Assembly: GCA_016201275.1 (NCBI GenBank)
Contig: JACQDB010000024.1
Coordinates: forward strand, 1 to 64,000
Direction of reading: 5' to 3'
Length of the DNA: 64,000 bases
Source: Acidobacteriota bacterium
GTDB lineage: Bacteria > Acidobacteriota > Blastocatellia > UBA7656
The notes under the pieces: generated by a model
Databases searched by the model: none
The model's input: only the letters and a program-made list of their open reading frames with translations
Told to the model about the DNA's origin: nothing
Position numbers and translations under genes: made by a program
Part shown: in pieces, positions 1 to 64,000 of the stretch
How positions within the stretch are numbered: the stretch's first letter is position 1
How the letters are laid out: every line of letters begins with the position of its first letter

Positions 1-92
1 GATAATTCTTGCCTTCACTTGACCTTTGTTCAAAAGTTCCGTCAAATATCTTTCGTCTGCTTCACTTAGCTTTAGATGTTGTTTTTTCATAC
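1..92 (-). mobile_element. IS630-family transposase N-terminus, cut by window edge
   Basis: On the minus strand an ATG at 92 opens a frame that runs off the window. It reads MKKQHLKLSEADERYLTELL followed by NKGQVKARII. A pattern of LSEADER, a Leu-rich stretch and a basic KARII is what the N-terminal helix-turn-helix of IS630/Tc1-type transposases looks like. Only about 30 codons are visible, so the family call rests on this motif alone. It sits head to head with, and overlaps by 17 bp, the nominal start of the secreted repeat protein. That suggests the element landed at or near that gene's 5' end and removed its signal peptide. Confidence 0.55.
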
Positions 93-2151
93 ATCTATAG
101 AAATGACTAAAACACTTGAAAATTTAGGTTCCGGTGTATTTAATCCTCACGAAGTAGTCTTCTGGTATTCAGCGACCGGACATCAAAATCAAGACGTGTT
201 CTTTGTTCATGGCGGTTTTTTCAGTCTGTCTCAACCGAATCCAATTAGGGCAATAAACCAAGGAACGAATTCTCCAGTATCTGTTCAATCTCTATTCCAA
301 GATGGACCAACGACCGTCACATATGCTTATCTTTTTGAAAATGGCGCTACGACGGTTGCCCTTGTGAATCCTGCTACGACGCCATCCCTACCGCTGGGAT
401 ATACCACTTTCAATAATCTGGTTTATGACGTGCAGACCGACGCCGTGGTTTCGGGGCCGAACAAAGTCGCTTTCAATGTGCCTACTGTCACTGACTCAGC
501 GGTATTCGCCAACCTCAGAATTCTGCATCTTGAAAGAGACTCACTCGACCCGGATCGGTTGAGGTGGATTGATCGAACCATTCTTGCGCCTAACGCACCA
601 GCGCCCGATTTTGCTGCGAAAACTCTCTATGCCAAAGTCGAGGAGTTGGGCAAATTCGCTCTCGTTTCAGGCAATCAACCGTTGCCTCCAAATCCGCCGA
701 CGAATAATCTGGCGATTACAGGTGGCGCTTCACCCGACCCGGTTCGTGCCGATAATAATCTGACCTACACCGTCACCATAACCAACAACGGGCCGGATGC
801 TGCTACACAAGTGGTTACCAAAAGCCTTCTGTCACCAAATGTAAATTTCCTTTCAGCAACCACTAGCCAAGGGAGCAGTAAAGAAGCAGAAGGATTTATC
901 ATCTGCAATCTGGGAACTTTGAATGCCGGAGCCAGCGCGACCATTACGCTCAACGTCAAGACCACAGCGAACGGGTTGCAGCTTCCGCCACAAGGAAAAC
1001 CGATTGAAAGTACGACTATGGCGCGAGGCGACGAGACCGACACCGACTATGCAAACAATATCGTCACGACAAGCGCAACTCTGTTGCCGGACACCAATGC
1101 CACGCCAACTGTGAGTATATCAAGTCCGACGAATAACACTGTGCTGACAACTCCGGCGAATATCACGATCACGGCCAGCGCCAGCGACAGTGATGGCAGC
1201 ATCAGCGCAGTTGAGTTCTTTGACAATGGAAATTCCATCGGCACAGGCACGTCCGCAGGCGCGAATCAATACAGCATCACGTTGAACAATTTGACGGTTG
1301 GCTATCATTCCTTGCTGGCTATAGCGACGGACAATGCAGGCAAGGGCGCGGCTTCCAGTCTGGTCAACGTCACAGTAAATCCGCCCTTTATGGTAAACAT
1401 CACAAGCCCTGCAAACGAAGCGATATTTACTGCGTCAACACCTATCTTCATTATCTCTAAACCAGTTGACATAAACGGAACGATCAGCGGGGTGAATTTT
1501 TACGCCGACGGTTCTTTGCTCGGCGCAGGTACGGCGTTTTATGGCGGACAATACAGCTTGATTTGGAACAACGCGCCTGCTGGCAGACACTCTTTGACAG
1601 CAGTTGCGACAAATAATCTCGGAGCAACCGTAACCTCCCCCCCCCTTGCCATCACGGTCAACACTCCTCCGACAGCAAGCATTACCAGTCCGGCAAACGG
1701 GACATCGTATATGACTCCAGCAAATATAAACCTGACCGCCAGCGCCGGTGACAGCGATGGATTCATAGGGAGAGTTGACTTTTACGCGAACAATTCATTT
1801 ATCGGCACGGGAACACTCTTAGGTAGCAGCACAGTAACGGGTCCCAATCTTTATAATCTTATCTGGAACAACGTGCCTACTGGGGTTTACTCTGTGAAAG
1901 CGGTCGCCAGAGACAGTTCCGGGGCGACTGTTGCCTCGTCTCCGATTACCATCAACGTCAATGTGCCACCGACTGTGACAGCCATCTCTCCAGTCTCAGG
2001 TCCAGTTGCTGGCGGCACTTCGGTGACCATCACCGGCACTGGCTTTCAGGCTGGGGCGACCGTGACGCTTGGAGGAACCGCTGCGACAAACATCACAGTG
2101 GTGAGCAGCCGACAACCTGTCAGGCGCGTTGAGCAATGGCTTCATCTATAA
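76..2151 (+). CDS. Secreted DUF11/Big/IPT repeat protein, 5' part of frameshifted gene
   Basis: This is a 691-codon frame. After an unassigned N-terminal region of about 210 residues comes a DUF11-like domain (about 213-340, with TYTVTITNNGPDAAT and GTLNAGASATITLNV). Three bacterial Ig-like domains follow (about 345-640), each opening with a SITSPANG-type motif and containing DSDG and VDFYANN-type motifs. The start of an IPT/TIG domain (SPVSGPVAGGTSVTITGTGF) closes it. Such proteins are exported and act as surface or adhesive modules, but no signal peptide is visible. Met at 103 is an alternative start. The 5' end overlaps a transposase frame on the other strand, so the true start is probably lost. 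The last 15 codons are out of frame: a 62-bp loss inside the IPT unit shifts the reading frame into the next entry. Confidence 0.7.
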   Translation: MLFFHTSIEMTKTLENLGSGVFNPHEVVFWYSATGHQNQDVFFVHGGFFSLSQPNPIRAINQGTNSPVSVQSLFQDGPTTVTYAYLFENGATTVALVNPATTPSLPLGYTTFNNLVYDVQTDAVVSGPNKVAFNVPTVTDSAVFANLRILHLERDSLDPDRLRWIDRTILAPNAPAPDFAAKTLYAKVEELGKFALVSGNQPLPPNPPTNNLAITGGASPDPVRADNNLTYTVTITNNGPDAATQVVTKSLLSPNVNFLSATTSQGSSKEAEGFIICNLGTLNAGASATITLNVKTTANGLQLPPQGKPIESTTMARGDETDTDYANNIVTTSATLLPDTNATPTVSISSPTNNTVLTTPANITITASASDSDGSISAVEFFDNGNSIGTGTSAGANQYSITLNNLTVGYHSLLAIATDNAGKGAASSLVNVTVNPPFMVNITSPANEAIFTASTPIFIISKPVDINGTISGVNFYADGSLLGAGTAFYGGQYSLIWNNAPAGRHSLTAVATNNLGATVTSPPLAITVNTPPTASITSPANGTSYMTPANINLTASAGDSDGFIGRVDFYANNSFIGTGTLLGSSTVTGPNLYNLIWNNVPTGVYSVKAVARDSSGATVASSPITINVNVPPTVTAISPVSGPVAGGTSVTITGTGFQAGATVTLGGTAATNITVVSSRQPVRRVEQWLHL
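1969..2109 (+). repeat. 141-bp exact repeat, copy 1
   Basis: This is identical over 141 bp to 3182-3322. The other IPT units of the array are only similar to each other. Both copies stop at the same base, just after GTGAGCAGC, and both are followed by a truncated remainder of the unit. This copy lacks 62 bp compared with the normal 255-bp unit, which causes the frameshift. Confidence 0.9.
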
Positions 2152-4708
2152 CAATCCTGCGCCGACAGTGAGTTCCATTTCTCCGTCATCAGGACCCTTG
2201 GGAGGCGGGACCTCTGTAACTATCACCGGCAATGGCTTCCTCTCGGGCGCTACAGTCACTTTCGGAGGGGCTGGCGCGACCGGCGTAACCGTGGTGAGCA
2301 GCACGGCGATTACTGCAACCACTCCGGCGCATACTGCCGGAGCGGTCAATGTCGTAGTGACCAATACTGACACCCAATCTGGTACGCTGACGAACGGGTA
2401 CACCTATAACACAGCGCCTTCAGTCACCGCGATCTCTCCGACCTCAGGACCAGTCGGAGGCGGCACAACGGTGACCATAACCGGCACCGGATTCATTGCC
2501 GGAGCCACGGTAACCCTGGGAGGAGCAGCGGCGACCAGTGTAACCGTAGTCAGCAGCACCTCGATAACCGCTACTACGCCGCCACACGCTGCGGGTGCAG
2601 TCAATGTGGTCGTAACCAACAGCGACAATCAGTCTGGCACACTCACGAACGGGTTCACCTACAATCCACCGCCTACGGTCACGGCGATTTCCCCGGCGTC
2701 TGGCTCCACAGCAGGTGGAACCACAGTGACCATAACGGGTACAGGTTTCCGCTCTGGCGCGACCCTCACGCTGGGAGGAAGCGCCGCGACTGGCGTGAGT
2801 GTGATCAGCAGCACTTCGATAACGGCAACAACTCCGGCGCACGCGGCTGGGGCAGTCAATGTCGTAGTGACAAACAGCGACAACCAATCAGGAACTCTGA
2901 CTAACGGCTTCACCTATAATGCGGCACCAACTGTAACCGCCATTTCTCCGACATCAGGAGCAGTTGGGGGCGGCACTTCGATAACCATAACCGGCAACGG
3001 ATTCCTCGCGGGAGCTACGGTCACGCTCGGCGGAACCGTGGCAACAGGTGTAACCGTGGTCAGCAGCACTTCGATAACGGCAACGACTCCTTCCCACGCG
3101 GCTGGGGCAGTCAACGTCGTCGTCACCAATACGGATAGCCAGTCTGGCACACTGGCAAACGGTTTCACCTACAATTCAGCGCCGACTGTGACAGCCATCT
3201 CTCCAGTCTCAGGTCCAGTTGCTGGCGGCACTTCGGTGACCATCACCGGCACTGGCTTTCAGGCTGGGGCGACCGTGACGCTTGGAGGAACCGCTGCGAC
3301 AAACATCACAGTGGTGAGCAGCTTCACCTATATTCCGCCGCCGACCGTCACGGTAATCGCTCCTGCATCAGGACCGATTACCGGCGGTACAGCAGTTACC
3401 ATAACCGGCGCGGGTTTCCGATCCGGGGCTACGGTCACGGTTGGTGGAAACACGGCAACCAGCATCACCGTGGTCAGCAGCACTTCCATTACTGCTGCAA
3501 CCCCTGCACACGCTGCTGGCACAGTTGATGTGGTCGTAACCAATAACGATAACCAATCCGGCGCGCTGACAAACGGCTTCACCTACATTCCGCCGCCAGC
3601 AATTGCCTCAATCTCACCTTCACAAGGAGCAATTGGCGGAGGGACGCTAGTCACTATAAGCGGCAGCGGCTTCCGAGTTGGCGCTGTAGTTGCGTTGGGT
3701 GGAACCGCTGCAACTAACGTCAGCGTGACCAGCGCCACTTCCATTACGGCCACCACTCCTGCGCATACTGCGGGGCAAGTTAATGTAGTCGTAACCAACG
3801 CCGACGGTCAGTTTGGAACTTTGACTAACGGGTTCACCTACAACCCAGGACCGACGGTGACGACTATTTCTCCCGCCTCAGGACCGATTAGTGGAGGCAC
3901 CTTGGTGACCATCACGGGTACAGGATTTTTGTCCGGCGCTTTAGTAACGATAGGGGGCGTCGCTGCTACGAACATATCTGTGGTGAGCGGCACTTCCATC
4001 ACCGCCACTTCGCCCGCGCATTTTTCAGGATCAGTAGATGTAGTAGTCACAAACCCCGGCGGTGGGAGTGGTGCCTTGCTAATGGGATTCACCTTCACGA
4101 TTTTCGAAGATGATTTCAGCAAGTTAATCCTTGATACCACAAAGTGGTCTCGCACCCTCTTCAGCAGTACACAGAATACGAGCATAGCGGTCGGAAACTC
4201 CAATGGTGGGCTACTAATCGGTCCACTACTTCAAAAGATGGCGGGAAATAACTACAACGGAATCAGCTCTCTGTCCACCTTCGACTTCACGGGTACCTAC
4301 GGCTTCGTGCAGATCGTTCAGGCTGCGTCTGCCTCGACTCAGGCGCAGGCGCAGATGACAGCCGGATCAAGCATTAAGAACTGGTACCGGATCGAAGTTC
4401 AGGGCAACACGCTGAAGTGTGTAAAGAGTATCGGGCAAGTCGTTACTACTCTTTTCACCACTCCATACAATTTGAACAACCATCAGTTCTTGCGAATCAG
4501 GCATGACTCTGCGAGTGGAAAAGTCGTTTTTGAGACCGCTCCAAACAATGCGGGATTACCAGGGAACTGGTCGCAACAGTACAGCGAGACGTGGGACACC
4601 AGCGTTATCTTAGGAACGATCACATTTGAGATTAAGGCTGGAACCTTCCAATCAGAGGTGAGTCCAGGAAGCGTGACCTTCGATAATTTCAGAGTCGCCA
4701 AGCCCTAA
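2129..4708 (+). CDS. IPT/TIG repeat array with C-terminal lectin-like domain, 3' part of frameshifted gene
   Basis: This is an 859-codon frame continuing the upstream gene in another frame; its nominal TTG start is an artefact of the frameshift. It holds eight IPT/TIG repeats of 85 residues (255 bp), each with a TAISP.SGP..GGT.VTITG.GF core and ending in TNGFTYN. The fifth, from 3182, is short by 96 bp (32 residues) but stays in frame. From about residue 660 a non-repeated domain (EDDFSKLILDTTKWSRT ... VTFDNFRV) looks like a concanavalin/LamG-type or DUF1080-like beta sandwich, as in carbohydrate-binding modules. The likely location is the cell surface or outside the cell. Long frames on the opposite strand are shadows of the repeat. 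The gene is probably non-functional as assembled, unless the frameshift is an assembly error. Confidence 0.75.
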   Translation: MSNGFIYNNPAPTVSSISPSSGPLGGGTSVTITGNGFLSGATVTFGGAGATGVTVVSSTAITATTPAHTAGAVNVVVTNTDTQSGTLTNGYTYNTAPSVTAISPTSGPVGGGTTVTITGTGFIAGATVTLGGAAATSVTVVSSTSITATTPPHAAGAVNVVVTNSDNQSGTLTNGFTYNPPPTVTAISPASGSTAGGTTVTITGTGFRSGATLTLGGSAATGVSVISSTSITATTPAHAAGAVNVVVTNSDNQSGTLTNGFTYNAAPTVTAISPTSGAVGGGTSITITGNGFLAGATVTLGGTVATGVTVVSSTSITATTPSHAAGAVNVVVTNTDSQSGTLANGFTYNSAPTVTAISPVSGPVAGGTSVTITGTGFQAGATVTLGGTAATNITVVSSFTYIPPPTVTVIAPASGPITGGTAVTITGAGFRSGATVTVGGNTATSITVVSSTSITAATPAHAAGTVDVVVTNNDNQSGALTNGFTYIPPPAIASISPSQGAIGGGTLVTISGSGFRVGAVVALGGTAATNVSVTSATSITATTPAHTAGQVNVVVTNADGQFGTLTNGFTYNPGPTVTTISPASGPISGGTLVTITGTGFLSGALVTIGGVAATNISVVSGTSITATSPAHFSGSVDVVVTNPGGGSGALLMGFTFTIFEDDFSKLILDTTKWSRTLFSSTQNTSIAVGNSNGGLLIGPLLQKMAGNNYNGISSLSTFDFTGTYGFVQIVQAASASTQAQAQMTAGSSIKNWYRIEVQGNTLKCVKSIGQVVTTLFTTPYNLNNHQFLRIRHDSASGKVVFETAPNNAGLPGNWSQQYSETWDTSVILGTITFEIKAGTFQSEVSPGSVTFDNFRVAKP
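3182..3322 (+). repeat. 141-bp exact repeat, copy 2
   Basis: This is identical to 1969-2109. Here the unit jumps directly from VVSS to FTYIPPP, losing 96 bp in frame. Identical sequence and an identical break point in two units is unusual for a diverged array. It points to recent gene conversion or to an assembler joining the same contig end twice. Confidence 0.9.
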
Positions 4709-4739
4709 TGCCTGGCAGAGAACCTGACGCTAGTTTGGA

Positions 4740-4770
4740 CTGTAGGGCGGTTATCTTGATCGCCCTACAG
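4740..4770 (+). terminator. Hairpin after the IPT gene
   Basis: There is a perfect 10-bp inverted repeat (CTGTAGGGCG ... CGCCCTACAG) with an 11-nt loop, 32 bp after the stop codon. No T tract follows, so it may be a repeat hairpin rather than an intrinsic terminator. Confidence 0.4.
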
Positions 4771-4803
4771 CGAATCTCATTGGCTCGCGACCCACGACAC
4801 CTG

Positions 4804-4834
4804 GTTGAGAGGCGGTCTCCAACCGCCTCTCAAC
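4804..4834. repeat. GTTGAG-type hairpin repeat
   Basis: This is a perfect 13-bp inverted repeat, GTTGAGAGGCGGT and its complement, around a 5-nt loop. Related GTTGAGnAGCGGT hairpins occur at about 31185-31272 and 53370-53422, and inside the 127-bp elements at 29240 and 38841. Confidence 0.7.
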
Positions 4835-4848
4835 AAATCGCACACATT

Positions 4849-4944
4849 GGCAAGCCGCTATATTACTATCGGGTGCAAGCCTACAGCGGCACGGGCGACT
4901 CGGCGTATTCCAACACCGCCTCGGCAACGACGCCGAATCGGTGA
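4849..4944 (+). pseudogene. Fibronectin type III C-terminal remnant
   Basis: The frame reads GKPLYYYRVQAYSGTGDSAY followed by SNTASATTPNR and a stop. This is the last strand pair of an FN3 domain, comparable with the end of the GH44 protein in this window (YFYRVQAVNQ...SAYSNR). Upstream of it in the same frame there are only hairpin repeats. It is therefore a leftover of a larger secreted protein, not a gene. The nominal frame from 4708 has no other support. Confidence 0.5.
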
Positions 4945-5024
4945 AGGAGTTGGGGATTAACAACAAGGGGATGATTCGTTGCAACCACGAATCATCCCAA
5001 AAATAAAAACTATGTGAGGGATTT

Positions 5025-5126
5025 ATGAATAAACCCAAAATATCAACTATTCTCGGCGTGTTTTTCTCTGCTCCTTATCTAATAGGCATTATCGGGAATC
5101 GGCAAATTGCGTCTGTAATTGCCTGA
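5025..5126 (+). CDS. Short truncated signal-peptide-like ORF
   Basis: This is a 33-codon frame (MNKPKISTILGVFFSAPYLI, then GIIGNRQIASVIA) preceded by TGTGAGGG. The start looks like a secretion signal, but the frame runs into the inverted-repeat element at 5087 and stops there. It may be a gene start cut off by that element, or chance. Confidence 0.2.
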   Translation: MNKPKISTILGVFFSAPYLIGIIGNRQIASVIA

Positions 5127-5159
5127 AAGGTAATGGCAGAAATCTTATTCCCGATAATG
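5087..5159. repeat. 73-bp element with 13-bp inverted ends
   Basis: CATTATCGGGAAT at 5087-5099 is exactly inverted at 5147-5159. It is a small palindromic insertion-like element; no second copy was seen in this window. Confidence 0.55.
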
Positions 5160-5177
5160 TCTAATGCTGATAATTGG

Positions 5178-5433
5178 TAACTACCCAGCTTGGTTGAAAA
5201 TTGCCGGTCGCTTCGTTTTTGCGCCAGAGGCGCACAGGAGATTCGCCCGTGGGAAAGCCACGGGAAGGCGCAGGCGGCTTGACGGTCGCGCTCTGACAGA
5301 GCGCCGGAGGCTGGCGGCAATCTATCTCCTGCACCCTTTCAGGGCGCGCCGCGTTTGCCCAAACTTGGTTCCAGTGCCTTCACCACTGGCGAATCTCCTG
5401 TGCGCCTCCGGCGCAACTACGGCTGGGTAGTTA
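5178..5433. repeat. GC-rich composite palindromic element (TAACTACCCAGC ends), copy 1
   Basis: It is bounded by TAACTACCCAGC and GCTGGGTAGTTA. The interior holds palindromic blocks (GCGCCAGAGGCGC, GCCGCCTGCG-type and CACCCTTTCAGGG-type). The same blocks recur inverted at 30841-31337, and the same end motif recurs at 12823-13077 and 17141-17210. No credible gene lies within. Confidence 0.65.
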
Positions 5434-5533
5434 GAGTGTGTCGCAAAATCCCAGCAGCCGCCCATATATTGTGGATCGTAAAACCATCGCACACAATATC
5501 TGGGCAACACATCCATTTATGCGACACGCTCTA
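5432..5533. mobile_element. MITE-like element family A, copy 1
   Basis: This is a 102-bp imperfect palindrome with ends TAGAGTGTGTCGCA and TGCGACACGCTCTA and a core containing CACAATATCTGGGCA. Three more copies lie at 17041, 30739 and 36512. The ends start and finish with TA, as in TA-duplicating IS630/Tc1-type elements. Confidence 0.75.
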
Positions 5534-5635
5534 TATGCGCGGCACACCAAGATTCGGGGGGACTAATTCAACTGGCTGAATAATCCTGCGGCTCATAAAG
5601 TATCATTCTCCGAATCTTGGTGTGCCGCGCATATA
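5532..5635. mobile_element. 104-bp element with perfect 26-bp inverted ends
   Basis: Bases 5532-5557 (starting TATATGCGCGGCACACCAAG) are exactly inverted at 5610-5635, around a 52-bp interior. It directly follows the family A copy, sharing its terminal TA. Perfect arms suggest recent insertion or strong structural selection. No coding potential was seen. Confidence 0.7.
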
Positions 5636-5780
5636 GTTACTTGAGAGAAGCGGTTATCTCGATTGATTGGACTCTTGGGACAGCGTTGAGTGACGTGAAT
5701 ATCATAGTATTCTTCTGGATAAGTAATCTCGCAAAATGGGCAGTTCTTTAGATTGCTCATTGCATCTTTCCTTATCGGAA

Positions 5781-6191
5781 CTATAGCCCGGCCAGTTCCG
5801 CCAGTCGTTGATATTGCTTTGGGTTTACCGGCATCACCGACAGGCGCGGCAGCTTGACCAGGGCGAAGTCGGCGAATTCGGGCAGTGCTTTGATCGCGCT
5901 CAAAGTCACCGGGCGGTTGACGCGCTTGTTCGGTTTCAGATCAATGACGACGAGTTTTTCGTTGTTGGCTTTGGGGTCTGGATACGGGTTGCTGGTCGCC
6001 GTCGCCAAGCCGACTAAAGCTTTTTCCGCGCCCGTATGATAGATCAAAATCACATCGCCTTTTTTCATCTGGCGAAGGTTTTGCAGAGCGAGATTGTTGG
6101 TCACGCCATCCCAAACGGCAGAGCCGTCTTTTATCAAATCGTCGAAGCCATATTCTTCGGGGTCGCTTTTCAAAAGCCAATAATTCGCCAT
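5781..6191 (-). CDS. EVE domain protein
   Basis: A 136-residue protein starting MANYWLLKSDPEEYGFDDL, the hallmark opening of EVE (formerly DUF55, PUA-like) proteins. Further family features are WDGVTNN.ALQNL, MKKGDVILIYHTG and VGLATA. EVE folds bind modified bases in DNA or RNA and often sit near restriction systems, but nothing adjacent defines its substrate. A longer frame to 6275 exists, but the extra 28 codons are translated from a palindromic repeat, so the ATG at 6191 was chosen. It ends close to the stop of the downstream repeats and is followed upstream by the E1 gene on the same strand. Confidence 0.85.
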   Translation of the reverse strand: MANYWLLKSDPEEYGFDDLIKDGSAVWDGVTNNLALQNLRQMKKGDVILIYHTGAEKALVGLATATSNPYPDPKANNEKLVVIDLKPNKRVNRPVTLSAIKALPEFADFALVKLPRLSVMPVNPKQYQRLAELAGL

Positions 6192-6224
6192 CGTATTTTT
6201 ATTCGCCACGAAAGACCTGAGAAA

Positions 6225-6251
6225 CACGAAGATCAGAATCTGATCTTCGTG
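6225..6251. repeat. CACGAAGATCAGA palindrome
   Basis: These are perfect 13-bp arms around one base, within a wider imperfect palindrome of CACGAA/TTCGTG motifs (about 6206-6272). It lies between the EVE gene and the E1 gene and could act as a bidirectional transcript end. Confidence 0.5.
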
Positions 6252-6285
6252 CTTTTCGTGTTCTTCGTGGTTCAAATTCTCCTGT

Positions 6286-8403
6286 TCAGTAACGCGCTAA
6301 TTCTATGATGCTCGTCGCAATGTCTTCGACCTGCGGCAGGATTTCGTCTTCCAAATCGGGGCAATAGGCAACGAAGGTATCGGTCGCCGCAACTCTCCGC
6401 ACCGGCCCATCGAGATGCGCGAATAATTCATCGGCAATGCGTGCGGCGATCTCTGCGCCGTAGCCCCACGAGCGCGTGTCTTCATGCACGACTATCGCTT
6501 TGCTGGTTTTTTTGACCGAGGCGACGATAGCTTGCCAATCGTAAGGATTCAGACTTCTGAGGTCTAGCACCTCGCAACGTATGCCCTGTTCTTCTTCGAC
6601 TTTTTTGGCCGCGACCACTGAACGAAAGACCGTCGCGCCATAAGTGATAATCGAAACGTCCGCGCCTTCGCGCACGACTTTGGCTTTGCCGAAGGGAATC
6701 ATGAATTCTTTACCGGGATAAGCGCCTTTGTTGTGCGTCTGGCGATAGAGGTGTTTGTGTTCGAGGAACAACACAGGGTCGTCGCAACGAATCGCCGTTC
6801 TCAATAAACCTATGGCATCGAGCGCTGTCGAAGGCATCACGACGCGCACCCCTGGCGTGTGCGTAAAGATACTTTCGCCGCATTGACTGTGATAAATCGC
6901 GCCGCCGGTCAGATAGCCGCCAATGGCGACGCGGACGACGAGTGGGCATTTGAACGCGCCGTTGGAGCGCCAGCGCAGCACCGGCAATTCATCGCGCAGT
7001 TGCATCATCGCCGGCCATATATAATCGAAGAATTGAATTTCGGCTACAGGCTTCAAGCCGCGCGTCGCCATGCCGATGGCGCGGCCTACGATGTTGGCTT
7101 CGGCCAGCGGCGAATTGAAGACACGGGCGCTGCCGAATTTTCTTTGTAGATTGGCGGTCGCTTTGAAGACCCCGCCTTTGCCTTTCACTTGGTCCAAATA
7201 TTGTTCGCGGCTGCAATCGGCAACGTCTTCGCCAAAGACCACTATGCGTTCATCGCGTTCCATCTCGTCGTGCAGACAGGCGTTGATCAAGTCAATCATC
7301 GTCGTTTGATTGCCACTAAATTCGGGGCGCTCTTCGTTGTCAAAGGCTTTTGCGGTCGGGTCAACCTCAGGCGAATAGACGAAATTATAAATCGTATTTT
7401 TCGCCGGTCTGACGGCAGCGATGGCAGCATCAGCAGCGGCGGCAACTTCGTCATCCACTTCGGCAACGATGCGGGCAATGTCATCTTCGCTGGCCAAGCC
7501 CTCTTTGATGAGCCGCGCTGGAAACGCATTGAGGGGATCGCGTTGGGCTTCCGTCTGGCGCTCGCTTTCTGGTCGGTACAAAACTTCGTCGTCCGATAGC
7601 GAATGCGAATAAGGGCGGACGACGCTGGCGCGCACCAGCGCCGCACCTTTGCCTTCGCGGCAATAGGCGACAGCACGTTGCAGCGTCTCGAAGCTGGCAA
7701 TAGGGTCGCAGCCGTCAACCTCTTCGATGTACAAATTGGGATAACCGCTCACCAGTTTGGTGATGTTGCCGCCAGCGGTTTGCACTTCGACCGGCGTAGA
7801 GATAGCGTAGCCGTTGTCTTCAATCAGGTACAACACCGGTAATTTCAAATTGCAGGCGGTGTTCAACGATTCATAAAACTCGCCTTCGCTGGTGGTGCCA
7901 TCGCCGCACGAAACGTAAGTGATGGCATCGGGTTGGTAGCCTGCGAGCAACTCCGCTTGGCCCAGCAACCCGGCGCGGAAGTTCGCTTCGGCGCAGCCTA
8001 TGGCTTGTAAGAACTGGGTTCCGGTGGTGGATGATTGCGTGACGATGTTGAGTTGCGGAATGGCCCAGTGATTGGGCATCTGTCTGCCGCCCGACGACGG
8101 ATCAGCCGCCGCGCCGGTGGATTGCAACAACATATCGAGCGGCGACATACCGAGCGTCAAGCACAAAGCGCGGTCGCGGTAGTAGGGATAGAACCAGTCA
8201 TAGCCGGGTTTGAGCGCTAGGCCAGCGGCGACCAAAACGGCTTCGTGTCCTGCGCCCGACAGTTGAAAAAAGATTTTGTTCTGCCGCTTGAGTTGAATCT
8301 CTTTGTCGTCTATGCGCCGCGACATGAGCATGAGGCGATAGACTTTGAGCATGGTTTCGCGGTCATAGTGAAGTTGATTTTCCAGTTGCGGTTGAAAAGC
8401 CAT
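6286..8403 (-). CDS. Fused E1 alpha-beta 2-oxoacid dehydrogenase (branched-chain or pyruvate type)
   Basis: This 705-residue protein joins a complete E1 alpha (about 1-340) and E1 beta (about 365-705), normally two genes. It catalyses thiamine-diphosphate-dependent decarboxylation of a 2-oxoacid and transfers the acyl group to lipoyl-E2 in the cytoplasm. The thiamine diphosphate motif is intact: GDGTTSEG at 167-174 through EDNGYAIST near 195. The beta half has [36 protein letters not shown] and LVRVAIGG-type segments. The start ATG at 8403 follows GGAG at good spacing. The sequence resembles fused enzymes annotated as 2-oxoisovalerate dehydrogenase, but substrate choice cannot be read from it. 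No E2 or E3 gene is adjacent. Confidence 0.88.
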
Positions 8404-8417
8404 ATGGTTTCTCCGTT

Positions 8418-8544
8418 AGGATGGTGGATGAAATCAAGTGCAAGTTCAGAGTTACGCCTAAAGGCGTGAAGCGTCTGCGTCAACTCACGCCTAAAGGCGT
8501 AACTCTGAACTTCAAGAATTGCGTCTTATTTCATCCACCATCCT
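8418..8544. mobile_element. 127-bp palindromic element family D, complete copy
   Basis: The outer arms AGGATGGTGGATGAAAT and its complement (8418-8434, 8528-8544) are perfect over 17 bp. The inner arms GTTCAGAGTTACGCCT / AGGCGTAACTCTGAAC are nearly perfect. It fills most of the gap upstream of the E1 gene. A right-half copy lies at 29365-29417. Confidence 0.7.
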
Positions 8545-8622
8545 TAGTTGCTCTATGAATTGTTGCGACTCAAGTACAGTTCGCCCTGATAATCGCGCAC
8601 GCCTATGACATACCGTCTTCCT

Positions 8623-10635
8623 TTACTTCGCGCCTGCTGCCGACACCGGATGGTACTCAACTATCTTTCCGGCGATGGCCGATGCGGCGACCGTGTAAGG
8701 CGATGCCAGATACATCTGACCGGGGCCGCTGCGTCCGGGGAAGTTGCGGTTCTGGGCGCTGATGACCACCTGCTCTTTTGATTTGCTGACGCCCGGCCCG
8801 GCGTTGATGCAAGCGCCGCAACTCGGCTCAATCACGGTCGCACCAACGGCGTTGAAAATCTCTATGTAGCCGCGCTCTTCGCAATGTTTTCGCACTTCCT
8901 GCGAACCGAATTGAATGTAACAGGCGGTGTCAGGGTGTACGCGCCTGCCTTGCGCCAAAGCGTCTTTGAAAACCCGTGCGTACATATCCATGTCTTCAAT
9001 CTTGCCCGCCGTGCAGGAGCCGCCATAGGCGATGTCCACTTTCACTTCTTCCATTAATTCATCAATGAACATACCGTTGCCGGGGTCGCCCGGTGTGGCA
9101 ATCATGGGGCGCAAGGCGCTGGCGTCTATGTCTATCGTCAAAGCGTATTCGGCATCCGCATCGCTGTGCATCCCTTCGCATAATTGCTCGGCTTCACGGC
9201 GCGACATTCCGCGCCCGATTAAAAACTCAACCGTCTTGTCATCCGCCGCCACGATGCCTGTGAAGGCTCCGACTTCGGCGGCCATGTTGGTCATGGTAGC
9301 GCGTTCATCAATGTTCAATTCGCTGACCGCCTCGCCAGTGTATTCGATAATCTTGCCGATGGCATCGCCGTTGCGAACCAGATCGGTTTTCAGTATCGCC
9401 AGCATGAAATCTTTAGCGGTGATGTTATTGGGCTTTTTGCCGTTGACACGCACACGCACCTGTTCCGGCACGCGCACGCGCACATCTTTAGTAATCCACG
9501 AATTGAAAATGTCCGTGGTGCCAACGCCGAACGCGACGCAGGCAATGGCTCCGGCGTGCGGCGTGTGCGAATCACTGCCGATGATGAGTTGTCCCGGCTG
9601 CGCGTAGTTTTGCAAAATCAAACTGTGACAGATCGCTTCCGAACCTTTGCGGTCGGGGAGTCCACCGTGCAAACGCACGTTCTGTTTACGCGCAAAATCT
9701 TCCTGCTTCCGCATCAGTTGATGAGCCAAATCCAACAAGCCCATAGCGCGTCTTTCGGGCGGCATCACGTCATCGAGAAAGGTCAAATGATCTTGAAAGA
9801 AATAGACTGACGAAGGGTCGTTGATCGGGTCTTCACCAACCAGTTGTTCATAAAAAATCGCCGCCATAGGGGTGACGTATTCGTGGCTGAAGCGTATGTC
9901 GGTTTTGACAAAGCCAGTGTCGCCGGGTTTGACTGCCGCGACTCCGATAGCGTCTTTCGATAAATCTGTCACGAAGTGACGCGCAAAGATTTTTTCCGCC
10001 AGCGTCATCGGGCGCTTTGCAGTGGCGATGTCGGGCGGCGTAACTTTGCCTTGCAGACGGGCGAGATTGTAATTGAACAGGCCGCCGTATTCGATGATCT
10101 GCCGGGTGATGTCATCTTCGCCGCGTGTGAATTCTTCGAGGGCGATCTCTTCGCCACGGGCGACGCGCTCCAGCACGGCGAAATTGGTAGAGGTGAGCAA
10201 GCCCAGGTTCTGGCAATTCTGTTTGTAGATGCGCTCGATATTTTCAGCGACGACCAAGCGTATGCCAGCAGCGATTTCGGCATACGGCGATTGTTCGCGG
10301 CTCGAACCTTTGCCGCGCCGTTTGCCGGAGACCGCCGCAATGAAGCCGCCATGTTTTACCTCGTGGCGTTTGATGGGAAATTCATCGCCGCATTTCAAAC
10401 CGGTATAGACGAATTCGCCCAAGGTTTCGTCGAAGTGATAACAGATATACGCGGGAGTGATTTCATCCGTAGAAATATCATGGCGAAGCGCGTGCGAGTT
10501 GTTCACGTCGAGGTCTGCGCCTTCGAGTTGTTGCCGAATAAGCGTCGGGTCTTCAGTAAGAAAAAGTATGCGCCCGGTGAACTGCACGTGTGCGGGACGC
10601 TTTTCGACGTTTCGAGCCAGTAAGCTTTTCATCAT
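8623..10635 (-). CDS. Aconitase-family hydro-lyase with N-terminal swivel domain
   Basis: A 670-residue iron-sulfur hydro-lyase. Unusually, the LeuD/domain-4-like swivel comes first (about 15-185, with KRRGKGSSREQSPYAE). The LeuC-like catalytic part follows (about 230-660, with GSDSHTPHAGAIACVAFGVG, GGSCTAGKIEDMD, EPSCGACINAGPG and RNFPGRSGPG). All three cluster cysteines are present (SCT and CGAC), so it is probably active. In standard AcnA the swivel is C-terminal; AcnB has it N-terminal but behind a HEAT domain that is missing here. Start: the longer frame begins at 10692, but GAGGTG lies six bases before the ATG at 10635. The substrate could be citrate, isopropylmalate or a related acid. 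Confidence 0.82.
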   Translation of the reverse strand: MMKSLLARNVEKRPAHVQFTGRILFLTEDPTLIRQQLEGADLDVNNSHALRHDISTDEITPAYICYHFDETLGEFVYTGLKCGDEFPIKRHEVKHGGFIAAVSGKRRGKGSSREQSPYAEIAAGIRLVVAENIERIYKQNCQNLGLLTSTNFAVLERVARGEEIALEEFTRGEDDITRQIIEYGGLFNYNLARLQGKVTPPDIATAKRPMTLAEKIFARHFVTDLSKDAIGVAAVKPGDTGFVKTDIRFSHEYVTPMAAIFYEQLVGEDPINDPSSVYFFQDHLTFLDDVMPPERRAMGLLDLAHQLMRKQEDFARKQNVRLHGGLPDRKGSEAICHSLILQNYAQPGQLIIGSDSHTPHAGAIACVAFGVGTTDIFNSWITKDVRVRVPEQVRVRVNGKKPNNITAKDFMLAILKTDLVRNGDAIGKIIEYTGEAVSELNIDERATMTNMAAEVGAFTGIVAADDKTVEFLIGRGMSRREAEQLCEGMHSDADAEYALTIDIDASALRPMIATPGDPGNGMFIDELMEEVKVDIAYGGSCTAGKIEDMDMYARVFKDALAQGRRVHPDTACYIQFGSQEVRKHCEERGYIEIFNAVGATVIEPSCGACINAGPGVSKSKEQVVISAQNRNFPGRSGPGQMYLASPYTVAASAIAGKIVEYHPVSAAGAK

Positions 10636-10809
10636 GAATGACACCTCAGAAAGAGATAAACGAGAACGGTTATTGAGTAATAAATCCGCCATCAGTTAAA
10701 CCATATCTTACCTTGCAGAAGGCGTTTTGACAAAAGCGTGGACTAAGAGATTCGGACTGGAAGGCAAGATTCTAATAGCCTAAGATTAAGCAAACAGTTA
10801 GGAGGCACT

Positions 10810-11664
10810 ATGCAACGATTCGAGAAAGACGACCACACGATATTCTGGGGTGATGCCTTAGAGGTGTTGGCAAAAGAGATACCGGACAAGTCTGTTGATT
10901 TACTCTTTGCCGACCCGCCTTATAACATCGGCAAGAGTTTTAACGGCACCAAAGAGAAGTGGCTTTCAGAAGAAGATTATCTCGAATGGAGTTATCAGTG
11001 GCTCGCTCTCTGTTTGAACAAATTAAAAGACACCGGCAGTTTTTATGTGATGACGGCGACGCAGAATATGCCGCATTATGATTTATATTTGCGAAAGAGA
11101 CTTCATGTTTTGTCCCGCATTATCTGGTATTACGATAGCTCAGGCGTGCAAGCAAAAAATTATTTCGGCTCCATGTACGAGCCAATCTTGTTTGGCGTCA
11201 AGGATAAAAACAACTACACCTTTAACGCCCAAGAGATTTTGGTGGAAGCGAAAAGTGGCGCGAAGCGCAAGCTGATTGATTATCGCAAACCAGTTCCTGC
11301 GCTCTACAATTCTGAAAAAGTGCCGGGCAATGTTTGGCAGTTCCCGCGCGTCCGCTACCGAATGGAGGAATATGAAAATCATCCGACGCAAAAGCCTGTT
11401 GCCTTGCTGGAAAGAATTATCAAAGCCAGTTCAAACATCGGCGATGTGGTGCTTGATCCTTTTGCTGGAACCTTCACGACTTCATCGGTCGCGAAAATGT
11501 TGGGGCGAAAATCCATTGCCATTGAGGTAGAAGAAGCCTACCTGAAAATCGGCTTGCGACGGCTGCAAATCAGTAGCCACTACAAAGGCGAAGAACTGCA
11601 ACGCGAGCCAAAGGTCTATGAAAAAAACACGACTCATATACCGACTCTCTTTGAGGCGTTCTGA
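10810..11664 (+). CDS. YhdJ-like adenine-N6 DNA methyltransferase
   Basis: A 284-residue beta-type methyltransferase. The catalytic motif IV DPPY is at 35-38 and motif I (DPFAGTFTT) at 216-224, i.e. after it. HPTQKP (191-196) is the usual mark before motif I. The order and the segments YDSSGVQAK, LIDYRK and KVPGNVWQFPRVRY match my memory of E. coli YhdJ, which methylates ATGCAT. Motif I has TFTT where many enzymes have GSGTT. It starts at an ATG after AGGAGG and ends where the next gene begins (stop 11664, ATG 11665), so both are one transcript. Unlike the solitary YhdJ, it has a nuclease-like partner, making a type II restriction-modification system likely. Confidence 0.85.
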   Translation: MQRFEKDDHTIFWGDALEVLAKEIPDKSVDLLFADPPYNIGKSFNGTKEKWLSEEDYLEWSYQWLALCLNKLKDTGSFYVMTATQNMPHYDLYLRKRLHVLSRIIWYYDSSGVQAKNYFGSMYEPILFGVKDKNNYTFNAQEILVEAKSGAKRKLIDYRKPVPALYNSEKVPGNVWQFPRVRYRMEEYENHPTQKPVALLERIIKASSNIGDVVLDPFAGTFTTSSVAKMLGRKSIAIEVEEAYLKIGLRRLQISSHYKGEELQREPKVYEKNTTHIPTLFEAF

Positions 11665-12768
11665 ATGAAACACTCATTCACAGAGACCATTTTTCAAATA
11701 CTGGAGTCATTCTTCGGCGCACCGGCGGAAGAAGTATTTGAGCAGAGCCAATTGCTTCAATACATCAATTTCAAAACGCGCTCTGCAAATCGCGGCTCTA
11801 AAGCTAGAGGCAGTTTTGCCAATCTCTACGCCATCTACGTTTTGCTAGAAGACTACATAACCAGAGGTTTCCATAAAAGAGGCAATTATGCCAACTATGA
11901 AGGCGCAATGTTTGGGCAACTCTTCAAGCGACAAAGAGAACTGTCTTTCGGAAGCAAATTGCAGAACCACGCGCTGAATCATCGCTTGAATGAAGAATTT
12001 CGTAAGTTCTTTCCTCAATCTGAAATCTTGCCAATCTTGAGAGATGTGGAAAGAAACAGATATTGGATCAACGAGAATCTGTTGAAAATTAAAGTTGACA
12101 GGAAAACTCGAAATATTGCTCCTGCCGTAATCGCCATCATTGAAGCTTACATCACGACAAAGAGAAGCGCCTTTGAAAGCTTTATCGAAACCTGTGAGCA
12201 ATTGAAAAATGTTTCAGCAGGGAGCGAGAAAGATGTCGAGAAATTCATTACAGATTTACTGGCTCCAAACATTGATGCACGACTCTTTGAAATTGTTAGC
12301 TTTGCAATTTTGAAATACTACTATCACGATCAAGTTGTCTATTTTGGATTTGCCAGAAACCGTATAGAGGCACTGCCTCTCAGTCTTTACAAAACTGGAA
12401 GAACCAACGCTAACGATGGCGGCATTGATTTTGTTATGAAGCCATTAGGTCGGTTCTTTCAGGTGACAGAAACGCTCGATGTCAGAAAGTATTTTCTGGA
12501 TATAGATAAGCTTGAGAAGTATCCCCTCTCTTTTGTTATCAAGTCGGAAGAAGAGATTAGCGCGTTGCAAAACAAACTCGAAGCCAATGCCAGAAAGCAA
12601 TATCCAGTTGATGCGATTAGCAAAAAGTATCTCTCTTGTGTGGAAGAAATTATCAAGGTGCCGACCCTGAAAGAGCGATTGCAAGAGGCAAAGCAACAGG
12701 GCTATTTGTCGAAGATTCTTGATGAAATAATCCGGCAGAGCCGCGTGGAGTTCAACTACGAAGAATAA
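11665..12768 (+). CDS. Candidate type II restriction endonuclease
   Basis: A 367-residue protein translated directly after the methyltransferase. No family was recognised with certainty. A PD-(D/E)xK-like arrangement can be read: E209 in FEIVSFAIL, D255 in GRTNANDGGIDFV and Q266VTE269, where Q replaces the usual E/D before the lysine position. The GGxDF...FQV pattern is common in Mrr-like and several type II nucleases. The N-terminal two thirds are helical and Lys/Arg-rich, fitting DNA binding. It is less GC-rich than the neighbouring housekeeping genes, a hint of transfer. Gene order and spacing are the main reason for the call. If the partner methylates ATGCAT, this enzyme should cut that site. 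Confidence 0.65.
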   Translation: MKHSFTETIFQILESFFGAPAEEVFEQSQLLQYINFKTRSANRGSKARGSFANLYAIYVLLEDYITRGFHKRGNYANYEGAMFGQLFKRQRELSFGSKLQNHALNHRLNEEFRKFFPQSEILPILRDVERNRYWINENLLKIKVDRKTRNIAPAVIAIIEAYITTKRSAFESFIETCEQLKNVSAGSEKDVEKFITDLLAPNIDARLFEIVSFAILKYYYHDQVVYFGFARNRIEALPLSLYKTGRTNANDGGIDFVMKPLGRFFQVTETLDVRKYFLDIDKLEKYPLSFVIKSEEEISALQNKLEANARKQYPVDAISKKYLSCVEEIIKVPTLKERLQEAKQQGYLSKILDEIIRQSRVEFNYEE

Positions 12769-12822
12769 AGGTTGATTAAAATTCTCCTTGAGATTCAAGA
12801 CGAATCAGCTAGTGAAAATAGG

Positions 12823-13077
12823 TAACTAGCCAGCCTTTTTGTGAAAGTTGAATTCTGTGCGGCTGTGCCGCTTTGATGTGCGGAGAGTCTGCGACTCTCC
12901 GGTAGCTTTGCCACTCTTTTTCGCGGCTCTGCCGCACAGGAGGCTACGCCTCAGAAAAGCTTGGAGGCAGAAGCTCACGGGCGGCGCAGCCGCGAAAGTT
13001 GGGAGCGCAGCTTACGGAAAGGCAGAGCCTATCCGCACATCAAAGCGGCACAGCCGCAATCACTGGCTGGGCAATTA
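12823..13077. repeat. Composite palindromic element (TAACTAGCCAGCC ends), copy 2
   Basis: The outer ends TAACTAGCCAGCC and GGCTGGGCAATTA enclose perfect 25-bp arms (12859-12883 and 13033-13057, GCGGCTGTGCCGCTTTGATG...). The interior is a chain of short GC-rich hairpins. The 87-codon frame across it is low-complexity translation of the palindrome, not a gene. It fills the 350-bp gap before the kinase. Confidence 0.65.
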
Positions 13078-13119
13078 CAAAATAGACTCTATCTCTGAGA
13101 GCAGGATTTGAGGTCTGCA

Positions 13120-14331
13120 ATGATTGGACAGACCGTTTCTCACTATCGCGTCATTGACTATTTGGGTTCGGGCAGCCTGGGAGAGGTTTATCTGGCGCAA
13201 GACGAGCGCCTGCAGCGTCGGGTGGCGCTCAAAATTCTCCGCTCAAGATTGACCACCGATCAAGCCTGCTTGCTACGCCTTCAACAAGAAGCGCAAACCG
13301 CTTCGGCGCTCTCGCATCCCAACATCCTTACCATCTTCGACATCGGAGAAAGCGATTCTATACATTTCATGGCAAGCGAATTTGTTGAAGGTCAGACCCT
13401 GCGCCATATTCAAAAAGACGCGCCGTGGGATTTGTCGGAGGCAATAGATGTTGTGCTGCAAATCGCTGCAGGACTTGCCGCCGCCCACCAAGCGGGCATC
13501 GTCCATTGCGACATCAAGCCCGATAACCTCATGCGAGGCCGCGATGGCGTAGTGAAGATTTTGGATTTCGGTATCGCCAGACTCTTTGAAAAACCAAACG
13601 ATATGCTGCTTGCCGCGACTGCAAATCTGGCTTTGACAGAGAATGAAATCACCGGCACGGCGCTCTATATGTCGCCTGAGCAAGTGCGCGGCGAAAGCCT
13701 TGATGCCAGAACCGACATCTTCAGTTTGGGCGTCGTGCTGTATGAAATGCTCTGTGGACGAAGACCTTTTGAAGGCGACAACGTGGCGCAGGTTTTTCAA
13801 GCGATCCTCCATGAAGAGCCGTTGACGCTCAGTCATTTTCGCGAGGATGTGCCGCTCGCATTGGAAGCCATCATCCGCACCACGTTGGAAAAAAATCGCC
13901 AGGCGCGATACCCCTCCATCAAACCATTGATTGCCGAACTGCAACACTTGAAAAGCCAACTACGCCTTGCTTGTGCCAGCCCGACCGCCGACGCCATAGA
14001 CCACCACGTTGGAAATTATCAAGCCGCCACCAACCTTGCGTCCGCCAACTTTGTTGAAGCAGGAGGGTCAGAAACAGTGACGTGGAAGGGCAGCCGCCGA
14101 CAAAACTTTGTTTGGCAACAGCGCAAGCGATTGGTAGCGACGGGCATGGCAGCCTGGCTGTTGATGGCGTTTGATCTGCTCTTTATTCAACCGCAAGGAG
14201 GCGAGCGCATCAGAGACGCGGCGCGGTTGCTGCTTGGCGCGATGTGCTTGACGCTTGTGGTTACGGCGCGGCGCAAGCCGAGGAGCGGTTTTCAAGCTCT
14301 GCCCCAAGTTTTGTCTTGCCAGAGATATTGA
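13120..14331 (+). CDS. Ser/Thr protein kinase, non-RD, with C-terminal membrane anchor
   Basis: A 403-residue Hanks-type kinase. The Gly loop GSGSLG is at 16-21, the ATP lysine K38 in VALKIL, the catalytic loop HCDIKPDN at 129-136, DFG at 149-151 and the SPEQVRGE activation segment near 190. The HRD arginine is replaced by Cys, so this is a non-RD kinase, usually not controlled by activation-loop phosphorylation. Two hydrophobic segments near 345-390 (AAWLLMAFDLLF, LLLGAMCLTLVV) suggest the kinase domain faces the cytoplasm, anchored at its C-terminus. There is no PASTA or TPR sensor. The ATG at 13120 with GAGG six bases upstream is preferred over TTG at 13108. The neighbouring gene is a convergent diguanylate cyclase. 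Confidence 0.88.
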   Translation: MIGQTVSHYRVIDYLGSGSLGEVYLAQDERLQRRVALKILRSRLTTDQACLLRLQQEAQTASALSHPNILTIFDIGESDSIHFMASEFVEGQTLRHIQKDAPWDLSEAIDVVLQIAAGLAAAHQAGIVHCDIKPDNLMRGRDGVVKILDFGIARLFEKPNDMLLAATANLALTENEITGTALYMSPEQVRGESLDARTDIFSLGVVLYEMLCGRRPFEGDNVAQVFQAILHEEPLTLSHFREDVPLALEAIIRTTLEKNRQARYPSIKPLIAELQHLKSQLRLACASPTADAIDHHVGNYQAATNLASANFVEAGGSETVTWKGSRRQNFVWQQRKRLVATGMAAWLLMAFDLLFIQPQGGERIRDAARLLLGAMCLTLVVTARRKPRSGFQALPQVLSCQRY

Positions 14332-14488
14332 ACCAGCGGCGGGCGCGAGGGTTGATAAAAAAAGCAGGCCAAATAAAGTCAAGGGTACAAAAGCCGTTCG
14401 TGTTTTCACCCCAGTATCCTTTTGGTGAATGAAAGTTAGGCACCCCTGAAGCAAAGCCCTGCCAGACGAGATAAAGGTCTGTGCCGCA

Positions 14489-16078
14489 TCAGCCGCGAAT
14501 ACAATTTCGACCGTCGTTTTTGGCCTGATAGAGGCGTTCGTCTGCAATCGCCATGAGGCGGCTTTCTTCCAGTTCCGCGCCACAAAGAGCAGCGACCCCC
14601 AGGCTTGCGGTAATCGTAAGCCCACGCTGTTGCAAGGATGCGGAACTCGCGGATGAGGAGATGGCATTCTGAATGCGTTGCGCCACCTGGATAGCACCGG
14701 AAGCATCGGTCTGCGGGAGAAGCAGCGCCAGCTCTTCCCCGCCCAGTCGTGCGGCGATGTCGCTCTCTCGTTTCACAGTCTTTAGAGCTTCGGCCACAAG
14801 AACGAGAACCTCGTCACCGATGGCGTGCCCGTGCGTATCGTTGATCCTTTTGAAATGATCCAAGTCCAGCATCACCAAGCCAAGCGGGCTTTCGCTTCGA
14901 TGCGTGCGCGCGATCTCCTCGCGCAAGCGAATCATGAAGTAACGACGGTTGGAAAGCCCTGTCAGTTCATCGGTATGTGCCAGAGTTTGCAGCTTCTGAT
15001 TGGCAAGTTCCAGAGCGGCACGGGCCTCGGCTAATTCTCGTTCATTTCGTTTGCGCTCGGTGATATCGCGCAGCACCAGTAGTCTCCCTTGCCTTAACTC
15101 CCCGTGCGAACCCAGAAGGGTTTGTCGAACGTCGTAGATCCGTCGTTCACCTTCATGACTCGTCCATTCCACCTCCGTCGAGTCAGTGCGAACCGGTAGC
15201 GAAACTCCGGGGAGGATTTCCGTGAGTGAGCGACCGATTGCCTGCGCTGGTGTCAAGGCGATCAAGGCTTCTGCCGCAGGGTTCATATCCACCAGACGAT
15301 CCTCTTCATCCAGCGCCAATACGGCGTCGCTCATTGATGCAATGACCGCACTGCGCGCAACCGGCACAAGATCGAAGAGCCGGAAACGGTACAAAGCCAG
15401 GAACAGCAATCCAGAAGAGAGAGCCATCGCCGCCGGAGTCGGATCAATGACCATTTGCTGGCCCTTGAACAAATACAGAAGATTGCCAGCCGCAACCATA
15501 ACGACGGTTGAAACCACAGTCATAATCTGCAAAGTGAAGCGCTTTTGTGATTGCCCTAGCCTCCAGATCAACATCACAGTTCCGGCGAAAACAAGGGCGT
15601 ACTGAAAGATCGAATGAGCCAGAAACCAAGGACCATATTCGATCCGTGTTCCATAAAAATCACCAACCCTTTTCAGCGTGATGCTGCGCCAGAAGAGATG
15701 ATGCGACTCATTGGTCAAAATTACGATCAAAGAGATGAACTGCAATCCAAACAGGAAAGCAGGAAAACTTTTCCGGGAGAATATCTTGTTGCTGGTGTAG
15801 GCTGAAGAAAAGCAGAAGAAAGTGGGCGACATCGTGAGTATGCCAAGATACTGCACCCGGATGCAGACCAGCTTGGCTTCAAGGGGCAGGACGCCGATGA
15901 TGACGACCTCCATAGCGCACCAAAGAGAAATCGCTGCCAACATGATCATGAACCAGCCAGCCCCGCGCCCTTGCCCACGCCGTCCTCGAATCATCGCCAT
16001 CAGCGTAAGGGCGATCAACGAAGTGATAGCGCCTGCAAGCATATAGGGCGTCCAGACCCACTCGATTTGAGCCATCAT
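14489..16078 (-). CDS. Membrane diguanylate cyclase: 7TM-type sensor, PAS, GGDEF
   Basis: It makes c-di-GMP from two GTP. From the ATG at 16078 come seven or so hydrophobic helices (about 1-230, a histidine-kinase-type 7TM sensor). A PAS domain follows (SMSDAVLALDEEDRLVDMNPAAEALI ... LRDITERK), then a short coiled coil and a GGDEF domain. The active site is GGEEL. RESD five residues before it is a full inhibitory I-site, so product inhibition is expected. The longer frame begins at 16285, but its first 69 residues do not fit the sensor; GGAAGG before the tandem ATGs at 16078/16075 decides the start. It ends close to the convergent kinase gene. Confidence 0.85.
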   Translation of the reverse strand: MMAQIEWVWTPYMLAGAITSLIALTLMAMIRGRRGQGRGAGWFMIMLAAISLWCAMEVVIIGVLPLEAKLVCIRVQYLGILTMSPTFFCFSSAYTSNKIFSRKSFPAFLFGLQFISLIVILTNESHHLFWRSITLKRVGDFYGTRIEYGPWFLAHSIFQYALVFAGTVMLIWRLGQSQKRFTLQIMTVVSTVVMVAAGNLLYLFKGQQMVIDPTPAAMALSSGLLFLALYRFRLFDLVPVARSAVIASMSDAVLALDEEDRLVDMNPAAEALIALTPAQAIGRSLTEILPGVSLPVRTDSTEVEWTSHEGERRIYDVRQTLLGSHGELRQGRLLVLRDITERKRNERELAEARAALELANQKLQTLAHTDELTGLSNRRYFMIRLREEIARTHRSESPLGLVMLDLDHFKRINDTHGHAIGDEVLVLVAEALKTVKRESDIAARLGGEELALLLPQTDASGAIQVAQRIQNAISSSASSASLQQRGLTITASLGVAALCGAELEESRLMAIADERLYQAKNDGRNCIRG

Positions 16079-16502
16079 CAGGTGACCTTCCCGTTCAGTG
16101 ATGAAATACCATACTTCTGGTTGGGCAATATAGCCGTTTCCCTTGTCATAGCTCCCTGAGCTGTCTGCGGGTAACTTCAGAGTTCTGAGAGCCACAAAAA
16201 CATACTTCTTTTGGTCAGCATCAAAATAGAGTCGTCCATTGCCCATAGACGACCTTCTGGAATTATCTTCAGGCTCGCCTGGCATTCCTGACTTAATTCA
16301 GCAATGCCTTCATGCGTGCCGCCTCAAATTTGATTGTTGGCGTCAACTCGACTCGTTTTTAACGCGCCTGAGTCTATGGCTGAGAAGATGTATCTTACAC
16401 CATAAACTTTTCTGTTTCAGGTTCACGCGAATGAAAAAAATGGTGGTGATAAGCATATAAGGCTGGCCGCAAGGAGCGCAAGCGAGACGCTTGCGCTCCT
16501 TG

Positions 16503-17005
16503 CTAAAGCAATGCGCCTTCGTGTCGGAGCAGCCAAAGCTTGCGCTCAAGCCCTACCGCATAGCCCGTCAGTGAAGCCTTGGCTCCGGCCACACGATGAC
16601 AAGGCAAGACAAGGGCAATCGGGTTGAGCGCATTGCTCATGCCGACGGCGCGTGTGGCTTTCGGCTTGCCAATTTTGCCCCAAGCTGCGAATCAGTGAAG
16701 GTCTGCCCCCTAGGAATTTCACGCAACGCCTGCCACACCTGTGGTTGAAAGGCTGTGCCGCCAAGGTTGACCGGAATCGCCTCAAGGCTGGTGAAATCCC
16801 CGGCTAAATAATTCTTGACGCAAGTGCTGAAGCCCGACGGGTCATCAACTTGCTTTAACTCTGCCTCGGCATAGCGACGTTTGAGCAATTTCATCAGGCG
16901 CTCTTCATAGCCTGCAAAATCGAGGGCGCACATTTTGCCTTCGTCAACGACGATAATGATTTTGCCAATCGGCGATGGAATACTATCCATCAATAATTCT
17001 TTCAT
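16503..17005 (-). pseudogene. ogt: Methylated-DNA-protein cysteine methyltransferase, frameshifted
   Basis: Ogt removes alkyl groups from O6-methylguanine to its own cysteine. The frame from 17005 (MKELLMDSIPSPIGKIIIVV) runs through FQPQVWQALREIPRGQTF and then goes out of frame. The active-site part continues in another frame: KIGKPKATRAVGMSNALNP, then ALVLPCHRVAGAKASLTGYA, with the stop at 16503-16505. Adding one A (T on the plus strand) to the four-base run at 16673-16676 restores one continuous protein of about 166 residues. AAGGAGAG precedes the start. It is either a fresh mutation or a homopolymer sequencing error; all catalytic residues are intact after the shift. Confidence 0.85.
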
Positions 17006-17040
17006 TATGTCTCTCCTTTGGTTGCGTGTTTTTCTGTAAC

Positions 17041-17142
17041 TACAGCGTGTCGCATAAATGAATGTTTTGCCTAGATATTGTGCGTGTTGATTTAATCATC
17101 CACAACATATAGACAATTGCTGGAATTCTGCGACACGCTCTA
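17041..17142. mobile_element. MITE-like element family A, copy 2
   Basis: A 102-bp element with ends TACAGCGTGTCGCA and TGCGACACGCTCTA, in the opposite orientation to copies 1 and 3 (the core reads CTAGATATTGTGCGTG). It lies directly upstream of ogt. Confidence 0.75.
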
Positions 17143-17210
17143 CCTCCCCAGCCAGTGATTGCGGCACCGCCGCACAGCATTCAACTCTCACAATCAGGCT
17201 GGGATAGTTA
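17141..17210. repeat. Short CCCAGCC-ended palindromic element, copy 3
   Basis: It runs from CTCCCCAGCC to GGCTGGGATAGTTA with a GCGGCACCGCCGC hairpin inside. It joins the family A copy at its terminal TA, the same arrangement as at 5432. Confidence 0.5.
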
Positions 17211-17629
17211 AGGCTTTTGCAAAAAATATCCAATAAACTGAAGTTTGTCAGACTTCGCTTAACTTCATACCATTGGCCTGAAGGCGAGACTACGAAACTC
17301 CTCTCCTCGTCAAACCCGCTTTGCAACGCGAATTCACCAATGAATTCGGCGAAAAAGTCTTTCGCGTCGAAAGCCGCGACGCCTTTTTGTAGATCTGCGA
17401 ACGCGCCGCGCATCACCCGCTGCTGGCGTAGGAAATTGTCGGCGCAGGCGTGGACAGCTTCTATTCGTTGTGCAGTTACATAGGCCGTGACCGGCAGGCC
17501 AAAGGCGTTTTCGTAAGTCGCAAGCTCGAACAGTATCCGCCGGATTTCGGCTCCGCCTGCCTCGTTGAGGCGTGCTACGTTGGCGAGATTGTCGCACGCG
17601 GTGTCGCCGTGTTTTGAAGAACGGCAATA
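17211..17629 (-). pseudogene. Fragment of an unidentified protein gene
   Basis: An open frame of about 138 codons runs on the minus strand from a TAA at 17630 into the element at 17210. It has protein-like composition: DTACDNLANVARLNEAGGAE, FELATYENAFGLPVTAYVTA, RVMRGAFADLQKGVAAFDAK, FIGEFALQSGFDEERSFVV. No start codon occurs until GTG-ATG at 17416. The end is cut by the repeats at 17141-17210, so both ends seem lost. I do not recognise the family. The plus-strand frame across it has two stops and is less convincing. Confidence 0.4.
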
Positions 17630-17693
17630 TTATTGCGCCTGCTGAGTTGACGCACTGGTGTGAATGCGACCGAAAAACTTTTTGCCACAAAAA

Positions 17694-17738
17694 CACCAAG
17701 GCACACAAAAAATTCTTGGTGTTCTTGGTGCCTTGGTG
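17694..17738. repeat. CACCAAGGCAC inverted repeat
   Basis: 11-bp arms (17694-17704, 17728-17738) lie inside a wider TTGCCAC...GTGGCAA palindrome just beyond the GH44 stop codon. It may serve as a transcript end but lacks a clean T tract. Confidence 0.45.
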
Positions 17739-17767
17739 GCAAAAATCGAGTCGCGTCCGCTGGCAAG

Positions 17768-19684
17768 CTATTTCGCTTTGAGTTTCACGCGATTCGAATA
17801 AGCCGACACCACGCCTGTGGTTTGATTGACTGCCTGCACGCGATAAAAGTATTTGCCTTTGGGCGGCGTCTCTACGTATGTGCCGATGTTGGCGGCGACC
17901 TGTCCGACGCGACTATATTCGCCGGTGCTGGCCGGAGCGCGTTCGATATAAAAGCCGGTTTCATTGCTGGCATTGTCCGTCCACGTCAAGGTCACTTGAC
18001 GACTTGCCACCGACCCCATTAATTCTGTAGGCGCGTTGACCACTGCGCTCGGTCCGCCGCGCACAACCAATAAGGTGATGCTCTGTGGCGGAATATTGAT
18101 ATTAATTTTGCTGTCGCTGAAGGCAATGTCGGTAAGGCGAGTGATAGTATTGGCGGCGGTTAATTGCCAGACTTCGGTTATGCCTTGCTCGGCGAAGTTC
18201 GCCAATTGAATGGTCGTTGGTGTCGCGCCCGACAAGGGTTTGCCAATCACCATCACGGTCAAGGCTCCGTCGGTATTTCGCAACGCCGCAAACGCCGCAA
18301 GGTTGTCGGGATTGGCTACCTGCGCCGCTACACTGGTGTCGCCAAAAGTGGATTTGTTGCCATCATAGTTGCGATACATCTTGATGGCTTTATAAGTTGG
18401 CGTAGCGGCTTCCGGCGTCGTCCAGCGATTGGCCAGGTCCAGTCCTTCGCGCCCGAATATGCCCAGTATATCGGCCTGCGCGGTTGCGCCGTTGATATGA
18501 TTTTCCGCGCCCCAATTGTATTCCGTGATCGCGGTTCGCGTGTTCGGATAACCAGCGTCCACCCAGCTTTTCAAACGCGGAATCAATTTCACCTTGTCGT
18601 TAATCCAGCTCTCGTCCGTATAGTTCGGGTCCCACAGCGAGCGCGTCGAGCGATTGCGTTTCAACTGCATAGCGGTTGAGGTATCGTTGCCGCCTTCGCC
18701 GCCCTGTGGATAAAAATGGACGCTGAAAAAATCCACCAGTCGTTGCCCGGTCGTTGTGTCGTGCTGTTTCAATTGTTCCAGAAGCCACGGCAGATAATCT
18801 TTGCCGCCGTGATTATTGCGGTCTGGCAACTGGCTCCAATTCCAGCCGTGCGTGCTGCCGTATTGCTGATCGAAACCGCTCAACAGATAGCCTGTCCAGC
18901 CCCATTCTTCGGGCGCTATGACCAGAGCGCCGGGATCATTGGCTTTGACTTTGGCGGCGTAATCCAAAATTTTGTCGCGCACCTCTTCCATCGTCGGTCC
19001 CTTTGGATGCACATCACGATGCGTTGAAAACCATATACTCGGTTCGTTGTCCATCAGGTAATAACGCAGGCCGCCGTTGTCGGCCATTCCCCAGCGCGCC
19101 GTCAAATGCTGCATCCAGCCTTGTTGAAAAGTCGAATCCACCGCTACGTTGGCATCGTTCGGATCATTGCCAGTTACCATCTCTCCACTGCTGCGAACCC
19201 CGTTTCCGGCATCAGGAAACCATTGCCAGTCACTGTCTTTTTGCGCGCCATATTTAGCGATGGAAAAACTCGACAGCTTGCCGCGACTCGCCCCGACCTT
19301 AGCCACCCAACCGAGCATAGGCATGGTCAGCATCGGTTGCACGCCTGCGGCTTTGGCATTGGCGATGAAGGTGTCGCCAAATTCTCCGGGGGCGCTGCTG
19401 CTGTAGGCTAGGCTCTCGAAATACCAGTCACTGGCGCGATTGTCGGCGTTGAGTTGCCAGTTGTAGCGCGTCGTGGTGTTGCCGCCCTGCCGATTGGTCG
19501 GCACATTCAAATCGCTCATCGCCGCACGGTCTGCAAAGGCGACTCCATAAATCAACGGATTGATGGAGCGACGATTCAGATTGACATCAACATTGATGAC
19601 GATTGCCGGATTCTGCGCCTGCACGAAAGTCTGGGGAAAGACCAGCGCGGCAATCACTAGAATAAAGAAAATCTTTCTGAGCAT
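17768..19684 (-). CDS. Secreted GH44 endoglucanase/xyloglucanase with FN3 domain
   Basis: A 638-residue exported glycoside hydrolase that cleaves beta-1,4-glucans outside the cell. The signal peptide MLRKIFFILVIAALVFPQTF ends near AQA at 24. GH44 signatures are INPLIYGVAF, RQGGNTTTRYNWQ, MDNEPSIW (acid/base E214), FFSVHFYPQGG and TAITEYNWG (nucleophile E388). An all-beta tail follows, then an FN3 domain (about 555-638, LTWTDNASNETGFYIER...YFYRVQAV). A longer frame to 19969 exists, but the signal peptide fixes the start at 19684. The 187-bp leader holds competing hairpins, described separately. A diguanylate cyclase lies in the window, but no link to this gene is visible. Confidence 0.88.
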   Translation of the reverse strand: MLRKIFFILVIAALVFPQTFVQAQNPAIVINVDVNLNRRSINPLIYGVAFADRAAMSDLNVPTNRQGGNTTTRYNWQLNADNRASDWYFESLAYSSSAPGEFGDTFIANAKAAGVQPMLTMPMLGWVAKVGASRGKLSSFSIAKYGAQKDSDWQWFPDAGNGVRSSGEMVTGNDPNDANVAVDSTFQQGWMQHLTARWGMADNGGLRYYLMDNEPSIWFSTHRDVHPKGPTMEEVRDKILDYAAKVKANDPGALVIAPEEWGWTGYLLSGFDQQYGSTHGWNWSQLPDRNNHGGKDYLPWLLEQLKQHDTTTGQRLVDFFSVHFYPQGGEGGNDTSTAMQLKRNRSTRSLWDPNYTDESWINDKVKLIPRLKSWVDAGYPNTRTAITEYNWGAENHINGATAQADILGIFGREGLDLANRWTTPEAATPTYKAIKMYRNYDGNKSTFGDTSVAAQVANPDNLAAFAALRNTDGALTVMVIGKPLSGATPTTIQLANFAEQGITEVWQLTAANTITRLTDIAFSDSKININIPPQSITLLVVRGGPSAVVNAPTELMGSVASRQVTLTWTDNASNETGFYIERAPASTGEYSRVGQVAANIGTYVETPPKGKYFYRVQAVNQTTGVVSAYSNRVKLKAK

Positions 19685-19700
19685 TTTACGATTCGCTTCC

Positions 19701-19758
19701 CTTCCAGTAGCATCGTGGTTTTCGGGTGAGGCAACTACCAGTAAGAAGATACTGGAAG
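19701..19758 (-). promoter_or_regulatory. Structured leader of the GH44 gene
   Basis: In the transcript leader, CTTCCAGTA at the far end can pair with TACTGGAAG near the gene (19701-19709 with 19750-19758). A second CCAGTA at 19738-19743 competes for the same strand with a 6-nt loop. A further stem (CCGTTGC...GCAACCGG, near 19758-19778) lies upstream. Mutually exclusive hairpins suggest RNA-level control; it matches no riboswitch class I know. Confidence 0.3.
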
Positions 19759-19870
19759 CCGGTTGCACAACGCAACGGTAAGGAAGCGCCAACGCGGGCA
19801 GCAACCGTGCTGCTGAACTTGACCGCCTGAACAAATCAAGGTTTGATTGTTCTAGCGAAGGGAGGCAATC

Positions 19871-20989
19871 ATGTTCAAAGGATTCGGCTCGGTATTTTAC
19901 AAAGAGATTATTCAAATCAGCCGCGACCCCTTGACGCTGGTCTTGATGCTGGTGATTCCGATGATTCAATTGACCGTCTTCGGCTATGCCATCAACACCG
20001 ACGTTCGCAATATCAAGACAGCGGTTTACGATTTAGATCAGCGCCGCGAAGCGCGTGAACTGCTCGCTGCTTTTCAAAACACCGACTACTTCAACATCAC
20101 CGAATACGTCGGCTCCGACGACGAATTGAATCACGCCATCATCGCCGGGCGCGTTAAAGTCGGCATCAAAATTCCGCCCGATTATTCCGACCGTCTGGCG
20201 CAGAATCGCCAGGCCACGGTGCTGGTTTTGATAGATGGTTCGGATTCCAGCATCGCTACCCAGAGCCTCACAGTTTCCACCTCCGTAGGAATGCAGCTAT
20301 CGCTAACGCGGCTCACCGAAGCACTGCAACAGCAAAGCGCGCAGATGCCCATCGAAGTGCGCCCGAAGATGTTGTTCAACCCCGATTCGCGTTCGGCAAA
20401 TTTCATGGTGCCGGGTTTGGTGGCGGTCATACTGCAACTGGTCACCACCTTGCTTACCGCCTTTTCCATCGTCCGCGAACGCGAACGCGGCACCCTGGAA
20501 CAATTGTTGGTCACCCCCATCAAGCCTTTCGGTTTGATGCTCGGCAAACTGCTGCCTTACGGACTGATCGGCTTCTTTGAAACCTGCACGGTGCTGACGG
20601 CGATGCGGGTAATTTTTCAAGTGCCGATTCATGGCTCGCTGATTTTATTGCTGCTCTTGTGCGTGTTATTTCTGTTTACGGCGTTGGCCATAGGCTTGCT
20701 GATCTCCACCAAAGCGCAGAATCAGGTGCAGGCGTTTCAACTGGCGTTTCTGATTATGTTGCCTTCGATTTTGCTGTCGGGCTTTATGTTTCCACGCGAT
20801 TCAATGCCTTTGTTGATGCGTGGCATCGGCTACATCATACCGGCGACGCATTTCATAGAGATCATTCGCGGCATCATCTTGCGCGGCGCGACATTGCTCG
20901 ATTTATGGCAGCCGGTGACGACGCTGGCGGTAATGGGTTTGGTGTTATTTGTGTTGAGCGCGCTGCGCTTTCGCAAAAAGATTGCCTGA
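19871..20989 (+). CDS. ABC-2 type transporter permease
   Basis: A 372-residue membrane protein of the YhhJ/YbhS kind. It has one N-terminal helix (TLVLMLVIPMIQLTVFGYAI), a large periplasmic loop (about 45-175), then five helices, with the family motifs RERERGTLEQLLVTP and a C-terminal FIEIIRGIILRG. Such permeases pair with a cytoplasmic ABC ATPase to export drugs or envelope molecules. No ATPase or membrane-fusion gene is adjacent, so the partners must be elsewhere. GGGAGG precedes the ATG at 19871. A strong hairpin follows the stop, so it appears to be transcribed alone. Confidence 0.88.
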   Translation: MFKGFGSVFYKEIIQISRDPLTLVLMLVIPMIQLTVFGYAINTDVRNIKTAVYDLDQRREARELLAAFQNTDYFNITEYVGSDDELNHAIIAGRVKVGIKIPPDYSDRLAQNRQATVLVLIDGSDSSIATQSLTVSTSVGMQLSLTRLTEALQQQSAQMPIEVRPKMLFNPDSRSANFMVPGLVAVILQLVTTLLTAFSIVRERERGTLEQLLVTPIKPFGLMLGKLLPYGLIGFFETCTVLTAMRVIFQVPIHGSLILLLLLCVLFLFTALAIGLLISTKAQNQVQAFQLAFLIMLPSILLSGFMFPRDSMPLLMRGIGYIIPATHFIEIIRGIILRGATLLDLWQPVTTLAVMGLVLFVLSALRFRKKIA

Positions 20990-20998
20990 AAAAAATTC

Positions 20999-21045
20999 GC
21001 GCGGCAGTCGGTTGGAAGAGGAGGTCAACCAACCTGCTGCCGCGC
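20999..21045 (+). terminator. Hairpin after the ABC-2 permease
   Basis: GCGCGGCAG and CTGCCGCGC form 9-bp outer arms; GGTTGG and CCAACC can pair within. It lies 10 bp after the stop. No T tract follows, so factor-independent termination is not certain. Confidence 0.45.
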
Positions 21046-21537
21046 ACAGTGAGTAATGGAGGAGGATTCACCCTAAGCGACAACGCTTATTACTCAGCAA
21101 GCCAACGTCTCCCAGGCGCAATTGTTCAACGTCGCTTGCTGTTCACTCACAGTTGCTATAAACGTGAGCGCCGCCATTCGGTTTCAAAAAAAAATTATCC
21201 AAGCAAAATCCTTGCAAAGACGACCCAACCCCTCCACCCTCATGAAACTTCGTCAAGGCTTCCGCGTCTTGCCCTGCCATACCAGCCTTATGAAAATTCG
21301 TTTACTACGGCGCGCCGCAAAACTCTTTGCCGAGGTTTTCCGTATCGTGTAAACTCGCAGCCAATTACAAGGGAATAAACCCATCACCATTACGGATTTA
21401 TTCGCTGCAACAGGCAAACAGGCAAGGTCGCAATTCATGATTGATGAATCGCCGTACAGCGCCTGTGCCGGAGTTTCGTTCGCCGCAACAAGAGTATTTA
21501 CATCGTGTGATTTTTTTTCTGAGGATAAGGAGGCCGT
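21046..21537. other. Intergenic region without recognisable features
   Basis: About 490 bp between the permease and olsB. No frame here has protein-like sequence and no RNA gene was recognised. The promoter of the ols operon is presumably inside, but no clear -35/-10 pair stands out. Confidence 0.4.
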
Positions 21538-22341
21538 ATGTTGTCGGAGCATTCTGTGGTTATGGAAAGAGCAGAGGCCGTCGCCTTCCGCCCTCCGCTT
21601 CCGGCAATTGAAATCCGCGAAGCGCAATACACCATGCGTTTCGCGCAAAGCCTTGACGAACTCGACGCGGTTTTCAAACTCCGCTTCGAGATTTTTAATC
21701 TTGAACTCGCCGAAGGTTTGGACGAATCGTTTCACACAGGCCGCGACCATGACGAATTCGACGCCACTTGTCATCACCTGATTATCATCGAAACGGCGAC
21801 TGGCAACATCGTCGGCACTTACCGCTTGCAGACTATGGAGACCGCAACACGCGGATTTTATTCGGCAGGCGAATTTGATTTGTCGCATCTGCCGGGCGAA
21901 GTTCTGGCACAAAGCGTAGAGTTGGGGCGCGCCTGTATCGCCTCGGCGCATCGTTCGCCGCAGGTGCTGTTTCTATTGTGGAAAGGCTTGGCGGCTTACC
22001 TGTTGCACACAGGCAAACGCTATCTGTTCGGCTGTTGTTCGCTGACCAGTCAAGACGCCAGCGAGGGCAAAGCGGTATTGAATTTATTGGAGCAGGGCGG
22101 ACATATGCACGACACTTTTTCGGTGCCGCCGCAAAAAGCCTGCGAATGTTTCGCGCCGGATTTTCAAGCGGACGCAGCCGTAGCGACGACGATTCCGAAA
22201 CTGTTCAGAATTTATTTACGCTATGGCGCGAAGGTCTGCGGCAGACCAGCGATTGACCACAGGTTTAAGACCATAGACTTTTTTGTTATCTTCGATCTTA
22301 CGACACTCGATGTTTTGAGCCGCGTGTTCTTTGGTTTGTAA
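21538..22341 (+). CDS. olsB: Ornithine acyltransferase OlsB-like (GNAT fold)
   Basis: A 267-residue acyl-ACP-dependent acyltransferase of the Acetyltransf_5/hemolysin group. It has YTMRFAQSLDELDAVFKLRF, EFDATCHHLIII, IVGTYRLQT, AQSVELGRACI and YLFGCCSLTS segments. The family transfers a 3-hydroxyacyl chain to ornithine, giving lyso-ornithine lipid. The next gene, 12 bp downstream, is a PlsC-type acyltransferase that would add the second chain, so the pair looks like an ornithine-lipid operon. AAGGAGG precedes the ATG. Ornithine is the expected acceptor; another amino acid is possible. Confidence 0.8.
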   Translation: MLSEHSVVMERAEAVAFRPPLPAIEIREAQYTMRFAQSLDELDAVFKLRFEIFNLELAEGLDESFHTGRDHDEFDATCHHLIIIETATGNIVGTYRLQTMETATRGFYSAGEFDLSHLPGEVLAQSVELGRACIASAHRSPQVLFLLWKGLAAYLLHTGKRYLFGCCSLTSQDASEGKAVLNLLEQGGHMHDTFSVPPQKACECFAPDFQADAAVATTIPKLFRIYLRYGAKVCGRPAIDHRFKTIDFFVIFDLTTLDVLSRVFFGL

Positions 22342-22352
22342 CTGACTCGATC

Positions 22353-23150
22353 ATGAAGAAACCACTTCGCCTTATCCGCCGCTTATGCGCGGTCACCTTG
22401 GTGACCGGCGGTTTGTATGCGCTATGGCTTATCGGGCTGCCGTTGGTGTTGGCCTTTGCGCCTTTGAAATCCGCCTGGCGCAATTGGATTTTCCGCCATT
22501 GGGCTAAAGGCATGGCGTGGGCGATTAATCTGCACATCACGTTTGCAGGCGTGCCGCCCACCGCACCGTTTTATCTGGTCTCGAATCATTTGAGTTATGT
22601 TGACATCTTCGCTTTCGCTGCACACCTGGATTGCGTCTTCGTCTCCAAAAGCGAGATCAAAGATTGGCCGCTCATCGGTCTGTTGTGCCGCAGCATGGAT
22701 ACCATTTTTATAGACCGTGAGCGCCGCACCGATATTCCCCGCGTCATTCGATTAATCGAAAAAGCCTGGAAGAAAAAACAGGGAGTCATCATTTTTCCCG
22801 AAGGCACCAGTTCAAAAGGCGCAGAGGTTTTGCCCTTCAAAGCTGCGCTGCTTGAACCTGCCGTAAAAGCTGCCTTGCCGGTGTCCTATGCCAGCATCAC
22901 TTATCAAACCGCGCCTGCCGATACCCCTGCTTACCTGTCGGTCTGTTGGTGGGGCAAGATGACGTTTATGCCGCACGCCTTCGATCTGTTTCGTCTGTCG
23001 CAGATTGACGCGAAGATCGTCTTCGGTTCGTCAACTTTTCTGGAAGCGGATCGCAAAATCTTAGCGCAAAAATTGCATCGCGCAATTGCCGCGCAATTCA
23101 CGCCCGTCACCCTTGCGGAGGAACCATGCCAGGCCGCGACCGCGCCATGA
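22353..23150 (+). CDS. olsA: Lyso-ornithine lipid acyltransferase OlsA-like (PlsC family)
   Basis: A 265-residue membrane-bound 1-acylglycerol-3-phosphate-type acyltransferase. The catalytic HX4D motif is NHLSYVD (H79, D84). The acceptor motif FPEGTSSKG lies near 150 and a hydrophobic anchor at about 10-35. In this position it should O-acylate the lyso-ornithine lipid made by the gene before it in the inner membrane. Its end overlaps the next gene by 25 bp, indicating one operon and probable translational coupling. Confidence 0.8.
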   Translation: MKKPLRLIRRLCAVTLVTGGLYALWLIGLPLVLAFAPLKSAWRNWIFRHWAKGMAWAINLHITFAGVPPTAPFYLVSNHLSYVDIFAFAAHLDCVFVSKSEIKDWPLIGLLCRSMDTIFIDRERRTDIPRVIRLIEKAWKKKQGVIIFPEGTSSKGAEVLPFKAALLEPAVKAALPVSYASITYQTAPADTPAYLSVCWWGKMTFMPHAFDLFRLSQIDAKIVFGSSTFLEADRKILAQKLHRAIAAQFTPVTLAEEPCQAATAP

Positions 23151-23641
23151 TGGACGAGGCGATTGCCGTATTAAAACAGGGGCGCGATTTGCTTGAGCAA
23201 ATTTCCGACGAGGTGTTTTCGCAGACCTTACCGCCGATCTTTGCTGCGACGATTGGCAGTCATCTGCGTCATTGCCTCGATTTTTACGGCTGCTTTTTGC
23301 AAGGCTTGGCCGTGCGCCGCATTGATTATAACCAACGCGAACGCGACCTCTTGATTGAAACCGACCGTCGTGCGGCGCTTGCGAAAATGGCTGCTCTCAT
23401 CGAACAGTTGAAGGAATTGAGCCTCCCTGACGATTCCGTAACCGTGTTCGTGCGCTTGGAAGATGCGACCAGCAATCAAATATGGAGCCGCTCATCCATA
23501 GCCCGCGAGTGGCAATCTTTGCAGAGCCACACCATTCATCATTATGCGCTCATCGCCGTGTTGTTGCGCCTGCAAGGGATTGAACCGGGAGCCGCGTTTG
23601 GCGTTTCAACTTCCACGCTGCGACATCGGAGAGTCGTCTAG
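23126..23641 (+). CDS. DinB-like metal-binding four-helix protein
   Basis: A 171-residue helical protein. IGSHLRHCLDFYGCFLQGL and HTIHHYALIAVLLRLQG carry the spaced histidines that bind a divalent metal in DinB/YfiT-type folds. Members are thiol-S-transferases or enzymes of unknown role. It is translated within the last codons of olsA, so it belongs to the ornithine-lipid operon. A role in lipid modification is a guess from position only. Confidence 0.7.
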   Translation: MPGRDRAMMDEAIAVLKQGRDLLEQISDEVFSQTLPPIFAATIGSHLRHCLDFYGCFLQGLAVRRIDYNQRERDLLIETDRRAALAKMAALIEQLKELSLPDDSVTVFVRLEDATSNQIWSRSSIAREWQSLQSHTIHHYALIAVLLRLQGIEPGAAFGVSTSTLRHRRVV

Positions 23642-23720
23642 CGATGAGGCACTACAGAGTTGCTGACTCGTCTGTTTAATTTATAATCACGCTATCAAAT
23701 AAATTATAGGAAGAAAAAAT

Positions 23721-24617
23721 TTGGCAAAGCAATCACCCTCAAAGTCGTTTGCAAATTATAAAGCGGAGGCGCACAACTGGATTACGCTCACAACCGGGGA
23801 TTACTATCCAGATATACTGTCGGACGCTTGCGAACTTTACAGACCCGTACTGGTAATGTTCGGTCAGTTATTAAAGTCTTCGGAGTCTTCGCAGCGTCTT
23901 TTTTTACAGATCAATGAAGCTCCTGATGGCTGGATGCGTGTGCAACTCGCCAGAGTTTTCCGCAAATATGTCAGCCCCTCAACCCCTGTTGAAATGTTAA
24001 AGAGAAAAGCAAAAGCGCGAGAAATCATTGAACGCTTTGGCGCAGAATTCAGACCTATCACACAAGTTCAAGCCGCTTTTACCACGCGACCTATCCCGGA
24101 TGAAGCGTTGTGCGCGGTATTGTGGGAGTACAAAGATCGCGGCAAGAAAGGCTATGATTTAACGGAACGGTTCTTTGCAATGTTTCGCTCACAGTTCCCT
24201 CATTTGATATTGAAAGGACCGGAACGGGCAGGCAGAGATATTTTCATGGGGAATGTTTTTGAAGGTTATCCTAATCCAACACGACCGGTTGATTTTGTCA
24301 TTTATCGAAAAGACGAGAACGAAGTTTTAGCCATTGGGTTGGCTAGATATGATTCGGATAGAGGTGGTTCGCAGGAAGATGACCGAACGGGTCAATACCG
24401 AAGCGCGATTGATGAGATTCTAAAGTATGCGCGCAAACACAATCTGAAAACAAAGATTATCTTCCTAAATGATGGACCAGGCTTGCTGCTTGGTTCTATG
24501 TGGAATGACTATGCAAAACTTGAAGCAAGCGCGAAGAGCAAAGTTCTCGTTCTAACTTTGAGAATGATTCCCGAACGTCTAACATCTGAATGGCTTCAAA
24601 GTGGAGGCAATAAATAA
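23721..24617 (+). CDS. Candidate type II restriction endonuclease (second system)
   Basis: A 298-residue protein starting at TTG after AGGAAG and abutting the methyltransferase gene (stop 24617, ATG 24618). The likely nuclease core is RPVDFVIYRKDENEVLAIGL (D191, E201), followed by the very polar block YDSDRGGSQEDDRTGQYR (210-227). The usual ExK lysine is not obvious, so the catalytic set is atypical. The first half is helical with many basic residues. The exact family and site are unknown; the gene pair is the main support. Confidence 0.65.
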   Translation: MAKQSPSKSFANYKAEAHNWITLTTGDYYPDILSDACELYRPVLVMFGQLLKSSESSQRLFLQINEAPDGWMRVQLARVFRKYVSPSTPVEMLKRKAKAREIIERFGAEFRPITQVQAAFTTRPIPDEALCAVLWEYKDRGKKGYDLTERFFAMFRSQFPHLILKGPERAGRDIFMGNVFEGYPNPTRPVDFVIYRKDENEVLAIGLARYDSDRGGSQEDDRTGQYRSAIDEILKYARKHNLKTKIIFLNDGPGLLLGSMWNDYAKLEASAKSKVLVLTLRMIPERLTSEWLQSGGNK

Positions 24618-25910
24618 ATGGCTGCCGGAGTATCTAAAACACAATGGAACGGCGATGTTTCTTTGACAGAGACCGCACAAATTTCTTCTGAGATTTCGCT
24701 TTCTTATCTCGGAAAGCGCGATGAAAAAACCATACTGGCAACTGCACCAACCAACCTGAAATTGTTATGGCAAGGCGCAAGCGACGCTAATCGTCTTTAC
24801 TATGGGGATAATCTGCCCATCTTAGCTTCCCTGCTAAACGATACGGCTATTCAAGGCAAAGTGCGGCTCATTTATATTGATCCGCCTTACGCAACCAAGA
24901 GCGTGTTTCAATCGCGCTCTCAGGAAGACGCTTATTGCGATCTGCGTTCTGGCTCTCACTACCTTGAATTCATGCGGGAAAGACTGATTTTTCTAAGAGA
25001 ACTATTGGCAGCAGATGGCTCGATCTATGTACATCTCGATGAAAACATGGCGTTTCATATAAAAGTCATCATGGATGAAATTTTTGGCAAGACAAATTTC
25101 CGCAACTGGATTACCCGAAAAAAGTGCAACCCGAAAAACTATACAAGGAAAACCTACGGCAATATCGCTGACTACATTCTCTTTTACTCAAAGTCAGATA
25201 ATTACGTTTGGCAGCGGGCGCTGGAAAAATGGACCAATGAACGCGCCGAGAAAGAATATACCTACGTCGAAGAACAGACGGGCAGGAGATACAAAAAAGT
25301 GCCTATTCATGCGCCCGGCACCAGAAATGGCGAGACCGGGAAAACTTGGCGAGGAATGTCTCCGCCGCCGGGAAAGCATTGGCAGTTCATGCCGAAAACT
25401 TTGGACGAGATGGATGCGCGCGGCGAAATCTATTGGTCTGCAAATGGCAATCCTCGAAGGAAGATTTATTTGGATGACAGTGCTGGAGTGCCGATCCAAG
25501 ACATCTGGCTGAATTTCCGCGACGCTCACAATCAAAATATAAAAATCACTGGCTATCCAACAGAAAAAAATCCCGACTTAATCGCTCGCATCATTGAAGC
25601 ATCTTCAAATTCTGAAGACCTAGTGCTGGATTGTTTTTCCGGCTCCGGCACGACGCTTGAAGTCGCCTCAAACTTAAATCGCAACTGGATAGGCGTAGAC
25701 AATAGCCCCGAAGCCATAGCCACCACGCTACAGCGCTTTGCCAAAGGCACAAAAGCCATGGGGGATTTTGTCAGCGCTCGTCTCAATAAGCAGCTTAAAG
25801 AAGCGCCGTTGCCGTTGTTCAAACTAAATAATTTTTCTCTCTATGCGACGGAAGATTATGCTGAAGAATTGCATACTGTGCTTACAGAATGGCAAGGGAG
25901 GAATCGGTAA
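24618..25910 (+). CDS. Site-specific DNA methyltransferase (beta type, N4/N6)
   Basis: A 430-residue methyltransferase. YGDNLPIL precedes catalytic DPPY (88-91), then HLDENMAFHIKVIMDEIFG; the AdoMet site DCFSGSGTTLEVA comes late (about 345), giving the beta order. TEKNPDLIARIIEASS replaces the common HPTQKP-type lead-in. It is longer than minimal enzymes, with an insertion (about 170-290) likely to be the target-recognition region. GGAGG lies before the ATG. Together with the preceding gene it forms a second type II restriction-modification pair. The next gene starts directly after its stop (TAA then ATG), so the tri-domain protein may be co-transcribed. Confidence 0.85.
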   Translation: MAAGVSKTQWNGDVSLTETAQISSEISLSYLGKRDEKTILATAPTNLKLLWQGASDANRLYYGDNLPILASLLNDTAIQGKVRLIYIDPPYATKSVFQSRSQEDAYCDLRSGSHYLEFMRERLIFLRELLAADGSIYVHLDENMAFHIKVIMDEIFGKTNFRNWITRKKCNPKNYTRKTYGNIADYILFYSKSDNYVWQRALEKWTNERAEKEYTYVEEQTGRRYKKVPIHAPGTRNGETGKTWRGMSPPPGKHWQFMPKTLDEMDARGEIYWSANGNPRRKIYLDDSAGVPIQDIWLNFRDAHNQNIKITGYPTEKNPDLIARIIEASSNSEDLVLDCFSGSGTTLEVASNLNRNWIGVDNSPEAIATTLQRFAKGTKAMGDFVSARLNKQLKEAPLPLFKLNNFSLYATEDYAEELHTVLTEWQGRNR

Positions 25911-28529
25911 ATGTCTGATCGCCAAACCTGGCGATGGCGTCTAGTCACCTTCTATATTGTCCTGCTTCTGGCTTCGCATCTCATCCGAGCTTTGCAAAAA
26001 GAGAATCCCGTATCAATACAGAGCAGCACCATTGACGTGCAAGCCTTCGCTGGGGACAAGCCAATTGATCAGACCGTGCGCCTCGCCTATCGGGAATTTA
26101 TTGACGATTCATCAACGCAGGCATTAACGACAAACGAAGACCCGCGCCCGGTCATCGTCTTGCTGCACGGCAGTCCGAGCAATGCCAGAGATTTCAACTC
26201 GCTGGCTCCTTATCTAGCGCAACACTATCGCGTCATTCGCCCAGACTTACCAGGCTTTGGCGATTCCTCGCATCAGGTGCCGGATTATTCGCTGCGCGCT
26301 CACGCCCATTATATTCTCGCCCTGCTCGATAAATTACACATCAAACGCGCTCACATTCTGGGCTTCAGCATGGGCGGCGGCGTGGCGCTTAACATCGCCG
26401 ACCTTGCGCCTGAACGCACGGCCTCCCTCATCATGCTTTCCGCCATAGGCGTGCAGGAGATGGAATTGCTCGGCGATTATCATCTCAATCACGCGGTGCA
26501 TGGCTTGCAGCTCGCGGGGCTTTGGACCTTGCGCGAACTCACGCCGCACTTCGGTTATCTCGACAAGGCGGCGCTGAATGTTTCCTATGGGCGCAATTTT
26601 TATGATTCCGATCAGCGCCCTTTGCGCGACATCCTGTCGCGTTACCCCTCGCCTATGCTGATTCTGCACGGCAAAAAAGATGTGCTGGTTCCAGTCGAAG
26701 CCGCCCTCGAACATCATCGCTTAGTGCCGCAAAGCGAGTTGCAAATCTTTCCCGAAGAAAATCATTTCATGGTTTTTACCAAAGGCGAGAGGCTTGCCGA
26801 GTTCATCATTCCGTTTCTTGATAAAGTCGAACAAGGCACGGCGACGACGCGCCAGACCGCTTCACGCGAACGCCTTGAATATGCCGCGCAACCCTTCGAT
26901 CCCGCCCACCTGCCGAAAGCCAAAGGCGTCGCTTTATTGATATTGATTTTATTGCTGGCGGCGGCAACCCTGGTGAGCGAAGACCTCACCTGCATCAGCG
27001 CCGGTTTACTGGTCGCGCAAGGTCGCATGAATTTTCTGGCAGCGGCCTTCGCCTGTTTCGTAGGCATCTTTATAGGCGATGTGTTGCTCTTTCTGGCAGG
27101 CCGTTATTTCGGGCGCGCCGCTTTGCATCACGCGCCGCTCAAATGGTTCATCAGAGCCAAAGAGGTCGAGCGCAGTTCGCGCTGGTTCAATCGCAACGGC
27201 CTGGCGGTGATTGGTACGAGTCGTTTCATTCCCGGCGCACGCCTGCCTACATATTTCGCGGCGGGACTCTTGCACACCGATTTTTGGTGGTTCTGTTTGT
27301 ACTTCGTGTTGGCCGGAGTCGTGTGGTCGCCTTTATTGATAGGGCTTTCGACGTGGTTGGGCGCGGAGGCTTTGAAGTCTGCGCTGATCTCGAATCAAAC
27401 TTCGTTCCTGAAAATTCTAGGCTTCGGCCTGCTCGCCTTGATAGTGCTGCGCGTGGTGATGAAGTTGACGACCTATCGCGGGCGACGATTGCTGCTGGCT
27501 TTCTGGAAACGCAAGGTCAAGTGGGAATTCTGGTCGCCGTTATTTTTTTACCCGCCAGTAATTTTCTACGTGCTGTTTCTGATGATAAAGCACCGCAGCA
27601 TGACGTTGTTCACGGCGGCCAACCCGGCGATTATGAGCGGCGGTTTCATTGGCGAATCGAAAGCCGAAATCTTGCACGGCCTTGCCGCTGCCGACGGCTT
27701 CATAGCGCGTTCAGCGCTCATCAAAGCAACGCTTGATGCCGATGAACGATTGGCGCAGGCCGCAAAATTCATGCGCGAAAATGCTTACGACTTTCCTGTG
27801 GTATTGAAACCCGATTTAGGGCAACGCGGCAGCGGCGTGTTGGTGGCGCGCTCTGACGAAGCCTTGCGTGCGTATCTGCAACAGGCCAGCGGCGACACCA
27901 TTATTCAAGAGTACGTCGCCGGTGTAGAGTTCGGGGTGTTTTATTATCGCTACCCGGAAAGCGAGCGCGGCAAAATTTTTGCCATCACCGAAAAGCGTTT
28001 TCCTGTGGTCAAGGGCGATGGCAAAAGCACGCTGGAGCGTTTGATTTTGCAGGACGAACGCGCCGTCTGCATGGCGAAATTTTATTGCGAGCAACACACC
28101 GACAGACTCGATGAAGTGCTGAGTGAAGGCGAACAGCGACAGCTAGTCGAATTGGGAACGCATTGTCGAGGGGCGATTTTTTTAGACGGCGCATGGGCAA
28201 TCACCGCTGAGTTGGAAGCCGCGATTGACCGCGTGAGCAAACACTTCGAGGGCTTTTATTTCGGGCGTTACGACATACGCGCCGCTTCGATTGAAGAGTT
28301 CCAACGCGGCGAGAATTTCAAAGTCATCGAATTGAACGGCGTGACTTCGGAAGCGACAAACATCTACGACCCGAAGAATAGTTTATTTGCGGCTTATCGC
28401 GTCTTGTTCAAACAGTGGCGCATGGCTTTCGAGATCGGCGCGCAAAATCGCCAGCGCGGCGCAACGCCTTCCAGCGTGCGCGAGTTAATCAAACTCTTGT
28501 GGGAATTTCGCCAACGCAATGCGAAATAG
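25911..28529 (+). CDS. Alpha/beta hydrolase + DedA membrane + ATP-grasp fusion
   Basis: An 872-residue protein with three parts. After one N-terminal helix comes an alpha/beta hydrolase (about 75-305: LLHGSPSN oxyanion region, nucleophile S153 in GFSMGGG, D257, H285). Next is a DedA/VTT membrane domain (about 335-520, SRFIPGARLPTYFAAG). Last is an ATP-grasp domain (about 570-840: K633 in VVLKPDLGQRGSG, metal site VIELNGVTSEATN at 805-817). All three look catalytically complete. DedA proteins move undecaprenyl phosphate or other lipids, and ATP-grasp enzymes ligate carboxylates to amines, so an envelope or lipid-linked product is plausible; this is inference. It starts right after the methyltransferase stop, with no gap. 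The substrate is unknown. Confidence 0.85.
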   Translation: MSDRQTWRWRLVTFYIVLLLASHLIRALQKENPVSIQSSTIDVQAFAGDKPIDQTVRLAYREFIDDSSTQALTTNEDPRPVIVLLHGSPSNARDFNSLAPYLAQHYRVIRPDLPGFGDSSHQVPDYSLRAHAHYILALLDKLHIKRAHILGFSMGGGVALNIADLAPERTASLIMLSAIGVQEMELLGDYHLNHAVHGLQLAGLWTLRELTPHFGYLDKAALNVSYGRNFYDSDQRPLRDILSRYPSPMLILHGKKDVLVPVEAALEHHRLVPQSELQIFPEENHFMVFTKGERLAEFIIPFLDKVEQGTATTRQTASRERLEYAAQPFDPAHLPKAKGVALLILILLLAAATLVSEDLTCISAGLLVAQGRMNFLAAAFACFVGIFIGDVLLFLAGRYFGRAALHHAPLKWFIRAKEVERSSRWFNRNGLAVIGTSRFIPGARLPTYFAAGLLHTDFWWFCLYFVLAGVVWSPLLIGLSTWLGAEALKSALISNQTSFLKILGFGLLALIVLRVVMKLTTYRGRRLLLAFWKRKVKWEFWSPLFFYPPVIFYVLFLMIKHRSMTLFTAANPAIMSGGFIGESKAEILHGLAAADGFIARSALIKATLDADERLAQAAKFMRENAYDFPVVLKPDLGQRGSGVLVARSDEALRAYLQQASGDTIIQEYVAGVEFGVFYYRYPESERGKIFAITEKRFPVVKGDGKSTLERLILQDERAVCMAKFYCEQHTDRLDEVLSEGEQRQLVELGTHCRGAIFLDGAWAITAELEAAIDRVSKHFEGFYFGRYDIRAASIEEFQRGENFKVIELNGVTSEATNIYDPKNSLFAAYRVLFKQWRMAFEIGAQNRQRGATPSSVRELIKLLWEFRQRNAK

Positions 28530-28582
28530 TTTTGGCGGCAAACAGTGGCAAAGCGTCTCGTGCGCTCTGTTAAATGCGTGTA

Positions 28583-28979
28583 TCAAGCCGATGGTCGCCG
28601 TTCAACGATATGCTGCCTGAGCCACTTGCTGAACGCCGCTCTGTCCATTTGTCCGCTTGCTACGGACAAGATGATTTGCTCCTGCTCATCAACGGACGCC
28701 TCGATTTCGTAACCGTTGAGTACGAGAAACACCTCTATAGCGGCGTGTCCCAAGCGTTTGTTCCCGTCCACAAAACAATGATTCTGGATCAATGAAGGCC
28801 CTAATGCTGAAGCTTTCTCGGCTATCGTAGGATACAGGGACTCGCCTCCAAAGCTCATCTCCGGCTGTGCCAACGTAGATTCTAAAGCACCTCTCTCCCG
28901 TAAATCTGCGCTACCCCCCGCTGCGGCTAACGATTTTTCTGTGCAAGGATAAGATTTCTTCAAGAGTCAGGTAGCGCAT
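28583..28979 (-). pseudogene. doc: Doc/Fic-type toxin, frameshifted
   Basis: Doc toxins phosphorylate EF-Tu and stop translation. The start overlaps the antitoxin stop (TGATG, 28981-28977) and reads MRYLTLEEILSLHRKIV SRSGG, then stops. Reading on in the next frame gives SADLRERGALESTLAQPEMS and the full active site HCFVDGNKR, followed by a typical C-terminus. Removing one C from the six-C run at 28914-28919 joins both into a normal protein of about 131 residues. It may be an inactivated toxin, a phase-variable tract, or a sequencing error. All Doc catalytic residues (H, F, D, N, K, R) are present downstream of the shift. Confidence 0.85.
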
Positions 28980-29176
28980 CAGGCAAGCCTTTTATACAGT
29001 TCGGCGTTTTTCGTAAGCACATAATCAGTGGCCTGTTGAAACTCTACATCCAGTTGCGCCAACTTCTCTTCAACGCTCAGAAGCAGCAACTCTTCAAGAG
29101 AGATATGCAGGCGCTCGGCAGCCGCTTCCAGCTTTGCGACCGTGCGTTCAGGTAATTGAACTTCTAACATTTTCAT
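28979..29176 (-). CDS. Antitoxin of the Doc pair (Arc/RHH-like)
   Basis: A 65-residue protein. The start MLEVQLPERTVAKLEAAAER resembles a ribbon-helix-helix strand and helix; an acidic leucine-rich middle (EELLLLSVEEKLAQL) and a C-terminal tail follow. Its stop overlaps the toxin start by one base, the normal arrangement for coupled antitoxin-toxin genes. It should bind the toxin and repress the operon. No strong ribosome site precedes it. Confidence 0.7.
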   Translation of the reverse strand: MKMLEVQLPERTVAKLEAAAERLHISLEELLLLSVEEKLAQLDVEFQQATDYVLTKNAELYKRLA

Positions 29177-29239
29177 GGTGGTAGTTTACAATGGACAATT
29201 CGTACTTATCTACGCTAAATCAGTCTGCCAAATTTACAG

Positions 29240-29366
29240 TAGAGCGGTTTGTGTTTGAGATTACGGAAACCTCAAACCCGCTGAGCGGCGGTCGAAGACC
29301 TTCGCGCCGTCGAAAACCGCTGCTCAACGATAGGGGCTTCCGTACACACATATGAAAACCGCTCTA
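29240..29366. mobile_element. MITE-like element family B, copy 1
   Basis: A 127-bp element with ends TAGAGCGGTTT and AAACCGCTCTA. Its interior is a GGCGGTCGAAGACC / GGTTTTCGACGGCG-type hairpin. About 90% identical by eye to 38841-38967. Its right end is joined to the half copy of family D. Confidence 0.75.
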
Positions 29367-29417
29367 AAGGCGTAACTCTGAACCTCAAGAATTGCGTCTT
29401 ATTTCATCCACAATCCT
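29365..29417. repeat. Right half of family D element
   Basis: Beginning TAAAGGCGTAACTCTGAACC, it matches 8492-8544 with two or so mismatches. It begins at the terminal TA of the family B element, so that element appears to have inserted at the central TA of a family D copy whose left half is gone. Confidence 0.6.
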
Positions 29418-29486
29418 TACAAAACATTTCCGCTTCGTTGTGGCCAACGAAGGCTGTTTGAAAGATTGCGCGTGAATTTTTGCAGG

Positions 29487-29885
29487 TTATGTAGGCTGGC
29501 CGGTGAACTTTTCTATGACTTCGATAACTTCTCTTTGTTGTCCGCGCAGTTCAATCATATCTATGGACAGCACCTCCATACGCCGATTCAAAGTTTTGAA
29601 GCCCACTTTCATCTCTTCGCGCAAGCCATCCATTTTGGTGTTCACCTCTTCACGCAAGCCATCCATTTTGGTGTTCACCTCTTCATGCAAGCCGTCTATT
29701 TTGGTGTTCATCTCTTCGCGCAAGCCGTCTATTTTCGTGATCATCTCTTCGCGCAATTGTGTCTGGCTTTCTCGCAGTCCCGCTACTTCGTCGCCGATTG
29801 CGGTGACGCGCTCAAGAATCAGTTCCAATACCGGACTGGTTTTATAATCTTCCGGCAAATTATGGGTTGAATCTTCTTCAGCCAT
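29487..29885 (-). CDS. Coiled-coil protein with 11-residue repeats
   Basis: A 132-residue protein, MAEEDSTHNLPEDY then an extended coiled coil. Four or five near-identical 11-residue units (LREEMNTKIDG type) occupy about 50-95, encoded by a 33-bp tandem repeat. No membrane segment, no recognised family; comparable proteins are structural or phage-tail-like scaffolds. AAGGAG before the ATG at 29885 sets the start; a longer frame to 30131 runs against the next gene and is unlikely. Confidence 0.6.
   Translation of the reverse strand: MAEEDSTHNLPEDYKTSPVLELILERVTAIGDEVAGLRESQTQLREEMITKIDGLREEMNTKIDGLHEEVNTKMDGLREEVNTKMDGLREEMKVGFKTLNRRMEVLSIDMIELRGQQREVIEVIEKFTGQPT
29611..29742. repeat. Four 33-bp tandem repeats inside the coiled-coil gene
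   Basis: Units begin at 29611, 29644, 29677 and 29710 (A(T/C)CTCTTC(G/A)(C/T)GCAAGCC...), with a partial fifth at 29743. The unit length is a multiple of three, so copy-number changes keep the frame. Confidence 0.85.
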
Positions 29886-29956
29886 GACTTGTCTCCTTCC
29901 ATAAAGACTGGCTGAACTATAGCAAAACCACCTGAAGATGAATAGCGCGGCAACCG

Positions 29957-30658
29957 TCAGTGCGTCGCGTGGTGAAGCTCCTGCAAATTGCGCGGCACGC
30001 GCTTGAACCAATACTCCAGCACTTCGGGTTGTTGGGTGCGCCGCGCTGCGATGGCATCGAGTTCTTCGGGCGAAAAATAATTGCGGCGCTTTTCGGCCAG
30101 GCTTTCCGCAGGAATGTTTTGATATAACCACAGACGATAAGCCTTCAAGCCCGCACCGTAGCCGCGTCTGATCGCCTGCAAATCCGTGCGCCGTTCAAAG
30201 CACGCCGTGTAACTTTTCATAGCCAAACGCATCAACCCCAGCAAACGAATTCTTTTCCGGCGATGAAAATCATAAACGTGAGCGAGTTCGTGAGCGAGGA
30301 TGGCGCGCACTCCCGCTTCGGGCGCGTTCAAGGCAAAGACTCGCGGATTGACGCGAATGAAGTAGCGCATCTTGCTGCCGAACAGAAAACGCTTGACGCT
30401 GAAACCGCTGCGAAAATAATCCGCTGCGCTGGCGAAGGTTTGCACCTGTATGTCCGCGTTGGTCAGTTCCGGGTACGAGTCTTTGATAAGCTGTTCAACT
30501 AGCACTTGCGTGCGACGTATAGCGTCGTCATTCGATACGAGAAGCGCGCTACAGGGTTGACCGGAAGCACTGGCGACGGCGTTTTGCTCAATAATTGACG
30601 GCGCGGCGAACGCGAGAATCACCACTAACAAGCCTCTCAGCAAAACTCTTTTCCGCAT
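29957..30658 (-). CDS. Exported HExxH metalloprotease-like protein
   Basis: A 233-residue protein starting MRKRVLLRGLLVVILAFAAP, a signal peptide or anchor. The zinc-protease motif HELAHVYDFHRR lies near 140, with a helix ERRTDLQAIRRG (about 165) that could supply the third ligand, as in M48-like enzymes. It should act in the periplasm or at the membrane. The start at 30658 follows GGGGGGAT; the frame from 30682 adds only eight residues. No family name is certain. Confidence 0.7.
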   Translation of the reverse strand: MRKRVLLRGLLVVILAFAAPSIIEQNAVASASGQPCSALLVSNDDAIRRTQVLVEQLIKDSYPELTNADIQVQTFASAADYFRSGFSVKRFLFGSKMRYFIRVNPRVFALNAPEAGVRAILAHELAHVYDFHRRKRIRLLGLMRLAMKSYTACFERRTDLQAIRRGYGAGLKAYRLWLYQNIPAESLAEKRRNYFSPEELDAIAARRTQQPEVLEYWFKRVPRNLQELHHATH

Positions 30659-30738
30659 ATATCCCCCCTGATAAAACCGCACGAGATGCCCCGTATCAAA
30701 CCATTATATCGTTCATACCGCAAGTGATTTCTCGTAAC

Positions 30739-30840
30739 TAAAGTGTGTCGCAAAATTCCAGCAACAGCCCATATGTTGTAGATAGTCAAACCATCGCATA
30801 CAATATCTGGACAGCAACTCCATTTATGCGATCTGCTCTA
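30739..30840. mobile_element. MITE-like element family A, copy 3
   Basis: A 102-bp element in the same orientation as copy 1: TAAAGTGTGTCGCAAAAT at the left, CACA/TACAATATCTGG core, GCGATCTGCTCTA at the right. The right end is slightly degraded. Confidence 0.75.
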
Positions 30841-31337
30841 ACGACCCGGCCTGCTTTGCCCCGCAGGGGCGTAGGAAAGTAGCCAGTGCTGTAGGCACTG
30901 GAACCACAGGCACTGGAATCATGTTTGAGGGCAAACGCGGCGCGCCCTGAAAGGGTGCAGGAGAGGCCGCCAGCCTCCGGCGCTCTTCCAGAGCGCGACC
31001 GTCAAGCCGCCTGCGTCTTCCCGTGACCACGGGCTAATTTCCGCTGCGCCTCTGGCGCAAAAACGAATTCCCCTGGCGCTCCTACAAGCTATTCTCCTAT
31101 GCGCCTCTGGCGCAAAAACGAATTCCCGTGGCGCTCCTACGGGCTAATTTCCGGTGCGCCTCTGGCGCAAAAACGAATTCCCGTTGAGCAGCGGTCTCTG
31201 ACCGCTGGCTAAGGGAGGGGGAAGAAAACATAATCCCCTGATTCCCGTTGAGCAGCGGTCTCTGACCGCTGGCTTGGCTGTGCGCCGACGGCGCTACAAC
31301 GAAGCGACCGACAATTTTCAACCAAGCTGGGTAGTGA
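30841..31337. repeat. GC-rich composite palindromic element, copy 4 (inverted)
   Basis: It shares with 5178-5433, in reverse orientation, GCAAACGCGGCGCGCCCTGA, CCAGCCTCCGGCGCTC, CAAGCCGCCTGCG and a terminal CAATTTTCAACCAAGCTGGG. A sub-unit GCGCCTCTGGCGCAAAAACG occurs three times, and two GTTGAGCAGCGGTC hairpins (31185-31272) lie in its right part. It directly follows a family A copy, as at the other two sites. No gene is seen. Confidence 0.65.
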
Positions 31338-31406
31338 CGATTTCTCAACCTCTCGACCACGACAGGCGATGCGATCACAGGCATTCAGTGATCCGAGAAC
31401 AAGAAG

Positions 31407-31608
31407 AAACCACAGATGAACACCGATCAACACCGATAAGAAAAGCCAGTCTCTTTGGCAAGGCGCGTGAAGACTCCCAAGATGCTGTATGCGGTTGCCG
31501 TGAAGACTCCTATATATTGAGTATCTTCACGCGCCTCGCCAAAGAGCCAAAAGCCAGGAACGCCTAGGTTTTTCTGGCCTCGGGGTGCATCGGTGTTCAT
31601 CTGTGGTT
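31407..31608. repeat. 202-bp inverted-repeat element
   Basis: Perfect 20-bp arms (AACCACAGATGAACACCGAT and complement, 31407-31426 and 31589-31608) surround inner arms containing GGCGCGTGAAGA / TCTTCACGCGCC. The same ACCGAT/ATCGGT motif makes up a second palindrome at about 32164-32254. Confidence 0.65.
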
Positions 31609-31676
31609 CCCTTGCTCCCTGCTTTGACGAGAACGGTATGACTCTGCGCTGCGATGGTGAATTGTCCGCTGGTTTT

Positions 31677-32072
31677 TTAAGAGAGCTTCGCGCCGACGAT
31701 GGGAATCTCCTGACGATGCAAGAACAGTATGCCGAGGCTACAGACAAAGACCACGCAGGCCAGTATAAACAATAGGCCGCCATCCTCTTTGACCACGATG
31801 CCGAGCTTGCTCAAGTGACTGAAAATTGCGCCGCTGATGGTTCCCAGTGCGAGGATCGCTGCATACAGTATGGTGCGCGGAATCAATAATAAAATCACGG
31901 CGATTAATTCGACGATGCCGGAGCCAATGCGCCCCCAAGGTTCCAAGCCCAAGGTCGAAAAAATGTACTTCGATTCTTCCGCGCCGGTGAACTTGAAAAA
32001 CAGGGTTTGAAACAGAATCGCCGCCACGATGATTTGCAAGGTCCACGAAATGATGGTTGATGTTTTGGTCAT
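31677..32072 (-). CDS. DoxX-like membrane protein
   Basis: A 131-residue protein with four transmembrane helices. It opens MTKTSTIISWTLQIIVAAIL; the family-typical TLFFKFTGAEESKYIF and GRIGSGIVELIAVILLLIP follow. DoxX-like proteins are inner-membrane, some linked to redox or sulfur stress; the role here is unknown. The start at 32072 follows GGCGGGGA. Flanked on both sides by ACCGAT palindromes. Confidence 0.75.
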   Translation of the reverse strand: MTKTSTIISWTLQIIVAAILFQTLFFKFTGAEESKYIFSTLGLEPWGRIGSGIVELIAVILLLIPRTILYAAILALGTISGAIFSHLSKLGIVVKEDGGLLFILACVVFVCSLGILFLHRQEIPIVGAKLS

Positions 32073-32163
32073 GATGTTTTCCCCGCCTGCTAAATCCGCC
32101 TGCATCGGTTTTTTATTCCATAATTGCCATGCGGCGTCATGTAGTTTTCAGTGACCGCGAACA

Positions 32164-32254
32164 AACCACCAATAAACACCGATAAACACAGATAAAAAAC
32201 AGGGGAAGCTTTTCATTTCTGGTATCAGTGTTCATCGGTGTTCATCGGTGGTTC
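32164..32254. repeat. Imperfect AACCACC/GGTGGTT palindrome
   Basis: AACCACCAATAAACACCGAT pairs imperfectly with ATCGGTGTTCATCGGTGGTT. Related to the arms at 31407. No gene between 32106 and 32418 is convincing; a 79-codon frame from 32283 is noted under rejected items. Confidence 0.5.
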
Positions 32255-32418
32255 CAGTTCTCCTTTCTTTAACGAGAACTGAATGACCCTGGAACGGTAT
32301 GCCCCTGGATTGCAGAGATATTTTTCCGATTTGACGAAGCCGGAAAGGTTAAAGATAATGTGGCTCTACCACAACAGCGTGAGTTTCCGCGAAGCTTATT
32401 TTGCAAAGAGAGGCAATG

Positions 32419-32856
32419 ATGAAGAACGATTTTTCCTGGTGTCTGCCACGTCCACGGCTATCGGTCATCGCGTGGTTCGGGTTGCTTACCATAGCTTTGT
32501 TGACGATGGCTTGCGCGCATGATGCCATGCCGATGAAACAGATGAAGCAATACGACGCAGGCAGCAAAACCCTTGATGATTTAGAGAGTCTTTTGAAGGG
32601 CGATGCTCGGGTTCAGGATTATTCCATCGAAGATAGCCAACTCATCGTCAACGTCAACGAACGCTTCACGGCGCAGCCTTACGGTTTGCAGCAGCGCGCT
32701 CTGGGACAATGGTACAACGTCTGGCAGGCAGCCAATTCCGGCGTGAAAAATTCCGTCGTCATCGCCCAGAGCAACGGCGAAGAGATTGCCAAATGGACAG
32801 CTAACGAAGGCTATAAACCAAAAGTCAAACCCAAAGAGAAAGAGGCTGCCGAATAG
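32419..32856 (+). CDS. Small lipoprotein of unknown function
   Basis: A 145-residue protein: MKNDFSWCLPRPRLSVIAWF, then GLLTIALLTMAC, a lipobox whose cysteine would be lipid-modified. The mature part is a compact domain (SLLKGDARVQDYSIEDSQLI to SNGEEIAKW) ending in a Lys/Glu-rich tail. GAGAGG five bases before the second of two ATGs favours 32419. Membrane-anchored in the periplasm; no family recognised. Confidence 0.65.
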   Translation: MKNDFSWCLPRPRLSVIAWFGLLTIALLTMACAHDAMPMKQMKQYDAGSKTLDDLESLLKGDARVQDYSIEDSQLIVNVNERFTAQPYGLQQRALGQWYNVWQAANSGVKNSVVIAQSNGEEIAKWTANEGYKPKVKPKEKEAAE

Positions 32857-33175
32857 TCAGCAAGTCGTAAGCAATGAGGCGCATGTTTCTTTAGCTCAGG
32901 GCGCGACAACTTCACCGCTCGTTAGGTTTGCTGCAAAAAGCCTATGTTTATTGGCTCATTTGAAAAATCATGGCGTTGCTAACTAACGGCATATTTACTG
33001 TGCCTTGTACTTAGACTGCGAACCTGTTGCCAAAGGAATCATTATGGACGGCTTTTGCAGTCAGACAATACCTGAGCCAGCAATGATTGCATACCGTTCA
33101 TGCCGTGAACGCAAGGTGCGCTTGCCTGTTTGAGATTGGCAGGGACTCGCGCCTTGCGCTCGCCGCTTGACCCAC
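32857..33175. other. Intergenic region without recognisable features
   Basis: About 320 bp between the lipoprotein and the convergent regulator gene. No protein-like frame, RNA gene or strong hairpin was seen. Confidence 0.4.
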
Positions 33176-35188
33176 TCAAGGTTCTGGGTTTGCAGCAAAC
33201 TGCTGTTGAAAAATCTCAGAGCGACTCTTGGCCTGCGCCATCAAAGCTTGATATTGCGCGTCACTATGCAGGTGATCCATCAACGGGTCGCGTACAAAAT
33301 AGGCATAGCAGAAGAACCCGCGTTCGATACTGCGGCGCAGAACGCGCAGCGCTGCTTGATGCTCATTAATCGCTTCGTAAGCTTGCGCCAATTTATAAAT
33401 CCCTTCGCCATCCATCAACCCTTGCTGTTCGACTGTGCGTTCGGTCTCCTCAAGCAGCGCTCTGGCCGATTGAGTCCGCCCTTCCAGCGCATAACTCAAC
33501 GCCTTGCCAATCTGAGTTTGCAACAGCGTTGAATCAAGCCGATAGGCGTGATCAAAATCCTGTATGGCGCGCTCCCACTCTTTCAGATGATAGTAAGCAA
33601 AGCCACGATAAAAAAAGGTGAAGGCCTGAGTCGGCTCTCTGGGAAGCGTCGCCAAAAACTTCTCGTATTGCCCGGTATAAAGATAGGCATTGAAGGTTGC
33701 CCGCGTCAGTTTCAGACCGGCGTCTAAGCGTCGCGCCTGTTCGCCTTCATCAAGGGATTCTTTGAGCAGTCCGCCGTAGCGATAGGCATAGCTCAAGACC
33801 CAATGGGCGCGCGCCTGTTCGGAGTCGGCGGCAATGGCTTTGCGAAGCAGCGGCACGGCAAGTTCAACGCGGTTGGTATCGGTAAACAGATTGGCCTGAA
33901 AGACCGCCACTTCCAGATTATCAGGATCAAGCTGTAACACTCTGTCATAGGCCATAGTCGCTTTTTCATATTCCGACTTGCCGCCAAACTGCGTAGAGGC
34001 ATGAGCCGTATAAGCTCTGCCCAGTTGCATCCAGGCAGGAGCATAACCGGGGTCAAGGGCTACGGCTTGATTGAGCATTTCAATGGCAATCGTGAAATCT
34101 TCTGCCAACAGCCGGTCAATACCGCGCAAATAAAATTCAAAAGCCTGTAGGTCTTGCGGGTCGCGTCCGGGGCGCTTGTCGGTCGGCGGTGTCACTTTGA
34201 GGGCTGCGCTAATGCGGTCTCGCAAGATCGTTTCCACAGAAGCCAGCCGGTTGTAGGGTATGCGGATTTCCTCTGCCCATAACACTTCATCTTCCCGCGC
34301 TTTGATCAACTGCGGTGAAAGTTTGATGTCATCGGCTTCTCGACTGTAGGTGCACAGCAACAGATAATCGGCGTGCAACTCTTCGGCAATAATCTTCAGG
34401 TCAAGTTCTTTATCGAGATATTTGACAATGCTGGCCGTGGGACGCACTTTGACCCCGTCGGCCTGGCTCAGGCGGGAGATTAACGAATTGGGCAGCGAGA
34501 GTTTCAGGAAATCGGTTTCGCCATCTGGCCGTAGATTCTGAAACGGCAGCACAGCAATGGCAATCGGGCGGCGCGTGCGGCTGGATTGCAACTGCGCTTT
34601 ATAGGCGATGGCGGAAAAGCTCAAAATCAGGGCGAGAGCCAGCAGCAGTGGAAGGCTCTTCTGCCTTTTGAGGCGGTCGCTCCAAGATAGCGGGGTGGAG
34701 GTTGCCTCGCGCTCGTCTTGCGAACCCAAAGCTGGCGTTTGCAGTGCGGTTACATCGCGCAGAAAGGGCAAGGCTTGCGTTTGACGTGGCGGCAACCAGT
34801 CGGTACTTTCGGCGTAGAGAAGTTTGACTTCGGCAACAAAGCGGTAGCCACGTTTGGGAATGGTTTCAATAAAGCGCGCTTCGCCGACCTCTTCGCCTAA
34901 ACTTTTCCGCAAAGTAGAAATGTTGACGCTCAAATTGGCCTCTTCAACAAAGGTGTCCGGCCAGATGCGCTGCATCATCTCCTCTTTTTCAACCACCCGC
35001 CCACGCCTTTCCACCAAGACCATCAACGTATCGAACACCTTGGGCGGCAGGGCAATCAACCTGCCCTCGCGGGTCAAGGCGCGATCTGCAATATGCAGGC
35101 AATAGTTACCGAATTGAAAACCGGAATAATCTGGCACCTCGGCGCTGCCGATTCTCGTTGACACAGTTAGCGAACTTCGTATGGACAT
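33176..35188 (-). CDS. CadC-like winged-helix regulator with TPR domain
   Basis: A 670-residue protein. An OmpR-type winged helix occupies about 20-125 (ALPPKVFDTLMVLVERRGRV, IWPDTFVEEANLSVNISTLR, RGYRFVA). One membrane helix lies near 180 (SLPLLLALALILSFSAIAYK). A periplasmic TolB-like part (IAVLPFQNLRPDGETDFLKL) and about seven TPR units follow to the end. It binds DNA from the membrane and probably senses envelope or solute signals through the TPRs. This design is abundant in acidobacteria. The ATG at 35188 follows AAGG. Targets are unknown; the divergent secreted protein gene is one possibility. Confidence 0.85.
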   Translation of the reverse strand: MSIRSSLTVSTRIGSAEVPDYSGFQFGNYCLHIADRALTREGRLIALPPKVFDTLMVLVERRGRVVEKEEMMQRIWPDTFVEEANLSVNISTLRKSLGEEVGEARFIETIPKRGYRFVAEVKLLYAESTDWLPPRQTQALPFLRDVTALQTPALGSQDEREATSTPLSWSDRLKRQKSLPLLLALALILSFSAIAYKAQLQSSRTRRPIAIAVLPFQNLRPDGETDFLKLSLPNSLISRLSQADGVKVRPTASIVKYLDKELDLKIIAEELHADYLLLCTYSREADDIKLSPQLIKAREDEVLWAEEIRIPYNRLASVETILRDRISAALKVTPPTDKRPGRDPQDLQAFEFYLRGIDRLLAEDFTIAIEMLNQAVALDPGYAPAWMQLGRAYTAHASTQFGGKSEYEKATMAYDRVLQLDPDNLEVAVFQANLFTDTNRVELAVPLLRKAIAADSEQARAHWVLSYAYRYGGLLKESLDEGEQARRLDAGLKLTRATFNAYLYTGQYEKFLATLPREPTQAFTFFYRGFAYYHLKEWERAIQDFDHAYRLDSTLLQTQIGKALSYALEGRTQSARALLEETERTVEQQGLMDGEGIYKLAQAYEAINEHQAALRVLRRSIERGFFCYAYFVRDPLMDHLHSDAQYQALMAQAKSRSEIFQQQFAANPEP

Positions 35189-35811
35189 AACCACCTTGAA
35201 TCATTTGAACCAATGATTTAGCACGTCGAATGAAAGAGTTCTCACCAAGAAGAAAGGGTAGCGAATTTACTCTACGTAATGAGAGACGGAAAATAATCGC
35301 CGAACCGTATAAATATTTTCACAATCTTGCGAAACTCCGATGGCGTGCAGCAGGTAGTCCGTTGCTTGTCGCAAAATCATTTACCCGGCATCGGTGCACA
35401 GCGCTACCCACAGCCTTTAACTTGGTGCTTTGGGTACTTTATCAACTTTAAAATCAAGGAAGAATTTCTCGCCACTGCGAACCGGTCGAGTAGGTAAAGC
35501 CTTTGCCTACTTGCTCGCAACGCTCTTTGGGGTTTCTTTGCCATTCCTTTGGGAACATCTTTAGCCAATCTTTGGCCTTTCTTAAAGACTTTCTCGGCAC
35601 TTCCGCAGTAAGTTCAACCCGCACTCAGCAGAATATCGCAACCGGCAACAAGCGGCTGGGTGAAGCGGTAAGGAGGAAATAGGAATGAAATAAGAGAAGA
35701 CATCAAGGAGACCAACAGCGCCTCCTTGGCGGGCTGTTGGAGGCGAAAAACATTTGCTCGTCAATGAGCTACAAAATACTAACCATTTAACCAACATAAG
35801 GAAATCACACA
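35189..35811. other. Intergenic region upstream of regulator and secreted protein
   Basis: About 620 bp between divergent genes. It holds a hairpin AGTAGGTAAAG/CTTTGCCTACT (about 35491-35513) and a second one, CCAACAGC...GCTGTTGG (about 35713-35742), in the leader of the secreted protein. No gene or tRNA was recognised. It must contain two promoters, but none is clear. Confidence 0.4.
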
Positions 35812-36453
35812 ATGAAAAAATTATTGACTCTGGCTTTAACCGTCGTCGCGCTGTTTATCTTGATCACTCCGGGCTTGGCACAGCAGGAGACGGAGCGGTC
35901 GCAACAGAAAACCGAGAACCTGCCGGAACTGGAGTCGCGCCAAACCTTCCCAGCCGGCATTCAGCCCAAATGCCCTAACCCACCGGTCCAATATCTTGGT
36001 GGCGCGGTGGACGGTTTCGGCGGCGGTATTGACGCCGTGACAAAGAGCACGGAGTTGGCGAATTTTTTGTTGGCCCACCCGCCAACTCGCCAATTCGACG
36101 AAGGCGGTGCGAACAAGCTCTTCGGTCACAGTTTTCGGATGAGGGAGAATTGCAAGGTTTGCGCCGTTCAAGTTGAAATTAGCATGAAGGATCAAGCCGA
36201 TTTCTATACGAATGACAGAATCTACATCTACGGTAAAACCATCACTCCAGCCGACCAGATATGGTCAGCGCCAACTGGTGCAACAGGAAGTGGGGCACCA
36301 GGAACATTCCTCCTCAGCGCCTTCCTGCCAAACAGCGCCATTACTAATTTGAATCAGCAGATCTTCAACAATGCGCCTGGGCATTGGTTGAACATCCTCG
36401 CCCAGGACGATCATATGTTCGATTACGTGAAGTTGAAAATATGGTACTACTAA
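35812..36453 (+). CDS. Secreted protein of unknown function
   Basis: A 213-residue protein with a signal peptide (MKKLLTLALTVVALFILITP, cleavage near GLAQQ). The mature part is rich in Asn/Gln/Gly, with two close cysteines in RENCKVCAVQVEISM and a C-terminus resembling a beta-sandwich lectin-type fold (HWLNILAQDDHMFDYVKLKI). No family recognised. AAGGAAA precedes the ATG. Transcribed away from the CadC-like regulator. Confidence 0.65.
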   Translation: MKKLLTLALTVVALFILITPGLAQQETERSQQKTENLPELESRQTFPAGIQPKCPNPPVQYLGGAVDGFGGGIDAVTKSTELANFLLAHPPTRQFDEGGANKLFGHSFRMRENCKVCAVQVEISMKDQADFYTNDRIYIYGKTITPADQIWSAPTGATGSGAPGTFLLSAFLPNSAITNLNQQIFNNAPGHWLNILAQDDHMFDYVKLKIWYY

Positions 36454-36511
36454 ATTGATGTGCAACCGACGCCGTGCCTTTCGCGGCATCGGTTGCACGA
36501 CTGACCATAGC

Positions 36512-36612
36512 TAGAGGGTGACGCATCAATGGATATTCTGCCCAGATATTGTATGTGATGGTTTAACCATACACAAAATATGGCGGTTTCTGAAATTCTG
36601 CAACACGCTCTA
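36512..36612. mobile_element. MITE-like element family A, copy 4
   Basis: A 101-bp element in the same orientation as copy 2: TAGAGGGTGACGCATCAATG at the left, CCCAGATATTGTATGTG core, GCAACACGCTCTA at the right. It ends two bases before the trpE stop codon. Confidence 0.75.
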
Positions 36613-36613
36613 G

Positions 36614-38098
36614 CTATAGCTGCTTCTCCGCCATCTCTATGGCCTGCAATAAGGCGCGGGCTTTATTCAAGGTCTCTACGTATTCGGTTTCAGGAACCGA
36701 ATCAGCCACCAGTCCCGCGCCCGCTTGTATGTAAGCCTTGCCGTTTTTTACCAGCAAGGTGCGTATGGCTATGCAGGAATCGAGGTTGCCCGAATAATCC
36801 AGATACATCACCGCGCCGCCGTAGATGCCGCGCCGCGTCGGTTCTAACTCATCTATGATTTCCATCGCTCGCACTTTCGGCGCACCGCTCAAAGTGCCTG
36901 CCGGAAAACACGCCGCCAACGCATCGAAGCGGTCTTTGCCGGGACGCAAACGCGCTTTGATGGCCGAAACCAGATGCATGACGTGCGAATAGCGTTCGAT
37001 AATCATCAGGTCGGTGACTTCTACAGAACCGTAATCGGCGACGCGGCCTAAATCGTTGCGCCCCAAATCCACCAGCATGATGTGTTCGGCGACTTCCTTT
37101 TCATCGGCGCGCATCTCTTCGCCCAATAACAAATCTTCGGTTTCGGTCGCGCCGCGTTTGCGCGTACCGGCTATCGGGCGATATTCCAAGCGCCGCCCGG
37201 TTGCGCGCACCAGCATTTCGGGCGACGCGCCCAACACATACTGATCGTCCATCTTCAGATAAAACATATACGGCGACGGATTGACTACACGCAAAGCGCG
37301 ATAGACTTCAAACGGATGCGCCGACAACGCCACTTCAAAACGCTGCGACAACACCACCTGAAAAATATCCCCTGCGGCGATGTACTCTTTAGCTGTGATT
37401 ACGGCTTGCTCGAATTCTTCTTTGGTCAAATTCGAGCGCACCTTGACGCGCTCTTGACGCTCCTGTTTCGGCAAAGGCTCGATGGCGTCTTCCAAGTGCG
37501 CCTCCATCGCCTCTATGTCATCAATGGCCTCCTGATATTCGCTCTCCAAATCTGCGGTCTTGCCTTCGGTGAAAACATTGACGATGAGATGAATCTGATG
37601 GCGCACATGGTCGAAGACCAGTAGGCGCGCATAGAACATCATCACCGCTTCGTCTATGTGCAAATCATCAGGATTTTTATCAGGAATCTTTTCGAACCAA
37701 CGCACCGCGTCATAGCCTATGTAGCCGACCGCGCCGCACACAAAGGGCGGCATATCGGGCAATTTCACGGGTATATGTTGCCCCGACAAACGCCGCAACA
37801 CGGTGAGCATAGGTTGACTGACTTCATGTTTTTCGTCGCCGGTTTCGACCGTCACTTGACCATTATGGCAACGCACGATGGTGTGCGGATCAAAGCCCAG
37901 GAAAGAATACCGCGCCACTTTTTCGCCGCCTTCTACCGATTCGAGCAGGAACGAAAAAGGGCTGAGGCGTTCGATTTTCAAATAGGCGGCAACCGGCGTC
38001 AACAAATCCGCCAGCACGCGCTTGCTGACCGGCACGACGGTTCCGGCGGCGGCCTGCTGCAAAAATTCCGCATAACTTGGGGGGCTGAATTGATTCAT
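36614..38098 (-). CDS. trpE: Anthranilate synthase component I
   Basis: A 494-residue chorismate-utilising enzyme making anthranilate with TrpG. It has the tryptophan feedback site LLESVEGGEKVARYSFLG (about 52-70). The catalytic C-terminal domain includes SPEMLVRATGRRLEYRPIAG, GTRKRG, DLGRNDLGRV, FPAGTLSGAPKVRAMEII and AGAGLVADSVPETEYVE. It starts 5 bp after hisIE and is surely co-transcribed with it; trpG and trpD are not in the window. The stop lies next to a MITE-like element. Confidence 0.93.
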   Translation of the reverse strand: MNQFSPPSYAEFLQQAAAGTVVPVSKRVLADLLTPVAAYLKIERLSPFSFLLESVEGGEKVARYSFLGFDPHTIVRCHNGQVTVETGDEKHEVSQPMLTVLRRLSGQHIPVKLPDMPPFVCGAVGYIGYDAVRWFEKIPDKNPDDLHIDEAVMMFYARLLVFDHVRHQIHLIVNVFTEGKTADLESEYQEAIDDIEAMEAHLEDAIEPLPKQERQERVKVRSNLTKEEFEQAVITAKEYIAAGDIFQVVLSQRFEVALSAHPFEVYRALRVVNPSPYMFYLKMDDQYVLGASPEMLVRATGRRLEYRPIAGTRKRGATETEDLLLGEEMRADEKEVAEHIMLVDLGRNDLGRVADYGSVEVTDLMIIERYSHVMHLVSAIKARLRPGKDRFDALAACFPAGTLSGAPKVRAMEIIDELEPTRRGIYGGAVMYLDYSGNLDSCIAIRTLLVKNGKAYIQAGAGLVADSVPETEYVETLNKARALLQAIEMAEKQL

Positions 38099-38103
38099 GC
38101 TGT

Positions 38104-38766
38104 TTATTTTTTCTTGGGCGCTTGTGAGGCTCGGTGTTTGAGTTCGTTATGCACATCTGCCAATCGGATTTCGCGCTCGACCATCAATACCAACAGATGA
38201 TAAAAGAGGTCGGACAACTCGCTGACGATTTCACGCGGCGAGCGATTCTTGGCGGCGATGATGACTTCGCCCGCTTCTTCGGCGATCTTCTTGAGAATTT
38301 TATCCAGCCCGCTGTTGAACAAATAGGTGGTATAAGAACCTTCCGGGCGCTTGTCTTTGCGTTCGGCAATCAAGCTGTAGAGGTCGTGCAGAGCTATGCC
38401 GAAATCCATCGAGGCGACATCCACGACGGCGACATCGGTGGGCGTAGCGCGTTGCGCGGCACTGAAATCTTTGAGCAGACTTTTCGGCTTGCGGCTTTCC
38501 GTTGACTTGCTTTCGTATTCGATGAAGACGGTCAGAGAAGCGCCATCGGCATTCACCCGCACGTCTAAAAGTTTGTGTGCTGGCATAGCGATGGGCGCAT
38601 CGCCCGACGGCACAAAGTGCGCCTGTCCGGTTTGCAGGGTCTTCAATAAACTGGCGTTGTCCATATAACCCAGGCGCAGGACTTCATTGCTTGCCGCGTC
38701 TTGAACCACGGCGGGAATCAACCCGCGTTCGTCAAATTTCATGCTTTGAATAATTTTATCTGCCAT
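38104..38766 (-). CDS. hisIE: HisIE with degenerate cyclohydrolase domain
   Basis: A 220-residue fusion for steps 2 and 3 of histidine synthesis. The HisE half (about 143-212: GSYTTYLFNSGLDKILKKIA, EEAGEV, FYHLLVLM) looks complete. The HisI half begins normally (LIPAVVQDAASNEVLRLGYM, LLKTLQTGQAHF), but the W.KG.TSG active-site loop is gone. The zinc site C-H-x-G...S-C is also missing; the whole protein has no cysteine. It should therefore hydrolyse phosphoribosyl-ATP but not open the PR-AMP ring unless another HisI exists. The start ATG at 38766 comes directly after the T tract of a hairpin. Confidence 0.82.
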   Translation of the reverse strand: MADKIIQSMKFDERGLIPAVVQDAASNEVLRLGYMDNASLLKTLQTGQAHFVPSGDAPIAMPAHKLLDVRVNADGASLTVFIEYESKSTESRKPKSLLKDFSAAQRATPTDVAVVDVASMDFGIALHDLYSLIAERKDKRPEGSYTTYLFNSGLDKILKKIAEEAGEVIIAAKNRSPREIVSELSDLFYHLLVLMVEREIRLADVHNELKHRASQAPKKK

Positions 38767-38769
38767 AAC

Positions 38770-38808
38770 AAAAAAAGGTGAGATCGCAAAATGACCTCAC
38801 CTTTTTTT
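38770..38808 (-). terminator. Terminator/attenuator abutting the hisIE start
   Basis: On the minus strand, seven A, AGGTGAG-type stem, 13-nt loop, CTCACC and seven T. The T tract ends three bases before the hisIE ATG. It can terminate transcripts from the upstream hsd operon, but also sits where hisIE needs its ribosome site, so it may control hisIE-trpE. Symmetric A/T flanks would let it work in both directions. Confidence 0.7.
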
Positions 38809-38840
38809 ATCACTTATGCAGAGACGAAAGCAAACTTCAC

Positions 38841-38967
38841 TAGAGCGGTTTTGGTTTGAGATTACGGAAACCTCAAAGCCGTTGAGCGGCGGTCGAAGAC
38901 CTTCGCACGGTCGAAGACCGCTGCTCAACGATAGCGCGTTCCGTACACACATATGCAAACCGCTCTA
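38841..38967. mobile_element. MITE-like element family B, copy 2
   Basis: 127 bp, ends TAGAGCGGTTT and AAACCGCTCTA, same orientation as 29240-29366. Lies between hsdR and hisIE. Confidence 0.75.
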
Positions 38968-39003
38968 TAAGGTGCGATTTCGCCAAGACAAAGCCTGTTT
39001 CTT

Positions 39004-42000
39004 TCAGCGGTTTTCACGCCGAAGCTTTCGATAGATTTCCGAAGCCAGCCCTGCTGTGATGAGTTTCTGGAATGGCAAATCGTTCATAAACCGCACGTAA
39101 ATCTCTTCATTCTGATCTATGCGCTCCACAAACAACGTCTCCAGTAAATTTTTGACTACCAGTTCAAACTTGTCACCGGGATTGACTGCCGCAGCCTGCT
39201 TCAGACCTTCATCGGCAATCGCAACTTCGATGATCTGATCAAAGAAGAGTTGATCGGCCTGAGTAAAGTCCGTCCCCAGGCGCTCATTCACCAAGTCAAT
39301 CAGGCGCGAAAGCGGCACAGGCTCTTCTCTGACAACTCCGCTGCCTACTTCTGAAGGCCCATCCAGCGGATTTGCCGAGCCTTCGCGCAAGCTGATTGAG
39401 CCTTCGCTGATTTTTTGCAAGCGATAATATTCCAGCCGTACCTCGTCATCAAACTGATAAACCAGGCCGCTGCGTCGTCTAGGTAACTTCGCGCTCAAGT
39501 GTCGGAAAAAGACATAGAGCTTTTCCAGGTCGGAATCCTGATACGGAATGATCTGGCTGAGAAAGCTATAAAGGTTACGAAAGGCTACCAGTTTCCCGCG
39601 CCATAACTCCGCTTCGTCTTGGTTTTCGTGCTGCAATTTTGTAAAGCGTTGCACTGCCGGATCGAGAGTGGCATTCATCGCCTGATGATCGGCTGCACTC
39701 TGCTTTTGTTTAGGCTTGAAATACACCGCGCCGAAGCGTTCCACTTCTTCGATCAGATAAATTCCCGACGCATCCAGTTCGCCCTTGATCTGATACATTC
39801 GTGCCGGGTCAACCTCCTCGCCCATCTCCGCGCCTTCGTAATAAGTCTTGAAGGCTTCGTAGATTTCCGCACGGTCGTTGACAAAATCGAGTACGAAGGT
39901 CTCTTCTTTGAGCGGGTGGGTGCGGTTGAGCCGCGAAAGCGTCTGCACTGCCTGAATGCCTGCCAGCCGCTTGTCCACGTACATGGTGTGCAATAACGGT
40001 TGATCAAATCCGGTTTGATATTTCTCCGCGACCAATAGCACCTGGTATTCCTGCGAAGCGAATTTTTCGGGCAATTCTTTTTCTTTGATTCCCAGATTCA
40101 TGCCTTCTTCCGTATAGGTCACGTCCGACAGCTTGTCGTCCTGCACGACGCCGGAGAAGGCAACCAGTGATTGAATCGCATACCCCTTCTTTTTGATGTA
40201 CTGGTCAAAACTCTGTTTATAACGCACCGCTTCGAGCCGCGATCCCGTCACCACCATCGCTTTTGCCCGTCCGCCGATCTTGTGCCGCGTCACTGCTTGA
40301 AAATGTTCGACCATCACTTCGGTCTTCTGCGCGATGTTGTGCGGATGCAGTTTCAAGAAACGCGCCAACGCTTTCGCCGCCTTCTTGCGTTCAACATTCG
40401 GATCGTCTTCACAGGCTTTGAGCAGCCTGAAATAGGTCGCATACGTCGTGTAGTGCTGCAACACATCGAGGATGAATTTTTCCTCAATCGCCTGACGCAT
40501 GGTATAGCGATGAGCCGGATTTCCCTGACGACCGAAGACCGCAAAGGTCTTGTGTTTCGGAGTAGCCGTGAATGCGAAAAAACTAACATTGGCTTGTCGC
40601 CCGCGTTTGGCCATGCGGCGAAACAATTCTTCAAAATCTGCCTGTCCTTCTTCCGCTGCCTGTTTCTTCGCATCTTCTCGAAGTTTCTCACCACCCAGCA
40701 CTTCCTTCAAATCGGTGGCACTTTCGCCGCCTTGTGAACTGTGCGCTTCATCAATGATGACGGCGCAACGTCGCGTCGGGAGTGCGCCGCTGGCGGTCTC
40801 CCCACGCTCTTCCGCCATTTTGATCAACTGCCGCGAAACAAAGGGAAACTTCTGCAAGGTTGTAATAATGATCGGCATGGCGTTTTCCAGCGCCTCGGCC
40901 AGTTGCCGCGAACTTTCGTCAATCTTTTGCACCACGCCGCGTTTATGCTCGAATTGATAAATCGTATCCTGTAACTGCTGGTCAAGCACTATGCGGTCAG
41001 TCACGACAAGCACACTATCAAAGACGCGCTCGTTCCCTGCATCATGCAGAGAAGCCAAACGGTGCGCCAGCCAGCCAATCGTATTGCTCTTGCCGCTGCC
41101 CGCCGAATGCTCAATCAGATAGTTATGTCCGACGCCTTCACGTCGCGCTGATTCCACCAAAGAGCGCACCGCTTGAAGCTGGTGATAACGCGGAAAGATC
41201 ATGGTCTCTTTCTTGGCTTTACGTCCTTGCTCGTCGCGTATTTCTTCGATTTGTAAATGGATGAAGCGCGCCAACAGATCAAGCAGGCTGTCGCGTTGCA
41301 ACGCCTCTTCCCAAAGATACGCCGTGCGATAGGTGCGCCCAGTTGGGTCGGGCGGATTTCCGGCTCCGCCCTCACAGCCTTTGTTGAAGGGCAGAAAATA
41401 GGTCGCCGTGCCTGCCAATCGCGTGGTCATCAAGACCGCTTCGGTATCAACAGCGAAATGCACCAAGGTTCGTCGCTTGAATTCAAAGATCGGCTCGCGT
41501 GGGTCACGGTCTTGCTGGTACTGGCGACGGGCATCCTCTACAGTTTGTCCAGTGAGCGGGTTCTTGAGTTCCGCTGTGGCGATAGGGATGCCGTTCAAAC
41601 TGAAAGTGAAATCAAGCGATTGTTCCGAGCGCGTCGAAAAATGCAGTTGTCGGGTGATGCCCAATTGATTGGCAGCGTAACGCGCTTCGAGTTCCGGGTT
41701 GAGTGCATGGGCGGCTTTGAAGAAGGCCACGCGCAAAGTTCGTCCATAGCATTTGAAGCCGTGTCGCAAGGTTGCCAGTGAGCCGTTGGCGTCCATCCAT
41801 TTGCACAGGTCGTTGAGGATTTGATCACTGGTGCGCGCCCCGTGCAGGGTTTCGAGTTTCGCCCATTCTTTCGGCTGGGTCGCGCGGATGAAGTCAAGGA
41901 TGACGGCGGGAAAGATGGCGCGCTCGCGGTCAAAGCCTTTGCGGTCAATGGTGACATAACCGTTGGCCAACAGATGTGCTTCGATAACGGTCTCAAAAGC

Positions 42001-42021
42001 GCCTTCGCTGGTTCGATTCAT
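39004..42021 (-). CDS. hsdR: Type I restriction endonuclease, R subunit
   Basis: A 1005-residue motor and nuclease subunit. The N-terminal nuclease core has D137 and E151-L-K153 (LDFTFSLNGIPIATAELKN). The translocase follows with Walker A SAGSGKSNT (306-314), DEAH box IIDEAHSSQGG, motif III FTATPK and the helicase C domain LSRLNRTHP. With HsdM and HsdS it cleaves unmodified foreign DNA at a distance from its site. It is the last gene of a five-gene operon, starting ATGA over the stop of the PIN gene. The frame appears intact. Confidence 0.92.
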   Translation of the reverse strand: MNRTSEGAFETVIEAHLLANGYVTIDRKGFDRERAIFPAVILDFIRATQPKEWAKLETLHGARTSDQILNDLCKWMDANGSLATLRHGFKCYGRTLRVAFFKAAHALNPELEARYAANQLGITRQLHFSTRSEQSLDFTFSLNGIPIATAELKNPLTGQTVEDARRQYQQDRDPREPIFEFKRRTLVHFAVDTEAVLMTTRLAGTATYFLPFNKGCEGGAGNPPDPTGRTYRTAYLWEEALQRDSLLDLLARFIHLQIEEIRDEQGRKAKKETMIFPRYHQLQAVRSLVESARREGVGHNYLIEHSAGSGKSNTIGWLAHRLASLHDAGNERVFDSVLVVTDRIVLDQQLQDTIYQFEHKRGVVQKIDESSRQLAEALENAMPIIITTLQKFPFVSRQLIKMAEERGETASGALPTRRCAVIIDEAHSSQGGESATDLKEVLGGEKLREDAKKQAAEEGQADFEELFRRMAKRGRQANVSFFAFTATPKHKTFAVFGRQGNPAHRYTMRQAIEEKFILDVLQHYTTYATYFRLLKACEDDPNVERKKAAKALARFLKLHPHNIAQKTEVMVEHFQAVTRHKIGGRAKAMVVTGSRLEAVRYKQSFDQYIKKKGYAIQSLVAFSGVVQDDKLSDVTYTEEGMNLGIKEKELPEKFASQEYQVLLVAEKYQTGFDQPLLHTMYVDKRLAGIQAVQTLSRLNRTHPLKEETFVLDFVNDRAEIYEAFKTYYEGAEMGEEVDPARMYQIKGELDASGIYLIEEVERFGAVYFKPKQKQSAADHQAMNATLDPAVQRFTKLQHENQDEAELWRGKLVAFRNLYSFLSQIIPYQDSDLEKLYVFFRHLSAKLPRRRSGLVYQFDDEVRLEYYRLQKISEGSISLREGSANPLDGPSEVGSGVVREEPVPLSRLIDLVNERLGTDFTQADQLFFDQIIEVAIADEGLKQAAAVNPGDKFELVVKNLLETLFVERIDQNEEIYVRFMNDLPFQKLITAGLASEIYRKLRRENR

Positions 42022-42512
42022 TTCGCGGCTCCCAAAACAAAACGAGCGCGCTCAATTCTGAGCATCTCGAAAGGCGTCAGGCATTTGATGTGCAACCCGA
42101 TACAGGCATCGGGAATCTTGATTTTCTTCGTTGAAGTAGAAGCGATCTCATGAGTGACGACCGAATATCCATGAGCAAGCGCGTGAGCAACCAGATAGTA
42201 ATCAGCCACCTGAAGAAACGTGTTTACGGCTGCCGGTTCGTAGTTTTGGCTGGTCGCCCATTGGCTGACCTGACCAAGAGCAGGCAGCATCGCGGCATCA
42301 GGGGGCAGGAAAAATCCCTGTCCACGTTGAGCCGCCCAATTCGCAAGCTCATCGCTGCCTGCGATAAGTTCGTCGCCAACTTTTTCGATGCTGAAGACAT
42401 TCTGTTTCGCGTTGCCTGCGATAAGCCACTCCCAGAACGCCGGACAGAAGTCCAAGCCATAGTACAGATTCTTGGCTTGAATAAAAACATTGGCGTCAAG
42501 CAGGTATGCCAT
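42018..42512 (-). CDS. PIN-domain (DUF4411-like) putative nuclease toxin
   Basis: A 164-residue protein. MAYLLDANVFIQAKNLYY gives the first PIN aspartate, with acidic residues in SIEKVGDEL, VADYYLVAHALAH and IPDACIG forming a plausible metal site. PIN proteins cleave RNA and act as toxins. It overlaps the XRE-ImmA gene by one base and hsdR by four. In other genomes DUF4411 follows such XRE-peptidase genes as a toxin-antitoxin-like pair, as recalled without checking. Confidence 0.8.
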   Translation of the reverse strand: MAYLLDANVFIQAKNLYYGLDFCPAFWEWLIAGNAKQNVFSIEKVGDELIAGSDELANWAAQRGQGFFLPPDAAMLPALGQVSQWATSQNYEPAAVNTFLQVADYYLVAHALAHGYSVVTHEIASTSTKKIKIPDACIGLHIKCLTPFEMLRIERARFVLGAAK

Positions 42513-43660
42513 TAGACCAGAATCCCCAGATTGCGCCCAAGATTGTGAAAGGTTTCCAGTTTCGAGAAACCGAGCAACCGGAAAGCATCGCGGTGCAGGG
42601 TCTGGCCTTCAAGCGTATTGACGACCAGAGCGCGAGCGAATCGTTTGCCGACTCGCAACGCCTGCGTTCGGTAAAAATCGCCGCCGCTACTTTTGCTTCT
42701 GGCAATCTTCAACAGCCGTGCAAATTCACTTTGATAGGCTTGCCGAAACTGCGTCTTGGTTATGCCGCCGGCGTCGTAAATCCGGCGCAGAATAACCAGT
42801 GTGCTGACTTTGAAATGCTTTGCGAGGCGGGCAACCTCGTCTGGTAATTCGCTATGCTTTTGATATTCTTCGCGCACGACGGCAAGCGGCGCTAATAACT
42901 CGGCAGCAACCTCGTTGCACCAGCGTTCCACTTTGTTTTTCGGCAACTGCGAAGCCTGCGCGTCGGAAACCGCGGATTGCCCAAGCCACAGGTGAGCGAT
43001 CTCGTGGGCAAGCGTGAACATCTGTGCCGCCTTGGTATCGGCTCCGTTTATAAACACCAGCGGCGCAAAAGCGTCGGAGAGCGCGAAGCCACGAAACTCT
43101 TCGGGGTCAAGTTTGCGACTGGTGTTGTTCAACACCACGCCGTTGCACATCACCAGAATCCCGATGGCGTCTGCCTGTTCGATAAAGCGGCGCAGAGCAT
43201 CTGTCCAGGTTGGAAGTTCGCGCCGCTCATCGAGATCAAACGAAAGCGCGGCGCGCATACTTGCGGCGGTCGCTGCAATATCACTGTCGAGATGTGCAGA
43301 GCCGATGAAGGCAAGCGGTGATTCGCCGCTAGAGCGCGCAAAGTCGCGATACCACTCTTGACGTTGCTGACAAATGTAGAGAGTGTCGAGCAAGTCGGGG
43401 CTTGGATGAGCGATGCGGGCGTTGCTGACGGTGCGGAAATCAGGAACCGGGAGATGTTCGACGGGCGGCTCCGACAGAAACAGAAAGCCGATGGGCACGC
43501 GACAGGCTTTGGCAAAGTCTTCCAGCTGTTTGAGGGTCGGATGCGCCTTGCCCTGTTCCCACTCGGCAAGTTTGGGAAACCGTTGGACGAGTGCAGCAAG
43601 GTCATACCCTGCACGCTCACGCGCCCACTTCAACAGTTTGGGTTTGATCTCGACTCGCAT
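42512..43660 (-). CDS. XRE-family regulator fused to ImmA/IrrE metallopeptidase
   Basis: A 382-residue protein. The N-terminal helix-turn-helix (about 5-60: RAGYDLAALVQRFPKLAEWE, TLKQLEDFAKACRVPIGF) is followed by a COG2856 peptidase domain with the zinc motif HEIAHLWLG (219-227). ImmA-type enzymes cut repressors; combined with a PIN partner the protein is the presumed antitoxin/regulator. Start: the ATG at 43660 shares its A with the hsdS stop (TGATG); GTG at 43663 is possible. Placing it between hsdS and hsdR makes it part of the restriction transcript. Confidence 0.82.
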   Translation of the reverse strand: MRVEIKPKLLKWARERAGYDLAALVQRFPKLAEWEQGKAHPTLKQLEDFAKACRVPIGFLFLSEPPVEHLPVPDFRTVSNARIAHPSPDLLDTLYICQQRQEWYRDFARSSGESPLAFIGSAHLDSDIAATAASMRAALSFDLDERRELPTWTDALRRFIEQADAIGILVMCNGVVLNNTSRKLDPEEFRGFALSDAFAPLVFINGADTKAAQMFTLAHEIAHLWLGQSAVSDAQASQLPKNKVERWCNEVAAELLAPLAVVREEYQKHSELPDEVARLAKHFKVSTLVILRRIYDAGGITKTQFRQAYQSEFARLLKIARSKSSGGDFYRTQALRVGKRFARALVVNTLEGQTLHRDAFRLLGFSKLETFHNLGRNLGILV

Positions 43661-45024
43661 CACTTTACCATCTCAAGTGTTTTCGGGGTCTCCGCTGCAT
43701 CCTCGTCGGAGTAGCTTAATTCTCGCACATCAATCCTGCCGGTGACAGCCGCCGCAATCAACGCGGCGCGGCGTTCCTTGAGCAAAGCAATGGTGCGCTT
43801 GGTGGCGGCGCGCAAAGCGTCGAGCTTCGCCGTTTCTGTTGCGATGTGGGCAACGATGGCGCGTTGTTCTTCAATCGGCGGCGATGGATAACGGAGAACC
43901 AGAAGCTTTTCTGGGGGAAGATGTTGAATAGTTGAGGTAGTCGCTTGTAAGGAAAAAACGCCTGCGTCAACCAGGGTTCTCATGACTTGAACGAAGAACG
44001 CAGGGTCATCTGCGTTGTGAATGGGTCTTAAGCGATGCAAAGCTTTTTGGTAATAACATTCCGCAATCTCGCCTCGCCAAAGCGCGCACCGACCAATCTC
44101 TCCCCCTTCACACACAAGGATGTCTCCGCTTTTAAGGTCGTACTTCTCTTTGTCGTCCTCGTCGAAATCCATTGCTGGTAAGTCTGATGTATTGATCCTA
44201 CCCCATTGCACATCTACATTGCGTAAATATGGAGCCAGATGTGTGCCCTTAATTCTTTTTTCATCGAGCATCTTTCCCAATTGCACTTCAAAGCGCGCAT
44301 AAACAGGTGGGGTCTGCCAATGCGCCGGAATCTCGCCGAGCCAATCAATACCGGAATCACGCAGCGGCGCATCCGCATTGAGTCCATGTGTCACCGCATG
44401 AGCGATGAGCGCCCGCCGCTTCTCCGCCAGCAGTTCCAACAGCCGCTCTTTCGCCGTGACCAACGCATCCAACTGCGCCGTTTCGCGGTCAAGGTATTTT
44501 GCGATGGCGCGTTGTTCACTCAATGACGGAATCGGTAATACCAGCTTGCCAATTTCTTGTTTGGGTAAACCAAAACGCGTAACCCCGGTTGAAGCCAGTT
44601 CTAGCTGAAGGCGAATAGGCTTGGCTTGCAGACAGCGAAAAAGAAAGCGACCTAAAATCTGGCCAGACATAGGGCGAAGCACAGCAAGATGATAGCCACA
44701 GACAAGGTCTTCGGCGGTTTCGCTCACCAAGGCTGGAATTGCAATGTCATCCCAAGACTCGGAATCCTTCGTGATAACAACATCATTCATTTTGAGACCG
44801 AATTTCTTGATCTCCTCGTGCGTAGCCGTCGAGTGCATGAAATCTAGCGTTAGATTGATAAACTCATTTTTGTAAACGTCTGTATAGTTGCAGAGACGAA
44901 CGGGGCTTTCTCCGTCTGCTGGCACTTTGTCCACATTGCTAACTGAATATGTGGCAACTGCCTTCAACGGCTTGATCTCCCAAGAAGGAGGTAGAGACTC
45001 AATCCAATATCCAATCTCGTTCAC
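43660..45024 (-). CDS. hsdS: Type I restriction specificity subunit
   Basis: A 454-residue protein with two target-recognition domains (about 1-160 and 230-390). Each is followed by a conserved helix: SLSEQRAIAKYLDRETAQLD, LDALVTAKERLLELLAEKRR and PPIEEQRAIVAHIATETAKL, LDALRAATKRTIALLKERRA. The helices set the spacer of the bipartite DNA site. GTG start at 45024 overlaps the hsdM stop by four bases. The recognised sequence cannot be predicted. Confidence 0.9.
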   Translation of the reverse strand: MNEIGYWIESLPPSWEIKPLKAVATYSVSNVDKVPADGESPVRLCNYTDVYKNEFINLTLDFMHSTATHEEIKKFGLKMNDVVITKDSESWDDIAIPALVSETAEDLVCGYHLAVLRPMSGQILGRFLFRCLQAKPIRLQLELASTGVTRFGLPKQEIGKLVLPIPSLSEQRAIAKYLDRETAQLDALVTAKERLLELLAEKRRALIAHAVTHGLNADAPLRDSGIDWLGEIPAHWQTPPVYARFEVQLGKMLDEKRIKGTHLAPYLRNVDVQWGRINTSDLPAMDFDEDDKEKYDLKSGDILVCEGGEIGRCALWRGEIAECYYQKALHRLRPIHNADDPAFFVQVMRTLVDAGVFSLQATTSTIQHLPPEKLLVLRYPSPPIEEQRAIVAHIATETAKLDALRAATKRTIALLKERRAALIAAAVTGRIDVRELSYSDEDAAETPKTLEMVK

Positions 45025-47090
45025 GTCGTCACCTCGCGCAGCAAGCGCATAATCTCTTCTTCGGCGCGTTTCAAATCGGCGTCAATCTCTTCGAGTGGAC
45101 GCGGCGGCGTGTAGCGATAAAAATGGCGATTGAAATTGATCTCGTATCCGACCTTGTTTTTGCTGCGATCCATCCACGCATCGGCAACGTGCGGCAATAC
45201 TTCGCGCTCGAAATATTTATCAATATCTTCTTTCAACGGCACGTTCTCGAAATCGCGCAACTCACTGTCCGCTTCGTAAATGATGAAGGTGGCGTCGTCC
45301 TCGCAAAAGGTGCCGCCATTGCGTTCTTTGTCGAAATCATAATCCGGCGTCAACTGCGCGACAAACATCTCTTTTACCACTCTCGCGGCTTCAGACTCTT
45401 TCTGTGTGAAGACGCTGCGAAAGAATTTCTGTTCGGGAGCCTTCCAACGCGATTTGCGCTCGCGGAGTAACGCCGTGATGCGCGCCCACACCTCGTTCCA
45501 ATCCCACAACGGTTCACGACCAATCGCTTTGTCAATCGCCTGCACGTCATCAAGCAGATGCGGGCAGGCATCAAGGAAGCGGGCTTTGTCGTCAACCGTC
45601 ATCTGATAGCGCAATCGCAAAGGCCGCTCGACCGTCACGCGGGTGTAGCCGAAATCGGCATTGTCAAAAATCTTCGCGGTCTCGCCATCAACAAAGCGCC
45701 CGTAGAGTTTCACAATCTCCGAAATCTGATCGTTGCCATCTTCTTTCTCGCCAATCTTGCGGCGTTTGTCGCCGAGGCTGCGCCGCATCGGAATATAAAA
45801 GTTACGTGCATCGAGGAGTTGAATCTTTCCCTTGCGGGATTTCTCTTTGCGATTGGTGACGATCCAGATATAGGTGCCGATGCCTGTGTTATAGAACATC
45901 TGTTCAGGCAGCGCGATGATGGCTTCAAGCCAGTCATTTTCAATGATCCATTTGCGGATGTCGCTTTCGCCAGACCCTGCGCCGCCGGTAAAGAGCGGCG
46001 AACCGCTGAAGACGATTGCCAGCCGCGAACCATGTTTATGCTGAGAGGGCAACACCGGCTCGAACTTGCTGACCATGTGTTGCAGAAAGAGCAGCGAGCC
46101 ATCATTGACACGCGGCAACCCCGCGCCGAAGCGTCCGCCAAAACCCTGTTTGTCGTGTTCCCGTTGCAGTTCTTTCTGCTGCCGTTTCCAATCCACCCCG
46201 AACGGTGGATTGGCCAGAAAATAATCGAACTTGTCATAGGGCGGTTCGGTAAAGCGGTCGTCTGTAAAGATGTCGCCAAAACGTATGTTGTCGCTGCCGC
46301 CGTTCTGGTCAACCTGTTTCATCAACATATCGGAAGCCGCCGTCGCGAAGGCGCGTTTGTTGTAGTCCTGCCCGAAGACATAAAGCCTTGCCGCCGAATG
46401 ATGGTCGCGCAAATAGTTCTGTGCCTCGGCAAGCATACCGCCAGTTCCGCACGCCGGGTCAAGAAGTTTCCGCACCGTGCCGGGCGTGGCTAACAGGTCG
46501 TCATCGTTGATGAACAGGAGGTTGACCATCAGGCGGGTGACTTCGCGTGGCGTGAAGTGATCACCGGCGGTCTCGTTAGCCAATTCATTGAAGCGGCGGA
46601 TCAGGTTCTCGAAAATCAAACCCATCTGATCGTTTTTGACGGAGTTCGGATGTAAATCCACATCGCAGAATTTTGCGACAACCAGATAGAGAATATTCGC
46701 CTCGCGCATCTTTTCGATTTCATTCTCGAATTCAAAGTAATCGAAGATGGTTCGAACATTGGCGGAAAACCCGTTGATATAACTGACCAGATGCTTTTCG
46801 ATGTTGTCCGGGTCACCCTTCAGTTTCTCAAAGGTCAGCGGCGAGTGATTATGAAAGCGTTGCCCGGAAGCATTATTTAAAACCCGGTCGAGCGCCTCAG
46901 CCTTATATCTATCTTTCACCTGTTCATATTTACGAAGCACCGCCGCTTTGTTTGGTTCAAGCACGCAATCGAAGCGGCGCAATACCGTCATAGGCAGCAT
47001 GACGCGCTCATATTGTGGGGGACGATAGGGGCCACGAAGCAGGTCGGCAATTTGCCAGATAAGATTTGCGAAGTAGTTATGATCAAGCAT
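45021..47090 (-). CDS. hsdM: Type I restriction-modification methyltransferase subunit
   Basis: A 689-residue adenine methyltransferase, longer than E. coli HsdM (529). The N-terminal domain has LIWQIADLLRGPYRPPQYER. The AdoMet site DPACGTGGM is at 211-219 and the catalytic motif NPPFG at 294-298. A long C-terminal extension (about 480-689) ends in a coiled coil. It is the first gene of the operon. No clear promoter is seen in the 285 bp upstream, which also holds the pnp terminator. Confidence 0.92.
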   Translation of the reverse strand: MLDHNYFANLIWQIADLLRGPYRPPQYERVMLPMTVLRRFDCVLEPNKAAVLRKYEQVKDRYKAEALDRVLNNASGQRFHNHSPLTFEKLKGDPDNIEKHLVSYINGFSANVRTIFDYFEFENEIEKMREANILYLVVAKFCDVDLHPNSVKNDQMGLIFENLIRRFNELANETAGDHFTPREVTRLMVNLLFINDDDLLATPGTVRKLLDPACGTGGMLAEAQNYLRDHHSAARLYVFGQDYNKRAFATAASDMLMKQVDQNGGSDNIRFGDIFTDDRFTEPPYDKFDYFLANPPFGVDWKRQQKELQREHDKQGFGGRFGAGLPRVNDGSLLFLQHMVSKFEPVLPSQHKHGSRLAIVFSGSPLFTGGAGSGESDIRKWIIENDWLEAIIALPEQMFYNTGIGTYIWIVTNRKEKSRKGKIQLLDARNFYIPMRRSLGDKRRKIGEKEDGNDQISEIVKLYGRFVDGETAKIFDNADFGYTRVTVERPLRLRYQMTVDDKARFLDACPHLLDDVQAIDKAIGREPLWDWNEVWARITALLRERKSRWKAPEQKFFRSVFTQKESEAARVVKEMFVAQLTPDYDFDKERNGGTFCEDDATFIIYEADSELRDFENVPLKEDIDKYFEREVLPHVADAWMDRSKNKVGYEINFNRHFYRYTPPRPLEEIDADLKRAEEEIMRLLREVTT

Positions 47091-47290
47091 GAATCCTTTT
47101 ATTGCGCCTTGAGGAAAAGATGTTTTGCTGCGGACAGAAATTTACATAAGGAAGATGAGCGAAAGCAAATGACATCCGGCGCACCACCCAGGAAATGGGC
47201 AAACAATGTGAAGGTGACGTTCTGTTCAATCCTCACAAGCACGGAAAAAGATTCCAGCTTGGCGCATTGCGGTTGGCTGCAAAAGCCAAA

Positions 47291-47322
47291 GGCAACCGAG
47301 AATTACACAACTCTCGGTTGCC
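47291..47322 (-). terminator. Intrinsic terminator downstream of pnp
   Basis: 10-bp perfect stem GGCAACCGAG / CTCGGTTGCC with a 12-nt loop, followed on the minus strand by TTTGGCTTTTG. About 55 bp after the pnp stop. Confidence 0.7.
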
Positions 47323-47375
47323 TTCTGGAAATCAATCGCTTGTGACGCTTCCGCTTTGCCGCCTTTCCTGAATGG

Positions 47376-49664
47376 TTATCGGCGCGGGCCGCGATTGCCG
47401 CCGCCCGGACGACGGTCACGACCGCCGCCGCCACCCGGACGCGGGCCGCGTGGGCGATCATCTCTTGGACGGTCGTCACGGCGACGTTCATCGCCACGAT
47501 TGCCTACGCCATCGTCATCGCCGTCATCGCCGTCATCGCCATTACGCGAAGTTGGCATCGGCTCGCCGCTGGCTGCCGCTTCGTCCTGCAATACGGCTTT
47601 GCGCGACAGACGAATCTTACCGTTCGGTTCGACGTTGATGACTTTGACCAACAATTGCTGGCCTTCGGTCAATTCGTCACGCACATCGCGCACGCGATAA
47701 TCGGCAATTTCCGAAACGTGCAGCAAGCCATCCGTGCCTGGGAAGATTTCCACAAACGCCCCGAAATCGGCTATGCGTTGCACCGTTCCCAGATAAGTTT
47801 TGTTGATTTCGGGAACGGCTGTCAGTCCTTCGATAATCGCTTTGGCTTCTTCGGCCTTGGCCTGATTCGCCGAAGCGATATTAATACGCCCGTCATCGTT
47901 GACATCAATTTTACAGCCGGTCTTTTCGACAATGCTGCGTATGACTTTGCCGCCCGTGCCGATGACATCGCGTATCTTGTCCACGGGAATCTGCACCGTC
48001 AAGATGCGCGGCGCGTAAGGACTGATTTCAGCGCGTGGCTCGGCAATCACCGCTTCCATCTTGTCCAGAATGTAGAGGCGTCCGGTCAATGCCTGATGCA
48101 AAGCATCAGCGAGAATCTGTGAATTCAGTCCGGTGACTTTGATATCCATCTGCAAAGCCGTGATGCCTTTGCGTGTGCCGCAGACTTTGAAATCCATATC
48201 GCCGTAGTGGTCTTCGGCTCCGGCAATGTCTGTGAGGATGGCGTATTTATTGCCTTCCATCACCAAGCCCATCGCCACACCAGCAACCGGCGCTTTCAAA
48301 GGCACACCGGCATCGAGCAGCGACAGCGTGCCGCCGCACACCGACGCCATAGAGCTTGAGCCGTTCGATTCGGTGATGTCCGAAACGATACGAATCACAT
48401 AAGGCCACTCGGTCTCGTCCGGCAGCATAGGCTCCAGTGCGCGACGCGCCAAAGCGCCGTGTCCGACTTCGCGGCGACTGGTCGAACCGAAGCGTCCGGT
48501 TTCGCCTACCGAATACGGCGGGAAGTTATAGGCCAAGAGGAAGCGGCGTTTCAATTCGCCTTTTTCCAAATCATCGAGATATTGTATGTCTTCGCTAGTG
48601 CCCAGAGTCGTGGTGACGATGGCCTGAGTTTCGCCGCGTGTGAAGAGCGCCGAACCGTGAGCGCGAGGAATCCAGCCGACTTCTATGGAAATCGGGCGAA
48701 TCTCGGAAAAGCGCCGCCCATCGGGGCGATGTTTGCGATTGAGTATGTCTTCGCGAAAGACTTTCTCTTTCAATTGCCCGAAGATTACTTTGGCGTCTTT
48801 GCGTTTGTCGGCTTCTTCTTCGGGGTAGGCCGACATGGCTTTTTCTTTCAAGGCATCCACCAGCGCATAGCTTTCCAGCTTGCCGTGTTTGCCGGTGTCC
48901 AAAGCGTCGCGCAACTCTTCGGTAAAGTTGGCGGCGATCTGGTCAACCATCGCCTGGTCAAAAGTTTTCTCTACGACTTCGCGTATCTTGATGCCGAGTT
49001 TTTCGCCCAGGGTCTTTTGCAGACGGCAGAGTTTTTTGATTTCGTTATGACCGAACATCAAGGCTTCGACCATGACCTCTTCGGTGACTTCTTTGGCTCC
49101 GGCTTCAACCATCACGATGGCCTCTTCGGAACCGGCGACCGTCAGGTTAAGCAGCGATTCGCGGGTCTGGTCGTAGGTCGGATTGACGATGAAGCGGTCT
49201 TCGATCAAGCCGACGCGCACCCCGGCAATCGGCGTTTCAAAAGGGATGTCGGAAAGATAGAGCGCGGCGGATGCGCCGGTTATCGAAAGCACATCGGCGT
49301 CATACAATTCATCTGCCGAAATCACCGAGGCGACAATCTGAGTTTCGGAATTATAACCCTCTTTGAACATCGGACGAATCGGGCGGTCTATGAGGCGCGA
49401 GATCAAGGTCTCGCGTTCCGACGGACGCCCTTCGCGTCGGAAATAGTTGCCGGGTATGCGTCCCGCTGCATAACCGTATTCTCTGTACTCGACCGTGAGC
49501 GGGAAAAAGTCTATGCCTTCACGCGGCGACGAACCGACCGTGGCGACTAAAATCATGGTGTCGCCATAGCGCACGATGACCGCGCCGTCTGCTTGTTTGG
49601 CAATCTTGCCGGTTTCGATGGAAAACTCCTGTCCACCTAATTGAATTGATTCTCTTAACTCCAT
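47376..49664 (-). CDS. pnp: Polyribonucleotide nucleotidyltransferase
   Basis: A 762-residue 3'-5' phosphorolytic exoribonuclease, trimeric core of the RNA degradosome. Two RNase PH domains (SIQLGGQEFSIETGKIAKQA ... and HRPDGRRFSEIRPI ..., FGSTSRREVGHGALARRAL) are followed by KH (VIGTGGKVIRSIVEKTG) and S1 (GTVQRIADFGAFVEI) domains. A C-terminal tail of about 55 residues is made of GDDGDD, RDDRPR and RPGGGGGRD, an RGG-like RNA-binding tail absent from E. coli. The ATG at 49664 after AAGGA is preferred to 49712. It follows rpsO, the usual order. Confidence 0.93.
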   Translation of the reverse strand: MELRESIQLGGQEFSIETGKIAKQADGAVIVRYGDTMILVATVGSSPREGIDFFPLTVEYREYGYAAGRIPGNYFRREGRPSERETLISRLIDRPIRPMFKEGYNSETQIVASVISADELYDADVLSITGASAALYLSDIPFETPIAGVRVGLIEDRFIVNPTYDQTRESLLNLTVAGSEEAIVMVEAGAKEVTEEVMVEALMFGHNEIKKLCRLQKTLGEKLGIKIREVVEKTFDQAMVDQIAANFTEELRDALDTGKHGKLESYALVDALKEKAMSAYPEEEADKRKDAKVIFGQLKEKVFREDILNRKHRPDGRRFSEIRPISIEVGWIPRAHGSALFTRGETQAIVTTTLGTSEDIQYLDDLEKGELKRRFLLAYNFPPYSVGETGRFGSTSRREVGHGALARRALEPMLPDETEWPYVIRIVSDITESNGSSSMASVCGGTLSLLDAGVPLKAPVAGVAMGLVMEGNKYAILTDIAGAEDHYGDMDFKVCGTRKGITALQMDIKVTGLNSQILADALHQALTGRLYILDKMEAVIAEPRAEISPYAPRILTVQIPVDKIRDVIGTGGKVIRSIVEKTGCKIDVNDDGRINIASANQAKAEEAKAIIEGLTAVPEINKTYLGTVQRIADFGAFVEIFPGTDGLLHVSEIADYRVRDVRDELTEGQQLLVKVINVEPNGKIRLSRKAVLQDEAAASGEPMPTSRNGDDGDDGDDDGVGNRGDERRRDDRPRDDRPRGPRPGGGGGRDRRPGGGNRGPRR

Positions 49665-49824
49665 AATGTATGTTCCTTCCATTTCCGCTGCGCGCTTCTT
49701 CAAACAGGCCACTGTGTGAAGACCAGATGCAACTGAGCGCGACTGAAAATTCGTTGCTGTTGATTGATGTGTAGTTTCAGCAGGCTTTCGTGAATTATCG
49801 GCAAAAGACCTTGCCGTAAAAGAA

Positions 49825-49868
49825 AGAGGTCACCAAGAACGCTTTGCTTACACGCTCTCGTGACCTCT
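49825..49868 (-). promoter_or_regulatory. Hairpin in the rpsO-pnp spacer
   Basis: 9-bp arms AGAGGTCAC/GTGACCTCT lie about 160 bp upstream of the pnp start. In other bacteria a stem here is cut by RNase III for PNPase autoregulation. The position fits; the function is inferred. Confidence 0.45.
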
Positions 49869-49991
49869 GGTGCTAACTAGCTTGCTGGAATTCGGTTTCG
49901 GCGTTTGCCATTCATTGCCGTAGTTGCGCCAGCACAGCTTCCCCAGCGAGGGTTGCCGTGCGTAGTCTGACGCCCAAAAACTGATAAGAGA

Positions 49992-50014
49992 GCGTCCCGC
50001 AAAACACGGGATGC
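49992..50014 (-). terminator. Hairpin after rpsO
   Basis: GCGTCCCG pairs with CGGGATGC (one G-U) around 7 nt, 30 bp after the rpsO stop. No T tract on the minus strand; partial termination or mRNA end protection is possible. Confidence 0.4.
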
Positions 50015-50043
50015 GACACGCCGGTTTCTTGGTAACTTGCTCT

Positions 50044-50313
50044 CTATTTTCTTATACCCAAACGGCTGATTACTTCTCTGTAGCGATCCGCGTCTTTGTG
50101 GCGCAGATAGTCAAGTAAACGTCGTCTCTGACTGACTAATTTCAGCAGGCCGCGTCGGGAATGGTTATCCTTAACGTGTGTTTTGAAATGCTCAGTTAGC
50201 TCGTTAATTCTTTTGGTAAGCAACGCCACTTGAACTTCCGGCGAACCGGTGTCGGTATCGTGCGTTTTGTAATTGCCGATGATTTCAATCTTAGCTTCTT
50301 TCGCTAAAGCCAC
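50044..50313 (-). CDS. rpsO: 30S ribosomal protein S15
   Basis: An 89-residue protein, the normal length. Family segments: [40 protein letters not shown] and [18 protein letters not shown]. Binds 16S rRNA in the platform of the small subunit. Followed by pnp after a structured 380-bp spacer. Confidence 0.96.
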
Positions 50314-50408
50314 TATTACTACTCTCCTCTATACAAATAAGTTTCACTGTTCCCTTTGAACCCACCGAAGTTACCACAGGATTTGCGCGACTGTAAAGGC
50401 CAATCCGA

Positions 50409-51941
50409 CTACTCTTGACGCGCCCCTGGCGACTCGGCATAAAACTGCCGCCATTCCTCTTCGGTTCGCAACACGCGATTCGATCCCAAGGTCAAGACCA
50501 GATCAGCAAACGGGCGTTGCGCCTGCAATCGCACTTCGCGTTCAATGGCGCTATTGTGCGCGCCAGGCCGCGCCTCTTTCGGCAGATATTCATAGCCCAA
50601 CTCAACCTTCGCATAAGCCTCTGCCAATTCATGAAAGGTGATGTTGCCGACCTGCACCAGACGATTGGTTCGCAGGTTGAACCAACGCGCTTCGGGGTTG
50701 ATGGCAATCAAACTGTCGAAGCCACAGGGCGGCTTTTCAACTTCCAGTTTCTTAAAGGCGCGCCGATACGGATTGATGCGGCTGTCAAAATTGTTATCCA
50801 AATTCATGCTGCCGGTGACCACCACTTCATCACCGCCGGTTGCCACTTTCTGCCCCAGATGCAGACGATAACGGAAATTGCCCTGGGTCAATTGCACCAC
50901 TAGCAGCAAGCCTTCATTGGCGGTAATCGTTTCGAGCATAACCAGAGGCGCAAGCACCGGCTCGACCTCTTTGAGTTTGGCCGCCGCCAGCAAGCGCGGC
51001 TCATTCAGTTGCACCTTGCCCTCTTCATCGAGGCTGAGGGCTTCGGCGAACTCTTTGCCGACAATCCAACGCAAACGCTCCAGCCCTTCCAAGCGGTCGC
51101 CGCTCACCCACAGGCCGCCGCCTCTTGCGGCTGGCGAAGCGCGATGAGCAAGAATTTGAAAAGCGCTTTGCAGCGGGTCTGGGCGCGGTATCGAGCGCCC
51201 ATCAAGGGCCGGCGCGAATTGGATAGCAGCCCATTTGGCTGGATGAAATTGCGGCAGCCGAGCGCTGGGATGCGCCGTCGAAAGCGTCGCTATATTGCTG
51301 TTGAAAAAGTTGCCGTAAGAATGTTCGTGTGCCGTAGAGACCGCTTGCAGCGTGGCATAACCGACGGGGCGCAAGGTCTGGCGGTTGGCAATCGCCGCAA
51401 CTTGAGTCTTGCCTTTGACCGCCGGACGACGGGCCGATGGTAAAGGCGGTTTGGTGTCATTTATTTTGGTGTCATTTATTTTGAGTATCGGTTTTTCGAG
51501 GTAGAGAATCGCCGACAAACTGGCTTCATTGCCGCTCACCGCGCCGCCGAGTTGCGGCGCACCTGCGGCTTTGCGAATCACCGAACGTGGGCGGCTGAGG
51601 ATTTTCATCTCGCTCGATTTTTTAATGATGAACTCTTTGATAAGCCGCCGGGACAACAAGCGTTCGCCGTATTGACGGGCGGCGGCGGCGGATTTGAAAG
51701 ACCCCAGATAGACGCGCAACCATTGCCCTTTTCCGGGAATCTCGACCAGCCCCCAGACCGGCTGTTCGCCAGCCTCCACTAATTTTGCGACAAAGCTTTC
51801 CGCGTCGCTTTCGGCGGCTTCGGGAAACGCCGCGATTTGCAGGGTGAAGCCCGGATTCTGGTTTTCGTTGTCGCCAAAGGCAGACGATGACCACAAGGAC
51901 AAAGTGATAAAGACGGGAAGAAGCGACTGCCTGAAACGCAT
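50409..51941 (-). CDS. Exported SPOR-domain protein
   Basis: A 510-residue protein with a signal peptide (MRFRQSLLPVFITLSLWSSS, AFG). A SPOR domain follows (about 32-110: FTLQIAAFPEAAESDAESFV, WLRVYLGSFKSAAAARQYGE), which binds denuded peptidoglycan. The middle is disordered, with the small repeat INDTKINDTK. The C-terminal part (about 270-505) has FHELAEAYAKVELGY, reminiscent of but not equal to a HExxH zinc site. No family was recognised for this part. The likely place is the periplasm near division sites or the wall. Confidence 0.7.
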   Translation of the reverse strand: MRFRQSLLPVFITLSLWSSSAFGDNENQNPGFTLQIAAFPEAAESDAESFVAKLVEAGEQPVWGLVEIPGKGQWLRVYLGSFKSAAAARQYGERLLSRRLIKEFIIKKSSEMKILSRPRSVIRKAAGAPQLGGAVSGNEASLSAILYLEKPILKINDTKINDTKPPLPSARRPAVKGKTQVAAIANRQTLRPVGYATLQAVSTAHEHSYGNFFNSNIATLSTAHPSARLPQFHPAKWAAIQFAPALDGRSIPRPDPLQSAFQILAHRASPAARGGGLWVSGDRLEGLERLRWIVGKEFAEALSLDEEGKVQLNEPRLLAAAKLKEVEPVLAPLVMLETITANEGLLLVVQLTQGNFRYRLHLGQKVATGGDEVVVTGSMNLDNNFDSRINPYRRAFKKLEVEKPPCGFDSLIAINPEARWFNLRTNRLVQVGNITFHELAEAYAKVELGYEYLPKEARPGAHNSAIEREVRLQAQRPFADLVLTLGSNRVLRTEEEWRQFYAESPGARQE

Positions 51942-51964
51942 AGCGGCCTCGCATCCAAATTGTA

Positions 51965-51983
51965 CGAACAGAAATTCTGTTCG
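51965..51983. promoter_or_regulatory. Operator-like palindrome
   Basis: CGAACAGAA-A-TTCTGTTCG is a perfect 9-bp dyad, 24 bp upstream of the SPOR-protein start. It resembles a dimer binding site; the spacing does not fit a classical LexA box. Confidence 0.35.
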
Positions 51984-52193
51984 CAGAATTACCTGGCGAA
52001 AACGGATGATACAACGATTGGTTAAGGGGTATTGGTGCCTTGTCAGGGCGAATCGGAAGCTGCCGGTTTACCCGAGGGGACTGGCTTCATTGAACAGTTT
52101 TCATCTTAGGGTACGCGCCCAACCAAGTCAAGAACTATCTCTTTTCTATGCGGATTGCGGATTGCAGATTGCAGATTTGCGGGGCGCAACCAA

Positions 52194-53291
52194 TCACTCA
52201 TCGAGCCGATAACAAGAGTGCGTCTTGAAGGCCAGCCACACCTCTTGCATTGGCGAAAGGCGCAACTCTTCGACGGCCTGGCGGGTGAGATTGACGCGCC
52301 ACAAGACCCCGCTCTTGACCTGCGCGACAGTGCGGTTGCCGTGGTCTTCTATGGACAGCAGTTGACCGCGCAAAAGGTTGCGCGCCGAGACCGCTTGAAA
52401 CGGCTGCGTCGCCAACAAAATGTCGTTTGCCGGAACCGCCAGAGTCAGGCGCGTCTGCAAGGCGACATCGGCATACGGTATATCTATGCGACACGCACCG
52501 TTTTCGTCCTGCACTTCAAGCTTCAGAATGCCGCCCACGGCGTTGCTTGCCAACACCACGCCGGTGAAAATATTTTCCACACCGGTCAAACGCGCTACGC
52601 TGTGCGAGACCGGCGTGCGAAAGACCTCAAGCGGTTCGCCGTCATCCACCACGCGCCCGCCTTCCATCACGATGACGCGCTCGCCCAAAGTAATCGCTTC
52701 GTCGCGGCTGTGCGTGACATAGAGAATCGGCAAACGCAAATCGCGGTTGATGAGTTTCAGGTCGTGGATGATTCCGGCTTTTGTCGCTTCATCAATCGCG
52801 GAGAGCGGTTCGTCGAGCAGCAAGATTTTTGGCGCGCAGGAGAGCGCTCGCGCCAGCGCTACACGTTGCGCTTCGCCGCCGGAAATCTCTTTGGGTTTGC
52901 GACTCGCGGTGTGTGCGATGTGCAAGGCCGTCAGGATTGCCGTAGCGCGTTGCTGCTTGTCCGCTTTCGATAAACCAGTCATACCGAATTCGATATTTTC
53001 ACGCGCTGAAAGATGCGGAAAGAGCGCGAGGTTTTGAAAGACATACCCGACGCGGCGTTGTCGCGCTGGCACATTGATGTCTCGCTCGGCATCGAAAAAA
53101 ATTTCTTCATCAATCGTGATGCGCCCTGCATCAGGCGTCAGGATTCCGGCAATGGCGCGCAGCGTGGTGGACTTGCCGGAACCCGATGCGCCAAACAAAA
53201 TAGTGAAGCCCTGCCGCACCTCGAACTCCACGTCAAGCATGAATTCCTCAACGCCTTGCCCTACGCTCTTGGTAATTTTCGCTCGCAACAT
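52194..53291 (-). CDS. modC: Molybdate ABC transporter ATPase
   Basis: A 365-residue ATPase. Walker A GASGSGKST (about 34-42), Q-loop VFQNLALFPHL, signature ISGGEAQRVALARAL, Walker B ILLLDEPLSAID and H-loop VTHSRDEA are complete. The C-terminal part (about 240-365) carries TOBE-like oxyanion-sensing sequence. It powers molybdate or tungstate import with ModB and a periplasmic ModA. It lies 229 bp after modB, separated by a large hairpin repeat. Specificity is inferred from the fold and neighbour. Confidence 0.85.
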   Translation of the reverse strand: MLRAKITKSVGQGVEEFMLDVEFEVRQGFTILFGASGSGKSTTLRAIAGILTPDAGRITIDEEIFFDAERDINVPARQRRVGYVFQNLALFPHLSARENIEFGMTGLSKADKQQRATAILTALHIAHTASRKPKEISGGEAQRVALARALSCAPKILLLDEPLSAIDEATKAGIIHDLKLINRDLRLPILYVTHSRDEAITLGERVIVMEGGRVVDDGEPLEVFRTPVSHSVARLTGVENIFTGVVLASNAVGGILKLEVQDENGACRIDIPYADVALQTRLTLAVPANDILLATQPFQAVSARNLLRGQLLSIEDHGNRTVAQVKSGVLWRVNLTRQAVEELRLSPMQEVWLAFKTHSCYRLDE

Positions 53292-53369
53292 CTAAAAACC
53301 TTGGCTAGCGACTCGTAAACAACGAAGGAGGATTAGGGAAGGGGAGGAAAATATCACCTCATCATTCCC

Positions 53370-53422
53370 GTTGAGAAGCGGTCTGTGACCGCTGGACTGG
53401 CGGTCACAGACCGCTTCTCAAC
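53370..53422. repeat. GTTGAG-type hairpin, 23-bp perfect arms
   Basis: GTTGAGAAGCGGTCTGTGAC + CGC and its exact complement around TGGACTG. The longest perfect hairpin of this family in the window. It lies between modB and modC and may reduce modC transcription. Confidence 0.75.
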
Positions 53423-53520
53423 CGTATGCTATTTCTTGCCGCTTCCCTTAGAACGTCTGTCCTCATTCAGCGATTCAATGATGCCGGTAAATTCCCAGTG
53501 CCAAACTTTCCTTTCACCTT

Positions 53521-54186
53521 TCACGATTCCCTGTTCACTAATTTGTTGGTGGCATACATCAGCAATAAAGCGGCGGCGGATAAAATCAATACCAATACGA
53601 GCGCATCATTATCGCGCCCCGCTTGTGTCGCGTCGTAAATGGCGAGGGCGGCGGTTTGCGTGCGTCCGGGAATGTTTCCCGCTACCATCAGGGTCGCGCC
53701 GAAATCACCAAGCGAACGCGCAAAGGCTAAAATCGCAGCGGCAATCATTCCCCGTCTGGCTACAGGCAAAGTCACGCGCCAGAAGACGCCCCACTCGGTT
53801 TGCCCTAAAGTTCGTGCTACATTTTCGATGTCGCTGTCCACGGCGGTCAGCGCCGCGCGTGAGGTTTTGACGACCAACGGCAAAGCGCCCATCGCCGCCG
53901 CCACCACCGCGCCTTGCCAGGTAAAGACCAGCGAATGCCCGGTGAGCGCTTCATACATACGCCCCAACGCGCTATGGCGTCCCAACAGAATTAACAGGTA
54001 ATACCCCAACACCGTAGGCGGCAAAACCAGTGGCAAGGTCACCACCGCATCAAGAAATTCTCTGCCGAAAAATTTGCGCCGCGCCAACAACCATGCCAAC
54101 CCTACGCCCAGCACCAACACCAGCGCCGTCGCCAGCACGGCGACTCGCAACGATAAAAAAAGTGGAGACCAGTCAATCTGCCCCAT
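53521..54186 (-). CDS. modB: Molybdate ABC transporter permease
   Basis: A 221-residue inner-membrane permease with five or so helices (MGQIDWSPLFLSLRVAVLAT...). Family features: LDAVVTLPLVLPPTVLGYYL, and the ATPase-coupling EAA-like loop ENVARTLGQTEWGVFWRVTL, with FARSLGDFGATLMVAGNIPG. The ATG at 54186 matches other ModB starts; the longer frame from 54267 adds a polar extension. No modA lies on either side, so the binding protein must be elsewhere. Confidence 0.88.
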   Translation of the reverse strand: MGQIDWSPLFLSLRVAVLATALVLVLGVGLAWLLARRKFFGREFLDAVVTLPLVLPPTVLGYYLLILLGRHSALGRMYEALTGHSLVFTWQGAVVAAAMGALPLVVKTSRAALTAVDSDIENVARTLGQTEWGVFWRVTLPVARRGMIAAAILAFARSLGDFGATLMVAGNIPGRTQTAALAIYDATQAGRDNDALVLVLILSAAALLLMYATNKLVNRES

Positions 54187-54308
54187 CGCCTTTGGCCCTT
54201 TTGATTTTTGCCTTTTTGTGAAGCCTTCTGGCCGTTTAGAGGCGGAATCCCGACGGTCATCGCTCACGGCTAAACGGCTCTCATTTCAACTGGCAGCGTA
54301 GCGTAACT

Positions 54309-55085
54309 TCAATGCCCCAGGTGCAAGGCTTCCAATAACAACTCCGTCAGGTACAATAGCGCAACGCCCGCAAAGACAATGAAGGAGGTAACGATGCCGC
54401 CTTCGCGTTTGTTGACTTCGGGAATCAAATCCGAAGCCGCTACGTACAGCGTCACGCCTGCTGAAAGCGGCAAAACATAATAAGAAAGCGGGCGCGAATA
54501 AACCGCGACGTTTTGAAACAGCAAGACCAATGTCACCCCGGCAAGCGTCGCCAGGCCAATGGCAAAAGCCGCCAGCAAGGCGCTGCGCGATGAGCGTTTC
54601 GCCGCCAGCATCATCGAAGCGACCGTGAAGCCTTCGGGCAGTTTGTGCAACAGAATGGCGATGAAAATCAAGACGCCCAGTTGCGTGTTGACTAGCGAAG
54701 CGACGGCTATGGAAACCCCATCAAAAAAGGCATGAATGAGTAACGCGCCGACGCCTACGAGGGCGGCGTGTTGCGCCAACATCGCCTCTTCGTGCGTCTC
54801 TTCGCCGAAATGAAAATGCGGCGCAATGGTATGCTCGAAAAATTGAATCAACAGATAGCCGCCCAACAGCCAGAGCATAGGCGTGAGGGCTTCGCCGCGC
54901 CACAACTCTACGCTTTCGGGAATGATTTTCAAAAACACCGCCGCCAGCATGAAGCCCGCACCGAGGGCAATCAAATAACGCAGCGCGGTCTGCCCCAAGC
55001 GACGCGAAGATACCAACAACCCGCCTAAGACATTGGCCGCCGCCGCCGTCAAACCGTATAGAATGATCAAAGGACTGTTGCCCAT
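54309..55085 (-). CDS. ZIP-family divalent metal transporter
   Basis: A 258-residue inner-membrane transporter with eight helices. The helix IV and V metal motifs are HAFFDGVSIAVA and HKLPEGFTVASM. A histidine-rich loop (PHFHFGEETHEE) lies before helix IV, as in zinc importers. It should move Zn2+ or Fe2+ into the cytoplasm. GGGAG lies nine bases before the ATG at 55085; TTG at 55103 is an unlikely start. Confidence 0.87.
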   Translation of the reverse strand: MGNSPLIILYGLTAAAANVLGGLLVSSRRLGQTALRYLIALGAGFMLAAVFLKIIPESVELWRGEALTPMLWLLGGYLLIQFFEHTIAPHFHFGEETHEEAMLAQHAALVGVGALLIHAFFDGVSIAVASLVNTQLGVLIFIAILLHKLPEGFTVASMMLAAKRSSRSALLAAFAIGLATLAGVTLVLLFQNVAVYSRPLSYYVLPLSAGVTLYVAASDLIPEVNKREGGIVTSFIVFAGVALLYLTELLLEALHLGH

Positions 55086-55268
55086 CAAAACTGGCTCCCG
55101 CAATGAATTTGAAAGTCCGGCACTATACCATACTTGTTGAATTTCGGGAATGCGCGTATGATGGCCTTACCCTCTTAGACGCAAACTCCAACAAGCCCCA
55201 AAGTCACCACATTGCAACGCCGGATAAATGATTAACTTACCCTTTTTCAAGCGCTTTGTTTTTGCCTA

Positions 55269-55297
55269 TTGACACACCTCTTTAACTGACGTAGGAT
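55269..55297 (+). promoter_or_regulatory. Sigma-70-type promoter of the dcw cluster
   Basis: TTGACA (55269-55274), a 17-bp spacer and TAGGAT (55292-55297). The -35 box is perfect and the -10 box shares four of six bases. It is the best promoter in the window and lies 126 bp before mraZ. Confidence 0.75.
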
Positions 55298-55327
55298 AAG
55301 TGGCCTGAAGTGGCCTAAAGTGGACTT
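55298..55327 (+). promoter_or_regulatory. Three tandem MraZ boxes
   Basis: AAGTGGCCTG, AAGTGGCCTA and AAGTGGACTT follow each other with an exact 10-bp period right after the -10 box. MraZ binds arrays of short TGG-containing direct repeats with one-turn spacing upstream of its own gene. The site overlaps the start of transcription, so binding should repress. Confidence 0.75.
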
Positions 55328-55422
55328 CCGTTAAAAAACGAAGTGAACTACTGTTTGAAAGCAAAGGTAAGCTGGCGAACCTTAAAGCTCAACTTTAAGT
55401 GTTACAGGCACGGTGACGGGCA

Positions 55423-55863
55423 ATGCTGCGTGGCAATTATACGGTCAAGATAGACAATAAAGGGCGCATCAAAATGCCTGCAGCCTACCGCCGTTACATA
55501 GACGAGCATTACGGCGCAGAGTTTTATATCACCAGTTTGACCGGCGAATGCGCCCGACTATACCCCATGCAGGAATGGTTGAACATTGAAGAGAAGTTGC
55601 AATCTCGCGGCACTATGGATATGGCGGTGCGAAAATTTCTGGATCGCACTAACTATTATGGACAGCTTGCGGAGATGGATTCGCAGGGGCGAATTTTGAT
55701 TCATCCGCTGCTGCGTTCCAGCGCACAATTATCGGGCGATGTGGCGATTCTCGGTTACCTGCAATATCTGGAAGTTTGGGAACTCGACAAATTCACCGTC
55801 CGTTTGGAAAGCCAGCCCTACACCGCTGAAGACGCTGCCAGCCTGGCACAATTGGGCGTGTAA
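55423..55863 (+). CDS. mraZ: Transcriptional regulator MraZ
   Basis: A 146-residue DNA-binding protein with two AbrB-like halves: MLRGNYTVKIDNKGRIKMPA and GQLAEMDSQGRILIHPLLRS. It forms ring-shaped oligomers that bind the direct repeats at 55298-55327 and controls the division and wall cluster. First gene of dcw, as usual. No strong ribosome site precedes the ATG. Confidence 0.93.
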   Translation: MLRGNYTVKIDNKGRIKMPAAYRRYIDEHYGAEFYITSLTGECARLYPMQEWLNIEEKLQSRGTMDMAVRKFLDRTNYYGQLAEMDSQGRILIHPLLRSSAQLSGDVAILGYLQYLEVWELDKFTVRLESQPYTAEDAASLAQLGV

Positions 55864-55907
55864 GGCTTGGGTAGGCTGCCATTCATCAGCCCTCAAAGGA
55901 GAGAGAG

Positions 55908-56153
55908 ATGCCATTTTTGAATCTACGCACAGTCAAAGGTCTGCTGAACGATGAACAGAAGAAATATCTGATGGACAAGTTCACCGAGCTATTGATCGAA
56001 ACAGAAGGTGGCGGTAATCCTGAATTCAGAAAAATGGTATGGATTCAGATTGAGGAAGAAGAGCCTGGGCATTGGCAAATTGGCGAGCTACGCCCCACGC
56101 CCGAAACCATCGCTGGCTTTGTCCAGCAGCGCGAAGCGCAACGCACCAAGTGA
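55908..56153 (+). CDS. Tautomerase-family (4-OT-like) protein
   Basis: An 81-residue protein beginning MPFLNLRTVKGLLNDEQKKY, with the N-terminal proline that is the catalytic base in 4-oxalocrotonate tautomerases once Met is removed. The body (LMDKFTELLIETEGGGNPEF, VWIQIEEEEPGHWQIG) fits the beta-alpha-beta subunit. AAGGAGAG before the ATG. Its place between mraZ and rsmH is unusual for a dcw cluster; the substrate is unknown. Confidence 0.75.
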   Translation: MPFLNLRTVKGLLNDEQKKYLMDKFTELLIETEGGGNPEFRKMVWIQIEEEEPGHWQIGELRPTPETIAGFVQQREAQRTK

Positions 56154-56333
56154 ATAAGCGCCTACTATGGAGCCGCGCAAAAAGAGTCTTCGAGAAGCAT
56201 AGTTTTAGATTGACCATGCATGAGATGAGGCTGGATTTAGCCGAGGCTGCAACGCAGTAGCGTATCCCAGAACAAGGCATAACGGCTCAACAGCAGCAAT
56301 GCAAAACAGTTGAAGAACAGCGATGGAAAGAAG

Positions 56334-57380
56334 ATGTCTCCGACCGATGATGAGCATAGTTACTCGCACCAACCGGTTTTGCTGGAAGAAACGCTGGACT
56401 GGCTCAGACCCGCAAGCGGCGGCACTTTTGTTGATTGCACTCTAGGCTTGGGCGGACACGCAGAGGCTATGCTAAAGGCCTCGCCCGAAACCAGAGTCAT
56501 CGGGTTCGATCAAGACTTGAAGGCTCTGGCGATGGCGCGTGAACGGCTTGAAAAATTCACCGATAGGTTTCAAGCCGTTCACACGAATTTCAAAAACTTG
56601 AGCGCCGCGCTCAACCAACTGGGCATCACGCAAGTGCAAGGCGTCTTGGCAGACCTTGGCGTTTCGTCGCTACAGTTTGACAACCCGGAACGCGGCTTCA
56701 GTTTCGCCGCCGACGCGCCCTTGGATATGCGTATGGATCAGACGCAAGGAGAAACGGCGGCGGATTTCGTCAACCATTTGTCCGAAGCAGAATTGGCGGA
56801 CTTGATATTTGAATACGGTGAAGAACGCGGGGCGCGCAAAATCGCCAAAAGAATCGTCCGCGACAGACAGCAACAGCCCATAGAGACGACCAAACAATTG
56901 GCAGACTTGGTTATACGTGCTTTGAATGTTCCGGGGCGCTGGCGCATACATCCAGCGACGCGCACCTTTCAAGCTTTTCGTATAGCCGTCAACGACGAGT
57001 TGAAAGTCTTAGAGTCATTTATCCCCGCAGCGATTTCGGCGCTGGCCAGCGGTGGACGATTGGCCATTATTGCGTTTCACTCGCTGGAAGATCGCCTCGT
57101 CAAACGCGCCTTTCAACGCGACGCCGGGCAGTGTTTCTGCGAAAGCAAGCGTAGAGTGACGCGACCTGTGAGTGATAAAAAACTTCGCACGGCGATGAAG
57201 TATGACACCGTTGACGAAGCCTTGATTTTGACAACCCGCGATGCAGTCATTTGCGCTTCGTGCGGTGCGCGCTTGCGTATCCGTCCCCTCACCCGCAAGC
57301 CTGTACGACCGAGTGACCTGGAAATCGCGCACAACTTCCGCTCCCGCAGCGCACTACTTCGTGTGTGCGAGAGAATTTAA
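56334..57380 (+). CDS. rsmH: 16S rRNA m4C1402 methyltransferase
   Basis: A 348-residue AdoMet enzyme. Motifs: HQPVLLEETLDWL, FVDCTLGLGGHAEAML, VIGFDQDLKALAMA, GVLADLGVSSLQFDNPERGF, FSFAADAPLDMRMDQTQGET, FRIAVNDELKVLE and IIAFHSLEDRLVKRAF. The C-terminal region has extra cysteines (CFCES, CASCGARLRI) before RPLTRKPVRPSD; a metal site is possible. ATG at 56334 was chosen; a TTG at 56310 in the same frame would add eight residues. Confidence 0.93.
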   Translation: MSPTDDEHSYSHQPVLLEETLDWLRPASGGTFVDCTLGLGGHAEAMLKASPETRVIGFDQDLKALAMARERLEKFTDRFQAVHTNFKNLSAALNQLGITQVQGVLADLGVSSLQFDNPERGFSFAADAPLDMRMDQTQGETAADFVNHLSEAELADLIFEYGEERGARKIAKRIVRDRQQQPIETTKQLADLVIRALNVPGRWRIHPATRTFQAFRIAVNDELKVLESFIPAAISALASGGRLAIIAFHSLEDRLVKRAFQRDAGQCFCESKRRVTRPVSDKKLRTAMKYDTVDEALILTTRDAVICASCGARLRIRPLTRKPVRPSDLEIAHNFRSRSALLRVCERI

Positions 57381-57530
57381 AAATTCTCTGAGGAACTTTA
57401 GCCCTGAACCGAGTGGGTACGCAGGCGGTTTTTCATCCAGCGTCCGCCCGGCGTGGTCGTACGCCGACACGCCATCGGCAGTTGGATAAAAAGCTGATGT
57501 ACCGCCATCCCAACTTGAGGCAAAAGAGTT

Positions 57531-57872
57531 ATGACCAGTCGTTTCATTCCAACCAAGCCGATTCACAATGCCGGCGTCAAAAGACCTGTGAGCGTCCGCG
57601 TGTTTGTCTGGCTGGCGATTGTTGCCGTCATCGGCACACTCATCTGTAGTGGTTTTGTTATCAGCGCCCGCCAACATTTTGAAGCGGTTTCGGTGGGCTA
57701 TAAAAGCGAAGAGTTGCGCCAACAGGAACAGCAGTTGAGCGAGAAGGTGCGCCGTCTGGAACTGGAGCGCAACCGCATCACTTCGCCCATCGAGATGGAG
57801 CAACGCGCTTTCAAGCTGGGCTTGGTGCGACCGCTCGCCAAGAAGGCCGAAATTCGTCGCCCGATTAATTGA
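57531..57872 (+). CDS. ftsL: Cell division protein FtsL-like
   Basis: A 113-residue bitopic protein: short cytoplasmic tail, one membrane helix (VFVWLAIVAVIGTLICSGFV), then a periplasmic coiled coil (YKSEELRQQEQQLSEKVRRL) and a conserved end RAFKLGLVRP. Position between rsmH and the division transpeptidase identifies it; the sequence itself is poorly conserved. It links FtsI and FtsQB in the divisome. Confidence 0.8.
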   Translation: MTSRFIPTKPIHNAGVKRPVSVRVFVWLAIVAVIGTLICSGFVISARQHFEAVSVGYKSEELRQQEQQLSEKVRRLELERNRITSPIEMEQRAFKLGLVRPLAKKAEIRRPIN

Positions 57873-57924
57873 ATCGTCATCAAGCGTCAGGCACCACAGC
57901 GAGGCCATAGAAGCGAGATTGATT

Positions 57925-60075
57925 ATGCCGTCAAAAAGCAAAACCCCGAAAAACCGCCTGCGAATTATTCAACTGCTGATTATCGTTTGGCTACTGGCCA
58001 TTTGTGCGCGACTCGTGTGGCTGCAAGTAAAAGAGTATCCCAACTTGAGCGCACGCGCCGAGCGCCAACAGCAAGCCTCCATTCCTCTCACCCCCATGCG
58101 CGGCGTGATTTACGATAGAAATGGCAACGAACTGGCGCGCTCTTCCGAAGTCAAATCGCTGTATGCCTATCCGAATCAAATCACGGATGCCCAACTCATC
58201 GCGCCACGGCTGGCGAAAATCCTCGACCTCGACAAAGACGAGTTGCTGAAACGCCTGAAAGCCAGCGACAAAGTTTGCGTCGCCATCAAACGCAAACTCT
58301 CCGACCAAGAAGTGGCGCAGGTTGACGCTTTGAACTTGCAAGGCTTGCGCTACGTCAACGAGATGAAGCGCCAGTATTTGAATGGCACCACGGCGGCTCA
58401 CGTTTTAGGCTTTGTGGACGTGGATGAAAAAGGCTTGAGCGGGTTGGAGCGTTATTTCGATCAGACGATTCGCGGTCAGGAAGGTAAGATGACCGTCACC
58501 TTTGACGCCCTCAAAAAACCTTTCGACCACGAAATCGAAAAGTCCGTGCAGGGCGCTAACATTCATCTGACGCTGGACGCCACCATTCAACATTACGCCG
58601 AAAAAGCGTTGCGCGAAGGCATACGCCGCAGCAACGCGCGCGGCGGCACTCTGGTGATGATGAAACCGGCGACCGGCGAAATTCTGGCGCTCGCCAGTTA
58701 TCCCACCTTTGATCCCAACGATGTCAGCGATTCGACCGATCTGCAAAAACGCAATCGCGCCATCGAGACGGCGTTCGAGCCGGGTTCGATTTTCAAGATC
58801 GTGGCCTATTCGGCGGCGCTCGAAGAAAAACTCATCACGCCCAATACGCTGATCAATTGCGGCAACGGCACGATCACCATTAACGGGCAGAAGATTCAAG
58901 ACACACATCCGCACAGCAGCTTGACCGCCACCCAGGCGCTGGCGCAATCCTCGAACGTCGCCGCTATCATCATCGGCCAGAAGCTCGGCTATGAACGCTT
59001 GGCGCAATACATCGAGCGCTTCGGTTTCGGGCAGCGCACCAAAATCGAATTGCCTGCCGAATCACGCGGCATTCTGACCAATGTCAAACACTGGACGCCG
59101 ACCATTCCCATAGGTTACGGCATCAGCGTCACCGCCGTGCAGGCAGCGGCAGCCTTTTCCTGCATCGCCAACGGCGGCACCTGGGTGCAGCCGCATCTGG
59201 TCAAACAGATCACCTCCACCTACGGCGAAATCATCAGCGAACCGCAGGGCGAAAGGCATCGAGTCATCAGCCCTGACACCGCTGCGACCTTGACCTCTAT
59301 GCTTGAAGGCGTGGTGGTTCGCGGCACAGCCAAGGCCGCCAAAATCGAAGGCTATCGCGCCGCCGGGAAAACCGGCACCTCGAAAAAAGCCAACGGCAAA
59401 CACGGCTATATGGCAGGCAAATACGTCGCCTCATTCGCTGGATTTGCGCCTGTCGAAAATCCCGAAATCGTCTGCATCGTTTCGATAGACGAACCCGTTG
59501 GCGCTTATTTCGGCGGCGATGTGGCGGCTCCGATTTTCGCGCAGGCCGTTTCGCACGCCCTGCAAATTATGGGCGTTGCCCCGGAAAACGCGGTGGAATC
59601 TTCGTTCGTGGCAGGCGGCGTGAAAACTTTTGAAGTGCCGCAACTGGTTGATGAACGCCCGTTGCTTTCGCAAACGCCTGCCGCCAATCAAGGAGTTGCC
59701 CAGGCCGCGAAAGCATCTTCCGCACCGCCAACGCCAAACGCGGAAGCCCCCGCTAACCATAACCCAAACCGCGAGGCCGACGATAAAGAAGCCCAAAATG
59801 TTCATCAAGCTTCCGGTGAAATTCTGGTGCCGGATTTGAATGGGCGCGGCATACGCGAAGCCCTCGCTTTGTGCGCCAGTCGCGGCTTGAAATTGCAGGC
59901 CAACGGCGAAGGCATCGTCTCCGGCCAAAGTCCGCCGCCCGGCACTTATGTGACCAAAGAAGTCATCTGTCGCGTGCGACTTGTCCGCACCATGCAGAAA
60001 AAGAGTCCGCCAGCACGCGACCCGAAAAAACCTCCCGCCGCCCACGCACAGGCCACAGCGACGCGAGCGCAGTAA
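57925..60075 (+). CDS. ftsI: Division-type penicillin-binding protein with PASTA domain
   Basis: A 716-residue class B transpeptidase. Membrane helix about 12-32, dimerisation domain (PMRGVIYDRNGNELARS), then the catalytic domain with S288-IFK in EPGSIFK, SSN at 342-344 and KTGTS at 482-486. A proline-rich linker (about 575-612) leads to one PASTA domain (VPDLNGRGIREALALCASRG) as in SpoVD/PBP2x types. It crosslinks septal peptidoglycan. Start: ATG at 57925 rather than TTG at 57919. Confidence 0.92.
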   Translation: MPSKSKTPKNRLRIIQLLIIVWLLAICARLVWLQVKEYPNLSARAERQQQASIPLTPMRGVIYDRNGNELARSSEVKSLYAYPNQITDAQLIAPRLAKILDLDKDELLKRLKASDKVCVAIKRKLSDQEVAQVDALNLQGLRYVNEMKRQYLNGTTAAHVLGFVDVDEKGLSGLERYFDQTIRGQEGKMTVTFDALKKPFDHEIEKSVQGANIHLTLDATIQHYAEKALREGIRRSNARGGTLVMMKPATGEILALASYPTFDPNDVSDSTDLQKRNRAIETAFEPGSIFKIVAYSAALEEKLITPNTLINCGNGTITINGQKIQDTHPHSSLTATQALAQSSNVAAIIIGQKLGYERLAQYIERFGFGQRTKIELPAESRGILTNVKHWTPTIPIGYGISVTAVQAAAAFSCIANGGTWVQPHLVKQITSTYGEIISEPQGERHRVISPDTAATLTSMLEGVVVRGTAKAAKIEGYRAAGKTGTSKKANGKHGYMAGKYVASFAGFAPVENPEIVCIVSIDEPVGAYFGGDVAAPIFAQAVSHALQIMGVAPENAVESSFVAGGVKTFEVPQLVDERPLLSQTPAANQGVAQAAKASSAPPTPNAEAPANHNPNREADDKEAQNVHQASGEILVPDLNGRGIREALALCASRGLKLQANGEGIVSGQSPPPGTYVTKEVICRVRLVRTMQKKSPPARDPKKPPAAHAQATATRAQ

Positions 60076-60080
60076 ACCGT

Positions 60081-60103
60081 AGAGCAAGCACAGCGCTTGC
60101 TCT
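60081..60103 (+). terminator. Hairpin between ftsI and murE
   Basis: AGAGCAAG pairs with CTTGCTCT around CACAGCG, six bases after the ftsI stop. No long T tract; perhaps partial termination inside the cluster. Confidence 0.4.
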
Positions 60104-60210
60104 ATTGGCATTTTTATCGAAGCAAAAAATAAGCGCAGAAGGCCACGCAGCAGCGCGTAGCCGCTGGCGCAAAAAGCTAAACAAAAGATTCAGAAAACGA
60201 AAAGACCAAC

Positions 60211-61704
60211 TTGAAACTCGCAGATTTAGCCAAACAAATAAAGGCCATCAACGCCCACGGCAACCTCGCAGCAGAGGCGCTTGACGTGACGCACGATTCC
60301 CGCGTCGGCACACCCGGCACCGTCTTCGTAGCGATTCGCGGCGATAAATTTGACGCTCACCAATTCATTCCGCAGGCCGTCGCGCAAGGCGCAATCGCCG
60401 TCATCTCCGAACAAAGCCTGGCGGCAGCCACACCGGCTCCGGCGTGGTTGCAAGTCACGAATGCGCGTGCGGCATTGGCGCAGGCGGCGGCAGCGATTTA
60501 CGGTCATCCGGCGACGAAATTAAAAGTCACAGGCATCACCGGAACCAATGGCAAAACCACCACCGCGCATCTGGTGGACGCCATCATTCGCGCCGCTGAA
60601 AACACCTCGGCGATGTTTGGCACCATCAAGCATCGCATAGGCAACAACACCGCAACCGCCAGGCACACAACGCCCGAAGCCGCAGACCTTCAACGTATGC
60701 TGGCGCAAGCCCTAGCCGCCGGTTGTCAATCGGCGGTGATGGAAATTTCGTCGCACGCCATCGCCTTGCATCGCGCCGATAGTTTGCCACTAGCGGCGGC
60801 GGTGTTCACCAATTTGACCCGCGACCATCTTGATTATCACAAGACGATGGATAGTTATTTCGCCGCGAAAGAAAAACTCTTCACCGGCGCTCTGGGTGGC
60901 GCACCGCAAGCCTCGATCATCAACTTTGATGACGAGTACGGACAGCGCTTAATCAAAACCGCGCAAGGCAAAATCAGCACCTATGGCTTTCATGAAAAAG
61001 CCGATGTGCGAACCACTGATTTCCAGTTGAGCGCCAGCGGTCTGGCCTTCAACGCAATCACTCCTGCGGGTGAAGTTGAAATCACCTCGGCGCTGGTGGG
61101 ACGCTTTCACGTTTACAATATTCTCGCAGCCCTCGCCACAGGATTGGCTCTGGGATTCGGTTTGACGGTTTGCGCCGCTGGTATTGCCAATTGCCAAACC
61201 GTCGCCGGACGCTTCGAGCAAGTGAGATTAGACGACGCGCACCAAGTGAATTTCGCGGTTATCGTGGATTACGCGCACACCGATGATGCTTTGAAAAATG
61301 TTTTGCAAACGGCGCGTGAAGTCGTAGGCAGCGAGCATCGCGTCATCACGGTATTCGGTTGCGGCGGCGACCGTGATCGCACCAAACGCCCGATTATGGG
61401 CGAAGTCGCGGCGAGTTTGAGCGATGTAGTGATTGTCACCTCGGACAATCCGCGCAGTGAAGACCCGCTCGCGATTATCGCAGAGATTGAAGTGGGCTTG
61501 AAAAAATCATCGCGCCCGTATGCAAAAGTTGCCGACCGCCGCGCCGCGATTTTTCAAGCCATCAACGAAGCACAGGAAGGCGATCTGGTCATCATCGCCG
61601 GAAAAGGTCACGAAGATTATCAAATCCTCAAAGACCGGACGATTCATTTCGATGACCGCGAAACGGCGCGTGAAGCGATGATGAAACGAGTGGGATTTTC
61701 ATAA
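60211..61704 (+). CDS. murE: UDP-MurNAc-tripeptide ligase, meso-DAP adding
   Basis: A 497-residue cytoplasmic Mur ligase. The ATP site is TGITGTNGKTTTAH (107-120), the Mg/carbamate region follows SSHAIALHRAD, and the substrate-selecting motif DNPRSEDP (about 410) is that of meso-diaminopimelate enzymes rather than lysine ones. It starts at TTG 60211; no upstream ATG fits. It tells that the wall is DAP-type. Confidence 0.92.
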   Translation: MKLADLAKQIKAINAHGNLAAEALDVTHDSRVGTPGTVFVAIRGDKFDAHQFIPQAVAQGAIAVISEQSLAAATPAPAWLQVTNARAALAQAAAAIYGHPATKLKVTGITGTNGKTTTAHLVDAIIRAAENTSAMFGTIKHRIGNNTATARHTTPEAADLQRMLAQALAAGCQSAVMEISSHAIALHRADSLPLAAAVFTNLTRDHLDYHKTMDSYFAAKEKLFTGALGGAPQASIINFDDEYGQRLIKTAQGKISTYGFHEKADVRTTDFQLSASGLAFNAITPAGEVEITSALVGRFHVYNILAALATGLALGFGLTVCAAGIANCQTVAGRFEQVRLDDAHQVNFAVIVDYAHTDDALKNVLQTAREVVGSEHRVITVFGCGGDRDRTKRPIMGEVAASLSDVVIVTSDNPRSEDPLAIIAEIEVGLKKSSRPYAKVADRRAAIFQAINEAQEGDLVIIAGKGHEDYQILKDRTIHFDDRETAREAMMKRVGFS

Positions 61705-61749
61705 GCGATGCCAAGAAGATTTAAGATCGCAAGAAGCAGTAGAAGTCTT

Positions 61750-61779
61750 GTACGGGCGACCACAGAGGGTCGCCCGTAC
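61750..61779. repeat. GTACGGGCGACC hairpin between murE and murF
   Basis: Perfect 12-bp arms around a 6-nt loop in the 136-bp gap. It resembles a small REP-type repeat and lacks a T tract. Confidence 0.5.
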
Positions 61780-61840
61780 AGGAATGCTGATTTTTTTACC
61801 ATAAAAAGATTTGCTGCAAATCTATAGATTGAACATACGA

Positions 61841-63292
61841 ATGCAACTCAGTGAAACAATAAAAATTTTCGGTTCAAAGGTCAGCGATGAAACGCTTGCG
61901 GCAGAACTTTCCGGGCGCGACATTCTCGGCTATTCGATAGATTCGCGCACTCTTCGCAAAGGCGAATTGTTCTTTGCGATTCGCGGCGAAGTTCACGACG
62001 GTCACAAATTCGTTGCTGAAGTTTTACGGCGCGGCGCAATCGCCGCAGTGGTCAACAAGGATTCAGATATAAGCGCAAACCTGCAAACCTCGGACGCCGG
62101 ACAGCGAACTCAAGACCACGGACTTCGGCTTTTCATTGCCGACACGCTCGATGCTTTGCAGCAACTCGCTTCTGCCGTAGTGAAAAGTTGGCGCGGGCAA
62201 CTGGTCGCCATCACCGGCAGCGCGGGCAAAACGACGACCAAAGAATTGACCGCCGCGACGCTCGAAAAAATCGGACGAGTGATGAAGACCAAAGGCAATT
62301 TGAATAACGCTTACGGCTTGCCGCTTTCGATTTTGCAGATGGAATCCAACGGCGCGCACGCCGACGATTTCGCTTACGGCGTCTTCGAGATGGGCATGAA
62401 TCACGCCGGAGAAATTGCCGCGATGACGAAATTCGCGCCACCCGATGTAGCCGTCATCACCAACGTAGCGGCGGTGCATCTGGAATATTTCGCTTCGGTT
62501 GATGCCATCGCCGAGGCCAAAGCCGAATTGATTTCTGGCGTCAAAGCCAACGGCGCGGCGGTGTTGAATGCCGATGATGTTCGCGTCTTGCGTATGCGCG
62601 AGTTGCGCGATGACTTGATGATTCGCACTTATGGCATTGACCAAGAGGCCGCTGTGATGGCGCGAGACATCGAAGCTGATGGTTTGCGCGGCACGAAATT
62701 TTTACTGACCACGCCAAGCGGCGAAGTAAAAATCAGCTTGCCTCTACCCGGTCGCCATAATCTTTATAACGCGCTGGCGGCGGCTACCGTGGCCGATTTT
62801 TATCAAGCGCCGCTCGAAGCCATCGCCGAAGCGTTGGCCGAAGTTGCCAGCCCGAAAATGCGCGGCGAGGTGACGCACAGCGACGCCGGTTTCACTTTGA
62901 TTGATGATTCGTACAACTCGAATCCACGCGCTCTTGTCGAGATGGTTACAGCGATGACGGCAAGCAAAGGCTACGCCAGAAAGATTGTCGTTGCCGGTGA
63001 AATGTTGGAGTTGGGCGCAGCCGGTGCGACGCTTCATTACGAGGCCGGACGCCGTATTGCCGAACTCGGCATTGATGTCGTAATCGGCGTGCGCGGCTTG
63101 GCAAGCGAACTCGTCAAAGGCGCAATAGACGCGGGGATGACACCGACAGCCGCCACTTTTTTTGCCACGTCCGCCGAAGCCGCAGAGTTTTTGTTGACTG
63201 AAGTACGAGCGCAAGACCTCATTCTGGTCAAAGGCTCAAGAGGAGTAAAAACCGAAATCGTTGTCGAAAAGATCAAGCAAAAAAGTCCGTAG
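61841..63292 (+). CDS. murF: UDP-MurNAc-tripeptide--D-Ala-D-Ala ligase
   Basis: A 483-residue Mur ligase. It has YSIDSRTLRKGELFFAIRGE, the ATP motif ITGSAGKTTTKE (124-135), KGNLNNAYGLPLSIL, FEMGMNHAGEIA, TNVAAVHLEYF, and a C-terminal VLVDDSYNSNP-like FTLIDDSYNSNPRALVEM. It makes the pentapeptide precursor. An insertion of about 20 residues (81-100, with SDAGQRTQDHG) interrupts the N-terminal domain. The stop codon lies within the left arm of the downstream inverted repeat. Confidence 0.92.
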   Translation: MQLSETIKIFGSKVSDETLAAELSGRDILGYSIDSRTLRKGELFFAIRGEVHDGHKFVAEVLRRGAIAAVVNKDSDISANLQTSDAGQRTQDHGLRLFIADTLDALQQLASAVVKSWRGQLVAITGSAGKTTTKELTAATLEKIGRVMKTKGNLNNAYGLPLSILQMESNGAHADDFAYGVFEMGMNHAGEIAAMTKFAPPDVAVITNVAAVHLEYFASVDAIAEAKAELISGVKANGAAVLNADDVRVLRMRELRDDLMIRTYGIDQEAAVMARDIEADGLRGTKFLLTTPSGEVKISLPLPGRHNLYNALAAATVADFYQAPLEAIAEALAEVASPKMRGEVTHSDAGFTLIDDSYNSNPRALVEMVTAMTASKGYARKIVVAGEMLELGAAGATLHYEAGRRIAELGIDVVIGVRGLASELVKGAIDAGMTPTAATFFATSAEAAEFLLTEVRAQDLILVKGSRGVKTEIVVEKIKQKSP

Positions 63293-63416
63293 TCCCTCGT
63301 CCTTAGTCCTCAGCTTGTTGACTTGATGTCTTGAAACAGGCTACAGGAGCCGCTTTCAAGGCTGGCAAGAAATCAGCTAAGGACTAAGGAGAACGAAGGG
63401 CGAGGGACTACGGACT
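63284..63416. repeat. 133-bp inverted repeat after murF
   Basis: Perfect 16-bp outer arms (AGTCCGTAGTCCCTCG and complement, 63284-63299 and 63401-63416); inner TCCTTAGTCC and GGACTAAGGA also pair. The murF stop is inside the left arm, and the right arm lies 14 bp before mraY. Confidence 0.65.
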
Positions 63417-63429
63417 AAGGACTAAGGGA

Positions 63430-64000
63430 ATGTTTTACTACTTAAAATACTTCAAAGACCTTCACAGCAGCCTTTCCGGTTTGAATGTATTTGGTTATGT
63501 CACCTTCCGAACGGCGATGGCGGCAGTGACCGCTATGCTCATCAGTCTGGTGTTTGGGCGGCGCATGATCCGGCTGCTCAAGCGCTTGAATTTCGGGCAA
63601 TTCATCCGCGAAGAAGGGCCGCAAACGCACCTCTCGAAAAAAGGCACGCCGACGATGGGCGGGGTTTTGATTATGCTCTCCATCACGGTGTCAACCTTGC
63701 TGTGGTCGGATCTGGCGGTGGTCTATGTATGGATTGTGGTGCTGACCACGCTGGCCTTTGCCGGTATCGGATTTGCCGACGATTTTCTCAAGATCAAACG
63801 CAAGCACAACCTCGGCTTGACCGGCAAACAAAAGCTGGCGCTGCAATTTTTGACAGCGTTTTTATTTGCCTTCGCGCTGAAATTTCTCACGCCTTACGGC
63901 ACCGATTTGAGTTTCCCGTTTATCAAAGCCACGATCATTTTATGGTGGCCGCTGTACTTATTTATCTTCGCGCCGCTGGTCGTCGTAGGCTTTTCCAACG
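63430..64000 (+). CDS. mraY: Phospho-MurNAc-pentapeptide transferase, partial
   Basis: It starts at an ATG at 63430 (MFYYLKYFKDLHSSLSGLNV) and is cut by the window end after 190 codons. Conserved parts: GPQTHLSKKGTPTMGGVLIM (about 64-83) and the catalytic DDxxK motif GFADDFLKIKRKHNLGLTGK (about 115-134), with several membrane helices. It makes lipid I from UDP-MurNAc-pentapeptide and undecaprenyl phosphate in the inner membrane. Confidence 0.93.
   Translation, partial: MFYYLKYFKDLHSSLSGLNVFGYVTFRTAMAAVTAMLISLVFGRRMIRLLKRLNFGQFIREEGPQTHLSKKGTPTMGGVLIMLSITVSTLLWSDLAVVYVWIVVLTTLAFAGIGFADDFLKIKRKHNLGLTGKQKLALQFLTAFLFAFALKFLTPYGTDLSFPFIKATIILWWPLYLFIFAPLVVVGFSN

Follow-up and report, generated by a model that had tools for sequence, protein, structure and literature searches.

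A soil-bacterium fusion of an alpha/beta hydrolase, a VTT membrane domain and an ATP-grasp ligase that probably modifies, moves and trims ornithine-type lipids

An uninterrupted frame of 872 codons in the window (the whole stretch of DNA analysed, 64,000 nucleotides), with an ATG at 25911 and a stop ending at 28529, joins an alpha/beta hydrolase, a VTT/DedA membrane domain and an ATP-grasp ligase in a single chain. Because of this set of domains and its location among Ols-type genes, the soil-bacterium protein probably modifies, moves and trims ornithine-type lipids. In the reading that we favour, at slightly better than an even chance, it both tailors and traffics an acyloxyacyl aminolipid (ornithine lipid or something closely related) that the operon's OlsB and OlsA homologues would make. 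The features of the putative operon and of the fusion are as follows:

21538-22341, + strand: OlsB-like N-acyltransferase (GNAT, Acetyltransf_5), first gene of the operon (Pfam PF13444 1.4e-26; NCBIfam OlsB models; synteny)
22353-23150, + strand: OlsA-like lyso-lipid O-acyltransferase, PlsC family (NCBIfam OlsA 3.2e-40; Pfam Acyltransferase 9.9e-22)
23126-23641, + strand: DinB-family protein, conserved cluster member (Pfam DinB 4.9e-6)
23721-25910, + strand: restriction-modification pair, a 298-aa protein and a type II methyltransferase of 430 aa, not part of the machine (PADLOC MTase_II 1e-142)
25911-28529, + strand: fusion protein, 872 aa (Pfam domains, alignment of relatives)
25935-25997, + strand: N-terminal membrane anchor of the fusion, residues 9-29, with basic residues ahead (hydropathy)
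26148-26801, + strand: alpha/beta hydrolase domain, residues 80-297, triad S153-D257-H285 (Pfam, residue check, 42-protein comparison)
27000-27344, + strand: VTT/DedA domain, residues 364-478 by Pfam limits (Pfam; YqjA comparison)
27462-27665, + strand: juxtamembrane linker WEFW..FYPPV...HRS..FTAANPAI..GG..GESK, about residues 518-585 (invariant alignment columns)
27666-28526, + strand: ATP-grasp domain; K633, R786, D788, E807 and N809 invariant (alignment, profile, predicted fold)

The three-domain frame had been proposed in an earlier note on this DNA, and Pfam now bears it out, with profile and predicted fold in agreement for the ATP-grasp part; the residues picked out there (S153, D257, H285, PGARLP at 441-446, K633, E807 and N809) are all in place. 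Since the three-part chain recurs in about 40 other genomes and contigs, the fusion is not an assembly artefact, and no frame-joining error was found. The window's genome probably belongs to class Blastocatellia of the Acidobacteriota, judging by its kin and by genome shapes. Full-length relatives of 54-70% identity belong to the same family and to another family of the same class, while a shorter VTT-ATP-grasp form without the hydrolase, likewise common, is found in other families and on Gemmatimonadota and Acidobacteria contigs. At 42 of the 83 loci read the hydrolase is in frame with VTT-ATP-grasp. One genome (G076) holds two copies (L047 on contig C38 and L052 on C72), one with the fused hydrolase and one without, and TANGO2 adjoins each. 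None of the curated families searched covers the full three-domain chain, no characterised homologue or homologue of known product was found, and the viral contigs searched contained no relative. In the open-access literature searched no DedA/ATP-grasp fusion is described, as judged by titles and abstracts, and the searches returned nothing pairing ornithine lipid with DedA or a VTT domain with ATP-grasp. An anti-phage role was considered and dropped, PADLOC giving no match for the fusion. Just downstream lies a Fic/Doc-like ORF of 126 aa (28583-28963, - strand) that matches candidate phage-defence models.

Pfam delimits the hydrolase and membrane domains. Abhydrolase_1 is matched over residues 80-178 (1e-28) and Abhydrolase_6 spans 82-297; the nucleophile elbow G-x-S-x-G, read as GFSMGG with S153, places the domain in the alpha/beta hydrolase superfamily, and the triad is kept across the 42 fused hydrolases (S in 41/42, D and H in 42/42). 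VTT_dom covers residues 364-478 (1.7e-17, 64.5 bits against a gathering score of 33.9), assigning this part to the DedA/VTT family. YqjA and YghB are reported to need the charged residues E39, D51, R130 and R136 (PMC6849406); D358, just before the VTT domain, and R438 and R444 inside it match YqjA D51, R130 and R136, and E39 of E. coli YqjA has no aligned counterpart. The best NCBIfam match of the VTT domain is UptA, at 72.3 bits against an equivalog cut-off of 250, which leaves the domain outside the UptA family proper. The fusion resembles the DedA proteins UptA, PetA and YqjA/YghB in its VTT domain and the equivalents of D51, R130 and R136, and differs from them in being joined to a ligase, in scoring below the UptA cut-off and in the lack of an aligned partner for E39. 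An N-terminal basic stretch and hydrophobic helix are present in nearly all of the 42 fused proteins. The first helix has basic residues ahead of it, and the last VTT helix has eight behind it. Under the positive-inside rule these charges would set the N-terminus and the ATP-grasp on the cytoplasmic side and the membrane-anchored hydrolase on the far side, so that it is probably periplasmic. The domain arrangement and sidedness are read from hydropathy and charge, the full-chain model having a pLDDT of 48.

The C-terminal third belongs firmly to the ATP-grasp ligases, on the basis of profile, predicted fold and invariant metal/ATP ligands. Pfam recognises it weakly: the RimK-type ATP-grasp model matches residues 615-670 at 1.9e-4 and scores 21.5 bits, barely above its cut-off of 21. 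A profile built on this third retrieves PDB chains of cyanophycin and glutathione synthases (E 4.8e-8), and its predicted model (pLDDT 64) matches cyanophycin synthetase (best Foldseek E 2.4e-9) and D-Ala-D-Ala ligases. K633, D788, E807 and N809 are invariant in 15 aligned sequences, as is R786. With cyanophycin synthetase, glutathione synthase and D-Ala-D-Ala ligase the domain shares the fold, the positions of K633, E807 and N809 and a GDG-x-ST-L-x-LI motif, whereas identity in the model matches is about 12-24% and the domain here has an N-terminal membrane linker of its own and is fused to a membrane part. The nearest solved ATP-grasps join amino acids to peptide-type carboxylates. The WEFW...GESK linker also occurs in the stand-alone ATP-grasp of Salinivibrio.

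OlsB and OlsA are the two acyltransferases of ornithine-lipid synthesis, and for true OlsBA it is established that the aminolipid is made in the cytoplasm. The OlsB homologue of the window matches the NCBIfam OlsB models over nearly their full length (1.8e-36 and 3.2e-36, 126 bits, cut-offs 320/350), and the OlsA homologue scores 138 bits against a cut-off of 300; because both scores fall below the NCBIfam equivalog cut-offs, the head group may carry an amino acid other than ornithine. As OlsA is already in the operon, the fused hydrolase is not needed as a second acyltransferase. Ols-type acyltransferase genes lie near the fusion or ATP-grasp gene at many other loci as well. OlsB lies within 8 kb at 50 of 83 loci, and at most loci the fusion or ATP-grasp gene closely follows OlsA, DinB, TANGO2 or DoxX, with an exact 4-base start-stop overlap with the upstream cluster gene at 16 (ORF starts being placed mechanically).

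In the window the fusion abuts the stop of the methyltransferase without a gap (25910/25911), from which it had been suggested that it may travel with the restriction island. This suggestion fails: the fusion and OlsB-OlsA-DinB are conserved without restriction genes, and the restriction pair lies inside the operon in the window only, being absent from this position in the relatives read. In the closest relatives the fusion directly follows the DinB gene with no restriction pair at the junction, and in relative genome G002 the end of DinB overlaps the start of the fusion (locus L023, 7538-8059 and 8044-10698). Because the junction between DinB and the fusion is intact in relatives, the restriction genes are later arrivals and the gapless junction is the edge of an insertion. 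The 298-aa partner of the methyltransferase is a possible restriction enzyme.

The association with OlsB extends to whole genomes. ATP-grasp carriers make up 34 of 162 genomes in the class and 54 of 396 in the phylum. Counted without regard to kinship, the phylum comprises 47 genomes with ATP-grasp and OlsB, 7 with ATP-grasp only, 28 with OlsB only and 314 with neither; the class 32, 2, 6 and 122; and the genera of the class 15, 1, 3 and 34, in the same order. Where OlsB is not beside the ATP-grasp gene it is usually elsewhere in the genome. The excess of OlsB-only over ATP-grasp-only genomes points to a lipid whose synthesis does not require the fusion protein, as would be expected of a tailoring enzyme. 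One family in the phylum (f16) offers a natural comparison group for lipidomics: about 25 of its genomes have the OlsB homologue without ATP-grasp, and one, G183, carries the ATP-grasp fusion without that OlsB.

Beyond Acidobacteriota, where the spread is known from plasmid records and named contigs, the parts also occur as separate genes. By tblastn, plasmid records from Azospirillum, Salinivibrio, Vibrio, Photobacterium, Paracoccus, Variovorax and Komagataeibacter encode the ATP-grasp at 34-39% identity; of these, Salinivibrio, Vibrio, Photobacterium and Paracoccus have the parts as adjacent unfused genes. The Salinivibrio row reads SDR, VTT, ATP-grasp, DinB, NRDE/TANGO2. In Paracoccus, ATP-grasp, alpha/beta hydrolase and VTT genes adjoin, the hydrolase being 33% identical to a fused domain (7e-19). 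In Vibrio and Photobacterium, separate VTT and ATP-grasp genes cluster with DoxX and a homologue of OlsF, the Vibrio cluster adding a YHS protein; the OlsF matches cover almost the whole length but, at 428 and 407 bits, stay below the NCBIfam equivalog cut-off of 620. In Variovorax OlsB adjoins the ATP-grasp; near the ATP-grasp of Azospirillum, Paracoccus and Komagataeibacter no OlsB was seen. From the arrangements in Salinivibrio, Paracoccus, Vibrio and Photobacterium it follows that the unfused parts are recurrently adjacent and that the link to aminolipid synthesis spans two synthase types.

On the favoured reading, the OlsB and OlsA homologues would make the aminolipid at the cytoplasmic face, where the ATP-grasp may dock on the membrane through its WEFW...GESK linker, turn a carboxylate into an acyl-phosphate and ligate it to an amine. 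The bond formed could lie between the alpha-carboxyl of the lipid and a small amine, as in taurine-ornithine lipid, or between a small carboxylate and the free amine of the lipid. Taurine-ornithine and serine-glycine are among the head groups reported in PMC12493201, which gives such a ligation on an aminolipid a precedent in known chemistry. The VTT/DedA domain would then carry the lipid to the outer leaflet, as we infer from the DedA proteins UptA and PetA (PMC11474028), and the hydrolase, on its one-helix tether and probably periplasmic, would cleave or transfer an acyl or head-group bond of the product. The earlier proposal that the protein makes, flips and trims a lipid-linked amide compound survives in part: domains and context support a single chain that acts on a lipid through a hydrolase, a domain of a flippase family and a ligase for amide-type bonds. 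A lipid-linked carrier compound is not specifically supported; the genomic context, on which the earlier note did not draw, points instead to an OlsBA-type aminolipid. Neither the taurine-ornithine head-group enzyme nor the crossing of the inner membrane by aminolipids is given in the literature excerpts covered, and the module is one candidate gene set for both. Its home, the Acidobacteriota, is abundant and little studied.

Known systems offer partial parallels. In MprF a TM flippase domain is joined to a synthase domain that is soluble (PMC11980842), and LpiA/AcvB is an operon of a synthase and a periplasmic hydrolase (PMC13197417). By analogy, the fusion would share with MprF/LpiA and AcvB a flippase-type membrane domain, a soluble head-group-modifying synthase domain and a periplasmic hydrolase acting on the product; it differs in having an ATP-grasp in place of a tRNA-dependent transferase, VTT in place of the MprF membrane domain, and a fused hydrolase. 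The lipid of MprF is PG, whereas that associated with the fusion is an aminolipid, and no sequence relation is seen, the MprF synthase and flippase families being absent from the Pfam matches and from the 25 NCBIfam matches listed. Tentatively, and at somewhat less than an even chance, we propose a single-chain synthase-flippase-hydrolase in which the ATP-grasp equips ornithine-type lipids with an undescribed head group (an amide such as a dipeptide or a taurine-like one), VTT brings it to the outer leaflet and the hydrolase sets how much of it there is. Such a protein would parallel MprF/AcvB by convergence, and it would be widespread in Acidobacteriota and, as separate genes, in Pseudomonadota. 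The OlsBA/OlsF/OlsH-OlsI systems are similar in that OlsB and OlsA homologues head the operon and an OlsF homologue is present in Vibrio and Photobacterium, and OlsI illustrates that an alpha/beta hydrolase can serve ornithine lipid; unlike the fusion, they are without ATP-grasp and DedA protein as described in PMC12493201.

Other readings of the same domains were weighed. It is unlikely that the ATP-grasp works off the lipid, making or ligating a soluble peptide or amino-acid conjugate for subsequent acylation by OlsB, with the machine supplying an unusual head group. Although the OlsB homologue falls below the ornithine equivalog cut-offs and the nearest ATP-grasps yield soluble or polymeric amides, the ATP-grasp here is fused to a membrane domain, a hydrophobic docking linker is conserved even in stand-alone forms, and the 28 genomes holding OlsB alone indicate that OlsB is independent of the ATP-grasp. 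Aminolipid turnover or homeostasis, in which a cycle of deacylation and re-ligation is run by the ATP-grasp together with the hydrolase or, in its place, TANGO2, and VTT is mainly a scaffold or scramblase, is also rather unlikely. It would account for DinB and DoxX partners that look non-biosynthetic, and OlsI, itself an alpha/beta hydrolase, serves as O-acyltransferase for ornithine lipid (PMC12493201). Of the loci that lack the fused hydrolase, 28 of 41 have a TANGO2/NRDE gene nearby, against 9 of 42 among those that have it (raw p 2e-5), but strict alternation was rejected, both being present at 9 loci and the pattern losing significance on tree-independent pairs, so the exchange is a lead only; the VTT arginines for transport-type function are, moreover, kept.

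That the machine works on undecaprenyl phosphate or another polyprenyl carrier through a UptA-like VTT domain, with the Ols genes as bystanders, we regard as very unlikely. DedA proteins flip C55-P (abstract of PMC12893004) and UptA is the best NCBIfam match of the VTT domain, but at 72 bits far from its cut-off, the genome-wide link to OlsB is strong even where the genes lie apart, and no cell-wall or glycosyl genes are among the recurrent labelled neighbours. Very unlikely indeed is a grouping without a shared reaction, in which three lipid-related stress functions are fused for co-expression only; VTT-ATP-grasp does occur without the hydrolase and cluster membership varies, but all three active sites are conserved and the parts recur as neighbours when unfused.

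Human TANGO2 mutations cause disease, and the function of the TANGO2 family is disputed. The human protein binds acyl-CoA (PMC11867700), and a role as heme carriers has been proposed for its bacterial homologues (in a reference cited in PMC11867700). The TANGO2/NRDE genes of the present clusters nearly always start MC...NRDE, 24 of the 27 TANGO2 genomes in the class carry ATP-grasp, and the genomic context ties the family to acyl-amino-acid lipids. Loci with a TANGO2/NRDE cluster include L021, L024, L029, L030, L032, L033, L035 and L040. In one family (L031-L033, L045 and L046) a DoxX-like membrane protein stands directly before the VTT-ATP-grasp gene, and in the window a DoxX-like protein is encoded downstream of the fusion on the opposite strand (31677-32105, - strand).
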